NCBI GenBank assembly: GCA_945898215.1
Contig: CAMDHY010000019.1
Location: 1-51,992, forward strand
Origin: Pseudoxanthobacter soli DSM 19599
GTDB taxonomy: Bacteria; Pseudomonadota; Alphaproteobacteria; Rhizobiales; Segnochrobactraceae
Direction of reading: 5' to 3'
Length of the DNA: 51,992 nt
In this document: piece after piece, positions 1-51,992 of the stretch
Layout: each line of letters starts with the position of its first letter
Position numbering within the stretch: position 1 is the first letter of the stretch
Notes under the pieces: model-generated
Databases searched by the model: none
What the model was told of the DNA's origin: nothing
The model's input: the letters and a program-made list of their open reading frames with translations, nothing else
Made by a program: the position numbers and the translations under genes

Positions 1-79
1 ACTTGCCCTGCGCCGTCAGGACCTCAACCTGCCGAAGCTTCGTGACTATCTCCTCGGGCCTATGCCGCTTCCTCGCCAT
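1..79 (-). CDS. IS3-family transposase OrfA, N-terminal fragment
   Basis: The minus strand starts at ATG 79 and reads MARKRHRPEEIVTKLRQVEV, continuing to LTAQGK at the window edge. This is the typical opening of the short helix-turn-helix OrfA protein of IS3 elements, which binds the element ends and is usually fused to OrfB (DDE integrase) by programmed frameshifting. A good ribosome binding site (GGAGGAC) lies about 5 bases upstream. Only 26 codons are visible, so intactness cannot be judged. Confidence 0.75.
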   Translation of the reverse strand, partial: MARKRHRPEEIVTKLRQVEVLTAQGK

Positions 80-132
80 CTGTCCGTCCTCCAATAGGGC
101 TCAAAACCCATACCTCAGGGAGGACCACTTCA
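1..132 (-). mobile_element. End of an IS3-family insertion sequence (partial)
   Basis: The minus strand from 132 begins TGAAGTGGTCCTCC, a TGA-type terminus like those of IS3-family elements (the IS407 group has similar ends), and 53 bases later starts a transposase OrfA reading frame that runs off the window. The rest of the element, its other inverted repeat and the target duplication lie outside. The boundary at 132 is set by this terminus and by the point where the arylsulfatase-like reading frame loses family similarity. The exact group is inferred from memory of IS ends and is not certain. Confidence 0.65.
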
Positions 133-385
133 AGGGGGGCAGGCCAGGCGCGCCTTCGGGCGGGGCGATACGCGGCGACCAGAACGGCCTCGAGTCGAGG
201 GCGTTGGGTTCGATGGTGCCGCCGAAGGGCACGCCCGGTGCCGGAAGCTGCAGACCATCGATGACCCGCGTCGCCGCCGGCGAGCCCAGCGGCGCATCGG
301 ACTGCTGGGCCGTCGCCGGTGACAGCACCAGCAGCCAAAGCGCCGCGCCGGACAAAAGGGCCGACAGACTATGGGAGCTTTTCAC
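133..385 (-). pseudogene. Arylsulfatase-like gene truncated by IS insertion
   Basis: From GTG 385, preceded by a strong GAGGAG site, the frame encodes a signal peptide (hydrophobic core about residues 8-22, cleavage near ATAQQ) and then a segment resembling the N-terminus of large bacterial arylsulfatases: LPAPGVPFGGTIEPNALDS, followed by the PP(E/K)GAP motif that normally leads into the N-V-L-L-I-x-x-D-D metal-binding strand. Here the frame instead enters the IS terminus at 132 and stops at 101-103 after 94 residues. The catalytic formylglycine motif (CxPxR) and everything after the first strand are missing, so no sulfatase activity is possible. The family call rests on this short segment only. 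Confidence 0.6.
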
Positions 386-1209
386 GGAGGTCTCCTCGTA
401 ACTCGGTCTCGATAGACGGCGTCAGCACTGGTTCCGGACGGAGCCCGGTTCGGCTGTGCGAGGGGCGCCCGCTCCAAGTCGGGCGCCGTCTGACGGTGGC
501 GGCCGACAGGTTCGGTTGGCGGCTGTTGGCGGCGCGGCCCCGCATCGCCTTGACGGCGGCGATCCTGTCGACGTGAATGACGTCGACCAGTCCCCTCCCC
601 CCACGCCGACCGCAATCGCATCCGGCTGTCGAGATCTCGAGGACGACGACGGCATGACCCGCCCGGCCGGAGGCTCCTCGGACGCGCTCCGGGGCTTCCC
701 GGAACGCCCCTCCTGGAACCTCAGCTGCACACCATCCTGCTGTCCGCGTCGAAGGCGGCAGCCGTCTGCGCCTCGGACCACGCAGACATCGGCCCCATTG
801 ATGAGGCCAAGCAGGACATCAGCTGATTTTTCGGCGCTGCTGGAGTGGACCTGCATCCCGGTGTCCGCGCTGCGGATCAGGCATCAGGTCCGAACTCTCA
901 TGGCCGAGGACCGCACAGCGGTCTTCGTTGCCTGCCTCCTCGGGCGAACCTCTCGAAGGTTCCCACCGCATCCCCCCATTTATACTTCTCGCGAAGACTG
1001 GATCCGCACCCCGTCTGTTCATAGGGCGGCGAAGCGTCCACCACTGACCCGATTCCCCAATCGGTTCCGACTCCGCAGAAGCAGTATAGCGATCACGTGC
1101 AGCCGTTTTTCTCCGCACGCGCCACATCGGAGCTGCCGCGACAGCGGATGGATGTGACGTCGATGCAGCGTGCCCGCTGCCCGGCAGCCAGATCGACGGC
1201 GGCATCCGG
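386..1209. other. Gene-poor stretch, no convincing CDS
   Basis: This 824-base stretch lies between the disrupted sulfatase gene and the araC-type gene. Several frames stay open by virtue of high GC, but none has a convincing start with a ribosome binding site, a recognisable domain or third-position bias like that of the neighbours. A small palindrome (GCTGC-CCG-GCAGC, 1176-1188) lies about 20 bases beyond the araC-type stop codon and could be a weak terminator. The region may hold decayed coding sequence or the control region of the sulfatase gene. Confidence 0.5.
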
Positions 1210-2232
1210 CTAAGGTCTGCTTGTCCGGCGCTCGCGGGGCCGCTGCTCTCGGGGCGGCTTGCCGGTCCAGCGGCGCACGGCGCGCGTCAGCGATGCCTGG
1301 CGCGCGTAGCCCAGCTTTGCCGCGATCTCGCCGACCGAGGGTCCCCGGGCGGACAGTTCCTGGAGCGCCACGGTTCGCCGGACGTCTTCGAGCAGTGCGG
1401 AAAAACTCGTCCCCTCCTGCCCGAGCCGGCGCTGAAGCGTGCGCACGCTGGTGCCCGCCGCCGCAGCCAGCTGATCGACAGTCGGCGCGCCCTCGCCCAG
1501 CATGGTCGTCAGGATCACCCGGGCCGAACCCGCGAGGCTGCCGTCGCCGCGAAGCTGGTGCCAACCGGCCGGGGGAAGAGCAGCCGCATGATCGCGGGCC
1601 CTGACGGGAAAGGGCTTGTCCAGGACGGCATCGTGGATCGTGACAATCAGCGCGGAGGTCGTCGCCGCGACCACATTCGGGCCGAGCCATCGAGCGAGGT
1701 GCCCAAGCCCGGCTTGGGGGTGCTGGACGATCTCGATCCGTATCGGCGCCGGACCCTGCGCGTCCGCCATATCGCAAATGGTCCGGATCAAGGCCGCAAT
1801 GTATTGCTGGCTGACGTGCAGCGTTTCGACATCGAGCGGCAGTGCGAGGAGCTCCCGCACCGCCGTCCCGCCGGACGTGCGGGTGAGAGTGATGTGCTCG
1901 TGCGTACAGTGGTGCGGGAGCACCGTGGCGATCCGCGACAGGGCCTCACGGGGCGTGCGGGCGCCGAGCGCCACACGACCCAGGGTCGCCAGTTCCAGGA
2001 TGCTCGCCGACGATACGACGCGGCAGCCGATGTCGGGGCCCTCCTGACGCGCCATTTCTCGGAGCAAGGTCGCGGCGCTGAAGACCGGGATCGGCTGGTC
2101 GGGATCCTGGAGGGGGAGTGACGCAAGGCCCGCGGCCTCCAGGCGCTGGTCGACCGGGCGGCCGTTCTCGAACATCCAGCGCACGAACGGCACCATCGCC
2201 GCCGCCCGGATCAAGGGAATTATCTGCGCCAT
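1210..2232 (-). CDS. AraC-family transcriptional regulator (Arabinose_bd type)
   Basis: Predicted DNA-binding regulator of about 340 residues. The first ~200 residues resemble the effector domain of OruR/ArgR-type AraC proteins (opening MAQIIPLIRAAAMVPFVRW). The C-terminal ~100 residues form a double helix-turn-helix: first helix pair around TVDQLAAAAGTSVRTLQRRL, second around GEIAAKLGYARQASLTRAVR with the usual W-T-G-x-x-P-R-x-x-R ending. ATG 2232 gives the usual family length; an upstream in-frame start at 2325 would add 31 atypical residues. No clear ribosome binding site decides between them. Its target is unknown; the disrupted sulfatase gene is the nearest same-strand gene, but an 820-base gap separates them. 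Confidence 0.85.
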   Translation of the reverse strand: MAQIIPLIRAAAMVPFVRWMFENGRPVDQRLEAAGLASLPLQDPDQPIPVFSAATLLREMARQEGPDIGCRVVSSASILELATLGRVALGARTPREALSRIATVLPHHCTHEHITLTRTSGGTAVRELLALPLDVETLHVSQQYIAALIRTICDMADAQGPAPIRIEIVQHPQAGLGHLARWLGPNVVAATTSALIVTIHDAVLDKPFPVRARDHAAALPPAGWHQLRGDGSLAGSARVILTTMLGEGAPTVDQLAAAAGTSVRTLQRRLGQEGTSFSALLEDVRRTVALQELSARGPSVGEIAAKLGYARQASLTRAVRRWTGKPPREQRPRERRTSRP

Positions 2233-2707
2233 TGCTTCTACACGGTCCCCGCGACAGCTCCTTCCGACTGGATCGAAGACGACTTGGCACGTAAAGTGAA
2301 ATTTCGGTGTGGTCCTTCCATGCAAGGTCAGTGCGCCGAAGGAGTGCCATTCTTTAGTTTAGATTGGTGCATCCTGCTCGATTATGCAGCAGCCCGGTAG
2401 CAAAGCCGTCCGCATGCGCGCTTTCAATCCATCCGGGTGGTCTGGCCCTGCCTCTGGGGAAACGCGACCCAAGTAAAGGCCATCAGGCGGGCTCGCCAAA
2501 CTCCCCGCCGGCAAAAGCGACGCCGCCGCGGTCGGGCGCTCGAGGCCGGCCGTCACCATCGGCGACGTTGAGTTGCCGAAGCTCCACGCGGCCGGCAGAC
2601 GTTACCCGGCGGGGGGCCGGCGCACCGCCTCGCGAGCCCCCTGCCCTTGCGGCAGGATTGCTCCCGTCCGGCCCCGGTTCGGCGTTGCCGGTGACCGTCC
2701 TGAAGCG
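2233..2707. other. Intergenic stretch between cgs and araC-type gene
   Basis: These 475 bases separate the stop of the glucan synthetase gene from the start of the AraC-type gene; both are on the minus strand. Short open frames exist (for example 2359-2559 minus) but none has a ribosome binding site or a recognisable product. I see no clear intrinsic terminator with a T-run. The part from about 2280 to 2400 is less GC-rich and is the likely promoter region of the AraC-type gene. Confidence 0.4.
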
Positions 2708-5700
2708 TCAGCCGAGCGCGACGTGGATGTCGTGCGCCGCGCCATCGTCGACGAGGCGCAGACGCAGCGGCCGCTCGTCGACAATGGTGCCGTCGAGCGA
2801 GGCGGTGCGGATGCCGCGGCCGGTCGCCTCCGGGTTCTCGACGACGATCCGGTAGCGCGCGGTGCCGTGCCGGACCCACATCTCGAAGCCCGGCCAGGAC
2901 TTGGGAATGCACGGGTCGAGGTGCATCACGTCGCCCTCGATGCGCAGGCCGAGGATCGCCTCGACACCAGCCCGCTGCATCCAGCCCGCCGAGCCGGTGT
3001 ACCAGGTCCAGCCGCCGCGCCCGACGTGCGGGGCGACGGAATAGACGTCGGCGGCAATGACGTAGGGCTCGACCTTGTAGCGCAGGACGTCAGCCCGCCG
3101 GCGAGCATGGTTGATCGGGTTCAAGAGCGAGAACAGCCCAGCCGCCCGGTCGCCGTCGCCGAGCGCGGCGAACGCCATCACCGACCAGGTGGCGGCATGC
3201 GTGTACTGCCCGCCGTTCTCGCGGACGCCGGGTGGGTAGCCCTTGATGTAGCCGGGATCGAGCGCCGTCTTGTCGAAGGGCGGCGTGAACAGGAGGGCGA
3301 GCCCGTCCTTGTGGCGGATGAGCTCGCGGTCGAGCGAGGCAACGGCGATTTCGGCCCGGGACGGATCCGCCGCGCCCGACAGCACCGCCCACGACTGCGC
3401 GATCGAATCGATGCGGCACTCCTCGCTCGCCGCCGAGCCGAGCAGCGTGCCGTCGTCGAAGAACCCGCGTCGGTACCAGTCGCCGTCCCACGCCTCCCGC
3501 TCGATGGCGGTGCGCAGTGCGACCATGTGCGATCGCCACAGAGCGGCGCGCTCCGGCTCGCCCCGCGCCTCGGCGAAGGGTGCGAACGCCTCGAGCGCCG
3601 CGTGCAGGAACCAGCCGAGCCAGACGCTTTCGCCACGGCCCGCCTCGCCGACGCGGTTCATGCCGTCGTTCCAGTCGCCGGTGCCGATCAGCGGCAGGCC
3701 GTGCGCGCCGACCGTGAGGCTGTGGTCGAGGGCGCGCGCGCAGTGCTCGTAGAGCGAGGCCGTCTCGTCCGAGACAGTCGGGTGGAAGAAGGCGTCGTGC
3801 TCGCCGGCCTCGAGCTGCTGGCCTTCGAGGAAGGGCACGATCTCGTCAAGGACAGCGGCGTCACCGGTGGCGACGACGTGGTGGGCGACGACGAAGGCGA
3901 GCCAGGCGCGGTCGTCGGAGATGCGCGTGCGCACGCCCTGGCCGGAGTGCGGCAGCCACCAGTGCTGCAAGTCGCCCTCGACGAACTGGCGGGCGGCGGC
4001 GCGCAGGAGATGCGCCCGCGCCATCGCCGGGCGGGTGCCGGCGATCGCCATGCCGTCCTGCAGCTGGTCGCGGAAGCCGTAGGCGCCGCTCGCCTGGTAG
4101 AAGGCCGAGCGCGCCCAGACGCGGCAGGCGATCGTCTGGTAGAGCAACCAGCCATTCAGCATGATGTCCATCGGCCGGTCCGGCGTCTTCACCTGCACCG
4201 CGCCGAGGACCTCGTCCCAGTACCGGCCGACCTCGGCGAGCACGCTGTCGAGGTTGGCCGTCCGGTAGCGCGCAATCAGGCTGCGCGCCTCGTCGGCGTC
4301 GGTGGCCTCGCCGAGCAGCACGACGATCTCGACACGTCCGTGAGCCGGGATATCCACCGTCGTGCGCAATGCGCCGCAGGGATCGAGGCCCGCGCCGACG
4401 GTGCCGGAGAGGCGTGCCCCGCTTGCGAGCGCCGACGGCCGCGCCAGCGTGCCGTTGCGGCCGACGAAGGCGCGGCGGTCGCCGGTGCAATCTTCCTGGC
4501 GGCCGCCGAGATCGACGAAGGCGACGCGCGAGCCGAAAGCGGCGCTCCATGGATTGCGGGCGAAGATCGCGCCGGTGTCGGCGTCGATCTGGGTGGTGAT
4601 GTAGGGCACGCTCGCCGAGCGCGAGGCGCCGAGCACCCACTCGACATAGGCCGTCACCGAGATGCGCCGCGGTCGCGCCGACAGGTTGCGCAGCGTCAGG
4701 CGCGAGATCTTCACCGGCGCGTCGAGTGGCACGAACTGCAGGAGGTTGGCCGCGATGCCGTGGCGGGTGTGCTCGAAGCGGCTGTAGCCGCGCCCGTGGC
4801 GGGCGACATAGGTCGCCCGCTCGTCGCGGATCGGCAGTGCCGTCGGTCCCCACAGATCGCCGGTGTCGTCGTCGTGCAGATAGATGACCTCGCCCGGCCG
4901 GTCGGCGACGGGATCGTTCGACCACGGGGTGAGCTGGTTTTCGCGGCTGTTGACGGACCATGTGTAGCCGCTGCCCTCGGTCGCCACCTGAAAGCCGAAG
5001 GCGGGGTTGGCGATGACGTTGATCCAGGGTGCGGGCGTCGACTGGCCGGGGCCGAGGATCGTCACGTACTCCCGGCCGGCATCGGCGAAGCCACCCAGCC
5101 CATTGAAGAACTCGAGGACCGGCATCGGCGTCGGCGGGGTCGGCCCGTCGTCCCGGGCGCTCCGCGTGACGGCGCTCCGTGCCGGGCCGCTGATCGCTGC
5201 GACGCGGCTGATCTGGTCGACGAGACTGCCGCGCTGGGCGACGAGCACCACCCGCGCCACGGCGGCGAGCAGCCTGCGCGTCTCCGCGGGGATCAGGTCG
5301 GCCCGCAGCACGACGACGACGCCCGGTACGCTGCCGCCGCTGTGCGGCCGCGACTGGCTCGTGCGAACCGCGCTTTCGAGCGCCACCTGCAGGTCCTGGA
5401 CATAGGATGAGGCGCGCTCGTTGAGGATGACGAGGTCGACGGCGAGCTGCTTCATGCGGAAGTACTCGTGTGCCTGCAGGAGCTGGCGCACGAAGCTCAG
5501 GCCCTCCATATCGCTGATGCGCACGAGGACGATCGGCAGATCGCCGGAAAGCCCCTGGCCCCACAGGCCCGGCTGGGCTCCTGCCCCGCCGAGGATCGTA
5601 TCGGAGGACGGGCGCATCGCCGGCGCCGCGTAGACGACGTGACCAGCGAGCGTCTGGAAGAGACCGGCCTCGCCGGCGTCGATGCCGAGGTGGTGCAGCT

Positions 5701-8700
5701 GCACCTGCGCCTGCGTCCACGCGAGCGTCCCGGCCCGCCCGAAGGCGGTGGTGTCGCGGTGTTGGTCGACGAGGTCGAGCACGGCCGCGCGGGTGGACGC
5801 GACCATCGTCCAGAAATCGATGCGGACCGTCGCGCCCGGCGCGACACGTATGCGCCGGCGCATTGCAAAGATCGAGTCGAGGACGGTTCCGACGGTGTTC
5901 GACAGCGGGCGGCCGTCGATCACCGCGATCGGTGTGCGGACGCCGTTGCCGCGGCCGAGGAAGCGGGCGCGGTCGGTCTCGATCTCCGGCCGCCCGACCA
6001 CCTGGCCGTCGACGACGGACAGATGGGCGGCCCAGACCTCCGGTTCCGACGGCGCCCGGCGGCGCCGGGTCGCCAGGACGGCGCCGACGGCCGGCAGGTA
6101 CTCGGTCTCGACGAAGAGCTTGGAGAAGGCCGGATGGGCGACGTCCGAGGCCTGTGCCGCGAGCACCAGCTCGGCATAGGATGTGACTTCCACCTCGCGC
6201 ACCCGGCTGCCGGAGTTGGAGATCGATACACGGCGCACCTCGGCGTCGTCTTCCGAGGAGACGATCACCTCCATCGTCGTGGCGAGAGTGCCGTCTTGGC
6301 GGGCGAAGACGGCGCGGTCTTCGTTGAAGACGACGGAGTAGCGGTCGGGCTCGACGCCGATCGGCTGCGCCCCGGCCGACCAGACGTCGCCGCTGCGCAC
6401 GTCGCGCAGGAAGACGTACGACCCGAAGTCGTCGCAGGTGGCGTCTTCGCGCCATCGGGTGATCGCGAGATCGCCCCAGCGGCTGAAGCCGGAGCCCGCC
6501 GCTGTGACGAGGCTCGTGTAACGGCCGTTCGAGAGCAGCAGCGTTGCGGGCGTCGGTTGCGTGGCGTGCGTGAAGCGACGTTCGCCGGAGGTCTGGGGCT
6601 CGTGCACGCGGGCGACCGCGGTACTCTCCACCTCCCAGGGCTGGGCCACCGAGACGTCGCGCGGCGGGCGTTCCTGCAGGAGCAGTTCCGTCGCCTGGAT
6701 CGCCGGTTCGGAATGGAAGCGGGAGCGCATGCGGCCGCCGAAGATCGCATCGGCGATGGCGATGATGCTCATGCCCTGATGGTGGGCCATGAAGGAGCGG
6801 ACGACGGCGACGGCCTCGCCGTCCGGTACGCGGCCCGGCGTGTAGTCGAGTGCTTCGTAGAAGCCGTAGCGGCCGCGGGCGCCGGCTTCGGAAAGCCGGT
6901 CGAAGTTGGCGACGGCGGCACGCGGATCCACCATCGCGGCGAGCGCCGACGCGTAGGGCGCGATCACCCGGTTCTCGCCGAGGCCGCGCTTCAGTCCGAG
7001 GCCGGGCACGCCGAAGTTCGAGTACTGATAGGTGTATTCGAGATCCCGGCCGTTGTAGGCGGATTCCGAGATGCCCCAGGGAAGCCGCATCGATGCGGCG
7101 TACTCGATCTGGCGGCGGACGATCAGCCGGCTGGTCTGCTCGAGCAGGCTGCCGGCCGGGGCGCGCATGACGAGCGCGGGCATCAGGTACTCGAACATCG
7201 AGCCCGACCAGGAGATCAGCGCGGCACCGTGGGCCGCCGGCGTGACGCTGCGACCGAGGCGGAACCAGTGGCGGGCGGGAATGTCGCCCTTGGCGATGGC
7301 GAGGAAGCTCGCGAGCCGGGCCTCTGACGCCAGCAGGTCGTAGCAGTTGGCGTCCAGCTTGCCCTCGGGGACAAGGTAGCCGATCGACAACAGATGCCTG
7401 TCGGGATCGAGGAGGAAGCCGAACTCTGTCGCCAGCGCCATGGCGCGGGCCGTCGCCTCGAGGTCGGCGAGTCTGGTGTGGAATGCAGACCTTTGGGCCG
7501 TCGGCATGGCGACGTCGCGGCGCTGCGACTCGATCGAGGCGAGAACCGCTCGCGCCCAGAACAGCATGTCTGCACCGCTGTCGTCGCCGCGCTCGATGGC
7601 GAGGGCATTGGCGATGTCCACGACCGTCTCCGCCTCGCCGGAGAGCGCCGCGAGGCGCGACGCAACGGTGCCCGCGTCGTCGTCCGGCACCGCTGCGACG
7701 GTGCCTGCGAGGGCGGCGAGCGCCGCTTCGAACTGCGGCAGCGTCACGGTCTGCGTGCGCCGCCCGCCCTGCAGCGCGGTCGCCTGCTGGCGCGTCAGGT
7801 CGAGCGCGTCGACGATACCGGCGAGCGCCGTCGTCGGGGCCGGGTCGGTTCGCCATTGCCGGAGGGCGTTGGCAAGCGCGATGAGATGACCGGCAAGGTT
7901 GCCGCTGTCGACGGACGAGACGTAACGCGGGTCGAGCGGACGCAGGTCGCGGGTGTCGTACCAGTTGTAGAGGTGACCCCGGAAGTGCTCCATCTCGGCG
8001 AGCGTGGCGAGTGTCCGCTCCAGGCGCTCGGCCGCATCGCCTCTGCCGATCCAGCCGAAGTCGTTCGCGCTCACCACCGACAAGAGGTAAAGGCCGATGT
8101 TGGTCGGCGAGGTCCGGTGGGCGATGACGGCGACCGGGTCCTCCTGGAAGTTGTCGGGAGGCAGGAAGCGATCCTCGGCCGTGACAAACGTCTCGAAGAA
8201 CCGCCAGGTCCGGCGCGCCGTCAGCCGCAGGGCCCTGGCGTCGGTGTCGGAAACGGCCACCTGTCCGGCCGCGTGCGGCGCCCGGCTGACCCACACCGCA
8301 ACCGCCGGCGACAGCGCCCAGAGCGCCGCCAGCGGCACCGCCAGCACCCAGGTCCCCTGCCCCGCGAGCCAGGCGACCAGAAGCATGGCGGCGGCGATGA
8401 CCAGCGCGCCGGCCATCCGGCGATAGGTTCCGGCGAGCCCGAGGCCGGGCCCGCTCGCCACCTGTGCCGCGGGGACCCACTCGAGCAGATGGCGACGGCT
8501 GACGAACAGCCGCCAAAGGGTTCGCAGGATGGCATCGCACATCAGCCATGCCTGGTGCGCCAGGAAGGTGATGATCAGTGCCGAGAGGCTCAGCGCCAGC
8601 GTCAGATCGCTCGAGAAGGCGCGGGTATGGCTGGCGATGGTGATGCCCGAGCGGCGCGGCACGATGGCGGCGACGAGCGGGATCAGCGTCGGCAGCACGA

Positions 8701-11254
8701 TGGTCGACAACACGAAGACGGTCCACACCACCGCGGTGCCAAGGGGCAGCAGCAGGCCGCCGAGCAGGGCTGCGACGGCGGCCGGCGCCGAGACGGTGCG
8801 CCGGAGGTTGTCGAGCATCTTCCAGCGGCCGATCCGCGGCACTTCACCCCGCGCCGCGTCCGCCCCGGGGGTCTGAGGGCCGCGGCCGAGGATCCAGGGC
8901 AGCAGCTGCCAGTCGCCGCGCGCCCAGCGATGGTGACGCATCGCACCGACGTCGTAGCGGGCGGGAAACTCCTCGACGACCTCGACGTCGGAGGCGAGGC
9001 CAGCGCGGGCGAAGGCTCCCTCGAACAGGTCGTGGCTGAGCAGCGCCCCGTCTGGCACGCGCCCGGCGAGCGAGGCCTCGAAGGCCTCCACGTCGTAGAT
9101 CCCCTTGCCCGCGTATGAGCCCTCCCCGAACAGGTCCTGGTAGACGTCGGACACGGCGGCCGCATAGGGGTCGATGCCGCTGAGGCTCGAGAAGATGCGC
9201 TGGAACAGCGATCCCTCCCGCCCGACTGGAAGTGACGGCGTCACCCGCGGCTGCAGCACCGCGTAGCCCTCCACCACCCGGCCCGCCGGCGCGTCGAAGC
9301 GCGGGCGGTTGAGCGGGTGGGCCATCTTGCCGATCAGCCGGCGGACGGTGTCGCGCGGCAGCCGCGTGTCGCTGTCCAGCGTGACGACGTAGCGGATGCC
9401 GGCCGGTGGCGACGGCGCCGCACCGTCGATGTCCATGAAGGTGGTGGCGCCGTTGCCGAGCAGCAGGCGGTTCAGCTCGTGCAACTTGCCGCGCTTGCGC
9501 TCCCAGCCGATCCAGCGCCCCTCGCTCTCGCTCCAGACGCGACGGCGATGGAAGAGGAGAAAGCGGGCGCCGCCTTCTGCCCGGCCGTGTCGCCGGTTGA
9601 GCCGGGCGATGCCACCCGCCGCGGCCGCCAGCAGCGCCTCTTCGCCCTCGACGTGCTCGCTCGCCGCATCGGTGAAGTCTGACAGCAGGGCGAAGTGCAG
9701 GTCGCCCTCCGGGCTCGCGAGATAGTGCACCTCCAAGCGCTCGATCTGCTCGTCGATCGCAGCCTGTGTCGTCAGCATCGTCGGCACTGCGACCAGCGTG
9801 CGCATCGTCGCGGGGATGCCGTCGCGGAGCTCCAGGGCGGGCAGCGGCTTCGCGCCGAAGCCGAAGGCGACGAACCGGTTGGCGAGCGCGACTGCGGCGT
9901 CGATCGCCGGCACGGCACCGAGAAGAGCGAGCAGAATGATCAGCCCCACGTGCGTCCCCGCGGAGACCAGGACGACGACCGGGATCGCCAGCAGCATCGC
10001 CGCGAGGATGCCGCTGGCGGCAACATAGCCGCTGATGCCGAGCGCGCGGTTGACCCCGACCGGCCAGCGCCGCAGCGGGCGGCGATAGCCCATCGCCTTG
10101 GCGAAGGCGTCGTAGCCGCCGGCGATCAGGTGGTAGCCCGGATCGCTGCGACGCGGGTCGGTCGGCGCGTCGCCGTCCCCGCGGTGCTCGTGGCCGGCCG
10201 CGACGGCCGCGCGCGCGATGTCGAGCTCGGTGCGGCCGGAGCCGCGGGCGAGGTCCTCGATGGCGCTGCGGTAGAGGTTGCGGGTCGGGAAATCCATCTC
10301 GCCGAAGGCGCTGCCGCAGGCGAGTTCGGCATCGACGAGGCTGATGTCCTCGAAGTGCAGCGTCCAGTCGACCTCGGCGATCATCCGGATGCTGGTGATG
10401 ATGTTGCGCACCGTCACGTTCGAAGCGCCCTGGCGACGATGGACATCGCGAACCGCGCTGTCGGCGGTCGCGCCCTGCTCGTCGAGGCGGCGATCGAGCC
10501 AGGTGAGCGCTGGCGTGATGCGCGGATCCTGGTCGCGCAGCCGGTGCAGCAGCTGCACCGCGAATGGCTCCGACAGGGCTCCGGTCTCATGGCCGGCGAA
10601 GACGACCGACATCGGCTCGGCGACGTGGCCGCCGACGCCGAGCAGGCGGTCGGCGAGGAGATCGGCGAGCTCGCGGGCGGCCCGGTTTTCGACGATCTGC
10701 TGGGCGAGCCGGCGGAGGTTCTCGACGAGGACGATCCGCAAGGTGATCGACAGCGCCCACAGCTCGCCGATCGTCAGCGGCTGCACCTCCTGATAGGCCC
10801 GCATGAAGCGCAGCAGCATGTCGCTGTCGTAGCGGCTGTCGGTGTGCGCCACGAACGCCCAGGCGATGCCGAACACCCGCGGGTAGCCGGCGAACGGACC
10901 CTCGGCGAGCTTCGGCAGTTCCCGGTAGTAGCCGGGCGGCAGATCGGATCGGATCTCGCGGACCTGCCGCTCGACCAGATGGTAGTTGTCGATCAGCCAC
11001 TCGGCCGCCGGCGTGATGGCGCGGCCTTCGTCGATCGCCTTGACGATGGTGCGATAGGCAGCGAGCAGCACGACACCGTTGTCGGCCAGGCGCCCGGCGA
11101 GCGGACTGCCCTCGTCCGGCCGTGTTCGGACCGGTTGGGCCCGCGCGAGGCTGCGAGCGTGCTCTTCGATGCGCTCGGCACTGAAGAGCTCCTCGCGGAT
11201 CGCCTCGTCGTCGCTCCAGGGCGGGGGTGCCGCCCCGCCGAAGAGTTGCCGCAT
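2708..11254 (-). CDS. ndvB: Cyclic beta-1,2-glucan synthetase (NdvB/ChvB/Cgs family)
   Basis: Inner-membrane enzyme that builds periplasmic cyclic beta-1,2-glucan from UDP-glucose, controlling initiation, elongation and ring closure; in rhizobia and Brucella the product supports osmoadaptation and host interaction. The 2,848 residues match family length (about 2,830-2,870). The GT84 glycosyltransferase domain carries the TLDSDTRLP motif near residue 626 and HHRWARGDWQ near 776, between clusters of membrane helices. A glycoamylase-like domain follows (about 1025-1420, with NIGLYLLS). The C-terminal GH94 phosphorylase-like domain has IGTGDWNDGMN near residue 2525. ATG 11254 gives the family N-terminus (MRQLFGG); the frame is open further upstream to 11479, but that region is AT-rich and reads as non-coding. 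Transcribed alone. Confidence 0.97.
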   Translation of the reverse strand: MRQLFGGAAPPPWSDDEAIREELFSAERIEEHARSLARAQPVRTRPDEGSPLAGRLADNGVVLLAAYRTIVKAIDEGRAITPAAEWLIDNYHLVERQVREIRSDLPPGYYRELPKLAEGPFAGYPRVFGIAWAFVAHTDSRYDSDMLLRFMRAYQEVQPLTIGELWALSITLRIVLVENLRRLAQQIVENRAARELADLLADRLLGVGGHVAEPMSVVFAGHETGALSEPFAVQLLHRLRDQDPRITPALTWLDRRLDEQGATADSAVRDVHRRQGASNVTVRNIITSIRMIAEVDWTLHFEDISLVDAELACGSAFGEMDFPTRNLYRSAIEDLARGSGRTELDIARAAVAAGHEHRGDGDAPTDPRRSDPGYHLIAGGYDAFAKAMGYRRPLRRWPVGVNRALGISGYVAASGILAAMLLAIPVVVLVSAGTHVGLIILLALLGAVPAIDAAVALANRFVAFGFGAKPLPALELRDGIPATMRTLVAVPTMLTTQAAIDEQIERLEVHYLASPEGDLHFALLSDFTDAASEHVEGEEALLAAAAGGIARLNRRHGRAEGGARFLLFHRRRVWSESEGRWIGWERKRGKLHELNRLLLGNGATTFMDIDGAAPSPPAGIRYVVTLDSDTRLPRDTVRRLIGKMAHPLNRPRFDAPAGRVVEGYAVLQPRVTPSLPVGREGSLFQRIFSSLSGIDPYAAAVSDVYQDLFGEGSYAGKGIYDVEAFEASLAGRVPDGALLSHDLFEGAFARAGLASDVEVVEEFPARYDVGAMRHHRWARGDWQLLPWILGRGPQTPGADAARGEVPRIGRWKMLDNLRRTVSAPAAVAALLGGLLLPLGTAVVWTVFVLSTIVLPTLIPLVAAIVPRRSGITIASHTRAFSSDLTLALSLSALIITFLAHQAWLMCDAILRTLWRLFVSRRHLLEWVPAAQVASGPGLGLAGTYRRMAGALVIAAAMLLVAWLAGQGTWVLAVPLAALWALSPAVAVWVSRAPHAAGQVAVSDTDARALRLTARRTWRFFETFVTAEDRFLPPDNFQEDPVAVIAHRTSPTNIGLYLLSVVSANDFGWIGRGDAAERLERTLATLAEMEHFRGHLYNWYDTRDLRPLDPRYVSSVDSGNLAGHLIALANALRQWRTDPAPTTALAGIVDALDLTRQQATALQGGRRTQTVTLPQFEAALAALAGTVAAVPDDDAGTVASRLAALSGEAETVVDIANALAIERGDDSGADMLFWARAVLASIESQRRDVAMPTAQRSAFHTRLADLEATARAMALATEFGFLLDPDRHLLSIGYLVPEGKLDANCYDLLASEARLASFLAIAKGDIPARHWFRLGRSVTPAAHGAALISWSGSMFEYLMPALVMRAPAGSLLEQTSRLIVRRQIEYAASMRLPWGISESAYNGRDLEYTYQYSNFGVPGLGLKRGLGENRVIAPYASALAAMVDPRAAVANFDRLSEAGARGRYGFYEALDYTPGRVPDGEAVAVVRSFMAHHQGMSIIAIADAIFGGRMRSRFHSEPAIQATELLLQERPPRDVSVAQPWEVESTAVARVHEPQTSGERRFTHATQPTPATLLLSNGRYTSLVTAAGSGFSRWGDLAITRWREDATCDDFGSYVFLRDVRSGDVWSAGAQPIGVEPDRYSVVFNEDRAVFARQDGTLATTMEVIVSSEDDAEVRRVSISNSGSRVREVEVTSYAELVLAAQASDVAHPAFSKLFVETEYLPAVGAVLATRRRRAPSEPEVWAAHLSVVDGQVVGRPEIETDRARFLGRGNGVRTPIAVIDGRPLSNTVGTVLDSIFAMRRRIRVAPGATVRIDFWTMVASTRAAVLDLVDQHRDTTAFGRAGTLAWTQAQVQLHHLGIDAGEAGLFQTLAGHVVYAAPAMRPSSDTILGGAGAQPGLWGQGLSGDLPIVLVRISDMEGLSFVRQLLQAHEYFRMKQLAVDLVILNERASSYVQDLQVALESAVRTSQSRPHSGGSVPGVVVVLRADLIPAETRRLLAAVARVVLVAQRGSLVDQISRVAAISGPARSAVTRSARDDGPTPPTPMPVLEFFNGLGGFADAGREYVTILGPGQSTPAPWINVIANPAFGFQVATEGSGYTWSVNSRENQLTPWSNDPVADRPGEVIYLHDDDTGDLWGPTALPIRDERATYVARHGRGYSRFEHTRHGIAANLLQFVPLDAPVKISRLTLRNLSARPRRISVTAYVEWVLGASRSASVPYITTQIDADTGAIFARNPWSAAFGSRVAFVDLGGRQEDCTGDRRAFVGRNGTLARPSALASGARLSGTVGAGLDPCGALRTTVDIPAHGRVEIVVLLGEATDADEARSLIARYRTANLDSVLAEVGRYWDEVLGAVQVKTPDRPMDIMLNGWLLYQTIACRVWARSAFYQASGAYGFRDQLQDGMAIAGTRPAMARAHLLRAAARQFVEGDLQHWWLPHSGQGVRTRISDDRAWLAFVVAHHVVATGDAAVLDEIVPFLEGQQLEAGEHDAFFHPTVSDETASLYEHCARALDHSLTVGAHGLPLIGTGDWNDGMNRVGEAGRGESVWLGWFLHAALEAFAPFAEARGEPERAALWRSHMVALRTAIEREAWDGDWYRRGFFDDGTLLGSAASEECRIDSIAQSWAVLSGAADPSRAEIAVASLDRELIRHKDGLALLFTPPFDKTALDPGYIKGYPPGVRENGGQYTHAATWSVMAFAALGDGDRAAGLFSLLNPINHARRRADVLRYKVEPYVIAADVYSVAPHVGRGGWTWYTGSAGWMQRAGVEAILGLRIEGDVMHLDPCIPKSWPGFEMWVRHGTARYRIVVENPEATGRGIRTASLDGTIVDERPLRLRLVDDGAAHDIHVALG

Positions 11255-11858
11255 GAGAGCTACCAAGACACTGCCCTTCCGCGGCAATCGCCGTCCGGAT
11301 CGAATTTCGGTGACGTGCGGGAGCGACGATTGCGCACCCGGACGGAGGGCGCTGCTCGAGACGGTGTCGCTGCGTATTGAAGACCGCCACATCTGCGGCA
11401 GCCGGCCGCGTCGACGCGGCCGCCAAGCCTGCAACATGAGACATAATTTGAGCATTTGCAATGAAAATCGACTAAACAAATTGATGTTATCGTACGCGTC
11501 ACGTCGTACTTGAAAATACTGCTAGCGTTTGTGCTGCTACAACAATTCAGGAATGACATTAGCCCTTTTTGATGATGTCTTTGTGTCTCAAGGAGAGATG
11601 TTTCGATATTGGCTCCCTGGCATCGGGCTCGCGCCGCCAGGCGGCCGGCCGCTTCAGACGTCCCGATCAGGCGACGTCCCGACCGGGCGAGCCCGAGGGT
11701 GCGCCGATCAAGCAAGCGATCGTGACCACCGTCCCCCGAACGGTGATCGCGGCACGGGTTGACCGGACGGTGTCGACCGCGACAGGACTGGCGCGGCCGA
11801 TTGCCTGCGCGGGTCGATCGATCGGCGGTCCGCCACCCTTGTTTCGTCATGCCCGCTG
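11255..11858. promoter_or_regulatory. Divergent control region between ndvB and the fecR-type gene
   Basis: No gene is seen here. About 11430-11600 is strikingly AT-rich compared with the surrounding sequence, as expected for promoters and nucleoid-protein sites. It contains a 5-bp inverted repeat, GTACG-N8-CGTAC (11492-11509), and a TTGAAA hexamer at 11510-11515. I could not identify a convincing -10 box at the right spacing for either gene. The 3' part (about 11620-11858) returns to high GC and forms a long leader for the fecR-type gene. Confidence 0.45.
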
Positions 11859-14800
11859 GTGCGGAGTTTTCCCGTCCGGCGGCGTTCTGATTCGGGTTCG
11901 ATCTTGCGCGTCATCTCGGCTGCATTCGTCCCCTTGGTCGCTGTCAGCCTCGCCGTGGTCACCGCCAAGGCTCAGGAACCGCCGCTCGCGGTCCCGGTCG
12001 CGTTTCCGCCGTCCGTCGCCGGTGTCGCCATCCGATCCGCCCCCGCCGCCGGCGCGATCGTCGCGGCGAAGGGCGGCGAGGAAGTTCTGTTCGTGGCGGA
12101 GACGGGTTGGCGGCCGGCGCTCGTCACGCAGGCGGTGCTCGCCGGGGACACTCTGCGCACCGGTCAGATCGGCACGCTGGCGCTGCTGTTCTCCGACCGA
12201 ACGCAGATGCGCGTCGGCCGCAACTCGACGCTCGTCGTCAAGGCGGCCGCCGCCGCCGGCCCGACCGAGCTGTCGCTGACCGAGGGCGCCGTCTGGGCGC
12301 GCGCCCAGCGCGGCGGCGGCGCGGTGATCATCGACACGCCCGCCGCCACCACGGCGATCCGCGGCACCGACTGGTCGGTGACCGTCGACGGCCCCCGCAC
12401 CACGCTCACCGTGTTCGAGGGCGTCGTCGAGATGACGAACCCGCAGGGCACCCTCACCGTCTCGGCCGGCGAGGCGGCGGTCGCGACGATCGGCGGGGCC
12501 CCGACGCGCGTCTACGGCGTCAACCCGACCGACCGCCAGCAGATGCACTTCTACCGGACGCTCCGCGGCGTCTTCGACATGCTGCCCGCCTCGCCGCTCG
12601 GCCGCCGCGAGATGCGGGCCGTCCGCGCCCGCATTGAAGCGATGCCGCCGGCCACGCGCACCGCGGAGGACTGGCTGACGCTCGCCGAGGTGTCGCTCGC
12701 CGTCACCGGCCGGCGGGCCGCGGCGGCGGCGCTGGCGCAAGCGCGCGCCATGCCCCTGACCGCGGCGCAACAGGCTCGCGCCGACCTCCTGGAGGCGCTG
12801 ATCGCCGGCTCGGAACTGCGCTACCGCGAGGCGCAGCGCCTGTTCGAGGCGGCCGCGCCGCGCCTTGACGGTCGCCGCCGCGCCTCCGCTGTCTACGGCC
12901 GCTTCTTCGCCGCGGCCCTTGCCGACCCGACGGTGGCGATCGACCCACCCTCCGAGGCGCTCGCCGCCACCGACCCTTACGCGGCGCTGGCACGGGCCTG
13001 GCTCGCCGGCTTCACCGACGGCCCGGAGGCGGAACTCGAGGTTCTCCGCGCCGCCGAGGCGCGCTTCCCCGACGCCGTCGTGCTGCCGGCCGAGCGCGTG
13101 CAGGCGGCCTTGCTGCTCGACCGGCGTGACGAGATGCGCGAGGCGACCGAGCGCGCCCGCGCCATCGACCCCGACGACAGCCTGACGCTCTATGCCGAGG
13201 CGACGGTCGCCTCGTACGTCATCCTCGATTCCGACCTGGCGCTCGCCAAGGCGCGCGCTGCCGCTGCGACGGCACCCGGAGACCCCGCCGCCTGGAACGA
13301 GGTGGGTATCGCCGAGGCCGACCGCGACGCGGTGCGCGAGGCCGCGGCCGCCTTCGAGCGCGCCATCGAGGCGGATCCGCAGAACGCCGTCGCTTACGCG
13401 AACTATGCGAGTTGGCTGCTCGACCGCGACCGCCCGCGCGACGCGAAGCCCGCGATCGACAGCGCGCTCGCCCTCGATCCGACGATCGCCCCCGTCTACG
13501 ACGTGCTCGGCCGCTACTACGTGCAGACTGGCGAGGAGGAACTCGCCGTCGAGACGCTCCTGAAGGCGACCGCCATCGACCCGGCCGACGCCGCCTCGCT
13601 ACGCAACCTCGCGATCGCACTCTACCAAGCCGGCGAGCGGGAGCAGGCCGTCCAGCAGATCGACAACGCCAACCGCCTCGACCCGAGCGATCCGCTGCCC
13701 TGGGTCGTCAAGACGGGAATCGCCTACGACAATCTCGAGGCGGATGAGGCGATCCGGAGTTCACGTGAGGCTCTCGCGCGCTACCGCGAGCGATCAGACT
13801 ATGAGTCGTCCGTCCTCGCCTACTCCCGCAAGGCCGGCTCCTATCTCATCGAGCCCTATCGGATGCTCAACCTCAACGCCTGGGGCAGGTACTACGCGGA
13901 CCGCGAGTTCGACCCGTTCCAGTCGGCCGGCTACTTCGACCAGGTGATCTCCGGCCCCGTCGATCCGATCTATGCCCCGACACCGATTGGCGGTCCCGAC
14001 GTCGGCAACTTCCCGCAGCGGCGCTCCCGCGATCTGGAACTGCAGGGGTTCCTGCTCAACCCGCTCGCCGTCTCGGCGCGCAATCGCTGGACGGACTTCC
14101 TGCGTCGGCCGTTTCTCGACACCGAGATCGGGGGCGGTTTCACATCGCGCGACAACGGACTGGTCGGATGGCAGGGCAATTCGGTGATCCAGGGCTTCTC
14201 GAACGCAACGACCCCGGTGTCGTTCCGTGCCAGCGTCGACACGCTGTCGCTGCCGGGACGCGAGCGGAATAGTGACTTCGCGTTGGCGGCCGGCAACTTT
14301 TCGGTGGGGTGGAGCCCCACCCTCTACGATCGTGTCCTCGTCTTTGCCGATCTGACCTGGCTCGACCCGGCGATGACCGGACAGAAGGGCGTCTTCGCGA
14401 CGCCGAACGACGAAAACCCAAACGTCGGCACCCAGGCCGGGATCGGCTGGAGTCATACGTTCGCGCACAACAACGTCCTGACGGCGGCGATCTCGGCGAA
14501 CGGCTTTTTCGAGCAGCGGTATCAGGAGACCTATGATCTACAGGACACCTTGATCAAGCAACGCGAAACCTATCAGCAGCGCGGGGTGGAACCAGCGATC
14601 GCCTATGCGGTCGAGGTCGGCGACGTCATCGTGCGGGCAGGCCTGGAGGGGGAAGCGTCGGCCTCGCAATCTTGGATCAAGCGCACCCGCTATCGCACGG
14701 ATCCCCCGAACCGACGGGTGTTCCGCGACGATGACGGCCTGGATTCTGCCCGGACCTATCTCGACCTTCTCTACAAGCCGGTCCCCGCACTTCAGTTCGA

Positions 14801-15557
14801 GGCGGGCGCCTTCGGGACCTGTTGGTCCGACAACAGCACCACGCAAGCGAGTTTCAATCCGCGTCTCGGCGTGGCGTTCGAACCGGTCGAAGGGCAGTGG
14901 CTGCGGGCGATGTACAGACGCGACGTCGAGGTCGGCGAGAGCTTCTCGCTGGCACCGGTCAACACGCTCGGCCTCTCGCCCCCGGACCTGCCGCTCGCGT
15001 ATGGCGGATCGATGGACACCCTCGCGGCGCGCTGGGATGCCGAGTGGACCGACCGCCTGTTCACGTCGCTCGAGTATCAGCACGTCGACGTCGAAGACAT
15101 GAGCGTCGGCATCCCCCGCTCGTTTTCGAGCTTCTTCACGGCCAGGGGGTGGCTCGACCGCCTGACCGCCACCGCGAACATCTGGGCAGGCCACAACATC
15201 GGGCTGTTCGGCAGCTACACTTACCAGTTCTCACACGATGATTCCGCCTCCGGCGACCAGCCGCTGCCGATGGTCCCCGAAGCCCTCGCGGCGCTCGGTG
15301 CGACCTGGGTCCATCCGTCCGGCTTCATAGCGACGCTGTCGGAGAACTACGTCGGCGAACGGCGCAAGTACCGTACTGGCCGCTATACCAACGGCGGCTT
15401 CTTCACGACCGATTTCGTCGGATCGTGGCTGTCGCCGACGCGCCACCTGATGGTCGACGTGTCGGTCTACAACATCTTCGACGAGCAGAACTTTGTCGCC
15501 GGGAAGGTCGAGGGTCCGGGCCGGACCATCCTCGCGTCGCTGCGTGCAAAGTTCTGA
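11859..15557 (+). CDS. FecR-domain / TPR / outer-membrane beta-barrel protein
   Basis: A 1,232-residue exported protein with three parts. A signal sequence (about residues 16-39, ending at AKAQ) is followed by a FecR domain (about 95-210, with TAIRGTDWSVTVDG and FEGVVEM). Next come tandem tetratricopeptide repeats (about 250-650; repeated A-x-x-x-x-P-x-D/N-A patterns). The C-terminal ~490 residues alternate polar and aromatic residues, as in an outer-membrane barrel, and end in Phe (ASLRAKF), the usual outer-membrane assembly signal. The start is uncertain: GTG 11859 is used here, but TTG near 11904 also leaves a signal peptide. One base separates its stop from the cyclase start, so the two are surely cotranscribed. 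Role inferred: outer-membrane sensor or assembly platform working with the cyclase. Confidence 0.8.
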   Translation: MRSFPVRRRSDSGSILRVISAAFVPLVAVSLAVVTAKAQEPPLAVPVAFPPSVAGVAIRSAPAAGAIVAAKGGEEVLFVAETGWRPALVTQAVLAGDTLRTGQIGTLALLFSDRTQMRVGRNSTLVVKAAAAAGPTELSLTEGAVWARAQRGGGAVIIDTPAATTAIRGTDWSVTVDGPRTTLTVFEGVVEMTNPQGTLTVSAGEAAVATIGGAPTRVYGVNPTDRQQMHFYRTLRGVFDMLPASPLGRREMRAVRARIEAMPPATRTAEDWLTLAEVSLAVTGRRAAAAALAQARAMPLTAAQQARADLLEALIAGSELRYREAQRLFEAAAPRLDGRRRASAVYGRFFAAALADPTVAIDPPSEALAATDPYAALARAWLAGFTDGPEAELEVLRAAEARFPDAVVLPAERVQAALLLDRRDEMREATERARAIDPDDSLTLYAEATVASYVILDSDLALAKARAAAATAPGDPAAWNEVGIAEADRDAVREAAAAFERAIEADPQNAVAYANYASWLLDRDRPRDAKPAIDSALALDPTIAPVYDVLGRYYVQTGEEELAVETLLKATAIDPADAASLRNLAIALYQAGEREQAVQQIDNANRLDPSDPLPWVVKTGIAYDNLEADEAIRSSREALARYRERSDYESSVLAYSRKAGSYLIEPYRMLNLNAWGRYYADREFDPFQSAGYFDQVISGPVDPIYAPTPIGGPDVGNFPQRRSRDLELQGFLLNPLAVSARNRWTDFLRRPFLDTEIGGGFTSRDNGLVGWQGNSVIQGFSNATTPVSFRASVDTLSLPGRERNSDFALAAGNFSVGWSPTLYDRVLVFADLTWLDPAMTGQKGVFATPNDENPNVGTQAGIGWSHTFAHNNVLTAAISANGFFEQRYQETYDLQDTLIKQRETYQQRGVEPAIAYAVEVGDVIVRAGLEGEASASQSWIKRTRYRTDPPNRRVFRDDDGLDSARTYLDLLYKPVPALQFEAGAFGTCWSDNSTTQASFNPRLGVAFEPVEGQWLRAMYRRDVEVGESFSLAPVNTLGLSPPDLPLAYGGSMDTLAARWDAEWTDRLFTSLEYQHVDVEDMSVGIPRSFSSFFTARGWLDRLTATANIWAGHNIGLFGSYTYQFSHDDSASGDQPLPMVPEALAALGATWVHPSGFIATLSENYVGERRKYRTGRYTNGGFFTTDFVGSWLSPTRHLMVDVSVYNIFDEQNFVAGKVEGPGRTILASLRAKF

Positions 15558-15558
15558 C

Positions 15559-17586
15559 ATGGCCGCAGCACCCGCCGCGACCGGCAACGGCCACCGCCTC
15601 CCGCGCTGGGCGACGACACTGCTCCTCGCCGTCGCCGCCGCCGCCCTGGTGGCGGCGCTGTCGCAGCTGCCCGCCTGGCGCCTCACCGAGGCCAAGCTCT
15701 ACGACATCGTCTCCACCGTGCTGCCGCCGGTGCCCGACCGGCCGGGCGTCATCGTGGTGGCGATCGACGAGCCCTCGCTCGCCGAGATCGGCCGCCAGTG
15801 GCCGTGGCCGCGCGACCTGCACGCCCGGCTGGTGGAAAGGCTGCGCGCGGCCGGCGCCACCGCCATCGGCGTCGACCTCGTCTTCGCCGAGCCGTCGACG
15901 CCCGAGGCCGACGCGGCGCTGGCCGCCGCGATGGGCAAGGACGTCGTGCTCGCTGCCGAGCTCACGACGATCGAGACGCCGCAGGCCGTGCAGACGATCG
16001 TCGTGGAACCGCTCGCCACCCTCACCGCCGCCGGCGCCGTGCCGGGCATCGCCTCGGTCTTCCTCGACGGCGACGGCACGCTGCGACGGATGCCGCCCTT
16101 TGCCGACAGCTTCGCCGCCCGCCTGCTCGCCACCGCCGGCGGCGAGGTCGACTCCGAACCGCCGGCCGTCCCGGAGGGCGCGCTGATCCAGTATTTCGGT
16201 CCGCCGCGCACCTACCCGACCGTCTCCTACTACCAGGCCCTCGATCCGGTCGCCTTCCTGCCGCCGGACACATTCGCCGGCAGCGCCGTCATCATCGGCC
16301 ACAGCCTGCAGACCGCGCCGGAGCTCGGCACCGCCGCGGCCGACGTCTTCGAGACCGCCTTCACCGCCACCACCGGGCGGCTGTCGGCCGGGGCGGAGGT
16401 GCAAGCGACGATCTTCGACAATCTCCGCCACCGCCTCTACGTCGTGCCGGCGCCGGCCTGGGCGCCGTGGGCGGCGCTCGCCGCCGCCGCGGCTCTCGCC
16501 CTTACCTTGTCGGTCGGTCTGGTCAGCTGGCGCACCGCCGGCTGGGTGGCGCTGTCGGTGCTGGCGATGCTGGTCGGCAGCTGGGCGCTGCTGCGCTTCG
16601 GCCGGCTGTGGCTGCCGCCGATCGCCCCGGCGCTGGCGCTCGTCGCCGCCACCACCGCCCGCGCCGGCCTCGACTTCGCCGAGGAGCGGCGGTTGCGCCG
16701 GCGCATCGCCGCGGCGTTCGGGCACTATCTCGCGCCGGCGCTGGTCGACCGCCTCGCCCGCGACCCGGCGGCGCTGAAGCTCGGCGGCGAGCGGCGGACG
16801 CTCACCACCCTGTTCTGCGACGTGCGCGGCTTCACGGCGATCGCCGAGGCGCTGAAGGAGGAGCCGGAGCGCCTCACCGCCCTCGTCAACAGGCTGCTCG
16901 ACCCGCTGTCGGAGGCGGTGCTGGAGGAAGGCGGCACCATCGACAAGTTCATCGGCGACTGCGTGATGGCGTTCTGGAACGCGCCGCTCGCCGAACCGCG
17001 CCACGCCGAGCGTGCCGTGCGCGCTGGCCTCGCGATGATCGACGCGGTCGCGCGCCTCAACCGCGCCGTCGCGGCCGAGACGGCGCCCGGCCTGCCGGCA
17101 CCGGCCCTCGCGGTGGGCGTCGGCATCAACACCGGCGACTGCGTGGTCGGCAACTTCGGCTCGAAGCGCCGCTTCGACTATTCCGCGCTCGGCGATGCGG
17201 TCAACCTCGCCTCCCGCCTCGAGGGTCTGTCGACGCTCTACCGCGTGCCGCTGCTGATCGGTCCCGACACCGCCGCCGCGGTGGCCGGCGTCTTCTGCGT
17301 CATCGAACTCGACCGCGTCGTCGTGAAGGGCCGAAGCGACAGCATCACGGTGTTCACGGCGCTCGCCGAGCCCGCCGCCGCCGAGAGCCTGTCTGCCCAC
17401 GCGGCGATGCTGGCCGCCTACCGCCGCCGGGACTGGGACGGCGCCCTGCGCTCTGCCGCCGCGGCCGCTGTCGGGCTCGAGCCACTCGACGGCTACTATG
17501 CGATGCTGACCGAACGCATCCAGGGCTATCGGCGTTCGCCGCCGTCGCCTGAGTGGACGGGCAGCTTCACTGCCACGGAGAAGTGA
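15559..17586 (+). CDS. CHASE2-domain class III adenylate/guanylate cyclase
   Basis: A 675-residue inner-membrane cyclase. An N-terminal helix (about residues 17-38) is followed by a CHASE2 extracytoplasmic sensor domain (about 40-290), three transmembrane helices (about 300-375) and a class III catalytic domain (about 410-600). Metal-binding aspartates are visible in LFCDVRGFTAI and KFIGDCVMAFW; the NTGDCVVGNFGSKRRF and GDAVNLASRLEG motifs are intact. Lys in DKFIGD favours adenine, while the partner position is Ser (SALG) where Asp or Thr is usual, so ATP is likely but not certain. ATG 15559 lies one base after the upstream stop codon. Pairing with a FecR-domain exported protein suggests signal input from the periplasm or outer membrane. 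Confidence 0.92.
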   Translation: MAAAPAATGNGHRLPRWATTLLLAVAAAALVAALSQLPAWRLTEAKLYDIVSTVLPPVPDRPGVIVVAIDEPSLAEIGRQWPWPRDLHARLVERLRAAGATAIGVDLVFAEPSTPEADAALAAAMGKDVVLAAELTTIETPQAVQTIVVEPLATLTAAGAVPGIASVFLDGDGTLRRMPPFADSFAARLLATAGGEVDSEPPAVPEGALIQYFGPPRTYPTVSYYQALDPVAFLPPDTFAGSAVIIGHSLQTAPELGTAAADVFETAFTATTGRLSAGAEVQATIFDNLRHRLYVVPAPAWAPWAALAAAAALALTLSVGLVSWRTAGWVALSVLAMLVGSWALLRFGRLWLPPIAPALALVAATTARAGLDFAEERRLRRRIAAAFGHYLAPALVDRLARDPAALKLGGERRTLTTLFCDVRGFTAIAEALKEEPERLTALVNRLLDPLSEAVLEEGGTIDKFIGDCVMAFWNAPLAEPRHAERAVRAGLAMIDAVARLNRAVAAETAPGLPAPALAVGVGINTGDCVVGNFGSKRRFDYSALGDAVNLASRLEGLSTLYRVPLLIGPDTAAAVAGVFCVIELDRVVVKGRSDSITVFTALAEPAAAESLSAHAAMLAAYRRRDWDGALRSAAAAAVGLEPLDGYYAMLTERIQGYRRSPPSPEWTGSFTATEK

Positions 17587-17902
17587 CGGCGCTGCCGCGC
17601 CACATCGGCAGGAATGCCGCCGTGCGGGAAGCCGCGTGCTTCACCACCTCCGCGTCGAGGCGATCCGAGCGCTGAGCCGTCGGTGCGGCGGCTTCGCGCG
17701 TCGGGCGGCGGTCGGCGGCCGTCATCCACACTTCATCGACGGGCACTATCACTCGGTTCATCCGATTGCAGGGCGTTCACGCCGTGCACCGCGCCTGTTG
17801 TCCGCGGCGAATCGGAGCCTCTGTTCGCCGGTGACAGTGTTCCGCGTCGTCGGCCCCGCGTCACATCAGTGGCCGTTCCATTCCAGATTGGCAGGACCTT
17901 CG
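17587..17902. other. Intergenic leader of the AEP operon
   Basis: These 316 bases separate the cyclase gene from the phosphonate-type binding protein gene. No coding frame, clear sigma-70 boxes or intrinsic terminator with a T-run could be recognised. The promoter of the downstream operon probably lies here, since the gap is far larger than any other in the operon. A modest AGGA ribosome binding site precedes ATG 17903. Confidence 0.35.
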
Positions 17903-18928
17903 ATGCACAAGCGCTTCCTCATGGCGGCTTCCGCCCTCGCCCTGCTCGCGTCGACCGCCGTCACCGCGTCGGCGGCCACCGAGGTGCTCGTCTACACCGC
18001 GATCGAGGCCGACCAGCTGAAGACCTACGAAGCCGCGCTCGAGGCGGCGCATCCCGACGTCGACGTCCGCTTCGTCCGTGACTCCACTGGCATCGTCACC
18101 GCGAAGCTTCTCGCCGAGAAGGCGAACCCGCGCGCCGACGTCGTCATGGGCCTCGCCGCCACCTCTCTGATGCTGCTGGAGAAGGAGGGCATGCTGATGC
18201 CCTACGCCCCGGTCGGCCTCGAGGCGGTGAAGCCGACGATGCGCGATCCGGCGAACCCGCCGGCGTGGGTCGGCATGGACGTGTGGGCGTCCGCCATCTG
18301 CTTCAACATCGTCGAGGCTGCGAAGCGCGAGCTGAAGGCGCCGACCTCGTGGGCCGACCTCACCGACCCGGCCTACAAGGGCCAGATCACCATGCCGAAC
18401 CCGGCCTCCTCGGGCACCGGCTACCTGATGGTGTCGGCCTGGCTGCAGCTCTTGGGCGAAGAGAAGGGCTGGGCCTTCATGGATGCGCTCGACAAGAACA
18501 TCGCGAGCTACACCCACTCCGGCTCGAAGCCCTGCCGCCAGGCCGGCGCCGGCGAGTATGTCGTCGGTCTGTCGTTCGAGTATCGCGCCAACAAGACCAA
18601 AAAGGACGGCGCCCCGATCGATATCGTGCTCCCCTCCGAGGGCCTCGGCTGGGACATGGAGGCGACCGCCGTCATGTCGACGACGAAGCATCCGGAAGCC
18701 GCCAAGAAGGTCGCCGACTGGGCCGTGACGCCGGAGGCGAACAAGCTCTACGCGCAGAGCTACGCCATCGTCGCCCTGCCGGGCATCGCCGAGAAGCTCG
18801 AGTACATGCCGGGCGACGTCGAGGCGATGCTGATCAAGAGCGACTTCGCCTGGGCGGCCGAGAACCGCGAGCGCATCCTCGCCGAGTGGACGAAGCGCTA
18901 CGACAGCAAGTCCGAGCCGAAGAAGTAA
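17903..18928 (+). CDS. 2-aminoethylphosphonate-type ABC transporter substrate-binding protein
   Basis: Periplasmic binding protein of 341 residues for a phosphonate importer. A clear signal peptide ([18 protein letters not shown], cleavage near ASAATE) is followed by a two-lobed ferric-iron/putative-AEP binding fold ([19 protein letters not shown]; the [14 protein letters not shown] segment typical of this class). Two cysteines (in SAICFN and KPCRQ) are present in the mature protein. Specificity for AEP is inferred from the downstream FAD oxidase and PhnX; iron-binding proteins share the fold. The gene is first in the operon and is separated from the ATPase gene by three tandem hairpins, which probably raise its expression over the membrane components. 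Confidence 0.9.
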
Positions 18929-18947
18929 TCGCGCCACAACGCGGATC

Positions 18948-19017
18948 GCGGCGCCGCAAGCGCCGCGTCGATCCCCACGACCGGCCGGGTACTCCGGCCG
19001 GTCGCTGCTTTCGCAGC
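18948..19017 (+). other. Three tandem RNA hairpins between binding-protein and ATPase genes
   Basis: Three perfect stem-loops lie in the 107-base gap. The first has 7-bp arms (18948-18954 GCGGCGC, 18960-18966). The second has 10-bp arms (18979-18988 GACCGGCCGG, 18994-19003) around GTACT. The third has 5-bp arms (19004-19008 GCTGC, 19013-19017) around TTTC. No T-run follows, so they are unlikely to stop transcription completely. Such intercistronic stems are known to protect the upstream mRNA from 3' exonucleases and to limit readthrough, giving excess binding protein. This role is inferred here. Confidence 0.75.
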
Positions 19018-19035
19018 CGGCCGGAGGTCGCCGCC

Positions 19036-20193
19036 TTGCTCGACAAATCCGCGCCGCTCGCGCCTGCGCAGTACGCGCCGGCACCGCATGTGCCGCCACC
19101 GCCGCCGCCCGTACCCTATCTCGAAGTCCGCGGCCTGTCGAAGCGCTTCGGACCGTTCGTCGCCCTTCAGGACGTCGACCTCGACGTCTATCCCGGCGAG
19201 TTCGTGTCCTTCCTCGGACCGTCCGGCTGCGGGAAGACGACGCTGCTGCGCGCTATCTCCGGCCTCGATGTCCAGACCACCGGCAGCATCCGTCAGGCCG
19301 GCCGCGACATCTCCGACCTGCCGGTCAGCCGGCGCGACTTCGGCATCGTCTTCCAGTCCTATGCGCTCTTCCCGAACCTGACGATCGCCGACAATGTCGG
19401 CTACGGCCTCGTCTCCACAGGCCGCCCGCGCGCCGAGATCGCCAAGCGCGTCGAGGAGCTCCTGACGCTGGTCGGCCTCTCGGAGCAGGCGAAGAAGTAT
19501 CCGGCGCAGCTCTCCGGCGGCCAGCAGCAGCGCGTCGCGCTCGCCCGTGCGCTGGCGCTGTCGCCCGGGCTGCTGCTCCTCGACGAGCCGCTGTCGGCGC
19601 TCGATGCGCGCGTGCGGGCGCGACTGCGGGGTGAAGTCCGCGACCTGCAGCGTCGCCTCGGCATCACCACCATCATGGTGACGCACGACCAGGAAGAGGC
19701 GCTGACGATGTCGGACCGCATCGTCGTGATGAGCCGCGGCCGCATCGAGCAGGTTGGCACGCCCGACGAGATCTACGCCCGGCCGGCGACCGCCTTCGTC
19801 GCCGATTTCGTCGGCAAGATGAACTTCCTCAAGGGCCGCCTTGTCACCGCCGACCACGTCGAGGTGGCAGGAGCGACGCTCACACTCGCCGAGGGCATCG
19901 GCGTCGGCGCGGGAGCGGCGGTGACGGTCTGCCTAAGGCCCGAGGACATCGTCGTGCGGGCCGTGGAAGGTGACCGGCCGAACCGGCTCGCCATGCAGGT
20001 TGGCGTCATGGAATTCATCGGCAACCACTTCTCGACAACGCTCCACGCCGTCGGCACCAGCCTCAATCTCTCAGCCGACCTCTCGATCAACGACGTGCGC
20101 GACCTCGGCATCTGCCCCGGCGCCACGATCACCGTAGTGCTGCCGCCGGAGCGGCTTCGGGTGTTTCCCGATCCGCCGGCGACCGGTCACTGA
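19036..20193 (+). CDS. AEP-type ABC transporter ATP-binding protein
   Basis: Cytoplasmic ATPase of 385 residues energising the importer. Walker [12 protein letters not shown], signature [15 protein letters not shown], Walker [13 protein letters not shown] and switch His in MVTHDQEEA are all present, followed by a TOBE-type C-terminal regulatory domain. The start is TTG 19036, supported by a GGAGG ribosome binding site 8 bases upstream. This gives an unusual proline-rich N-terminal tail ([15 protein letters not shown]) before the conserved core. GTG 19090 would remove most of that tail but lacks such a site. The permease gene starts 10 bases after its stop. Confidence 0.92.
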
Positions 20194-20203
20194 GGCAGCG
20201 CGC

Positions 20204-21934
20204 GTGAGCACGGGCACCACGTTCGCCGCCGCCGGGGCGGCCCCGGCCGCATCAAGCGCGCGCGCCATCCGGCCGCGGCTGTCGCGCGACGACGTCACCC
20301 TGCGCCTGCTCGTGCTGGCGATCGTGGTCGCGCTCGTCGTCTTCGTCGTGCTGCCGCTCTCCGCCCTCCTCGGCAAGGCGCTCGAGGACCACGACGGCGC
20401 GTTCGTCGGCCTCGCCAACTTCGCCGCCTATTTCGGCGACCCGGCGCTCGCCGGCAACCTGTTCAACAGCCTGTGGATTTCGGCGCTGTCGACCGTCATC
20501 TGCGTGACGCTCGCCTTCGTCTTCGCCTACGGCCTGACGCGCACCTGCATGCCGGGCCGCGGCGTCTTCAAGGCGGTCGCCCAGATTCCGATCCTGGCGC
20601 CGTCGCTACTACCGGCGATCAGCCTCGTCTATCTCTTCGGCAATCAGGGCCTGCTCAAGGGCTGGCTGATGGGTGCCTCGATCTACGGGCCGATCGGCAT
20701 TGTCATCGGCGAGGTGTTCTGGACCTTCCCGCACGCCCTCATCATCCTGACGACGGCGCTGGCGATCTCCGACGCCCGCCTCTACGAGGCGGCGGAAGCG
20801 CTGCGCGCCTCGCAGCGGCGCATCTTCTTCACAGTCACCCTGCCGGGCGCCCGCTACGGGCTGATCAGCGCCATCTTTGTGGTCTTCACCCTCGTCATCA
20901 CCGACTTCGGCGTGCCGAAGGTGATCGGCGGACAGTTCGACGTGCTCGCCACCGACATCTACAAGCAGGTCGTCGGCCAGCAGAACTTCCAGATGGGGGC
21001 GGTGGTCGGCGTCGTGCTGCTTTTGCCGGCGGTGCTCGCCTTCGTCGGCGACCGTATCGTGCAGCGGCGGCAGGCAGCCCTCCTCTCGGCGCGCGCGGTA
21101 CCGCTGATCCCGAAGCCGAACCGGGCCGTCGACCTCACCTTCTTTGCGATCTGCTCCGTGATCGCGCTCGCGGTCCTCGTCATCCTGGCGGTGGCGGTGT
21201 TCGCGTCCCTCGCGACGTTCTGGCCGTACAACCTCACGCCGTCGCTCAAGAACTACGACTTCGACAACATGGACGGTGGCGGCTGGGCGAGCTACGGCAA
21301 CTCGCTGACGCTCGCGGCCCTCACCGCGGTGTTCGGCGCCGCCATCATCTTCACCGGCGCCTACGCGATCGAGAAGACGCCGCGCTTCGGCGCCGGCCGC
21401 GCCGTCGGCCAGTTGCTGGCGCTGCTGCCGCTCGCCGTGCCCGGCCTGGTGCTCGGCCTCGGCTACATCTTCTTCTTCAACGATCCGGCCAATCCGCTCG
21501 GCTTCCTCTACGGCGGCATGGCGATCCTGGTGATCTGCACGATCTCGCACTTCTACTCGGTCGCGCACCTCACCGCGACGACGGCGCTGAAGCAGATCGA
21601 CCCGGAGTTCGAGACCGTCTCTGCGTCGCTGAAGGTGCCGGTGTGGCGGACGTTCGCCGTCGTCACCGTGCCGGTCTGCCTGCCGGCGATCCTCGACATC
21701 GCCATCTATCTGTTCGTCAACGCAATGACGACGGTGTCGGCGCTGGTGTTCCTGTATTCTCCTGACACGACGCTCGCGGCGATCGCGGTGCTCAACATGG
21801 ATGACGCCGGCGATATCGCGCCGGCGGCGGCGATGGCGACGATGATCCTCCTCACCTCGGCGGCGGTGCGCATTGCCTACACGGTGCTGACGCGCGGTCT
21901 GCTCGGCCGCGCCCAGGCGTGGCGTCGCCGGTGA
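20204..21934 (+). CDS. AEP-type ABC transporter permease, fused two-domain
   Basis: A 576-residue inner-membrane protein with about 12 transmembrane helices, formed from two permease halves that are separate proteins in many importers. Each half has its EAA coupling loop: EAAEALRASQRRIFF near residue 196 and ETVSASLKVPVWRTF near residue 470. Fused permeases of this type accompany the putative AEP uptake systems. GTG 20204 is chosen because a GAGG site overlaps the ATPase stop just upstream. The 3' end overlaps the FAD oxidase start (GTGA at 21931-21934). Confidence 0.92.
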   Translation: MSTGTTFAAAGAAPAASSARAIRPRLSRDDVTLRLLVLAIVVALVVFVVLPLSALLGKALEDHDGAFVGLANFAAYFGDPALAGNLFNSLWISALSTVICVTLAFVFAYGLTRTCMPGRGVFKAVAQIPILAPSLLPAISLVYLFGNQGLLKGWLMGASIYGPIGIVIGEVFWTFPHALIILTTALAISDARLYEAAEALRASQRRIFFTVTLPGARYGLISAIFVVFTLVITDFGVPKVIGGQFDVLATDIYKQVVGQQNFQMGAVVGVVLLLPAVLAFVGDRIVQRRQAALLSARAVPLIPKPNRAVDLTFFAICSVIALAVLVILAVAVFASLATFWPYNLTPSLKNYDFDNMDGGGWASYGNSLTLAALTAVFGAAIIFTGAYAIEKTPRFGAGRAVGQLLALLPLAVPGLVLGLGYIFFFNDPANPLGFLYGGMAILVICTISHFYSVAHLTATTALKQIDPEFETVSASLKVPVWRTFAVVTVPVCLPAILDIAIYLFVNAMTTVSALVFLYSPDTTLAAIAVLNMDDAGDIAPAAAMATMILLTSAAVRIAYTVLTRGLLGRAQAWRRR

Positions 21935-23094
21935 GCGGACCGGCGTTCGACCTCGCCGTCGTCGGGGCCGGCATCTGCGGCCTCGCCCATGCGCTGGCGG
22001 CCGTGCGGCGCGGGCTATCGGTCGTCGTCATCGACCGCGACGCCCGCGCCAACGGCGCCTCGGTGCGCAATTTCGGCTTCGTCACCGTCACCGGCCAGGA
22101 GCGCGGCACGACGTGGCGGCGGGCGATGCGCTCGCGCGACGTCTGGGCCGAGATCGCCGGCCCGGCGGGCATCGCCGTCGAGCACCGCGGCCTCGCCGTC
22201 GTCGCGCGACGCGCGGAGGCCCGCGCGGTGCTCGAGGCTTTCCTGCGGACGGAAATGGGCGAAGGGTGCGATCTCCTCGACGCGGCGGAAGCGGCGGTGC
22301 GCCTGCCGGTCCTCTCCGGCGAACCGATCGCCGCCGTCTTGTGGAGCCCGCACGAACTGCGCGTCGAATCCCGCACGGCCATCCCGAAGCTCGCGGCTTT
22401 TCTCGCCGACCATCACGGCGTCGTCTTCCGGCGCGGCACCGCCGTTGTCGGCGTCGCGCCGCCGGTGGTCGAGACCAGCACGGGCACGGTGACGGCCGAG
22501 CGCGTCGTCGTCTGCCCGGGCGACGACCTCATCTCGCTCTATCCCGACCGGCTCGCCGCCTACGAACTCACGCGCTGCAAGCTGCACATGCTGCGCGTCG
22601 CGCCACCGACGCCGGACTTCCGCCTGCCGGCAGCGGTGATGTCCGACCTCGGGCTCGTCCGCTATCTCGGCTATGCGGTTCTGCCCGAGGCGGCGGCGCT
22701 GAAGGCCCGGCTTTCGGCCGAGCAGCCCGATGCGCTGGCGAACGGCGTCCACCTGATCGCCGTGCAGAGCGCCGACGGCTCGCTAGTGGTCGGCGATTCC
22801 CACCACTACGACGCGACGCCCGACCCGTTCGCGCCGCAGGCGGTGGACGACATCATCCTCGACGAGCTCAAGGCTGTGCTGGCGATCCCGGCGCCGGTGG
22901 TGACCGAGCGGTGGACCGGCACCTACGCCTCGGCCGCCGACCGGACGATGCTGGTCGATGCGCCGCATCCGCGCGTGCGCCTGGTCGTCATCACATCGGG
23001 CACGGGGGCGAGCACCTCGTTCGCCATCGCCGAGGAAGTTGTGGACGACCTCTTCGGCGCCGTTGCGCCGGCGACAACGGAGATTGCCTCGTGA
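21931..23094 (+). CDS. FAD-dependent oxidoreductase of phosphonate clusters (TIGR03364-like)
   Basis: Flavoprotein of the DAO family, 387 residues. The N-terminal dinucleotide-binding motif is VVGAGICGLAHALAAVRRG; a second FAD contact occurs near the C-terminus (VVITSGTGASTSFAIAEEV). Family members encoded beside phnX have been shown to oxidise AEP or N-methyl-AEP to phosphonoacetaldehyde. No phnW transaminase is present here, so this enzyme probably supplies the aldehyde for PhnX. The start overlaps the permease stop in GTGA (21931); GTG 21919 is an alternative adding four residues. It overlaps phnX by the same GTGA arrangement. The exact substrate is not decided by sequence. Confidence 0.88.
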   Translation: MSGPAFDLAVVGAGICGLAHALAAVRRGLSVVVIDRDARANGASVRNFGFVTVTGQERGTTWRRAMRSRDVWAEIAGPAGIAVEHRGLAVVARRAEARAVLEAFLRTEMGEGCDLLDAAEAAVRLPVLSGEPIAAVLWSPHELRVESRTAIPKLAAFLADHHGVVFRRGTAVVGVAPPVVETSTGTVTAERVVVCPGDDLISLYPDRLAAYELTRCKLHMLRVAPPTPDFRLPAAVMSDLGLVRYLGYAVLPEAAALKARLSAEQPDALANGVHLIAVQSADGSLVVGDSHHYDATPDPFAPQAVDDIILDELKAVLAIPAPVVTERWTGTYASAADRTMLVDAPHPRVRLVVITSGTGASTSFAIAEEVVDDLFGAVAPATTEIAS

Positions 23095-23906
23095 CGCTCG
23101 CTTTCCGGCATCTGAAGGCCGTCGTGTTCGACTGGGCGGGGACGATGGTCGACCACGGCTCGCTCGCGCCGATGGGCGTCTTCGTCGAGGCGTTCGCCGA
23201 GTTCGGCGTGACGCTCGCGATCGACGAAGCGCGCGGGCCGATGGGGATGGCGAAGCGCCCCCACATCGCCGCGCTGATGACGCTGCCGCGCGTCGCGGCG
23301 GAGTGGCGGCAGGTGCACGGTCGCGCGCCCTCTGAGGCGGACATCGACGCCCTCTACGCCGTCTTCGTCCCGAAGAACAAGGCGGTTGCCGCCCGCTACG
23401 CCGACCTCGTTCCGGGCGCGGCCGATGTCGCTGCAGCATTGCAGGCGGCCGGCGTGAAGCTCGGCTCCACCACCGGCTACACCCACGACATCATGGCCGA
23501 GATCACCCCCGTCGCCGCGGCCCAGGGCTACCGGCCCGATGCGCTTGTCTGCACCGGCGACACGCCAACCGGCCGCCCGAGCCCGCTGATGCTGTGGAAG
23601 GCGCTCGTCGACATGGACGTCTGGCCGGCGTCTTCGTGCGTCAAGGTCGACGACACCGAGGTCGGCATCGCCGAGGGCCTGAACGCCGGCGCCTGGACCG
23701 TCGGTGTCGCCGTCACCGGCAACGTCTTCGGCCTGTCGCTCGACGAGACACGGGCGCTTGCGCCGGCCGCCTTCGCTGCCCGCCGGGACGTCGCCCACAA
23801 CCGCCTGCTCGCCGCCGGCGCCCACGCCGTCATCGACGGCGTCGCCGACCTGCTGCCGGTGCTCTACGAGATCGAGGGCCGGATGGCGCGCGGCGAGCGG
23901 CCATAG
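23091..23906 (+). CDS. phnX: Phosphonoacetaldehyde hydrolase
   Basis: HAD-superfamily enzyme of 271 residues that cleaves the C-P bond of phosphonoacetaldehyde to acetaldehyde and phosphate. Asp14 and Ala16 in VVFDWAGTMVDHG are the catalytic nucleophile and characteristic Ala, and Lys55 in MGMAKRPHI is the Schiff-base lysine (Asp12, Ala14 and Lys53 in the Bacillus enzyme). TTGYTHDIM and KVDDTEVGIAEGLNAG complete the HAD core. Start GTG 23091 overlaps the oxidase stop, implying translational coupling. It is the last gene of the operon, 28 bases from a convergent gene. Confidence 0.96.
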   Translation: MTLAFRHLKAVVFDWAGTMVDHGSLAPMGVFVEAFAEFGVTLAIDEARGPMGMAKRPHIAALMTLPRVAAEWRQVHGRAPSEADIDALYAVFVPKNKAVAARYADLVPGAADVAAALQAAGVKLGSTTGYTHDIMAEITPVAAAQGYRPDALVCTGDTPTGRPSPLMLWKALVDMDVWPASSCVKVDDTEVGIAEGLNAGAWTVGVAVTGNVFGLSLDETRALAPAAFAARRDVAHNRLLAAGAHAVIDGVADLLPVLYEIEGRMARGERP

Positions 23907-23934
23907 CGGAACGGGACACCCACGTCGCCGCGCC

Positions 23935-24612
23935 TCACGCGTCTCCCGGAACGCCGAACGACGGTGCGGCCGTCGGGTCCAGGGCGCGCGTCACATAGGC
24001 GTCGGCCTGGGGCCGGTAGACCTCCCACGCGCGGGTCAACGCGGCGACGGGACAACCGTCGTCGAGCCAGTCGATGCGCAGGTCCGCATAGGGCCAGCTC
24101 GTCCGATCCACGACCAGCAGACCGGCCGAGCGGACGGGTCCCGCCTCGCCCCCGGTGGCGATCGCCGCCCGCATCGCCGCGATCAGGCGGTCGCCGAGCG
24201 GTCCGGCGGCGGCCGCGAAGGCGGCGACCATGGCGGCGGGCACGCTTTCGCTGGCGAGCAGGTTTCCCCCGGCCGCGCAGTCGCTCCCCTCCGCGGCCGC
24301 CCAGATGCCGAGCGCCTTCGCACCGGAGTGGACGGCCGTCCGCCCGCCGGCATCGACGGCGAGCAACTGGCGGTAGTCGGGGAAGCCGTCGGCGTCGCGC
24401 GCCGCGGCGACCGCCGTCGCGGCACTCGCCCCGGCCGCCAGGCGGTCGAGCATCAGCGGGCCGAGGGCCGGATTCGTGACGTTCTGCGTCGCCACCGCGC
24501 CGAGACCTGCGCGAGCATGAGCGCAGCGCGCCGCGACCGCGGGTGACGACGAGGAGATGGCGACGCCGAACTGGCCGGAGCGCACACAGCGTGCGACGAT
24601 GGAAAAGGTCAT
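23935..24612 (-). CDS. DUF1028 family protein (Ntn-hydrolase-like)
   Basis: A 225-residue protein of the DUF1028 family, opening MTFSIVARCVRSGQFGVAIS and containing the family's GLGAVATQN and G-x-x-L-A-S-E-S-V patterns. The fold resembles Ntn hydrolases, and members are often encoded next to RidA, as here; the biochemical reaction is unknown. Start ATG 24612 has a GGGAGA ribosome binding site. It is the last gene of the minus-strand amine operon, 106 bases after ridA, the largest gap within that operon, so a separate promoter is possible. Confidence 0.88.
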   Translation of the reverse strand: MTFSIVARCVRSGQFGVAISSSSPAVAARCAHARAGLGAVATQNVTNPALGPLMLDRLAAGASAATAVAAARDADGFPDYRQLLAVDAGGRTAVHSGAKALGIWAAAEGSDCAAGGNLLASESVPAAMVAAFAAAAGPLGDRLIAAMRAAIATGGEAGPVRSAGLLVVDRTSWPYADLRIDWLDDGCPVAALTRAWEVYRPQADAYVTRALDPTAAPSFGVPGDA

Positions 24613-24718
24613 CCGTTCTCCCGATGGGCCATTTGCAACCGCCTCGGCCGGCTGCCGCCCGTGAACCGCGGTCGGCCGCGACGCGATGCAAGCGCCGCTG
24701 CCTCCGTCGAAGCTGGTC

Positions 24719-25132
24719 TCAGTCCGGGATCATCGCCGTGGCGTCGATCTCCACCAGCCATTCCGGCCGGGCGAGGCAGGTGACGACGATGCCTGTCGAG
24801 ACCGGATGCACACCCTTGATGTATTCGCCCATGGTCCGGTAGACGGCCTCGCGGTGGCGGACGTCGGTCAGGTAGACCACCACCTTGCACAGGTGCTCCA
24901 TCCGGCCGCCGGCCTCCTCGATCAGCTGCCGGATGTTCTGCATCACCTTGTGGGTCTGCGCGACCGGATCATGGCTGTCGAGGTTCTTGGCGCTGTCGAG
25001 GTCCTGCGGGCACTGGCCGCGCAGGAAGATCATCGTGCCGCGCGCCACCACCGCCTGGCAGAGGTCGTTGTCGAGCTTCTGCTCCGGATAGGTGTCCTTG
25101 GTGTTGAACTTGCGGATGCGGGTGTGGGCCAT
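24719..25132 (-). CDS. RidA family protein (enamine/imine deaminase-like)
   Basis: A 137-residue member of the RidA/YjgF/YER057c family, which hydrolyses reactive enamine or imine intermediates to carbonyl compounds and ammonia. The C-terminal CLARPEWLVEIDATAMI segment contains the arginine and glutamate expected at the active site, and TDVRHREAVYRTMGEYI is typical. Amine dehydrogenases make imines, so a RidA in an operon with a histamine-dehydrogenase homologue makes chemical sense (inference). It starts 31 bases after the monooxygenase stop. Confidence 0.93.
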   Translation of the reverse strand: MAHTRIRKFNTKDTYPEQKLDNDLCQAVVARGTMIFLRGQCPQDLDSAKNLDSHDPVAQTHKVMQNIRQLIEEAGGRMEHLCKVVVYLTDVRHREAVYRTMGEYIKGVHPVSTGIVVTCLARPEWLVEIDATAMIPD

Positions 25133-25163
25133 CGGGCGTCCTCGATTTTACGACTGTTCGCGA

Positions 25164-26435
25164 TCAGGGCGCGGTCGGCGCGAGGCGCAGCTCCGCCGGC
25201 CTGTAGGCGAAGTAGCTCCGCTTCCGGGCGATGTGGTCGGCGACGGCACGCGCATCGTGCCAGACGCCCCAGATGAAGGACGAGCCGCGTCTCGTCTGCC
25301 AGGGCAGGCCGAGGAAGTAGATTCCGGGCTCGGCGCCGACACCGCGCTGGTGCTTCGGGCGGCCCTCGGCGTCGACCACGTCGAGCTTCAGCCAGGAAAA
25401 GTCGGAGGAATAGCCCGTCGCCCAGATCACCGTCGTGATGCCGGCGGCGGCGAGGTCGAGTTCACGGATCGGCTCGCGGACACACGCGGGGTCCGGGGGG
25501 ATTTCGCGGGCCGCCGGCTCCTCGGGCAGGTCGAGCCCGTTGCGGGCGACGTAGGCGTCGGCCTCGTCCAGCAAAGCGAGATAGTCGGCGTCGCCCTTGG
25601 CGAGGTTGCGGGCGAGATCCGGCGCCAGGGCGATCCTGCCGTCGTGCCAGGCCTCGGTCCGGCCGAGGAGGGTGATCCCATCGGCAGCGAAGCGGCGGAA
25701 ATCGACGGTGCGCCCGCCGTGGGCGCCGCTGACGGCGATCGTCGTGTGCTCGACACCCGGCACCACCTCGGCATCCCACTTGTTGAGGACGCCGAGCCAC
25801 CAGCAGAAGTCCTGGCCGCGGTACCAGCGCGGCGGCCGACCGTGCGGGCCGACCGAGAGATACACCTGCCGACCGGACTCCTGCAGCTCCTGAGCGATCT
25901 GGGCGCCGGAGGAGCCGGAGCCGACGACGAGCACCGCGCCGGCGGGAAGCTGATCCGGGTTGCGGTAGGCGGCGGAATGGATCTGGAGGATCCCGGCGGT
26001 GTCCGGGATGAGCCGCGGGACCACCGGGGTCTGGAAGGCGCCGGTGGCGGCGATCACCGAGCCGGCCTCGTAGGCGCCGGCCGACGTCTCCACCCGGAAG
26101 CCGGGGCGGCCGGCGCGCCGCGTCACCGACTGCACCTCGACGCCGGTGCGGATCGGGGCGGCGATCTTCCCGGCATAGGCGACGAAGTAGTCGGCCACCT
26201 CCTCCTTGCCGGGGAAGCCGTCTGCGGCACTGGCAAACTCCATGTTCGGGAAGCGGTCGTGCCAGGCGGGGCCGTTGGCGACCAGCGAATCCCAACGGCC
26301 GCTTCGCCAGCGCTCGGCGATCCGGTCGCGTTCGAGGACGACGTGGTCGATGCCGTAGCCACGGAGATGTTCGCTCGCGGCTATGCCTGCCTGGCCGGCG
26401 CCGACCACCAGGACGGAGACGTGTTCTACGGACAT
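25164..26435 (-). CDS. Flavin-containing monooxygenase-type oxidoreductase
   Basis: A 423-residue FAD/NAD(P)H protein of the FMO/CzcO class. FAD-binding VVGAGQAGIAASEHL lies at residues 9-23, an FMO-like ILQIHSAAY motif near 140, and the NADPH-binding VVGSGSSGAQIAQEL near 165; IWATGYSSDFSWL is the C-terminal ATG motif. Such enzymes hydroxylate soft nucleophiles (N or S) or perform Baeyer-Villiger reactions. The substrate here is probably the operon's amine or a breakdown product. ATG 26435 has a purine-rich GGAGGGGG site just upstream; a longer open frame to 26621 lacks family similarity. Gap to the upstream flavoprotein gene is 55 bases. Confidence 0.88.
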   Translation of the reverse strand: MSVEHVSVLVVGAGQAGIAASEHLRGYGIDHVVLERDRIAERWRSGRWDSLVANGPAWHDRFPNMEFASAADGFPGKEEVADYFVAYAGKIAAPIRTGVEVQSVTRRAGRPGFRVETSAGAYEAGSVIAATGAFQTPVVPRLIPDTAGILQIHSAAYRNPDQLPAGAVLVVGSGSSGAQIAQELQESGRQVYLSVGPHGRPPRWYRGQDFCWWLGVLNKWDAEVVPGVEHTTIAVSGAHGGRTVDFRRFAADGITLLGRTEAWHDGRIALAPDLARNLAKGDADYLALLDEADAYVARNGLDLPEEPAAREIPPDPACVREPIRELDLAAAGITTVIWATGYSSDFSWLKLDVVDAEGRPKHQRGVGAEPGIYFLGLPWQTRRGSSFIWGVWHDARAVADHIARKRSYFAYRPAELRLAPTAP

Positions 26436-26490
26436 GATTCTGCCCCCTCCCCGGCCGTCGCGGGCCGTGCCGGCCGCCTCGCTCCAATCC

Positions 26491-28563
26491 TCATGGCGCA
26501 AGCTCCGCCAGTTCGCGCCGGAACGGCAAGGCGTCGCCGATATCGGGCGCGTCGAGCTCCTCGGCGTAGCGCCGCCCCGCATAGGTCGCCCAGGCGATCG
26601 GACCGGGGGCGGCTGCGTCACCGATCACCTTCAGCGACTGGATGCCGGCCGCGGCCCAGTCGCGCTCGCGGAGCTCGAGATAAAGCGCGTCGTTCGGGGT
26701 GCGGCTCGTGACGAGCACCACCGCCTCCGCCGGCACCGACGTGCGGGCACCGGTCCAGGTGCAGCCGAGGGTCACCTCGCCGGCACCGATCACTTCGGGC
26801 GCCTTGCTGGGCACCACGTCGATCCCGAGCGATAGCAGCCGACGCATGATCACCCCCTGCTCCAGCGTGTTCTCCGTCCACTCGGCCACCTTCGTCGCCG
26901 GCGTGATGAAGGCGACCCGGCAGCCGCGGGCGGCCAACACCTCGGCGATCACCGAGCCCATGTAGAAGTGGTCGTCGTCATAGAGCAGCACGCGCCCGCC
27001 CACGGGACCGCCACCGGCCATCACGTCGTCCGGCGTGAACAGGGGCATCGCCGGATCGGTCGGGATCGGCGCGAGGTGCAGGCGCGCCACCACGTCCCGA
27101 CGCCAGGTCGACCCGGTGGCGATGGCGACGTGCTCGAAGCCCATGTCGAGCACTTCGTCGGCGGTGAGCCGGCTGTCGAGATAGGTCTCGACGTTCGCCA
27201 TCGGCGCGATCTGGCCGGTGCGGAAATCGGCGACGCGGCCCCAGGCGGAGAGGCCGGGCAGCTGGCGTTCGCGCTCCACGCGGCCGCCGAGCGTCGTCGT
27301 CGCCTCGGCGAGCGCAACGCGGTAGCCGCGCTTGCCGAGTTGCAGCGCCGCCTCGAGCCCGGTCGGCCCGGCGCCGACGATCAGCACCGACTCGGACGGC
27401 CCCTTCGGACGCGCGCGCTCCGGGTGCCAGCCCTTGCGCCACTCCTCCATGAAGGCGGTGTTCTGGGTGCAGCGGCTGATGGCGCCGGTCATGTCGCCGC
27501 TGACGCAGATGTTGCAGCCGATGCACTCGCGGATGTCGTCGAAGCGCCCCTCCTCGATCTTGCGCGGCAGGAACGGGTCGGCAATCGAGGGCCGCGCCGC
27601 GCCGATGAAGTCGAGGATGCCCTGGCGCACCTGCCGCACCATCGCGTCCGCCGAGGTGAAGCGGCCGACGCCCACCACTGGCTTCGGCGTCAGCGCCTTG
27701 ATGCCGGCGACGAGATCCTCCTGCGCCCCCTCCCCCACGAAGCGCGAGGTACCGGAGCAGTTCTCCCAGGTGCCGTGGGCGAGGTCCCACAGGTCCGGCA
27801 GATCGGCGTTGAGCGCGATGAACTCGCGCAGCTCCGCATTCGACAGGCCGAGCGTGCCCTCCTCGTGCAGCGACAGCCGCAGCGTGATCGCCATCTCGTC
27901 GCGCGTTTCCTCGCGCAGCTCGGCGATCACCTCGCGGACGAAGCGCGAGCGGTTGTCGAGGCTGCCGCCGTATTCGTCGCCGCGCTGGTTGGTGGCGCGC
28001 GACAGGAAGTGCTGGAAGATGCCGAAGCCGTGGGCGCCGTAGAGGCAGACGAGGTCGAAGCCGGCGGTGCGCGCCCGCCGCACGGCGTTGCAGAACCAGC
28101 GGCGGATGTTGCGGATGTCGTCGCGGTCGACCGTGCGCGCCTGGACCGGATCGGCGGTGAAGGTGAGGATCGGCCCGCCCGTCACGGCGAGCGGCACCTC
28201 GCGGCTGTAGAGGTTCGGCCCGTTGATGCCGGAATAGGCGAGCTGGATGCCGGCGAGTGCACCGTGAGACTTCATGGCGTCGGCCATGCGGGCGAGCGCC
28301 GGGATCTCGCGATCGTCCCACAGGCGCTGCTCGATGAAGGGCGTGATCTCCGAGGTCTGGTGGATCTCGGTCTGCTCGGTGAAGATGACGCCCCAGCCGC
28401 CCTCCGCCTTGGTGCGGCGCATCTCGGCCACCGCCGAGGGGTCGCGGTAGCCGCCGCCATTGCAGTGCGGCACCTGGTAGAAGCGGTTCTTGGCGAGCTT
28501 CGGCCCGATGCGCACCGGCTCGAAGAGGACGTCGTAACGGGCGGGACGGGCGTTCGTGTCCAT
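26491..28563 (-). CDS. Histamine-dehydrogenase-like 6-S-cysteinyl-FMN / 4Fe-4S flavoprotein
   Basis: A 690-residue member of the trimethylamine dehydrogenase family, which oxidatively deaminates amines to aldehydes. Cys34 in FYQVPHCNGGG is the covalent FMN site (Cys30 in TMADH). The iron-sulfur ligands are Cys347, 350, 353 and 365. The ADP-binding motif is VLIVGAGPTGLEAA near residue 393. The substrate bowl of TMADH (Tyr60/Trp264/Trp355) is replaced by Gln64/Trp266/Asp357, the set described for Nocardioides simplex histamine dehydrogenase (Gln65/Trp267/Asp358). The ETF-contact Tyr442 is Met474, also as in that enzyme, where it is not conserved. Amine specificity is inferred; histamine, agmatine or another diamine could be the substrate. 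It starts three bases after the hydrolase stop codon. Confidence 0.9.
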   Translation of the reverse strand: MDTNARPARYDVLFEPVRIGPKLAKNRFYQVPHCNGGGYRDPSAVAEMRRTKAEGGWGVIFTEQTEIHQTSEITPFIEQRLWDDREIPALARMADAMKSHGALAGIQLAYSGINGPNLYSREVPLAVTGGPILTFTADPVQARTVDRDDIRNIRRWFCNAVRRARTAGFDLVCLYGAHGFGIFQHFLSRATNQRGDEYGGSLDNRSRFVREVIAELREETRDEMAITLRLSLHEEGTLGLSNAELREFIALNADLPDLWDLAHGTWENCSGTSRFVGEGAQEDLVAGIKALTPKPVVGVGRFTSADAMVRQVRQGILDFIGAARPSIADPFLPRKIEEGRFDDIRECIGCNICVSGDMTGAISRCTQNTAFMEEWRKGWHPERARPKGPSESVLIVGAGPTGLEAALQLGKRGYRVALAEATTTLGGRVERERQLPGLSAWGRVADFRTGQIAPMANVETYLDSRLTADEVLDMGFEHVAIATGSTWRRDVVARLHLAPIPTDPAMPLFTPDDVMAGGGPVGGRVLLYDDDHFYMGSVIAEVLAARGCRVAFITPATKVAEWTENTLEQGVIMRRLLSLGIDVVPSKAPEVIGAGEVTLGCTWTGARTSVPAEAVVLVTSRTPNDALYLELRERDWAAAGIQSLKVIGDAAAPGPIAWATYAGRRYAEELDAPDIGDALPFRRELAELAP

Positions 28564-28566
28564 GGC

Positions 28567-29322
28567 TCACTCGACGGGTCGGTAATCGCGGCCTTGTGTC
28601 GACAGGCGCGCGGGATCGGCGGGCAGCAGGTCGGCGATGAGCAGCGCCGGCCCGGGGCCGGCCTGCGCCAGGACGGTGGCGTCCGCCGAGACGAGGCAGG
28701 AGCCGCCGGTGTAGGTGAGGTCGCCCTCGCTGCCGCAATGGTTGGCGTAGGCGATCGCGACGCCGTGGATAACGGCCTGCGCCGGCACCGTCACCGACGG
28801 CACGTGCGTGAACGGCTGCATGTTCGCCGTCGGGCAGAGGACGAGCTGGACGCCGCGGTCGGCGAGCGTTCTCAACAGCTGCGGGAACTCGACGTCGTAG
28901 CAGATCAACAGCGCCGTGCTGGTGCCGTCGAGGTCGAAGGTCACCAGCCGGTCGCCTGGTACGAAGAAGTGCTTCTCCCGGGCGCCGTAGAGCTGCGTCT
29001 TGCGGTAGAGCGCCAGCCGCCGCCCGTCGGCGCCCCAGGCCATCGCGGTGTTGTAAAGCGCCTCGCCGTCGCGCTCGGCGACGCCGACGGCCAGCGCGCA
29101 GCCGGCTTTCGCGGCGAGCGGGCCGAGCACGTCGTCCCAGCCGTCCGCCGTGCGCGCGCCGACGCCCGGGTCGGCGACGTTGTAGCCCGGCAGGAAGAGC
29201 TCCGGGAACAGCGCCACCTGCGCCCCCCGCGCCGCCGCAGCCGTGAGCGACGACGTCAGGGACGCAAGGGCCCGTTCCGTCGCCCCGGCGGGCGACGGAT
29301 CCTGCACGACAGCGATGCGCAT
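28567..29322 (-). CDS. Carbon-nitrogen hydrolase (nitrilase superfamily)
   Basis: A 251-residue amidase-like enzyme with the Glu-Lys-Cys triad: Glu in LFPELFLPGYN (about residue 41), Lys in YRKTQLYG (about 108) and Cys in LICYDVEFP (about 140). These hydrolyse amides, carbamoyl groups or nitriles; relatives include N-carbamoylputrescine amidase and omega-amidases. In this operon it could release ammonia from an acylated or carbamoylated amine, or hydrolyse an amide product (inference). It starts 22 bases after the binding-protein stop and is followed three bases later by the flavoprotein gene. Confidence 0.92.
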   Translation of the reverse strand: MRIAVVQDPSPAGATERALASLTSSLTAAAARGAQVALFPELFLPGYNVADPGVGARTADGWDDVLGPLAAKAGCALAVGVAERDGEALYNTAMAWGADGRRLALYRKTQLYGAREKHFFVPGDRLVTFDLDGTSTALLICYDVEFPQLLRTLADRGVQLVLCPTANMQPFTHVPSVTVPAQAVIHGVAIAYANHCGSEGDLTYTGGSCLVSADATVLAQAGPGPALLIADLLPADPARLSTQGRDYRPVE

Positions 29323-29344
29323 CGGTGTGGCTCTTGTCTCGACT

Positions 29345-30376
29345 TTACTTCTTCAGGTTCAGCCAGATGGCGTCGTAGAGCTTCTGAGTCTCCTGGTCGC
29401 AGGCTTCGACGAAGTCGAACTTCATGCTGGCCGGCGGATTGTTCTCGGGGCTGTTCTTGATCGCGTCGTCGAGGAACGGCTCGACGCCCTTCACCCCGGC
29501 GGTGTAGGCGGCGTAGTTGGTGAGCGCCGCAGCGTTCTCCGGCACGAGCAGGAAGTTCATGAACTTCAGCGCGTTCTCGCGGTTCGGCGCATCCTTCAGG
29601 AGAACGACGTTGTCCATCCAGACGACGGCGCCTTCCTTCGGGTAGGCATATTCGATGTTCGCACCCTCGGCGCGGGCCTTCGAGGAGAAGCCGTTGTAGA
29701 TCATGCCGGCGGCGGCATCGCCGGAGACCAGCACGTCCTTGGCGGTGTCGGAGCCGAAGGAGGCCCAGGAGGGCTTCGCCTTCAGCAGCATGTCGTTCAG
29801 CGCCTTCAGCTGCGCCCGGTCGGTCGTGCACTGCGGGATGCCGAGGTACATGGAGCCGAGGGCGAGCACCTCGCCCTGGCTGTCAAGGACGTTGATGCGG
29901 CCCTTCAGCTCCTCCGGCGGGTCGAAGATGATGGCGAGCGAGCCGATGTCGCCCTTGTAGACGTCGCGGTTCACCGAGAACGCGGTGGAGCCCCACTGGT
30001 AGGGGATCGAATGGGTGCGGCCCGGATCGAACGGCACGTCGGCCCATTCCGCCTCGATGTTGGCGAAGTTCGACAGCTCCTCGGGCTTGAAGCTGTCGAG
30101 GAGGCCCTGATCGGCCATGATCTTGACCATGTAGTCGCCGGGCATCGCCACGTCGTACTGGCCGAGCTTGCCGGCCTTCAGGCTCGCGAGCAATGCCTCG
30201 TTGGACTCGTAGGTGTCCATCGTCACCTTGACGCCGGTCTCGCTCGTGAACTTGTCGAGGAGCGGCTGCGGCATGTACTCGAAGAAATTGTAGATCTTCA
30301 GTTCACCGTCGGCGAAGGCGGGGGAGACGAACAGCGTCGTGGCCAGGAGGGCGGTGGCGAGAAGCGATTTCTTCAT
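29345..30376 (-). CDS. Polyamine-type ABC transporter substrate-binding protein (PotD/PotF-like)
   Basis: Periplasmic binding protein of 343 residues. The signal peptide MKKSLLATALLATTLFVSPA is cleaved near AFADGE, and the mature part starts ELKIYNFFEYMPQPLLDKF, the standard PotD/PotF opening. YDVAMPGDYMV and PYQWGSTAF are conserved family segments near the ligand cleft. Start ATG 30376 has a very good AGGAGA site. Spermidine/putrescine-type proteins bind many cationic amines, so histamine or agmatine are reasonable ligands given the downstream genes. It follows the permease gene by 17 bases. Confidence 0.94.
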   Translation of the reverse strand: MKKSLLATALLATTLFVSPAFADGELKIYNFFEYMPQPLLDKFTSETGVKVTMDTYESNEALLASLKAGKLGQYDVAMPGDYMVKIMADQGLLDSFKPEELSNFANIEAEWADVPFDPGRTHSIPYQWGSTAFSVNRDVYKGDIGSLAIIFDPPEELKGRINVLDSQGEVLALGSMYLGIPQCTTDRAQLKALNDMLLKAKPSWASFGSDTAKDVLVSGDAAAGMIYNGFSSKARAEGANIEYAYPKEGAVVWMDNVVLLKDAPNRENALKFMNFLLVPENAAALTNYAAYTAGVKGVEPFLDDAIKNSPENNPPASMKFDFVEACDQETQKLYDAIWLNLKK

Positions 30377-30393
30377 CTGAGTTCTCCTTTGGA

Positions 30394-31203
30394 TCAACGG
30401 GTCTTCTGCCCGATGCGGTTGGCGAGATAGCTGAGGGTGACGAAAACGACGGAGACCATGAGCATCAGCGTCGAGATCGCCATGATGTTCGGCTTGATGC
30501 CCTGCTTCACTGATCCGAAGATCGCGGTGGGCAGCGTCTCCATGCCAGCACCCTTGACGAAGTTGGTGATGATGAAGTCGTCGAGGCTGATGATGAAGGC
30601 GAGCAGCCAGCCGGAGATGATGCCCGGCATCATCAGGGGCAGCAGGATCAGCCGGAACGCCTGCCAGCGCGAGGCGTAGAGGTCGCGGGCGGCGAGCTCG
30701 TAGCTCTCCTCGATCCCCTGCATGCGGGCGGCGATCGGCAGGTAGGCGAAGGGGATGCAGAAGGTGATGTGGGCGACGAGGATGGTGCCGTAGCCGGTGC
30801 GCACGCCGATCGCCGTGAAGAACACCAGCGTCGCCACCGCGGTGACGATCTCCGGCACCATCAGCGGCAGGCTGATCAGCGCGTAGGAAGCCTGGCGTCC
30901 GTGGAAGCGCCCGCCGCGGATCATCGCGACGGCCGCCGCCAGGGCGATGACTGTCGCCGCCGTCGAGGCGAGCGCGGCGATGGAGAGCGAGTTCCAGGCC
31001 GCCGCCCGGAAGATCGGCGCCTCCGGGCCGGTGAAGACGTCGGCGTACCAGCGCAGCGAGAAGCCGGCCCAGTTGGTGATCGAACGGTCGTCGTTGAAGG
31101 AGTAGACCGCGATCACCGCCAGCGGCACGTAGAGGATCGTCAGGCAAAGCGCCGTCGTTAGCCCGAAGCCGGCATAGCGGCGCATGTCGGTCCGGGCCGC
31201 CAT
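30394..31203 (-). CDS. Polyamine-type ABC transporter permease (PotC-like)
   Basis: A 269-residue inner-membrane permease with about six helices. The EAA-type loop is [19 protein letters not shown], and [10 protein letters not shown] is the diagnostic PotC segment near the end. ATG 31203 overlaps the stop of the preceding permease gene by one base (TGATG), implying translational coupling. It pairs with the PotB-like subunit to form the channel. Confidence 0.95.
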
Positions 31204-32120
31204 CAGCGCCGCCCCCGCCCGGCGGCGCGCGCCTGCCACAGGAGCACGAGCAGCACGAGCGACATCAGGATCATTGCGACCGCGCCGCCGAACGGCCAGT
31301 TGCCCATGCTGCCGCGGAACTGCTCGTCGATCAGCGAGCCGATCATGTAGGTCTTGGCGCCGCCGAGGAGGTCGGGCGCCAGGAAGGCGCCGAGCGAGGG
31401 CACGAAGACGAGGATGCAGCCCGCGACGATGCCGGGCTTCACCACCGGCAGGACGATCTCGCGTAGCGTCGTCCACGGGCCGGCATAGAGGTCGCGCGCG
31501 GCTTCCGAGAGGGCGAAGTTGTAGCGCTCCACCGCCGCGTAGATCGGCAGCACCATGAACGGCAGATAGCTGTAGAAGAGCCCGAGTTGCACCGCCACGT
31601 CGGTGTTGATGATGCGCAGTGGCGCGTCGATCACCCCGATCGCCAGCAGGCCCTCGTTGAGCGGCCCCTGGTCCCGCAGCAGGAAGCGCAGCGACACGGT
31701 GCGGATCAAGAGGTTCACCCAGTAGGGCACCGTGATTAGGAACACCCAGAGCGCCCGGTGGCGCGGGCTGCGGGTGGCGATGAACCAGGCGGTCGGGAAG
31801 CCGATCAGCAGGCACAGCAGCGTCGCCAGCGCCGCCTGCCAGATCGAGCGCCAGAAAATGGCGATGTAGGTCCACTCGATCTGCGGCGGCTCGTCGCCGA
31901 ACAGGCCGCGGGTGACGAAGAACTGGTCGTAGGCGGCGAGGCTGAACTCCCAGACGACGCCGCCGCGGAAGTCCTTGGTGAGGACCGAATAGACGCCCAT
32001 CAGCACGACCGGCACGAGCAGGAACGTGCCGATCACCAGCCACGTCGGCAGCATCAGCGGCACGGCGAGCGACCGCCATCCCGTCGCCAAAGAGCCGGAT
32101 GCGTGGGGCGCGGCGGCCAT
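31203..32120 (-). CDS. Polyamine-type ABC transporter permease (PotB-like)
   Basis: A 305-residue inner-membrane permease. Six helices are visible, and the segment [18 protein letters not shown] is typical of PotB proteins; the coupling loop is [20 protein letters not shown] 32120 overlaps the ATPase stop by one base (TGATG). Together with the PotC-like protein and the ATPase it forms the membrane complex for uptake of the operon's amine. Confidence 0.95.
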
Positions 32121-33181
32121 CAGTCGAGGAGCAGGCGCGCGGCGCCCGCCTCCACGGTGAGCCCGACTTCGGCACCCGCCGCCGGCAGTTCATTGCGGCT
32201 GGAATTCTGCAGCCGCGTGATGATCGGCGTGCCGTCGGCAAGCCGCGCCAGAAGCTGCAGATCCGTGCCGAGATAGATCACCCGCTCGACCCGCGCAGTG
32301 AGGTCGGCGTCTGCGGTGGCGAGCGACAGGCGCTCCGGCCGGATCGAGACGTGGTGGGCGCCCGGCGCCAGCCCCTCGACCGCGTCGGTGGTGAGCACGT
32401 GGCCGCCCGGCAGGGTGATCCGGGCCCGGCCGTCGGCAACGGCGTCGACCATCACCGGCAGCACGTTCGTCTCGCCGATGAAGTCGGCGACGAAGCGGTT
32501 CACCGGCGCCTCATAGATCGTCCTGGGATCGCCGACCTGCTGCACCTGCCCGTTCGACATCACCGCGATGCGGTCGGACATCGCGAGCGCTTCCTCCTGG
32601 TCGTGCGTCACGAACACGAAGGTGATGCCCGTCGTCTCCTGCAGCTGCTTCAGCTCCACCCGCATCGCCTGGCGGAGCTTCAGGTCGAGCGCCGACAGCG
32701 GCTCGTCGAGGAGCAGCACGCGCGGCCGCGGCGCGAGTGCCCGGGCGAGCGCGACGCGCTGCTGCTGGCCGCCGGAGAGCTGCGTCGGCAGCCGGTCGGC
32801 GAAGTCGGAGAGGTGGACGAGTTCGAGCATCTCGGCGGCGCGGGCACGACGCTCGGCCGGCGCGACACCCTGCATCCTGAGGCCGAATCCGACGTTGTCG
32901 CGCACCGTCATGTGTGGGAACAGGGCGTACTGCTGGAACACCGTGTTGACCGGCCGCTTCTCCGGCGGCAACGCGGCGATGTTCTCGCCGTAGAGCGCGA
33001 TCTCACCGGCCGTCACGTCCTCGAAGCCGGCGATGGTGCGCAGCAGCGTCGTCTTTCCGCAGCCGGACGGCCCGAGCAGGGTGAAGAACTCATTGTCGGC
33101 GATCGATAGGGAGACGCCCTTCAGTGCCTCGAAGGCGCCATAGCGCTTGACGACCCGGTCGATGCCGATGGCTTGCCGCAT
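32120..33181 (-). CDS. Polyamine-type ABC transporter ATP-binding protein (PotA-like)
   Basis: A 353-residue ATPase and first gene of the amine operon. Walker [17 protein letters not shown], signature [15 protein letters not shown], Walker [16 protein letters not shown] and switch [16 protein letters not shown] are intact; a TOBE domain fills the C-terminus. ATG 33181 has a GGGAG site 5 bases upstream; a start at 33229 would add 16 residues running into the operator region. It is divergent from the LuxR-type gene across 113 bases with GGGGTAT repeats. Confidence 0.95.
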
Positions 33182-33227
33182 CACGCTCCCGCCGATGTCC
33201 AGGGCAGCTTGCCCGCACGGACATTTC

Positions 33228-33296
33228 ATACCCCTGCCACCTCGGATTCACGGTAAAACCGGCCGGCGACAGGGGTATATAACCCCAAGGGGGTAT
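33228..33296. promoter_or_regulatory. Putative operator: repeated GGGGTAT motifs between importer operon and luxR-type gene
   Basis: The heptamer GGGGTAT occurs inverted at 33228-33234 (ATACCCC) and direct at 33272-33278 and 33290-33296. The first two extend to a 9-bp inverted repeat, ATACCCCTG (33228-33236) and CAGGGGTAT (33270-33278). A 5-bp-arm palindrome GGGGT-ATATA-ACCCC (33272-33286) overlaps the second copy. The last copy includes the first bases of the luxR-type ATG, which suggests autoregulation. Binding by the adjacent LuxR-type protein is inference. Confidence 0.6.
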
Positions 33297-34116
33297 GTTG
33301 GAAGGACTGCCCAACACGGCCGAAGTGGCACTGGCGGATGCGATCCGTCTCGCCGGCAATCTGGGCTTCGAGGCTGCGCTCACCCGCTTCCTGCGCCGCA
33401 GTATTTCCTGCAACAACGTCGTGTTCATCGTGTATCGGCGATCGGCGACACCGGATATCCTGTATTCGCAGGCCGACGCCCCCATCGTCTTCAAGGATCT
33501 CTACCGGGTCTACGTGCCGGGAGCCTATCTGCTCGACCCCTATCACGACCTCCATCTCAACCGGATATCCCCGGGAGCCTATCGCCTCCTCGACATCGCG
33601 CCAGACCAGTTTCAGCGTAGCCAGTACTATCTCGATTACTATCGACAGACGACGCTGATCGACGAACTGACGTTTGTCAGCTATCCCGATGACGACAGCA
33701 CGCTGAACATCTGCCTCGGCCGCGACGCCTCGACGCCGCGCCTGTTCGGGACCGAGGCGCGCGAGACGGCGGTGCGGATCGCCCCCGTGGTCTCGGCCTT
33801 GGCCCACCGCCATTTTTCGCAGTTCAGTCGTCCGGCCCCGGTCACCGGGCCGGCACCGCATCAGGCCGACGAACCCGTCGCGCGCCTGCGCCGCGTTCTG
33901 GCGGAGCGCCACGGCATCCGTCTCTCGCACCGCCAGGCGCAGGTGTCGCTGCTCATCCTGCAGGGCCACTCGTCCGTGTCGATCGGATTGCGGCTCGGGG
34001 TGGCGGCGCAGACGGTGAAGGTGTTCAGGCGGCAGATCTACGCACGCTGCGGGCTGAGTTCACAGGCGGAACTCTTCGCCCTGCTGCTGCCACTCCTGAT
34101 CGGCGCGGAAGCATGA
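33295..34116 (+). CDS. LuxR-family transcriptional regulator
   Basis: A 273-residue regulator. The C-terminal ~60 residues form a LuxR/FixJ helix-turn-helix (LSHRQAQVSLLILQGHSS, then VAAQTVKVFRRQIYARCGL). The N-terminal ~190 residues show no receiver-domain aspartate or obvious autoinducer-binding pattern, so the signal is unknown; it may bind the operon's amine. It is divergent from the importer operon, and the repeated motifs in between are its probable target. Its end overlaps the tail of a small minus-strand frame. Confidence 0.85.
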   Translation: MLEGLPNTAEVALADAIRLAGNLGFEAALTRFLRRSISCNNVVFIVYRRSATPDILYSQADAPIVFKDLYRVYVPGAYLLDPYHDLHLNRISPGAYRLLDIAPDQFQRSQYYLDYYRQTTLIDELTFVSYPDDDSTLNICLGRDASTPRLFGTEARETAVRIAPVVSALAHRHFSQFSRPAPVTGPAPHQADEPVARLRRVLAERHGIRLSHRQAQVSLLILQGHSSVSIGLRLGVAAQTVKVFRRQIYARCGLSSQAELFALLLPLLIGAEA

Positions 34117-34373
34117 TCCGGCGACGCGGTGGCGGTGTGCGGGGCGTCGCTTTGTTGCCGCGATAGGCCCGCCGCCCTGCCGGGGGCGAGGGTTGGCGAC
34201 GGTCTCGAGACCCGTAAGGTCGAGGTGCGATACTTCCACACGGCGTATTCGCGCGCCCGGGTTTCGGCGTCCCCGCCGACGAAGACGGCGAGTTGGGCGG
34301 TGCCGCTCGCACCGTAGTCGACCGCCTCGACGCGCCGCGCCGCCGCGAGATGGGTGATGGTTGCTGCCGACAT
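34038..34373 (-). CDS. Small hypothetical protein
   Basis: A 111-residue frame starting at ATG 34373 with an excellent GGGAGG ribosome binding site 7 bases upstream. The first ~48 residues (MSAATITHLAAARRVEAVDY and following) show codon use like neighbouring genes. After about residue 50 the composition changes (rare TTA and AGA codons, Ser/Arg/Pro-rich), and the frame overlaps the 3' end of the luxR-type gene on the other strand. The real protein may be shorter or frameshifted. I do not recognise it. A terminator-like hairpin lies just upstream at 34414-34446. Confidence 0.4.
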   Translation of the reverse strand: MSAATITHLAAARRVEAVDYGASGTAQLAVFVGGDAETRAREYAVWKYRTSTLRVSRPSPTLAPGRAAGLSRQQSDAPHTATASPDHASAPIRSGSSRAKSSACELSPQRA

Positions 34374-34413
34374 GGACTGTCCTCCCGTTGCCTCGCAAAA
34401 CCGCCGGAACGGC

Positions 34414-34446
34414 AAAAAGTCCCCCCGGCTCAGTGACTTGCCGGGG
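34414..34446 (-). terminator. Intrinsic terminator-like hairpin
   Basis: On the minus strand a perfect 7-bp stem (CCCCGGC at 34446-34440, GCCGGGG at 34429-34423, 10-base loop) is followed by GGAC and five T's (34418-34414). It lies about 80 bases beyond the quinone oxidoreductase stop and would end the GntR operon transcript. It also lies just upstream of the small hypothetical gene, so attenuation of that gene is an alternative. Confidence 0.6.
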
Positions 34447-34526
34447 ACGTGGCCGACCGCCACGATCGGCGGCGCGACTGTAGGGCCGCCGTCATCGCGC
34501 GGTGCGGAGATGGGACCGAGACGATC

Positions 34527-35519
34527 CTACGGAACGAGCACGATGTTGCCGACGAGCGTCCGGGATTCCATCAGCGCGTGGGCCTCGGCCGCCTTCTCGA
34601 GGGGCAGTCGCGCCGCGATCGGCGGAGCAATTTCGCCCTTCGCGAGGAGCGACAGGAGATGGCGCAGCGCGCTCCGGCGGACCTCGTCGTCGCCATCGAA
34701 GGCGTGCATGGTGAAGAGCCGGAAGCCAGGGTTGCGGGTCTGGTGGCGGAACATCGCCTCGTAGATGTCCTCCTGTCTCCGACCCGCCAAACGCCCGTAA
34801 GAGACGACGAGGCCGAAGCGGGCGAGCGCCCCGAACATGCGCGCCAGCGTCTCGCCGCCAATCGGGTCGAGCACGAGGTCGACGCCGTTGCCCGCCGTTG
34901 CGGCGAGGATGCCGTCCACCACGTCCTCTTCGGAGGTGACGATCACCGCGTCCGCGCCCAGCCTGGCGACGGCCGCCGCCTTGGCGGCGCTGCCGACGCC
35001 GGCGATCACCCGCTGGCCGGCTCGATGGGCGAGTTCGACGAGGGCGTTGCCGATCCCCCCGGATGCGGCGGCAACGTAGACGGAGCGGACCGTCGCCCCG
35101 CGGGCCGCCTCGGTCAACAACAGGTGTGCCACCTGGTAGTTGGCGAGGCAGGCGGCTGCGGCTGCGTCGCACCCCGGCGAAACCGGATAGGTGGCGGCGA
35201 TCGGCACCGCGACGTACTCGGCATAGCAGCCGCCGCGCGTCGCCAGATCCCGGGCGCTGACGACGACGCGGTCGCCGGGAGCAAGCCCCGTCACCCCCTC
35301 CCCCACGTCGCTGACGACGCCGCACATCTCGATTCCGGGGATCGTCGGCAGCGGCGGCATCCAGGGGTATTCGCCCTTGCGGATCAGCACGTCCGGTCGG
35401 TTCACGCCAATCGCCTCGGCGCGCACCAGGACTTCGCCGGGCCCTGGTCGCGGCGTCGGCACCTCCGTCCACTCGAGGACCGAGGGGCCGCCCGTCTCCC
35501 GGATGAGGATGGCCTTCAT
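34527..35519 (-). CDS. Quinone oxidoreductase / zinc-independent MDR-family dehydrogenase
   Basis: A 330-residue medium-chain reductase: MKAILIRETGGPSVLEWTEV opening, substrate domain GIEMCGVVSDVGEGVTGLAPGDRV, and a Rossmann motif in the segment AAASGGIGNALVELA. The zinc ligands of alcohol dehydrogenases are not evident, which fits the NADPH:quinone oxidoreductase subgroup. It is the last gene of the GntR operon, 112 bases after the nitroreductase gene. ATG 35519 is chosen as the conserved family start; six in-frame codons lie upstream. Confidence 0.9.
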   Translation of the reverse strand: MKAILIRETGGPSVLEWTEVPTPRPGPGEVLVRAEAIGVNRPDVLIRKGEYPWMPPLPTIPGIEMCGVVSDVGEGVTGLAPGDRVVVSARDLATRGGCYAEYVAVPIAATYPVSPGCDAAAAACLANYQVAHLLLTEAARGATVRSVYVAAASGGIGNALVELAHRAGQRVIAGVGSAAKAAAVARLGADAVIVTSEEDVVDGILAATAGNGVDLVLDPIGGETLARMFGALARFGLVVSYGRLAGRRQEDIYEAMFRHQTRNPGFRLFTMHAFDGDDEVRRSALRHLLSLLAKGEIAPPIAARLPLEKAAEAHALMESRTLVGNIVLVP

Positions 35520-35631
35520 GCCGGTCCCGCCGTCCATGACCGCCGCACGTCGAGGACGAGGATGGGTTGCCGATCGTCGACGCGGTCAGGGGCAAGCCGC
35601 ATGAGGTGGCTCCGCAGGTTCGAGGCGTGGG

Positions 35632-36333
35632 TCAAAGTGTGCCGTCGCCGGCCGCCGGTGGCGTCTCGACGAAGGTGGTGAACTCGGCGGGGTCCGCCCG
35701 TGTCGAGCGGAAGCTGTTCACCGGCTGCTCGCGGTCGCCGTAGCCGACCGCGACGACGCAATAGAGGATGTCGCTGTCCGGGATGCCGAGATAGGCGAAG
35801 AGCGGCTTCTGCACGCGCGACCACGACTGCTGTGGGCAGGTGTCGAGGCCGTAGCCCCGCGCCAGGATCATCAGGGTCGCGACGAACAGGCCGAGGTCGG
35901 CCCACTGCGCCTCGCCGAAGCGGCGCTCCATCGTCACGAACACCGCGGCGGGGGCGCCGAACAGCGCGAAGTTGCGCTTGTACTGGCCGAGGCGGGCTTG
36001 CGCATCGGTGCGCGGGATGCCGAGCGCGCCGTAGAGCTCCGCGCCGTGGTGCTCCTTGCGCTCCAGATAGGGCTCCCAGAGATCGGGCGGAACGAAGGGA
36101 TATTCGGCGGGCGTGTGGCGGGGATCGCGACCCTCAACGTCGGCGGCGACGATCGCCTTCAGCTCCCGCAAGGCCTCCCCGGTGACGATGTGGAGCCGCC
36201 AGGGCTGCAGGTTGCTGCCGGACGCCGAGCGGCCTGATCGCGCGATGAGATCACGCAGCGTCTCGGACGGCACCGGACGGTCTAGGAAGGCGCGGCAGGC
36301 GAGCCGCGTGTCGACGGCGTCGAAGACATGCAT
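35632..36333 (-). CDS. Nitroreductase family protein
   Basis: A 233-residue FMN-dependent NAD(P)H oxidoreductase. FMN-binding segments visible are RSASGSNLQPWRLHIV near residue 35 and the C-terminal VAVGYGDREQPVNSFRS; ARGYGLDTCPQQSW is typical of the dimerising domain. Such enzymes reduce nitro groups, quinones or flavins. Start ATG 36333 lacks a strong ribosome binding site but begins exactly at the conserved N-terminus (MHVFDAVDTRLACRAF). It follows the cupin gene by 38 bases. Confidence 0.92.
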   Translation of the reverse strand: MHVFDAVDTRLACRAFLDRPVPSETLRDLIARSGRSASGSNLQPWRLHIVTGEALRELKAIVAADVEGRDPRHTPAEYPFVPPDLWEPYLERKEHHGAELYGALGIPRTDAQARLGQYKRNFALFGAPAAVFVTMERRFGEAQWADLGLFVATLMILARGYGLDTCPQQSWSRVQKPLFAYLGIPDSDILYCVVAVGYGDREQPVNSFRSTRADPAEFTTFVETPPAAGDGTL

Positions 36334-36371
36334 GTGGGGGTTCCGTCGGCGGCGGGCGGGTGACCGGGTTG

Positions 36372-36806
36372 TCAGCCCATCAGGTCTTTGGCGGAGAGAT
36401 GCTCGACCTCCTCGTCGCTCCCCGCGAAGGTACGGGTGACCGTGGCGGACGAGTAGATCCAGAGAATGCGCATCGGGGCGTCGCCGGTGTTGCGGAAGGC
36501 GTGCACCCGGCCGGCGGCGATGTAGGTGCTGTCGTAGGGCCGCAGCGGCGTCACCCGCCCGTCGACCTCCACCTCCCCTTCCCCCTCCAGCAGCGTCACC
36601 TGCTCGTCGCAGTTGTGGTGGTGCAGAGGGGCGCCCTTCCCCTTCGGGTAGACGCTCATGCCGGTTGTGAAGCGAACGTCCGGGCGGATGTGATGGGTCA
36701 TCAGGGGCGTGGTGAGGATGCCACCGCCGCGGGCGATGGTGCGGATCTCGTCTACCTTCAGGATAGTCGCGTTCGTCATCGTCGTCCCGTCGTTGGGTGT
36801 CGTCAT
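36372..36806 (-). CDS. Cupin-domain protein
   Basis: A 144-residue single-domain cupin. The first metal-binding motif is LHHHNCDEQVTLLEG (His62-64, with Glu68) and the second is AAGRVHAFRNTG (His102). It may be a small metal-dependent dioxygenase, isomerase or binding protein of the operon's substrate. ATG 36806 overlaps the gntR-type stop in ATGA; an internal ATG at 36779 is possible. Function is not decided by sequence. Confidence 0.9.
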   Translation of the reverse strand: MTTPNDGTTMTNATILKVDEIRTIARGGGILTTPLMTHHIRPDVRFTTGMSVYPKGKGAPLHHHNCDEQVTLLEGEGEVEVDGRVTPLRPYDSTYIAAGRVHAFRNTGDAPMRILWIYSSATVTRTFAGSDEEVEHLSAKDLMG

Positions 36807-37501
36807 GGCCGCGTCCGTGCGGTCTTCCGGACCGCTTCCAGCGACGGCTGCATGTGCCGGCTGCAGAGTTCGCCGAGACCCGCCCGGTCACCCTCGGCGA
36901 GACAGGCGATCATCGCCTCGTGGTCGGCGTGCGAGCGGGCCGCGAGGGCCGGGACGCCGATCGCGTAGCCGTGCACGAGAGCCGACTTCTCCCAATGCTG
37001 CTCGATCGCAGCCGCCAGGAAGGGATTTCCGCAGGCCCCGAACAGCGTCCGGTGGAAGGCGGCGTTCGCCTCCGCCACGGCGTCGAGTTCGCCGCGCGCG
37101 AGGCACTCCGCATAGGTGCGGTTGATCGTGGTGAGCTCGTCGAGAAGAGACCGGGAGGCCGGGAGCAGCATGCGGGCGATCGCCGCCCGCTGCAGGGTCT
37201 CGCGAACCTCGTAGAGCTGCTCGATCTGCGATGGATCGTAGTCCGAGACGACGACGCCCCGGTTCGGCCGCCGCTCGACGAGGCCGATCCGCGTCAATTC
37301 GTCGAGGGCCGCCCGCACGACGTAGCGTCCGACGGCGAACCGGGCGGCGAGTTCCTCCTCGACCAGGCGCTCGCGCGGCCGCAGCCGGCCGAGCAGCACG
37401 TCTCGGCGTAGCGCCTGGAAGACGCGATCCTGCGGCCTCGCCTCCGCCCGGGGCGTGGCAGCGGACGTGGACGGCATCACGGCGGTGGGCTGCGCCGACA
37501 T
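36803..37501 (-). CDS. GntR-family regulator with FCD effector domain
   Basis: A 232-residue regulator. A winged helix-turn-helix (about residues 25-90; LVEEELAARFAVGRYVVRAALDEL split over two helices) is followed by an all-helical FCD domain (about 100-215) with the histidines expected for metal/ligand binding (FHRTLFGACGN, DHEAMIACL). FCD members usually respond to organic acids. Start ATG 37501 has a GAGGAG site. It is first in its operon and divergent from the dioxygenase-like gene, with nested palindromes in between that are its probable operator. Confidence 0.93.
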   Translation of the reverse strand: MSAQPTAVMPSTSAATPRAEARPQDRVFQALRRDVLLGRLRPRERLVEEELAARFAVGRYVVRAALDELTRIGLVERRPNRGVVVSDYDPSQIEQLYEVRETLQRAAIARMLLPASRSLLDELTTINRTYAECLARGELDAVAEANAAFHRTLFGACGNPFLAAAIEQHWEKSALVHGYAIGVPALAARSHADHEAMIACLAEGDRAGLGELCSRHMQPSLEAVRKTARTRP

Positions 37502-37550
37502 CGGCTTCTCCTCGACATCGGGGATGAAGGTGCGGACGCTGGATCATCTC

Positions 37551-37573
37551 GTCAACAGAATTGTTGACAATTC
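37551..37573. promoter_or_regulatory. Putative GntR operator, nested palindromes
   Basis: GTCAACAGAATTGTTGAC (37551-37568) has perfect 7-bp arms around GAAT. It overlaps GAATTGTTGACAATTC (37558-37573), with perfect 7-bp arms around TG. The core ATTGT-TG-ACAAT resembles sites bound by FCD-type GntR proteins. A consensus TTGACA (-35-like) hexamer lies inside at 37564-37569 on the plus strand, toward the dioxygenase-like gene, so binding would block that promoter. Confidence 0.7.
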
Positions 37574-37676
37574 GGCCCGGCAGATCGACGTTGGGTTTCG
37601 CGGGGCGCCAGGCGACGACGGCGATGGCGTCGCAACACGCTGCAAGGTCTCGCATTCCAGAGGAAGATCACGCGCC

Positions 37677-38690
37677 ATGACATTGACGGCGCTCGGCTAT
37701 GTCGGCCTGCGTACCGACAATCTCGAGGACTGGGCCGACTACGGGACCCGGCTCCTAGGCCTGCAGCTCGTCGAGCGCACGCGCTCCAGCCTCACCTTCC
37801 GCATGGACGATCGCAAGCAGAGGGTCGTCGTAGAACACGACGACGTCGCCGCCCCCCACCGCTTCGGCTGGGAGGTCGCCGACGCGGCTGCGCTCGACGC
37901 TTTGGCGGCGCGCCTTGACCAGAACGGCATCGTGGTGACGCCTGGTTCGGCTGCGCTCGCGGCACAGCGTCGGGTCGCCGGACTGATCGTCTTCGCCGAC
38001 CCGCTTGGCAACCGTCTCGAGGTGTTCCACGGTCCCGAGATCGCCGACGAGCCCTTCCGCCCGGGCCGCAACATCTCGGGCTTCCGTACCGGACCGCTGG
38101 GCGTGGGCCACGCCGTCCTGACGGTCGCGCGGATCGAGGACGTCATGCCGTTCTACACGGACGTTCTCGGCTTCCGCCTCAGCGACTACGTGCTGTCGCC
38201 CTTCCGTGTGTTCTTCTTCCACATCAATGCGCGCCACCACAGCCTCGCCTTCCTGGAGACGGGCAAAGACGGCATCCACCACCTTATGATGGAGACCCTC
38301 AGCCTCGACGATCTCGGCCAGGGCTACGACGTCGCGCTGTTGCAGCCGGACCGTATTGCCACGACGCTCGGGCGGCACATCAACGACCACATGACGTCCT
38401 TCTACACCTTCTGTCCGTCCGGCTTCATGGTGGAGTGCGGCTGGGGCGGCGCCTCCCTCGATCCGGACAGCTGGGTGCCGCACGAGGTGACCGACGGTCC
38501 GAGCCTCTGGGGCCACGAGCGGGCGTGGCTGCCTCCGGAGGGACGCGAGCGCGCCCGCGAGATGCGCCTGGACGCCGCCCGCCGCGGCGTGCGCTATCCG
38601 GTCGAGGTGCTGCCGGGCAACCACTCGCTCGCCGCCGACGCCTGCCCCTGGTTCGCCGACGCCAAGCGCCGCGAGGCTGGCAAGGCCTGA
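37677..38690 (+). CDS. Extradiol ring-cleavage dioxygenase-like VOC protein
   Basis: A 337-residue two-domain vicinal-oxygen-chelate protein resembling type I extradiol dioxygenases (BphC family), which open catechols using Fe(II). Likely metal ligands are His145 (VGHAVLTV), His202 (IHHLMMET) and Glu253 (MVECGWGG). A catalytic-type His is at 187/188 (ARHHSLAF) and a conserved Tyr is in FYTFCPSGF. ATG 37677 is preceded by AGAGGAAG about 10 bases upstream; the longer open frame crosses the operator. It is divergent from the gntR-type gene and probably under its control together with nitroreductase and quinone reductase. Confidence 0.9.
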   Translation: MTLTALGYVGLRTDNLEDWADYGTRLLGLQLVERTRSSLTFRMDDRKQRVVVEHDDVAAPHRFGWEVADAAALDALAARLDQNGIVVTPGSAALAAQRRVAGLIVFADPLGNRLEVFHGPEIADEPFRPGRNISGFRTGPLGVGHAVLTVARIEDVMPFYTDVLGFRLSDYVLSPFRVFFFHINARHHSLAFLETGKDGIHHLMMETLSLDDLGQGYDVALLQPDRIATTLGRHINDHMTSFYTFCPSGFMVECGWGGASLDPDSWVPHEVTDGPSLWGHERAWLPPEGRERAREMRLDAARRGVRYPVEVLPGNHSLAADACPWFADAKRREAGKA

Positions 38691-38736
38691 TTCCAGTCAC
38701 CCTGCGCGGCGCAGAGCGCGAGCGCGTGGCAGCGTC

Positions 38737-40383
38737 TCAGCCCGGGCCAACGGTCCTGTCGGGCAGGGCCTGGCCGTCTAGAGTGCAGCCGAAGAAGGCG
38801 AGCGAACCGTCCTCGATCCGCCAGGTCGCGCGTGACAGCGCCACCCCGTACAGTTCCACGACGGCACCGCCGACGATCGCCAGGCGGGTGTCCGTGATGC
38901 GCCCGCCGCGCAGGACATGACGCCCGCCGAGGTCGCTGCCCGAGAACGGCAGGCGGGCGAGCCCGCCGCCGCTGTCGGCGCGCGAGGCGTTCGCGTCGAT
39001 CGTGCAGCGCTCGTAGACGTTCAGGCCGGAGCCGATGAGCTGGCGATTGTTGTTGTCCAGGGCATCGGCCGGAAGCGTCCACGACATCGAACAGTCAAGA
39101 ACCTGGATGGAGCGGCCGCCCTCCCCCTGGTGTCCGTAGCCGCAGGGGCTCTCGTTCTGGAATGCCATCGCCTCGATCGTGACGTCCAGGATGCCCCGCA
39201 ACTGCATCGAGACGTCCTCGCTGAAATCGGACCGCCCGATGTTGAACCGGCAGTCGCGGATCAGGAGGCCGGTGATCGGAGCGGCGGCAACCTCCGCCTC
39301 GGTCGACTTCACGACGGCGTTGACGACGCCGCGACCTGTCGAGCGGATCCGCTCGATGCGGACGCCGCGCGTCGGCTGGTTGGCGGGACCCCACTCGTGC
39401 GAGACGTCACAGGCCTTGCTGTTCGGGCACTGCAGGTCCGAGTCGGTGAAGCTGACGTTCTCGCCGATGATGTCGACGATCGATGCGCGCGTGGTGTCGC
39501 GGACCTTGAAGCCGCCGAGGTCGAAGTCGCGGCAGCCGATGACCTTGCCGAGCGAGGCCATGTTCTGCCCCTCCGACCAGGACCGTTCATTTCGCCAGCC
39601 GCCGCTGCAGCCGACGAATACCACCTGTTCGCGGGCGCAGGTGTCGGGAACGAGGTAGCAGTCCTCCCGGCGGATGTCGGGGCAGTCGTTGGCGAAGAAG
39701 AAGGCACCGTTGCCGGCCAGGGCGGCGAACTGGTTCGGTTCGGGGGCCAGTCCGAGCGCACGCAGGACCGACGTTCGATCCGCGCCGGAGATCCCCCGCC
39801 CCGGATTGCCGCGGTGGCCGACGCCGCGAATGCGGACCGTGCCCGTGCAGCGCTCGAATCCGAACACGGGCTTGCGCAGATGGGCGTTGGTGTCGTCGAA
39901 GCTGCCGGCCGAACTGCCCCGCAACGTCTCGCCGAGGCTCTCGAAAATCCCGCCGGTCCAGGTGATTGACCCCGGGCAGTCGCGAAAGCCGAGCCCCCAG
40001 GGTAGCTGGAACGCCTCGCCATCCGGTCCCGTGACCATGCGGCCGAGGTCGCGGAAGACGACCCCCGGCTCGCACGAGACGGTGACGTTTCCAAGGCCGG
40101 TCAGCGCGATGCGACGACTGTCGTAGGCGTAGACACCGGCTGGAAACACGACGGGGCGGCCGGTGCGGGCTCCTTCCTCGATCGCCTGGGCGATGCCGGC
40201 GGCCGAATCCGTCCGCCCGCCCGGATCGAGGTCGAACCGAACCGGTCCTGCGACGAGCGCCTCGCTCCTGCCGGGGCGAAAGGCGAGCAGCGCCGCGAGC
40301 CCGGCCGTGACCGCCCGGCGCGTCGGCCGCAGCGTTCCGCCGACGGCTCGCGGGGGCAAAGGGTCGGTTCGGGCCTGGCGCAT
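38737..40383 (-). CDS. Tat-exported parallel beta-helix protein
   Basis: A 548-residue protein with a twin-arginine signal (PTRRAVTAGLAALLAF near residues 21-36). The body is made of short repeated strands with Gly, Asn and hydrophobic stacks typical of right-handed beta-helix (pectate-lyase/polysaccharide-lyase-like) folds, starting from D-S-A-A-G-I-A-Q-A-I-E-E-G, the usual first helix of such proteins. Several cysteines could form disulfides. ATG 40383 has a GGAGA site 5 bases upstream. No catalytic motif was recognised, so it may be a lyase, a hydrolase or a surface carbohydrate-binding protein. It lies 74 bases after the nitronate monooxygenase gene. Confidence 0.7.
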   Translation of the reverse strand: MRQARTDPLPPRAVGGTLRPTRRAVTAGLAALLAFRPGRSEALVAGPVRFDLDPGGRTDSAAGIAQAIEEGARTGRPVVFPAGVYAYDSRRIALTGLGNVTVSCEPGVVFRDLGRMVTGPDGEAFQLPWGLGFRDCPGSITWTGGIFESLGETLRGSSAGSFDDTNAHLRKPVFGFERCTGTVRIRGVGHRGNPGRGISGADRTSVLRALGLAPEPNQFAALAGNGAFFFANDCPDIRREDCYLVPDTCAREQVVFVGCSGGWRNERSWSEGQNMASLGKVIGCRDFDLGGFKVRDTTRASIVDIIGENVSFTDSDLQCPNSKACDVSHEWGPANQPTRGVRIERIRSTGRGVVNAVVKSTEAEVAAAPITGLLIRDCRFNIGRSDFSEDVSMQLRGILDVTIEAMAFQNESPCGYGHQGEGGRSIQVLDCSMSWTLPADALDNNNRQLIGSGLNVYERCTIDANASRADSGGGLARLPFSGSDLGGRHVLRGGRITDTRLAIVGGAVVELYGVALSRATWRIEDGSLAFFGCTLDGQALPDRTVGPG

Positions 40384-40457
40384 CCATCTCTCCGTCGAAC
40401 GCCGCGGCGGGCGCACGTCGTCAGCTCAACGGCCATAACGGGGGTTCGGTGCCGATC

Positions 40458-41414
40458 CTACCCGCCCATCTCTGCCCGGGCCGCCGCGAATTCGGCGGCC
40501 AGCCTGTCGACTAGCGCCGCGACCGTGGGCACGTCCTCGATCGCGCCGACGCCCTGCCCGGCGCTCCAGATGTCGCGCCAGGCGGCGACCCCGGACTTCT
40601 CGCGGGACCGGTATTCCTTGCTCGAACCAGGCAGCGCCAGCGTCGTCGGATCGAGCCCGGCGGCGAGGATGCTCGGGACGAGATAGTTGCCGGCGACGCC
40701 GGTGAACTCCGGCGTGTAGACCACGTCCTTGGCTGCCGCCGCGACGATCATCCGCTTGTAGGGATCGCTCGCCAGCGACTCCTTCGTCGCGATGAAGCGC
40801 GTTCCCATGTAGGCGAGGTCGGCGCCCAGCGCGCGGGCCGCCAGGATGCCTCGGCCGCTCGAGATCGCACCGGCGAGCAGGATCGTGCCGGGAAAGATCC
40901 GCCGCACCTCCGGCAAGAGCGCGAACGGGCTCATCGCGCCGGCATGTCCGCCGGCGCCGGCGCAGACGAGCACGAGCCCGTCGACACCCGCCTCCGCCGC
41001 CTTCTCGGCATGGCGGACAGTGGTGACGTCGTGGAAGACGAGGCCGCCATAGGCGTGCGCGGCCGGCACGATCTCGCCCGGGGCCTGCAGGCTCGTGATG
41101 ATGATTGGAACCTCATGGCGCAGACACACGTCGGTGTCGTGGACGAGGCGGGCGTTCGCCTTGTTGACGATGAGGTTGACCGCGAACGGTGCCGCGGCTC
41201 GGTCCGGATGGTCTCCGTCGAACCGGGCGATACCCTCGCGGATCTGCGCGATCCAGCCCGCCAGGGCGGCTTCCGGCCTCGCGTTCAGCGATGGGAACGA
41301 CCCGACGATGCCGGCCGTGCATTGCGCGATGACTAGGTCCGGACCGGACACGAGGAACATCGGGGCGCCAACAACGGGAACCGTCAGGCCCGCGAGAGAG
41401 ACAGGAACTGGCAT
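40458..41414 (-). CDS. Nitronate monooxygenase family protein
   Basis: A 318-residue FMN TIM-barrel enzyme of the 2-nitropropane-dioxygenase-like family, which oxidises alkyl nitronates to carbonyl compounds and nitrite. GAPMFLVSGP lies at the N-terminus, VCAGAGGHAGAMSPFALLP carries the conserved His region, and LLAGAISSGRGILAARALGAD forms the phosphate-binding loop of FMN. ATG 41414 is chosen at the conserved start (MPVPVSLAGLTVPVVGAP); upstream in-frame sequence is atypical. Some family members have other substrates. Confidence 0.9.
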   Translation of the reverse strand: MPVPVSLAGLTVPVVGAPMFLVSGPDLVIAQCTAGIVGSFPSLNARPEAALAGWIAQIREGIARFDGDHPDRAAAPFAVNLIVNKANARLVHDTDVCLRHEVPIIITSLQAPGEIVPAAHAYGGLVFHDVTTVRHAEKAAEAGVDGLVLVCAGAGGHAGAMSPFALLPEVRRIFPGTILLAGAISSGRGILAARALGADLAYMGTRFIATKESLASDPYKRMIVAAAAKDVVYTPEFTGVAGNYLVPSILAAGLDPTTLALPGSSKEYRSREKSGVAAWRDIWSAGQGVGAIEDVPTVAALVDRLAAEFAAARAEMGG

Positions 41415-41553
41415 GCGGGTCGGGTCGCTCCCGGTCGAGGATGAGGTCTGAGTATGGTCGAGGATAGCGCTCCCTCTGCCTGCGGCCAAAGCCGGCGGCG
41501 ATCGCCTCGCGGGGCTTGACGGCGGGGGGGCGTTGGGACGTTAGCTTGCCGCC

Positions 41554-42531
41554 ATGTCAGCGTCCCCTCCCCCCCGCGCCACAAGCGCGACGCCCGATCC
41601 GATCCTCGTCCTCAAAGGCGTCTCCAAAACCTACGCCACCGGGCTGACGGCTCTGAAGTCGGTCGACCTCGCCATCCAGCGCGGCGAGATCTTCGCGCTG
41701 CTCGGGCCGAACGGGGCCGGCAAGACGACGCTGATCTCGATCATCTGCGGGCTGGTCAAGCGTTCGACGGGCACCGTCAGCGTCGACGGACTCGACATCG
41801 ATCGCGACTACCGTGCCGTGCGCTCGAGAATCGGGCTCGTGCCGCAGGAGCTCACCGCCGACGCGTTCGAGACGGTGTGGGCGACGGTGAGTTTCAGCCG
41901 CGGGCTGTTCGGCAAGCCGTCCAACCCGGCCCTCATCGAGACGATCCTGCGCCAGCTCTCGCTCTGGGAGAAGCGCGACAGCAAGATCATGACGCTGTCC
42001 GGCGGCATGAAGCGGCGCGTCCTCATCGCCAAGGCGCTGTCGCACGAGCCCAACCTCCTGTTCCTCGACGAGCCCTCGGCCGGCGTCGACGTCGAGCTGC
42101 GCCGCGACATGTGGGACGTCGTCCGCGGCCTCAGGGATGCCGGCGTCACCATCATCCTGACGACGCACTACCTCGAAGAGGCGGAGGAGATGGCCGACCG
42201 CGTCGGCGTCATCGCCAAGGGCGAACTGATCCTCGTCGAGGAGAAGCAGGCGCTGATGACGAAGCTCGGCAAGAAGACGCTGGCGATCCAGCTGTCGACG
42301 CCGCTCGCCGCCATTCCGCCGAGCCTCGAGGGCTTTGGGCTGTCGCTCGCCGCCGAGGGCAGCGAGCTCGTCTACACCTACGACACCACCGCCGAGCGCA
42401 CCGGCGAGCGCACCGGCATCACGCGCCTCCTGCAGGGTCTGGCGGCGGAGGGTCTCGCCTTCCGCGACCTGCGCACCGAGCAGAGCTCGCTCGAGGAGAT
42501 CTTCGTCAGCCTGGTGCGGGAGGCGTCATGA
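41554..42531 (+). CDS. ABC-2-type exporter ATP-binding protein (YadG-like)
   Basis: A 325-residue ATPase: Walker [17 protein letters not shown], signature [16 protein letters not shown], Walker [21 protein letters not shown], switch His in [15 protein letters not shown]. The [14 protein letters not shown] ending is typical of drug/lipid-export ATPases. It overlaps the permease gene by ATGA (42528-42531). Substrate unknown; YadGH-type pairs are exporters of uncharacterised compounds. Confidence 0.95.
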
Positions 42532-43289
42532 ACATCCACGCCATCAAGGCCATCTACGTCTTCGAGATGGCGCGCGCCATCCGCACGGTCTGGCAGAGCA
42601 TCGTCGCGCCCGTCATCACCACCTCGCTCTATTTCGTCGTCTTCGGGGCGGCGATCGGGTCGCGGATGGAGGAGATCGACGGCGTTCCCTACGGTGCCTT
42701 CATCGTGCCGGGGCTGATCATGCTGACGCTGTTGACGCAGAGCATCGCGAACGCCTCGTTCGGCATCTACTTCCCGCGCTTCACCGGAACGATCTACGAG
42801 CTCTTGTCAGCGCCGGTGTCGTTCGTCGAGGTGGTGATCGGCTACGTCGGCGCGGCGGCGACGAAGTCGGTGATCCTCGGGATCATCATCCTGATCACCG
42901 CATCGTTCTTCGTGCCGCTCCGGCTCGAGCATCCGCTCTGGATGGTCGGCTTCCTGGTGCTAACCGCCGTCACGTTCAGCCTGTTCGGCTTCATCATCGG
43001 CATCTGGGCGGACGGCTTCGAGAAGCTGCAGTTCGTGCCGCTCTTGATCGTCACCCCGCTCACCTTCCTCGGCGGAACCTTCTACTCGATCGACATGCTG
43101 CCGCCCGTCTGGCGGACGATCACGCTGTTCAACCCGGTCGTCTACCTGATCAGCGGCTTCCGCTGGAGCTTCACCGGCACGGCGGACGTCGGCATCGAAG
43201 TCAGTCTGGTGATGATCCTGATCTTCCTCGCCGTCTGCCATGGCGCGGTCTGGTGGATCTTCAAGACCGGATACCGCCTGAAGAGTTGA
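42528..43289 (+). CDS. ABC-2-type exporter permease (YadH-like)
   Basis: A 253-residue inner-membrane protein with six predicted helices of the ABC-2 permease family. [19 protein letters not shown] and [18 protein letters not shown] are its diagnostic stretches. ATG 42528 overlaps the ATPase stop, so the pair is translationally coupled. It is the last gene of a two-gene operon; a convergent amidohydrolase gene ends 26 bases away. Confidence 0.95.
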
Positions 43290-43314
43290 GGCTCCCGGCC
43301 CGACGCGCTCGCGC

Positions 43315-44682
43315 TCAGGCGTGAGCGGCGCGGGCGGCGCTGAAGTCGCCGAGGATACGGCGGCCGGAAGCCTCCAGGCGGGACCGCGCCTCGTCGAGAC
43401 CGCCCGCCAACAGTTTCTTCCCGCGCTTCTTCACCTCGCCGGCGACGAGAACGGTATCGACGTCACGCGGCCCGGCGTGGAGCACCATCGTCGCCGCGAG
43501 GTCGCGCGTCGACCACAGGCCGATGTCGCTGGTGTCGACCAGCATGACGTCCGCCTGCTTGCCGGGCGTCAGCGAGCCGACACGGTCGGCCATGCCGGCC
43601 ATATGGGCTCCGTCGATCGTCGCCCAGGCGAGCGCGTCCCGGCAGGTGATGGTGATGTCCGACAGCGGCGCGCCCTTGGACTTCAGGGAATCGAGGGCAT
43701 CGGCGTGGCGCTGCGCCTGCAGCGTCATGCGCGTGACGGTGAACATGTCGCTCGCCTGTGCCGTCTCGACGTCCGAGCCGATGGCGACGCGGGACCCGAG
43801 GGCGCGCAGGCGCCCCGTCAGCGGCCAGCCGAAGCCCATCTGAAGCTCGACCTCGGCGGTGACGCTGAAGGTGACGCCGGCGTCGACGAGGCGCTTCAGC
43901 ATGTCGTCGGAGAGGCTGTTGCCGTGGACGATGTTGACCGTGCGATCGAGGTTACCCTCCGCCAGCAGGCGCTCGAAGCCGTCGGGCGTCTTCATCGGCC
44001 CGCCGCTGATGTGCATGCTGGCGTTGAGGCCGTGCTCGCGAGCGAGCCGGTGGTCGGCGTCGCAGACCTCGTAGATCGACAGGCCCGGGCCGAGGATGGC
44101 GAGCCCGAGCGTGACGCGGGCCGAGCGATCCGACAGCCGGCCCTTGGCGAGACGCTCGACCTCCGAGCGCGGCATCGGCACCTCGCTGAAGTGGCGCTGG
44201 CCCTCCTTCGGGTCCGGCTTCGGCGAGCCGTGCAGGAACAGGGCGCGGATGCCGGCGCGCTCCAGCCCGTCAATGGCGGCGTCCGTGTGGTCCGGCGTCG
44301 GGTTGTTGTGGCACCAGTCGACGAGGGTCGTCGTCCCCGCCGAGAGCTGCGTGAGGGCTCCGACGTAGTTGGCGATGGCGATGTCGTCGGGACGGAAGTG
44401 CGTCGCGAGGCCCGCGTGCACGGCGCGCAGGTATTGCGGGATCGTCCAGTCGGCCGCGAGGCCGCGGATGCCCGTCTGCCACGTGTGCATGTGCGCGTTG
44501 ACGAAGCCCGGCGCGACGATCATGCCGGCCGCGTCGATCACCCGGGTGCCGGCGCGCGCGTCGAGGGACGGCCCGACCGCGGCGATGCGCTCGCCCTCGA
44601 TCAGCACGTCACCGACCGCGAGGTCGCCGACGGCGGGATCCATCGACAGGACTGCGCCGCCCTTGATCAGCGTGTGGGTCAC
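43315..44682 (-). CDS. Amidohydrolase (TrzA/AtzA/SsnA-type deaminase or chlorohydrolase)
   Basis: A 455-residue metal-dependent hydrolase with a composite beta-sandwich and TIM barrel. His64 and His66 in PGFVNAHMHTW bind the metal. Further ligands are likely the His in SMHISGG and VNIVHGN and the Asp in IGSDVE. Family members remove amino groups or chlorine from heterocycles (guanine, S-adenosylhomocysteine, triazines). GTG 44682 has AGGAG about 9 bases upstream; the frame is open to 44700. It follows the TRAP permease gene by 22 bases, so the TRAP system probably imports its substrate. Confidence 0.92.
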   Translation of the reverse strand: MTHTLIKGGAVLSMDPAVGDLAVGDVLIEGERIAAVGPSLDARAGTRVIDAAGMIVAPGFVNAHMHTWQTGIRGLAADWTIPQYLRAVHAGLATHFRPDDIAIANYVGALTQLSAGTTTLVDWCHNNPTPDHTDAAIDGLERAGIRALFLHGSPKPDPKEGQRHFSEVPMPRSEVERLAKGRLSDRSARVTLGLAILGPGLSIYEVCDADHRLAREHGLNASMHISGGPMKTPDGFERLLAEGNLDRTVNIVHGNSLSDDMLKRLVDAGVTFSVTAEVELQMGFGWPLTGRLRALGSRVAIGSDVETAQASDMFTVTRMTLQAQRHADALDSLKSKGAPLSDITITCRDALAWATIDGAHMAGMADRVGSLTPGKQADVMLVDTSDIGLWSTRDLAATMVLHAGPRDVDTVLVAGEVKKRGKKLLAGGLDEARSRLEASGRRILGDFSAARAAHA

Positions 44683-44704
44683 CGACGAAGCTCCTCTCAA
44701 CGGA

Positions 44705-46639
44705 TCATACGAACATCAGGCTGAGCCACGGCACGGCCATCAGCAGGATGGTGACCGCGATCATCACGAAGACGAACGGCACGGCGCCGGAGAAGATCTC
44801 GCCGAGCGTGACGAAGTTCGGTGGGAACGAGCCTTTGACGACGAACACCGATATCCCGAACGGTGGCGTGATCAGCCCGATCTCGATCGCCACCACGGAG
44901 ACGATGCCGAACCAGACGAGGTCTCCGCCGAGCACGCTGACGATCGGGATCGCGATCGGCAGCATGATCAGCATGATCGACGTCGAATCGAGCAGCATCC
45001 CGAGGATCAGCACGATGACGAAGTAGATCGCCAGGAAGCCGAACATGCCGAGATCGGAGCCGGACAACAGGCTCGTCATCTCCATCGGCAGCGTCGAGAG
45101 CGTCAGCATGCGCGCATAGACGTTGGCGGCGATGATCAGGAAGAGGATGGTCGTCGAGACGTAGCCGGTCTCGAGCACGACGGAGCGCAGCACCGGCCAG
45201 GACAGCTTGCGCCGCAGGAACCCGACGATGAAGGCGCAGAACGTGCCGACTGCGCCGGCCTCCGTCGGCGTGAAGAAGCCGGCATAGATGCCGCCCATGA
45301 CCAGGGCGACGATCGCGACCACCGGCGACAGCCGCCGCACCATCTCGGCGACGGAGAGACGGGTGTCGACGTCGTCGTTCACCTTGCCGACGAAGGCCGG
45401 CCAGAAGTGCGCCAGCGCGTAGTTGAGCACGGCGAAGGCGGCGGCGAGGATCAGGCCGGGAACCACGGCGGCGATGAACAGCTTGCCGATCGAGACCTCG
45501 GCGATGAGGCCGTAGATGATCAGGAGAAGGCTCGGCGGGATTAGCATGCCGAGCACCGACGAACCGGCGACGACGCCGACGGCGAAACGCTTGGTGTAGC
45601 CGTTCTCGATCATCGGCGGCACGGCGATGCGGCTGAACACGGCGGCCGAGGCGATCGACGAGCCGGTGATCGACGCGAAGATGGCATTGGCGCCGACGGT
45701 GGCGATGCCGAGGCCGCCCTTCACTTTGCGCAGCAGCGTCACCGCCACGTAGAAGGCGTCGCGCCCGACGTCGGCCTTGTCGAGGATGAGGCCCATCATC
45801 ACGAACAGCGGCACGACGCCGAACTCGTAGGACTTGATGGCGCCGGCGAAGGTGATGCCGACGGTGTTGTCGGCGACGATGGAATTGTCGCGGGCGAGCC
45901 AGATGCCGATGTACGAGAGGCCCAGCAGCGTGAAGGCGATCGGCACCCCGAGCGCGACGCAGGCGAGAAGCCCCGCGAGCGACAGGAAGCCGACGCCGAG
46001 CGGCGACAGCCCGGTCTCGAAGTTCACGTAGAGGAACAGCAGGATCGCGGCGGCAAGGGCCAGCGTCGGCAGGCCGTCCTTGACGAGCGACCGCTTTCCC
46101 TGGCCCCGGAACGCTCCGAAGATCGGCGCGGCCTTGCCGAAGAGAATGCGGATCGTTTCCGCCAGCGCGACCGCGCAGCCGATGACGACGCCGAGCGAGA
46201 ACGGCCAGACCGGGATGGTGTAGGCGCCGACGGCGCCGGCGAACTCGTCGGAGACGTAGGACTTCGAGAAGTCGTGCCAGAGCCAGAACAGGCCCTTCGT
46301 CAGGATGATCGCGCCGATCAGGTAGCCGACGACGTCGATGACGGCGGCGAACAGCGGACGGTCCTGCGTCCACAGGCCGTGCAGGAAGTCTGCCTTGACC
46401 AGCCTGCCCTCGCCGATGCTGGAGCCGAGCTGCAGGAAGACGCACGCGACGATCAGCATCGAGACGATCTCGGTGACGCCGTCGATCGGACGGCTGAAGG
46501 CCGCCCGCATGACGATGTCGGCGCAGATCATCAGCATGATGAAGACGATCGCGAACGACGCGACCCAGGACAACGCCTGCGGAATGGCGAAGTAGGAAAG
46601 GCGCAGCCAGCCGGCTGCGCCCTCGGTCTTCTCGGTCAT
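44705..46639 (-). CDS. TRAP transporter fused permease (DctQM)
   Basis: A 644-residue inner-membrane protein. The N-terminal ~170 residues form the four-helix DctQ part (DGVTEIVSMLIVACVFLQLG); from about residue 210 follows the large DctM part with G-x-P-I-A-F-T, NAIFASITGSSIASAA and MLIPPSLLLIIYG. The fusion of small and large subunits is common in some TRAP families. Energy is the sodium gradient. A strong hairpin lies between this gene and the upstream binding-protein gene. Confidence 0.96.
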   Translation of the reverse strand: MTEKTEGAAGWLRLSYFAIPQALSWVASFAIVFIMLMICADIVMRAAFSRPIDGVTEIVSMLIVACVFLQLGSSIGEGRLVKADFLHGLWTQDRPLFAAVIDVVGYLIGAIILTKGLFWLWHDFSKSYVSDEFAGAVGAYTIPVWPFSLGVVIGCAVALAETIRILFGKAAPIFGAFRGQGKRSLVKDGLPTLALAAAILLFLYVNFETGLSPLGVGFLSLAGLLACVALGVPIAFTLLGLSYIGIWLARDNSIVADNTVGITFAGAIKSYEFGVVPLFVMMGLILDKADVGRDAFYVAVTLLRKVKGGLGIATVGANAIFASITGSSIASAAVFSRIAVPPMIENGYTKRFAVGVVAGSSVLGMLIPPSLLLIIYGLIAEVSIGKLFIAAVVPGLILAAAFAVLNYALAHFWPAFVGKVNDDVDTRLSVAEMVRRLSPVVAIVALVMGGIYAGFFTPTEAGAVGTFCAFIVGFLRRKLSWPVLRSVVLETGYVSTTILFLIIAANVYARMLTLSTLPMEMTSLLSGSDLGMFGFLAIYFVIVLILGMLLDSTSIMLIMLPIAIPIVSVLGGDLVWFGIVSVVAIEIGLITPPFGISVFVVKGSFPPNFVTLGEIFSGAVPFVFVMIAVTILLMAVPWLSLMFV

Positions 46640-46676
46640 CGCGAGTTGCCCTCTGGAACTGCAGTCACTCGACGCG

Positions 46677-46699
46677 GCGGGCCGCGATGCGCGGCCCGC
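46677..46699 (-). other. RNA hairpin between TRAP binding-protein and permease genes
   Basis: Perfect 10-bp arms GCGGGCCGCG (46677-46686) and CGCGGCCCGC (46690-46699) with an ATG loop. It is placed between the stop of the binding-protein gene and the start of the permease gene on the transcript. No T-run follows. It is likely to stabilise the upstream message or reduce readthrough, giving more binding protein than permease, as proposed for the AEP operon hairpins. Confidence 0.7.
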
Positions 46700-46714
46700 A
46701 GAAGCAATCCAGCC

Positions 46715-47785
46715 TCAGAGGCCGGCGTCCCAGTCGCGGCCGGGGGTGTCGCCCTGGGCGCGGATCTCGGCCATGAAGTCCTTCATGATCTGCCGGGCCG
46801 GAACGCCGCCCTTCTCGTTCGTCTCGACCCAGGTCAGCGCGACGTTCGGCATGGTGTCGATGAACTTCTTGCGCTCCTCCGGCGGCAGCGCGGCGATCGT
46901 CGCGCCGGCGTCCTTCATCTGCGTCAACGCAGCCGCGGCGCGCTCCCCGATGAGGCGGGCGTTCTCGAGGCTGTACTCGGCGCCGAGCTCGGTCAGCACC
47001 TTCTTCACGTCGTCGGGCAGCGTCTCCCACTTGTCCTTGTTGACGCCGAGGCCGCCGAAGGTCAGCGGACCGGTGTCGACCAGGGTGACGTAGGGGGCGA
47101 CCTCGTGAATCTTCAGCGGCCAGGCGCCGGTCGCGATCAGCAGCGAGCCGTCGCCGACGCCGGTCTGGAGCTGCGAGTACTGGGCGGGCAGGCCGGTCGC
47201 GACGAGGGTCGCATTCGTGCCGGCGAGCCAGGGAGCGGCCGAGGCGGCACCGAGGATCTTCAGCCCGTCAAGATCCTCGAGCTTGGTGATCGGCTTCTTG
47301 GTGAACAGGTGATAGCCGTCGGACACGCAGACACCGAGGAAGACGACGTTGTTCGCCTCCCACTCGGCCTTCATCGCCTCGCTCTTCTGGTTGAGCGCGT
47401 TCATCACCGCGACGGTCTTGTTGACGTCCGAGGTGGCGAACGGTGTCGAGTACATGATGTTCTGCAGCGGCAGCTTCGCCGGCTCGAACAGGGAGCCGAT
47501 CCAGCCGATGTCGGTCAGCCCGTCGGACACCGCCTCCAGCGTGTCGTTGAAGCCGTAGAGCGATCCGCCGAACGCCTCGGTCCAGTTGATCCGGTACTCG
47601 GACCCCATCGCCTCGAGGCGCGCGTTCGACTTGTCGACGACGATGGTCTTCAGCGGGCCGACCCACGGGATCGTCAGCGGGTGGCTCGACGCGATCGTCA
47701 GGTTGATGGTCTCGACGGCCGAAGCGGGAAACGTCAGCGCACCGAACACCACCGCGGCTGCGGTGTACTTCAGATGATGGAACAT
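46715..47785 (-). CDS. TRAP transporter substrate-binding protein (DctP family)
   Basis: A 356-residue periplasmic protein. A signal peptide (MFHHLKYTAAAVVFGALTFP, cleavage near ASAVET) precedes a DctP fold opening with INLTIASSHPLTIPWV. The conserved segments around LDGLKILGAAS and ATGLPAQYSQLQTGVGDG contact the carboxylate of the ligand in this family. ATG 47785 has an excellent GGGAGGAAG site. It is first in the operon, under a promoter with a LacI-type operator. The ligand is unknown. Confidence 0.94.
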   Translation of the reverse strand: MFHHLKYTAAAVVFGALTFPASAVETINLTIASSHPLTIPWVGPLKTIVVDKSNARLEAMGSEYRINWTEAFGGSLYGFNDTLEAVSDGLTDIGWIGSLFEPAKLPLQNIMYSTPFATSDVNKTVAVMNALNQKSEAMKAEWEANNVVFLGVCVSDGYHLFTKKPITKLEDLDGLKILGAASAAPWLAGTNATLVATGLPAQYSQLQTGVGDGSLLIATGAWPLKIHEVAPYVTLVDTGPLTFGGLGVNKDKWETLPDDVKKVLTELGAEYSLENARLIGERAAAALTQMKDAGATIAALPPEERKKFIDTMPNVALTWVETNEKGGVPARQIMKDFMAEIRAQGDTPGRDWDAGL

Positions 47786-48196
47786 GCGACTTCCTCCCTT
47801 GACCGGCGGCGGAGTGCGTCGTGGGGCGCCTCTCGTTGTCCGCCGGCGAGCCTGAAGGCTGGCGGCACCATGCCATGCAATCGTTTGCAGCGCAAGACGG
47901 TGCATCATGTCAAAAACCGATGTCTTTTCAAATAGTTGTCTGACAGCCGCCCTTGGCAAAAAACGGCAAAGTTCAGTTGGGCCACTCGATGGAGAGCACG
48001 TCCTAGCGCGCAGTTCTGCAGGGCTCGCGACATCGACCGGGCGCCTGCTTGCCGAGAGTCCGCACGATCACGACTCCGGCGCATCGCGCATTGCCCGATG
48101 GCCCGGAAGCGGGGCAATGTCCAACTCCCCCGGCTCCCGGCCCGGAGGGGTGCCGGCACGAACCGGTATCACAGCGAAGCAAGCGAGCCAGCCATC
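47786..48196. promoter_or_regulatory. Divergent control region of TRAP operon and aldehyde dehydrogenase gene
   Basis: No gene is seen in these 411 bases. On the minus strand a consensus TTGACA (-35) lies at 47913-47908, and the expected -10 position falls inside a LacI-type operator (47876-47889). The segment 47900-47980 is relatively AT-rich. A promoter for the aldehyde dehydrogenase gene is expected on the plus strand but I could not identify its boxes. Confidence 0.5.
47876..47889. promoter_or_regulatory. LacI-family-type operator
   Basis: TGCAATCGTTTGCA fits the TGNAANCGNTTNCA pattern of LacI/GalR-family sites, with 5-bp arms TGCAA/TTGCA and the central CG. It is 87 bases upstream of the TRAP binding-protein start and overlaps the likely -10 region, a position expected for repression relieved by the transported substrate. 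No LacI-type gene is in the window. Confidence 0.65.
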
Positions 48197-49582
48197 ATGT
48201 CCGACATCGTGTGCATCTCTCCGATCGACGGAAGCGAAGTCGCGCGGCGCACGCCGGCGACCGCCGCCGCGATCGACGCCGCCCTCGCCGCTGCGCGCCA
48301 CGCGCAGGCGGAATGGGCGCGCGTTCCGATCGCCGAGCGCGGCCGCAAGATGCTCGACTTCCTCGCGGCGATGCAGGCGCAGAATCAGGAGAGCGTGCCC
48401 GAACTCGCGCTGCAGATGGGTCGACCGGTCCGCTTCGGCGGCGAGATGCGGCCGTTCGAGGAGCGCGTCCGGGCGATGGTCGACATCGCCGAGGAAGCCC
48501 TGGCTCCGGTGGTTCCGAAGCCGAGGGAAGGCTTCCGCCGTCTCATCAAGCGCGTTCCGGCCGGCATCGTGCTGGTCGTGGCGCCGTGGAACTACCCCTA
48601 TCTCACGGCCGTCAACAGCATCGTCCCCGCCCTTCTGGCCGGCAACGCCGTCATCCTGAAGCATGCCACCCAGACGATCCTCGTCGGTGACCGCTTCCAG
48701 ATGGCGATGGACCGTGTCGGCCTGCCGAAGGGCCTCTTCCAGAACCTCGCCCTCGGCCACGAGGACACCGCCAGGCTGATCGGCTCCGGCAAGGTCGACC
48801 ACGTAAACTTCACCGGGTCGGTCGCCGGCGGCAAGGCGATGGAGCGCGCCGCGGCCGGAACGTTCACCACGCTGGGGCTCGAACTCGGCGGCAAGGACCC
48901 TGCCTACGTCCGCGCCGATGCCGACTTCGACTTCACCGTCGAGAACGTCGTCGACGGCACCTTCTACAATTCCGGCCAGTGCTGCTGCGGCATCGAGCGC
49001 ATCTACGTGCACGACAGCCTCTACGACCGCTTCGTCGAATCCTTCGTCGATCTCACCAACAAGTACGTCCTCGGCAATCCGCTGGACGAGGCGACGACGC
49101 TCGGGCCGATGGCGGCGACCCGCTTCGCCGACGTCGTCCGCGCGCAGACCAACGAGGCCCTCGCCAAGGGCGCGCGCGCCCACATCGCCCACGAGCGCTT
49201 CCCCGCCGACCGCGCCGGCACGCCCTACCTGATGCCGCAGGTGCTGACCGAGGTCGACCACTCGATGTCGGTGATGATGGAGGAGAGCTTCGGGCCCGTG
49301 GTCGGGATCATGAAGGTGTCGTCCGACGAGGAGGCCCTTCGCCTCATGAACGACAGCCCCTATGGCCTGACCGCGTCGATCTGGACGAGGGACATGGATG
49401 CGGCGGAAGCGATCGGCGACCAGGTCGAAACCGGCACCGTGTTCATGAACCGCTGCGATTACGTCGATCCCGGCCTCGCCTGGACGGGCGTGAAGGACAC
49501 CGGCCGCGGCGCCACCATGTCCCGCCTCGGCATCGAGGGGCTGACGCGGCCGAAGTCCTACCATCTGCGCGCAATCAGCTGA
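48197..49582 (+). CDS. Aldehyde dehydrogenase family protein
   Basis: A 461-residue NAD(P)-dependent aldehyde dehydrogenase. Cofactor motif VAPWNYPYLTAVNSIVPALL with Lys in VILKHA, the general base Glu in LELGGKDPAYV, and the catalytic Cys in NSGQCCCGIER (the GQxC cysteine) are all present. MMEESFGPVVGIM is the usual C-terminal motif. ATG 48197 begins the conserved N-terminus (MSDIVCISPIDGSEVARR). It is divergent from the TRAP operon and followed by a strong terminator. It could oxidise an aldehyde from the TRAP/amidohydrolase pathway or from the amine operon; neither is shown. Confidence 0.95.
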   Translation: MSDIVCISPIDGSEVARRTPATAAAIDAALAAARHAQAEWARVPIAERGRKMLDFLAAMQAQNQESVPELALQMGRPVRFGGEMRPFEERVRAMVDIAEEALAPVVPKPREGFRRLIKRVPAGIVLVVAPWNYPYLTAVNSIVPALLAGNAVILKHATQTILVGDRFQMAMDRVGLPKGLFQNLALGHEDTARLIGSGKVDHVNFTGSVAGGKAMERAAAGTFTTLGLELGGKDPAYVRADADFDFTVENVVDGTFYNSGQCCCGIERIYVHDSLYDRFVESFVDLTNKYVLGNPLDEATTLGPMAATRFADVVRAQTNEALAKGARAHIAHERFPADRAGTPYLMPQVLTEVDHSMSVMMEESFGPVVGIMKVSSDEEALRLMNDSPYGLTASIWTRDMDAAEAIGDQVETGTVFMNRCDYVDPGLAWTGVKDTGRGATMSRLGIEGLTRPKSYHLRAIS

Positions 49583-49588
49583 ATGGTC

Positions 49589-49621
49589 GAGCCGGGGCGG
49601 CGCTCAAACCCGCCCCGGCTC
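49589..49621 (+). terminator. Strong terminator hairpin after aldehyde dehydrogenase gene
   Basis: A perfect 12-bp stem, GAGCCGGGGCGG (49589-49600) with CCGCCCCGGCTC (49610-49621) and a 9-base loop, begins 7 bases after the stop codon. A T-run is absent, which is common in GC-rich genomes. It separates the aldehyde dehydrogenase gene from the sulfotransferase gene. Confidence 0.75.
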
Positions 49622-49729
49622 CCCGCACGAACCTGTTCTGGCTGGTCAGGGCGCCGCCTTACCGACCGGTCTCCGTCGCGGAGGTGGCCTGCGCCGACGA
49701 TCGGCCCGCGAGGGCACCCGGGAACCGCC

Positions 49730-50476
49730 GTGATCTATTCGCACACCCTCAAACTCGTCTTCATCAAGGGGCGCAAGGTCGCCGGCACCAGCGTCGAGAT
49801 CGCGCTGTCGACCCTGTGCGGCCCCACCGACATCGTCACGCCGATCACGCCGATCGACGAACTCGAGCGGCTGCGTCTCGGCGGCAGCCCCCGCAACTTC
49901 GCCGACGACACGGCGCTCGAGCAGGCCTGGCTGGAGACGCTGCGCAGCACGCCCGTGAACCAGTTCGACCGGCTGAAGCTGCCGCAGAGTCGCTTTCGCA
50001 ATCACATGCCGCTCACGCGCGTCCTCAACATTCTCGGACCGACGCCGGAGGACTACGTCGTCGTGGGGGTGGAGCGGAGCCCCTATTCGAAAGTCTTGTC
50101 ATGGGCGAACAACAAGGTCGCCATGAGCCGCTACAAGATCGGCCGCGCGATGCAGTCGAGCCGCTGGGCCCTGCGCCGCCGACTGTCGCGGATGATCGAG
50201 GACGAGAGCGTCCTCGCGGTCCACAATCTCGCCCGCTACCGCGATCACGAGGGTCGTCTCGGCGTTCGCCTGATGCGCCATGAGACGCTCGACGCAGACT
50301 TCCGGCGCCTGCTCGAGAGCCGCGGCGTCGCGGCGCCGCCACCGCTGCCGCACGCCAAGATGGGCCTCGCGGCGACGGGCAAAGGCCCGCGCGACCTGCT
50401 GACGGCGAAGCAGATCGACCAGATCAACACGCTGTTCGCCGACGAGTTCGAGGCCTACGGCTACCCCCGCCTCTGA
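49730..50476 (+). CDS. Sulfotransferase family protein
   Basis: A 248-residue PAPS-dependent sulfotransferase-like protein. The 5'-phosphosulfate loop is near the N-terminus (VFIKGRKVAGTSVEIAL, residues 10-26, with K-x-x-G-T-S) and the 3'-phosphate motif lies near residue 110 (VVGVERSPYSKVLSWAN). These match the Sulfotransfer_2-type pattern; acceptors in that group include sugars and lipids. GTG 49730 is chosen because the upstream frame is Arg/Pro-rich and atypical; the ribosome binding site is weak. The convergent cysNC gene next door makes the PAPS donor, which strongly supports the call. The acceptor is unknown. Confidence 0.75.
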   Translation: MIYSHTLKLVFIKGRKVAGTSVEIALSTLCGPTDIVTPITPIDELERLRLGGSPRNFADDTALEQAWLETLRSTPVNQFDRLKLPQSRFRNHMPLTRVLNILGPTPEDYVVVGVERSPYSKVLSWANNKVAMSRYKIGRAMQSSRWALRRRLSRMIEDESVLAVHNLARYRDHEGRLGVRLMRHETLDADFRRLLESRGVAAPPPLPHAKMGLAATGKGPRDLLTAKQIDQINTLFADEFEAYGYPRL

Positions 50477-50477
50477 C

Positions 50478-50526
50478 GAGGGCGTGGCACTACGCCGAGC
50501 GCCGTCGGTCGCGCCGCGACGCCCTC
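50478..50526. terminator. Possible terminator stem after sulfotransferase gene
   Basis: Eight-base arms GAGGGCGT (50478-50485) and ACGCCCTC (50519-50526) flank a GC-rich interior that can fold further. It starts two bases after the sulfotransferase stop. No T-run is present, so confidence is modest. Confidence 0.45.
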
Positions 50527-50546
50527 CGCGAGCCGAGAATCGCTGT

Positions 50547-50575
50547 GGCGGCCCATGCGTTCGGCACGGGCCGCC
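50547..50575 (-). terminator. Terminator hairpin downstream of cysNC
   Basis: Arms GGCGGCCC (50547-50554) and GGGCCGCC (50568-50575) enclose a further TGC/GCA pair (50556-50558 with 50564-50566), giving an almost continuous 12-bp stem with one A/C mismatch and a 5-base loop. It lies about 20 bases beyond the cysNC stop on the minus strand. No clear T-run follows. Confidence 0.6.
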
Positions 50576-50595
50576 GCGGTGCCTCGGGATACGGC

Positions 50596-51992
50596 TCAGT
50601 CGATCAGGCGGTGTTCCCGCAGGTAGTCGACGACGCGCTCGGCCGCCATCTCGGCGGGCGCCTGCGAGGTCATCAGATGGATCTCCGCCTGCTCGGGCGC
50701 CTCGTAGGGGCTGTCGATGCCGGTGAAGTTCTTGATCTGGCCGGCCTCGGCCTTTGCGTAGAGACCCTTCGGATCGCGCTGGCGGCAGATCTCGATCGGC
50801 GTATCGACGAAGACCTCGACAAACTCGCCGTCCTCCACGAGGTCGCGCGCCATTCGGCGCTCGGCGCGGAACGGCGAGATGAACGAGACCAGCACGATCA
50901 GGCCGGCATCGACGAACAGCTTCGCCGTCTCCGCGACGCGGCGGATGTTCTCCACGCGGTCGGCGTCGGTGAAGCCGAGGTCGCGATTGAGGCCGTGGCG
51001 GACGTTGTCGCCGTCGAGCACATACGTGTGCCGGCCCATCGCGTGCAGCCGCTTCTCGACCAGGTTCGCGATCGTCGACTTGCCGGAGCCGGAGAGGCCC
51101 GTGAACCACAGGATCGCCGGGTGCTGGCCCTTGAGCGCCGCCCGCGCCACCTTGCCGGTGTCGATCGCCTGCAGATGGATGTTCGTCGCCCGGCGCAGGC
51201 CGAACGAGATCATGCCGGCAGCGACCGTCGCATTGGTTAGACGGTCGATGACGATGAAGGAACCCGTCTCGCGGTTCACCTCGTAAGGATCGAAGGCGAT
51301 CGGCGCCGACAGCGACAGGTTGCAGAAGCCGACCTCGTTGAGGTGCAGTTCCTTCGCCGCCAGATGCTCGAAGGTGTTGACGTCGACCTTATGCTTGATC
51401 TCCGTCACCGACCCGGTGACCGTCTTCGTGCCGAGCTTGATGAGATACGGGCGACCCGGGAACAGCGGTGCGTCGCTCATCCAGACCACGTGGGCGGCGA
51501 ACTGGTCGGTCACCTCCGGCCGGGCGTCGGCGGCCGCGATGACGTCGCCGCGCGACAGGTCGATCTCGTCGGCGAGCGTCAGCGTCACTGCCTCGCCGGC
51601 GTGGGCCTCGCTCAGGTCGCCGTCCATGGTGACGACGCGCTTCACCGTCGAGCGGCGCCCGGAGGTGGCTGCGACGACGCTGTCGCCCGGCCGCACGCTG
51701 CCGCTGGCGATCGTGCCGGAGAAGCCGCGGAAGTCGAGGTTCGGGCGATTGACCCACTGCACCGACATGCGGAACGGACGGCTCTTCAGGTCGTCGCCGA
51801 CTTCGACCGTCTCGAGGTGCTCGATCAGGATCGGGCCGGTGTACCAGGGCGTCCGGTCGCTGCGGGTCGTGACGTTGTCGCCGAAGCGCGCGGAGATCGG
51901 GATAGCCACCTGGGTGTCGAAGCCGCAGGAGGACGCGAAGGTCTGGAAGTCCTTGCGGATCGCGTCCTAGCGGGCCTGGTCGAAATCGACGA
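50596..51992 (-). CDS. cysNC: Bifunctional sulfate adenylyltransferase large subunit / APS kinase (CysNC), 5'-partial and interrupted by TAG
   Basis: The C-terminal half of CysNC, which with CysD makes APS and then PAPS. The visible part includes the CysN barrel domains ([20 protein letters not shown]) and a full APS kinase domain (Walker [50 protein letters not shown]). The GTPase domain lies outside the window. Reading upstream, the frame continues with clear CysN sequence (VDFDQAR, then DAIRKDF) but has an in-frame TAG at 51969-51967 where the family has a residue, usually Tyr. The first start after it is GTG 51909, which would give a 437-residue protein lacking the GTPase domain but keeping APS kinase. 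A real nonsense mutation or a base-call error are both possible. Confidence 0.9.

Follow-up and report, generated by a model that had tools for sequence, protein, structure and literature searches.

A histamine dehydrogenase-type gene of Pseudoxanthobacter soli in a gene cluster resembling the Hin pathway of Pseudomonas

Published accounts of histamine degradation in Pseudomonas, as far as the portions consulted go, describe a route with the aminotransferase HinC, the aldehyde dehydrogenase HinD and the LysR regulator HinK. In this route hinFLHG encodes an FAD monooxygenase (EC 1.14.13.5), an enamine deaminase and two amidases, and the products are aspartate and then fumarate (PMC8231116, PMC6467879). 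Histamine dehydrogenase (HDH) serves in food-testing kits, and a commercial assay for histamine makes use of it (PMC8372101). The Rhizobium sp. 4-9 enzyme (6DE6) has been subjected to saturation mutagenesis, and Gln65, Trp267 and Asp358 of the N. simplex enzyme (3K30) are among the residues proposed to bind histamine (both from the sections seen of PMC10180351). Trimethylamine dehydrogenase (TMADH, 1DJN) belongs to the same family and likewise has a covalent-FMN cysteine (Cys30) and an Fe-S cluster. The literature found in open-licence PMC searches did not state the host role of HDH, and no description of HDH within a Hin-like cluster was found there.

We analysed a window of 51,992 nucleotides (the whole stretch of DNA under study) from P. 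soli DSM 19599. The genes potA, potB, potC, potD, a carbon-nitrogen (C-N) hydrolase, HDH, a flavin monooxygenase (FMO), RidA and DUF1028 follow one another on one strand, and neighbouring genes are separated by no more than 106 bp. The features are as follows.

28563..26491, minus strand: HDH, an open reading frame of 690 amino acids filling 26491-28563
25164..26435, minus strand: FMO, HinF-like, proposed imidazoleacetate monooxygenase (Pfam Pyr_redox_3; conserved HDH neighbour)
24719..25132, minus strand: RidA-family protein, HinL-like, proposed enamine/imine deaminase (PF01042; conserved neighbour)
23935..24612, minus strand: DUF1028 protein, HinH-like, proposed N-terminal-nucleophile amidohydrolase with Thr2 (PF06267; AlphaFold model)
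28567..29322, minus strand: C-N hydrolase with Glu41/Lys108/Cys141 (PF00795), 3 bp upstream of HDH
29345..30376, minus strand: PotD-like substrate-binding protein (family scans and gene calling)
30394..31203, minus strand: PotC-like permease (PF00528)
31203..32120, minus strand: PotB-like permease (family scans and gene calling; alternative start 32054)
32120..33229, minus strand: PotA-like ATPase (family scans)
33295..34116, plus strand: LuxR-type (GerE) regulator, divergent, a possible regulator of the cluster (PF00196)

The HinF-, HinL- and HinH-type genes, which were identified from family, gene order and partner genes and not from alignments to P. putida U proteins, are all present and contiguous downstream of HDH. 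Monooxygenase, RidA and amidase-type genes follow the same order as in Pseudomonas Hin (hinFLHG, hinD, hinC, hinK, hinA), and aldehyde dehydrogenase (ALDH), LysR and M20 genes, also known from Hin, occur in many HDH loci. In contrast, Pseudomonas has the aminotransferase HinC where the window has HDH, and the permease HinA where the window has a Pot-type ABC importer. Because no HinC-type aminotransferase was called in the window cluster, HDH being in its place, we describe the cluster as Hin-like, one that would work like Hin, and do not file it as a Hin pathway. HinD-type ALDH and HinG-type M20 genes are absent from the window cluster; the best copies in the same genome, 52% identical to reference copies, are on other contigs.

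An AlphaFold model of the DUF1028 protein, made with 26 sequences, had a pLDDT of 91 and matched the DUF1028 structure 2IMH, with weak matches to proteasome- and asparaginase-type Ntn-hydrolases. All 26 sequences carry Thr2, but they had been picked for a Met-Thr start. The model and Thr2 would fit an amidohydrolase role. Glu41, Lys108 and Cys141 of the C-N hydrolase are kept in 9/9 family members. The LuxR-type family was found at 12 of 86 HDH loci, always opposite in orientation to HDH. The FMO gene may have a longer GTG start, up to 26621; this longer reading frame gave a Pyr_redox_3 match and below-cut-off matches to TIGR04046/ArsO.

HDH consists of an FMN domain with Cys34, the 4Fe-4S cysteines 347, 350, 353 and 365, and pyridine-nucleotide-oxidoreductase-like domains; Pfam matched Oxidored_FMN first and the latter domains after it. 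An earlier note, made from the sequence alone, had described a TMADH-family protein with Cys34 and these four cysteines, and the MAFFT alignment confirmed both Cys34 and the CxxCxxC...C arrangement. When the PDB was searched with phmmer, 6DE6 scored 1088 bits (E=0) and 3K30 817 bits (E=1.3e-244); 6L6J (645 bits) and TMADH 1DJN (475 bits) ranked lower. Given these two E values, the matches to 6DE6 and 3K30 are read as homology and not chance. Identity was 68% to a Rhizobium gallicum plasmid copy, 55% to N. simplex HDH and 39% to TMADH. Within the same genome, the next long match to HDH had 32% identity, and shorter partial matches had 34-42%. A single-sequence AlphaFold model of HDH reached a mean pLDDT of only 37 and was set aside.

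In the phmmer alignment, Gln64, Trp266 and Asp357 pair with Gln65, Trp267 and Asp358 of 3K30 at a constant offset of one, just as the earlier note had claimed. Residues were also compared in a MAFFT alignment of 137 sequences. Cys34, Gln64, Ile73, Phe76, Glu78, Asn114, Tyr175, His178, Phe180, Trp266 and Asp357 are all the same in the R. gallicum copy. The same eleven positions match N. simplex HDH except Phe180, which is Tyr181 in 3K30 and Phe176 in the Rhizobium enzyme. The window HDH has every residue sought at the proposed histamine contacts (Q64, I73, F76, E78, N114, F180, W266 and D357), the corresponding N. simplex residues being those proposed in the part seen of PMC10180351.

TMADH differs at these positions. 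Its Tyr60, Asp69, Arg72, Ser74 and His110 stand where the window has Gln64, Ile73, Phe76, Glu78 and Asn114, and its Trp264 pairs with Trp266. The TMADH/DMADH signature, an aromatic bowl of Tyr60, Trp264 and Trp355 together with Tyr442, which contacts electron-transfer flavoprotein, is not present: the window HDH has Gln64, Trp266, no Trp at the Trp355 position and Arg443. Both phmmer and MAFFT pair Asp357 with TMADH Glu356 and leave Trp355 in an adjacent one-residue insertion, so the equivalence of Asp357 with Trp355 rests on the N. simplex structure study (2010), which is reportedly its source. The earlier note had placed Met474 at the position of Tyr442. This was a misalignment: phmmer and MAFFT both pair Tyr442 with Arg443, and Met474 lies 31 residues downstream. 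N. simplex HDH also has Arg at this position.

Among 96 relatives of at least 59% identity (a set cut by identity that excludes the window and in which L121 and L213 lie outside the 50-row tree clade described below), Q64, I73, E78, Y175, H178, W266, D357 and Arg443 are invariant; the number of relatives with the same residue is 89 for F76, 95 for N114 and 92 for F180. In 37 family members of lower identity, Gln64 was found in 10, Trp266 in 30, Asp357 in 27 and Arg443 in 36. Loss of Tyr442 is not specific to HDH, since Arg is near-universal outside TMADH. Trp266 and Asp357 were rejected as diagnostic residues because they are so common in the distant members. It is the full pocket signature that supports HDH; by themselves, these two residues cannot set it apart from the more distant family members.

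One site departs from the characterised enzymes. Tyr175 and His178 of the Tyr-His-Asp triad are present, and the triad Asp (TMADH Asp267, N. simplex Asp270) is replaced by Cys269, so that Asn268-Cys269 supplies no acidic third member. Asp-Cys of Rhizobium HDH (Asp265) and Gly269-Asp270 of N. simplex align with this pair. Since these two HDHs carry the Asp at different alignment positions, it was not used to define the HDH group. Cys269 is common to 91 of the 96 relatives and Asp occurs at 268 in 76 of them; in relatives with 77-79% identity to the window, residue 268 is A, N, E or D. The Rhizobium enzyme shares the FMN and Fe-S cysteines, the full pocket and the Cys at 269 with the window HDH, but has Asp265 where the window HDH has Asn268. 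Saturation mutagenesis of Asp265 left no active variant, according to the part seen of PMC10180351. As Asn268 replaces this substitution-intolerant residue, the window HDH may differ in rate or pH behaviour.

A quick maximum-likelihood tree, which the earlier note had proposed as a check, was built from 91 of the 137 available rows; rows of at least 59% identity were thinned by about half, and all lower-identity rows and three PDB chains were kept. The window HDH groups with the characterised HDHs, apart from TMADH. It shares one 50-row clade with the 6DE6-like R. gallicum copy (100% SH-aLRT), and a fork with 95% support, which takes in 57 rows, unites this clade with 3K30. TMADH 1DJN lies at a distance, together with two genome sequences, on a long branch of its own (100% support). 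The nearest relatives of the window HDH on the tree are Rhodobacteraceae sequences. Horizontal transfer of the gene is likely, with a binning error as the alternative. Against shuffles, the Hin label clustered only weakly on the tree (26/500 as low).

By descent, the window gene very probably belongs to the histamine dehydrogenase group and most likely acts as a member of it. We prefer HDH to TMADH or DMADH because of the tree, the full pocket signature and, most strongly, the gene context. The same evidence bears out the earlier view that TMADH and DMADH are poor annotations, a view that had been reached without use of the gene context. Judged by sequence, the protein appears to be an ordinary HDH in a gene cluster that would explain it.

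The HDH on R. gallicum IE4872 plasmid pRgalIE4872d (L125) differs from 6DE6 at 13/691 positions counted on the alignment, which is about 98% identity. Around it, in a record without annotation, we found matches to AspA, FMO, LysR, ALDH, RidA, DUF1028, M20 and PotA-D. The AspA-like gene matches Pfam Lyase_1 and is 53% identical to an Arthrobacter gene. This locus links a structurally solved, assayed enzyme to a Hin-like gene set and, provided that the assignments are correct, would span the whole route between uptake and fumarate. The window shares the Hin-like genes beside HDH. Unlike the R. gallicum locus, it has the C-N hydrolase and the LuxR-type regulator, and it is without adjacent ALDH, M20, LysR and AspA genes.

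The FMO-RidA-DUF1028-M20 module was also found beside other enzymes. In one bacterial family (f215), all seven genomes having FMO show the order FMO-RidA-DUF1028-M20, which matches the published order and functions of hinFLHG. Because OprF scored 278-328 bits in these seven genomes, whereas five genomes from other families gave 24-30 bits or no match, they are taken to be Pseudomonadaceae. One of their loci (L221) has LysR, ALDH and class-III aminotransferase genes beside the module, as does a locus of another family (L226). On an Arthrobacter plasmid (L129) the same module, with ALDH and aspartate ammonia-lyase, stands beside a primary-amine oxidase where the window has HDH. On a Klebsiella and an Acetobacter plasmid it lies beside a GMC oxidoreductase, ALDH and a permease. 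Plasmid regions of Burkholderia, Pantoea, Streptomyces and Mycolicibacterium have the module without an amine-removing partner. An Agrobacterium vitis plasmid region has FMO alone, and a Shinella plasmid region has HDH with ALDH, RidA, DUF1028 and M20, with no FMO within the stretch. Since the module pairs elsewhere with an amine oxidase, a GMC oxidoreductase or an aminotransferase, HDH would by analogy fill the slot of the amine-removing enzyme.

We compared the surroundings of 86 HDH loci (80 from a search listing, five from genomes, and the window). RidA and DUF1028 were each called at 51, FMO at 47, LysR at 45, M20 deacylase at 40, PotD type at 29, PotB and PotC at 28 each, PotA type at 27 and ALDH at 24. 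These counts are lower bounds, as there are six loci of lower GC content (L072, L101, L115, L118, L122 and L124) where the gene caller missed even HDH, and the PotA family as called includes other ABC ATPases, such as PhnT2 of the window. When the count was restricted to loci flanked on either side by 8 kb or more, the window included, FMO, RidA or DUF1028 lay near 39/57 HDH loci. By tblastn, none was found at nine paralogue loci, which are stretches of 13-20 kb surrounding family members with 47-57% identity (p=1.3e-4). All four module genes occur together in 27 of the 57. In 18 of the 57 no FMO, RidA or DUF1028 was called; the caller failed at five of these, and for L101, likewise among the 18, tblastn did show FMO and DUF1028. 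Two members of 57-58% identity with the HDH pocket do lie in Hin-like clusters alongside an HDH of 68-69% identity, adjacent to it in L034 and about 8.6 kb away in L033.

Genome samples gave the same association. In a phylum sample of 398 genomes, FMO was found in 9/9 genomes with an HDH of at least 60% identity versus 26/389 others, and in 1/6 genomes with only lower-identity family members. In a class sample of 289 genomes, the corresponding figures were 5/7, 4/282 and 1/22. The two samples overlap, and six of the nine genomes with HDH and FMO are of one genus.

We propose the following route, in which the HDH substrate, the order of reactions, the Hin equivalences and the roles of the neighbours are drawn by analogy. 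Histamine would be taken up by the Pot-like ABC transporter. HDH, standing in for HinC, would perform the first step: its FMN, bound covalently at Cys34, would accept electrons from histamine, with imidazole acetaldehyde and ammonia as products. The electrons would pass from FMN to the 4Fe-4S cluster and on to an acceptor. An ALDH, with candidates elsewhere in the genome, would convert the aldehyde to imidazoleacetate, whose ring the HinF-like FMO would hydroxylate. Ring opening and deamination would involve RidA (HinL-like) and DUF1028 (HinH-like). The final deacylation to aspartate would be carried out by an M20 enzyme, again with candidates elsewhere, or possibly by the adjacent C-N hydrolase. 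As a stand-in for M20 the C-N hydrolase is only suggestive: of the 86 loci, many of them on truncated contigs, 5 have both, 14 have only the C-N hydrolase, 35 have only M20 and 32 have neither.

The main substrate of HDH could instead be agmatine, 1,3-diaminopropane or a polyamine, served by the Pot transporter and the C-N hydrolase, with the Hin-like module separate. We consider this unlikely, even though Rhizobium HDH oxidises agmatine at 10% and 1,3-diaminopropane at 13% of the histamine rate (from the part seen of PMC10180351). The window ABC genes match polyamine transporter models, below the cut-offs apart from a broad potA subfamily model, and the C-N hydrolase scored 69 bits against the N-carbamoylputrescine amidase model (cut-off 410). 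Moreover, at 11 of the 86 loci, several of them on short contigs, there are genes for a deacetylase, an amidase or another C-N hydrolase but no Hin genes, and 6 loci have both (p=0.012 in the 86 loci, 0.09 in the 57 full-flank loci); this hints at other substrates, and some members may serve other amines. However, HDH is tightly linked to and co-occurs with FMO-RidA-DUF1028, a module also found beside other amine-removing enzymes, and the window pocket equals that of characterised HDHs. The earlier note had allowed for a similar cationic diamine as well; the neighbour genes favour histamine as the likely substrate.

The missing triad Asp raises another reading, that of an altered HDH which is weak, or which acts on methylhistamine or on an imidazole amine freed by the C-N hydrolase, for example from N-acylhistamine. 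Asn268-Cys269 and the variation at 268 in relatives of 77-79% identity would agree with it, as would the position of the C-N hydrolase family: at 7 of its 9 loci, most of them from the window subclade and the window among them, it sits immediately upstream of HDH. Yet the remaining pocket residues are intact, Cys269 is shared by most relatives, including the near-copy of the active enzyme 6DE6, and N. simplex HDH has Gly aligned with 268, which makes this reading quite improbable. Hardly to be expected is a methylamine-type (TMADH/DMADH) or nicotine-pathway (Pno-like) enzyme linked to electron-transfer flavoprotein (ETF). Such enzymes are of the same superfamily, and the Agrobacterium S33 enzyme Pno shares 46-48% identity with HDHs and likewise has polyamine-type ABC genes in its cluster (in the part seen of PMC5500553). 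Against this stand the separate TMADH branch, the five differing pocket positions from Tyr60 to His110 and the lack of ETF among the window cluster genes scanned. The earlier note had inferred an acceptor other than ETF for HDH; no ETF was seen among the window cluster genes scanned, a separate ETF pair is present elsewhere in the genome, and the claim is neither supported nor refuted.

With histamine as the favoured substrate, the window cluster is a new combination of known parts that appears undescribed within the literature searched. More broadly, FMO-RidA-DUF1028-M20 is probably a portable imidazoleacetate module that four or more unrelated enzymes can feed, namely an aminotransferase, a primary-amine oxidase, a GMC oxidoreductase and HDH, with HDH as the common alphaproteobacterial entry. 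If so, HDH gains a physiological role and a DUF1028 subfamily gains a function as HinH amidohydrolase, and histamine catabolism is predicted in Rhodobacteraceae, Mesorhizobium and Rhizobium. Histamine use is likewise predicted for marine and soil alphaproteobacteria. In R. gallicum, where a near-copy of a crystallised HDH shares one locus with a transporter, ALDH, the module and an aspartase-like gene, the role becomes testable in a plant symbiont. The plasmid records listed name such genes only as FAD-dependent oxidoreductase or NAD(P)-binding protein, or leave them unnamed.

In the tree, all other members of the subclade of the window histamine dehydrogenase (HDH; 26491-28563) are from Rhodobacteraceae, whereas the host genome belongs to an order that apparently includes Mesorhizobium. 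Horizontal transfer of the HDH gene is therefore probable.

Two of the compared loci, L033 and L034, carry two family members per cluster, an HDH with 68-69% identity to the window HDH and a second member with 57-58%. The second member has the HDH pocket and retains the triad Asp, as WDNDS. It neighbours the 68-69% HDH in L034 and is separated from it by ∼8.6 kb in L033.

Among the HDH loci that lack the Hin genes, six (L035, L036, L096, L111, L112 and L119) each contain at least two of three gene types: histone-deacetylase-fold, amidase and C-N hydrolase. This suggests that HDH in these loci acts on a different substrate, or an acylated one. The histone-deacetylase-fold gene perhaps encodes an acetylpolyamine deacetylase.

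The HDH cluster is convergent with a second gene set in the window:

17903-23906, + strand, 2-aminoethylphosphonate cassette (PhnS2, PhnT2, PhnU2, TIGR03364 FAD oxidoreductase, PhnX; NCBIfam)

All five matches exceed their NCBIfam cut-offs. The TIGR03364 family has the proposed name HpnW. As proposed for the HDH cluster, a flavoprotein may take the transaminase role in this cassette.

Matches to the flavin monooxygenase (FMO) were found in 234 plasmid records, 105 of them from Klebsiella. In the single Klebsiella plasmid record examined, FMO is part of an FMO-RidA-DUF1028-argE set, neighboured by ALDH, GMC oxidoreductase and cytosine permease genes.
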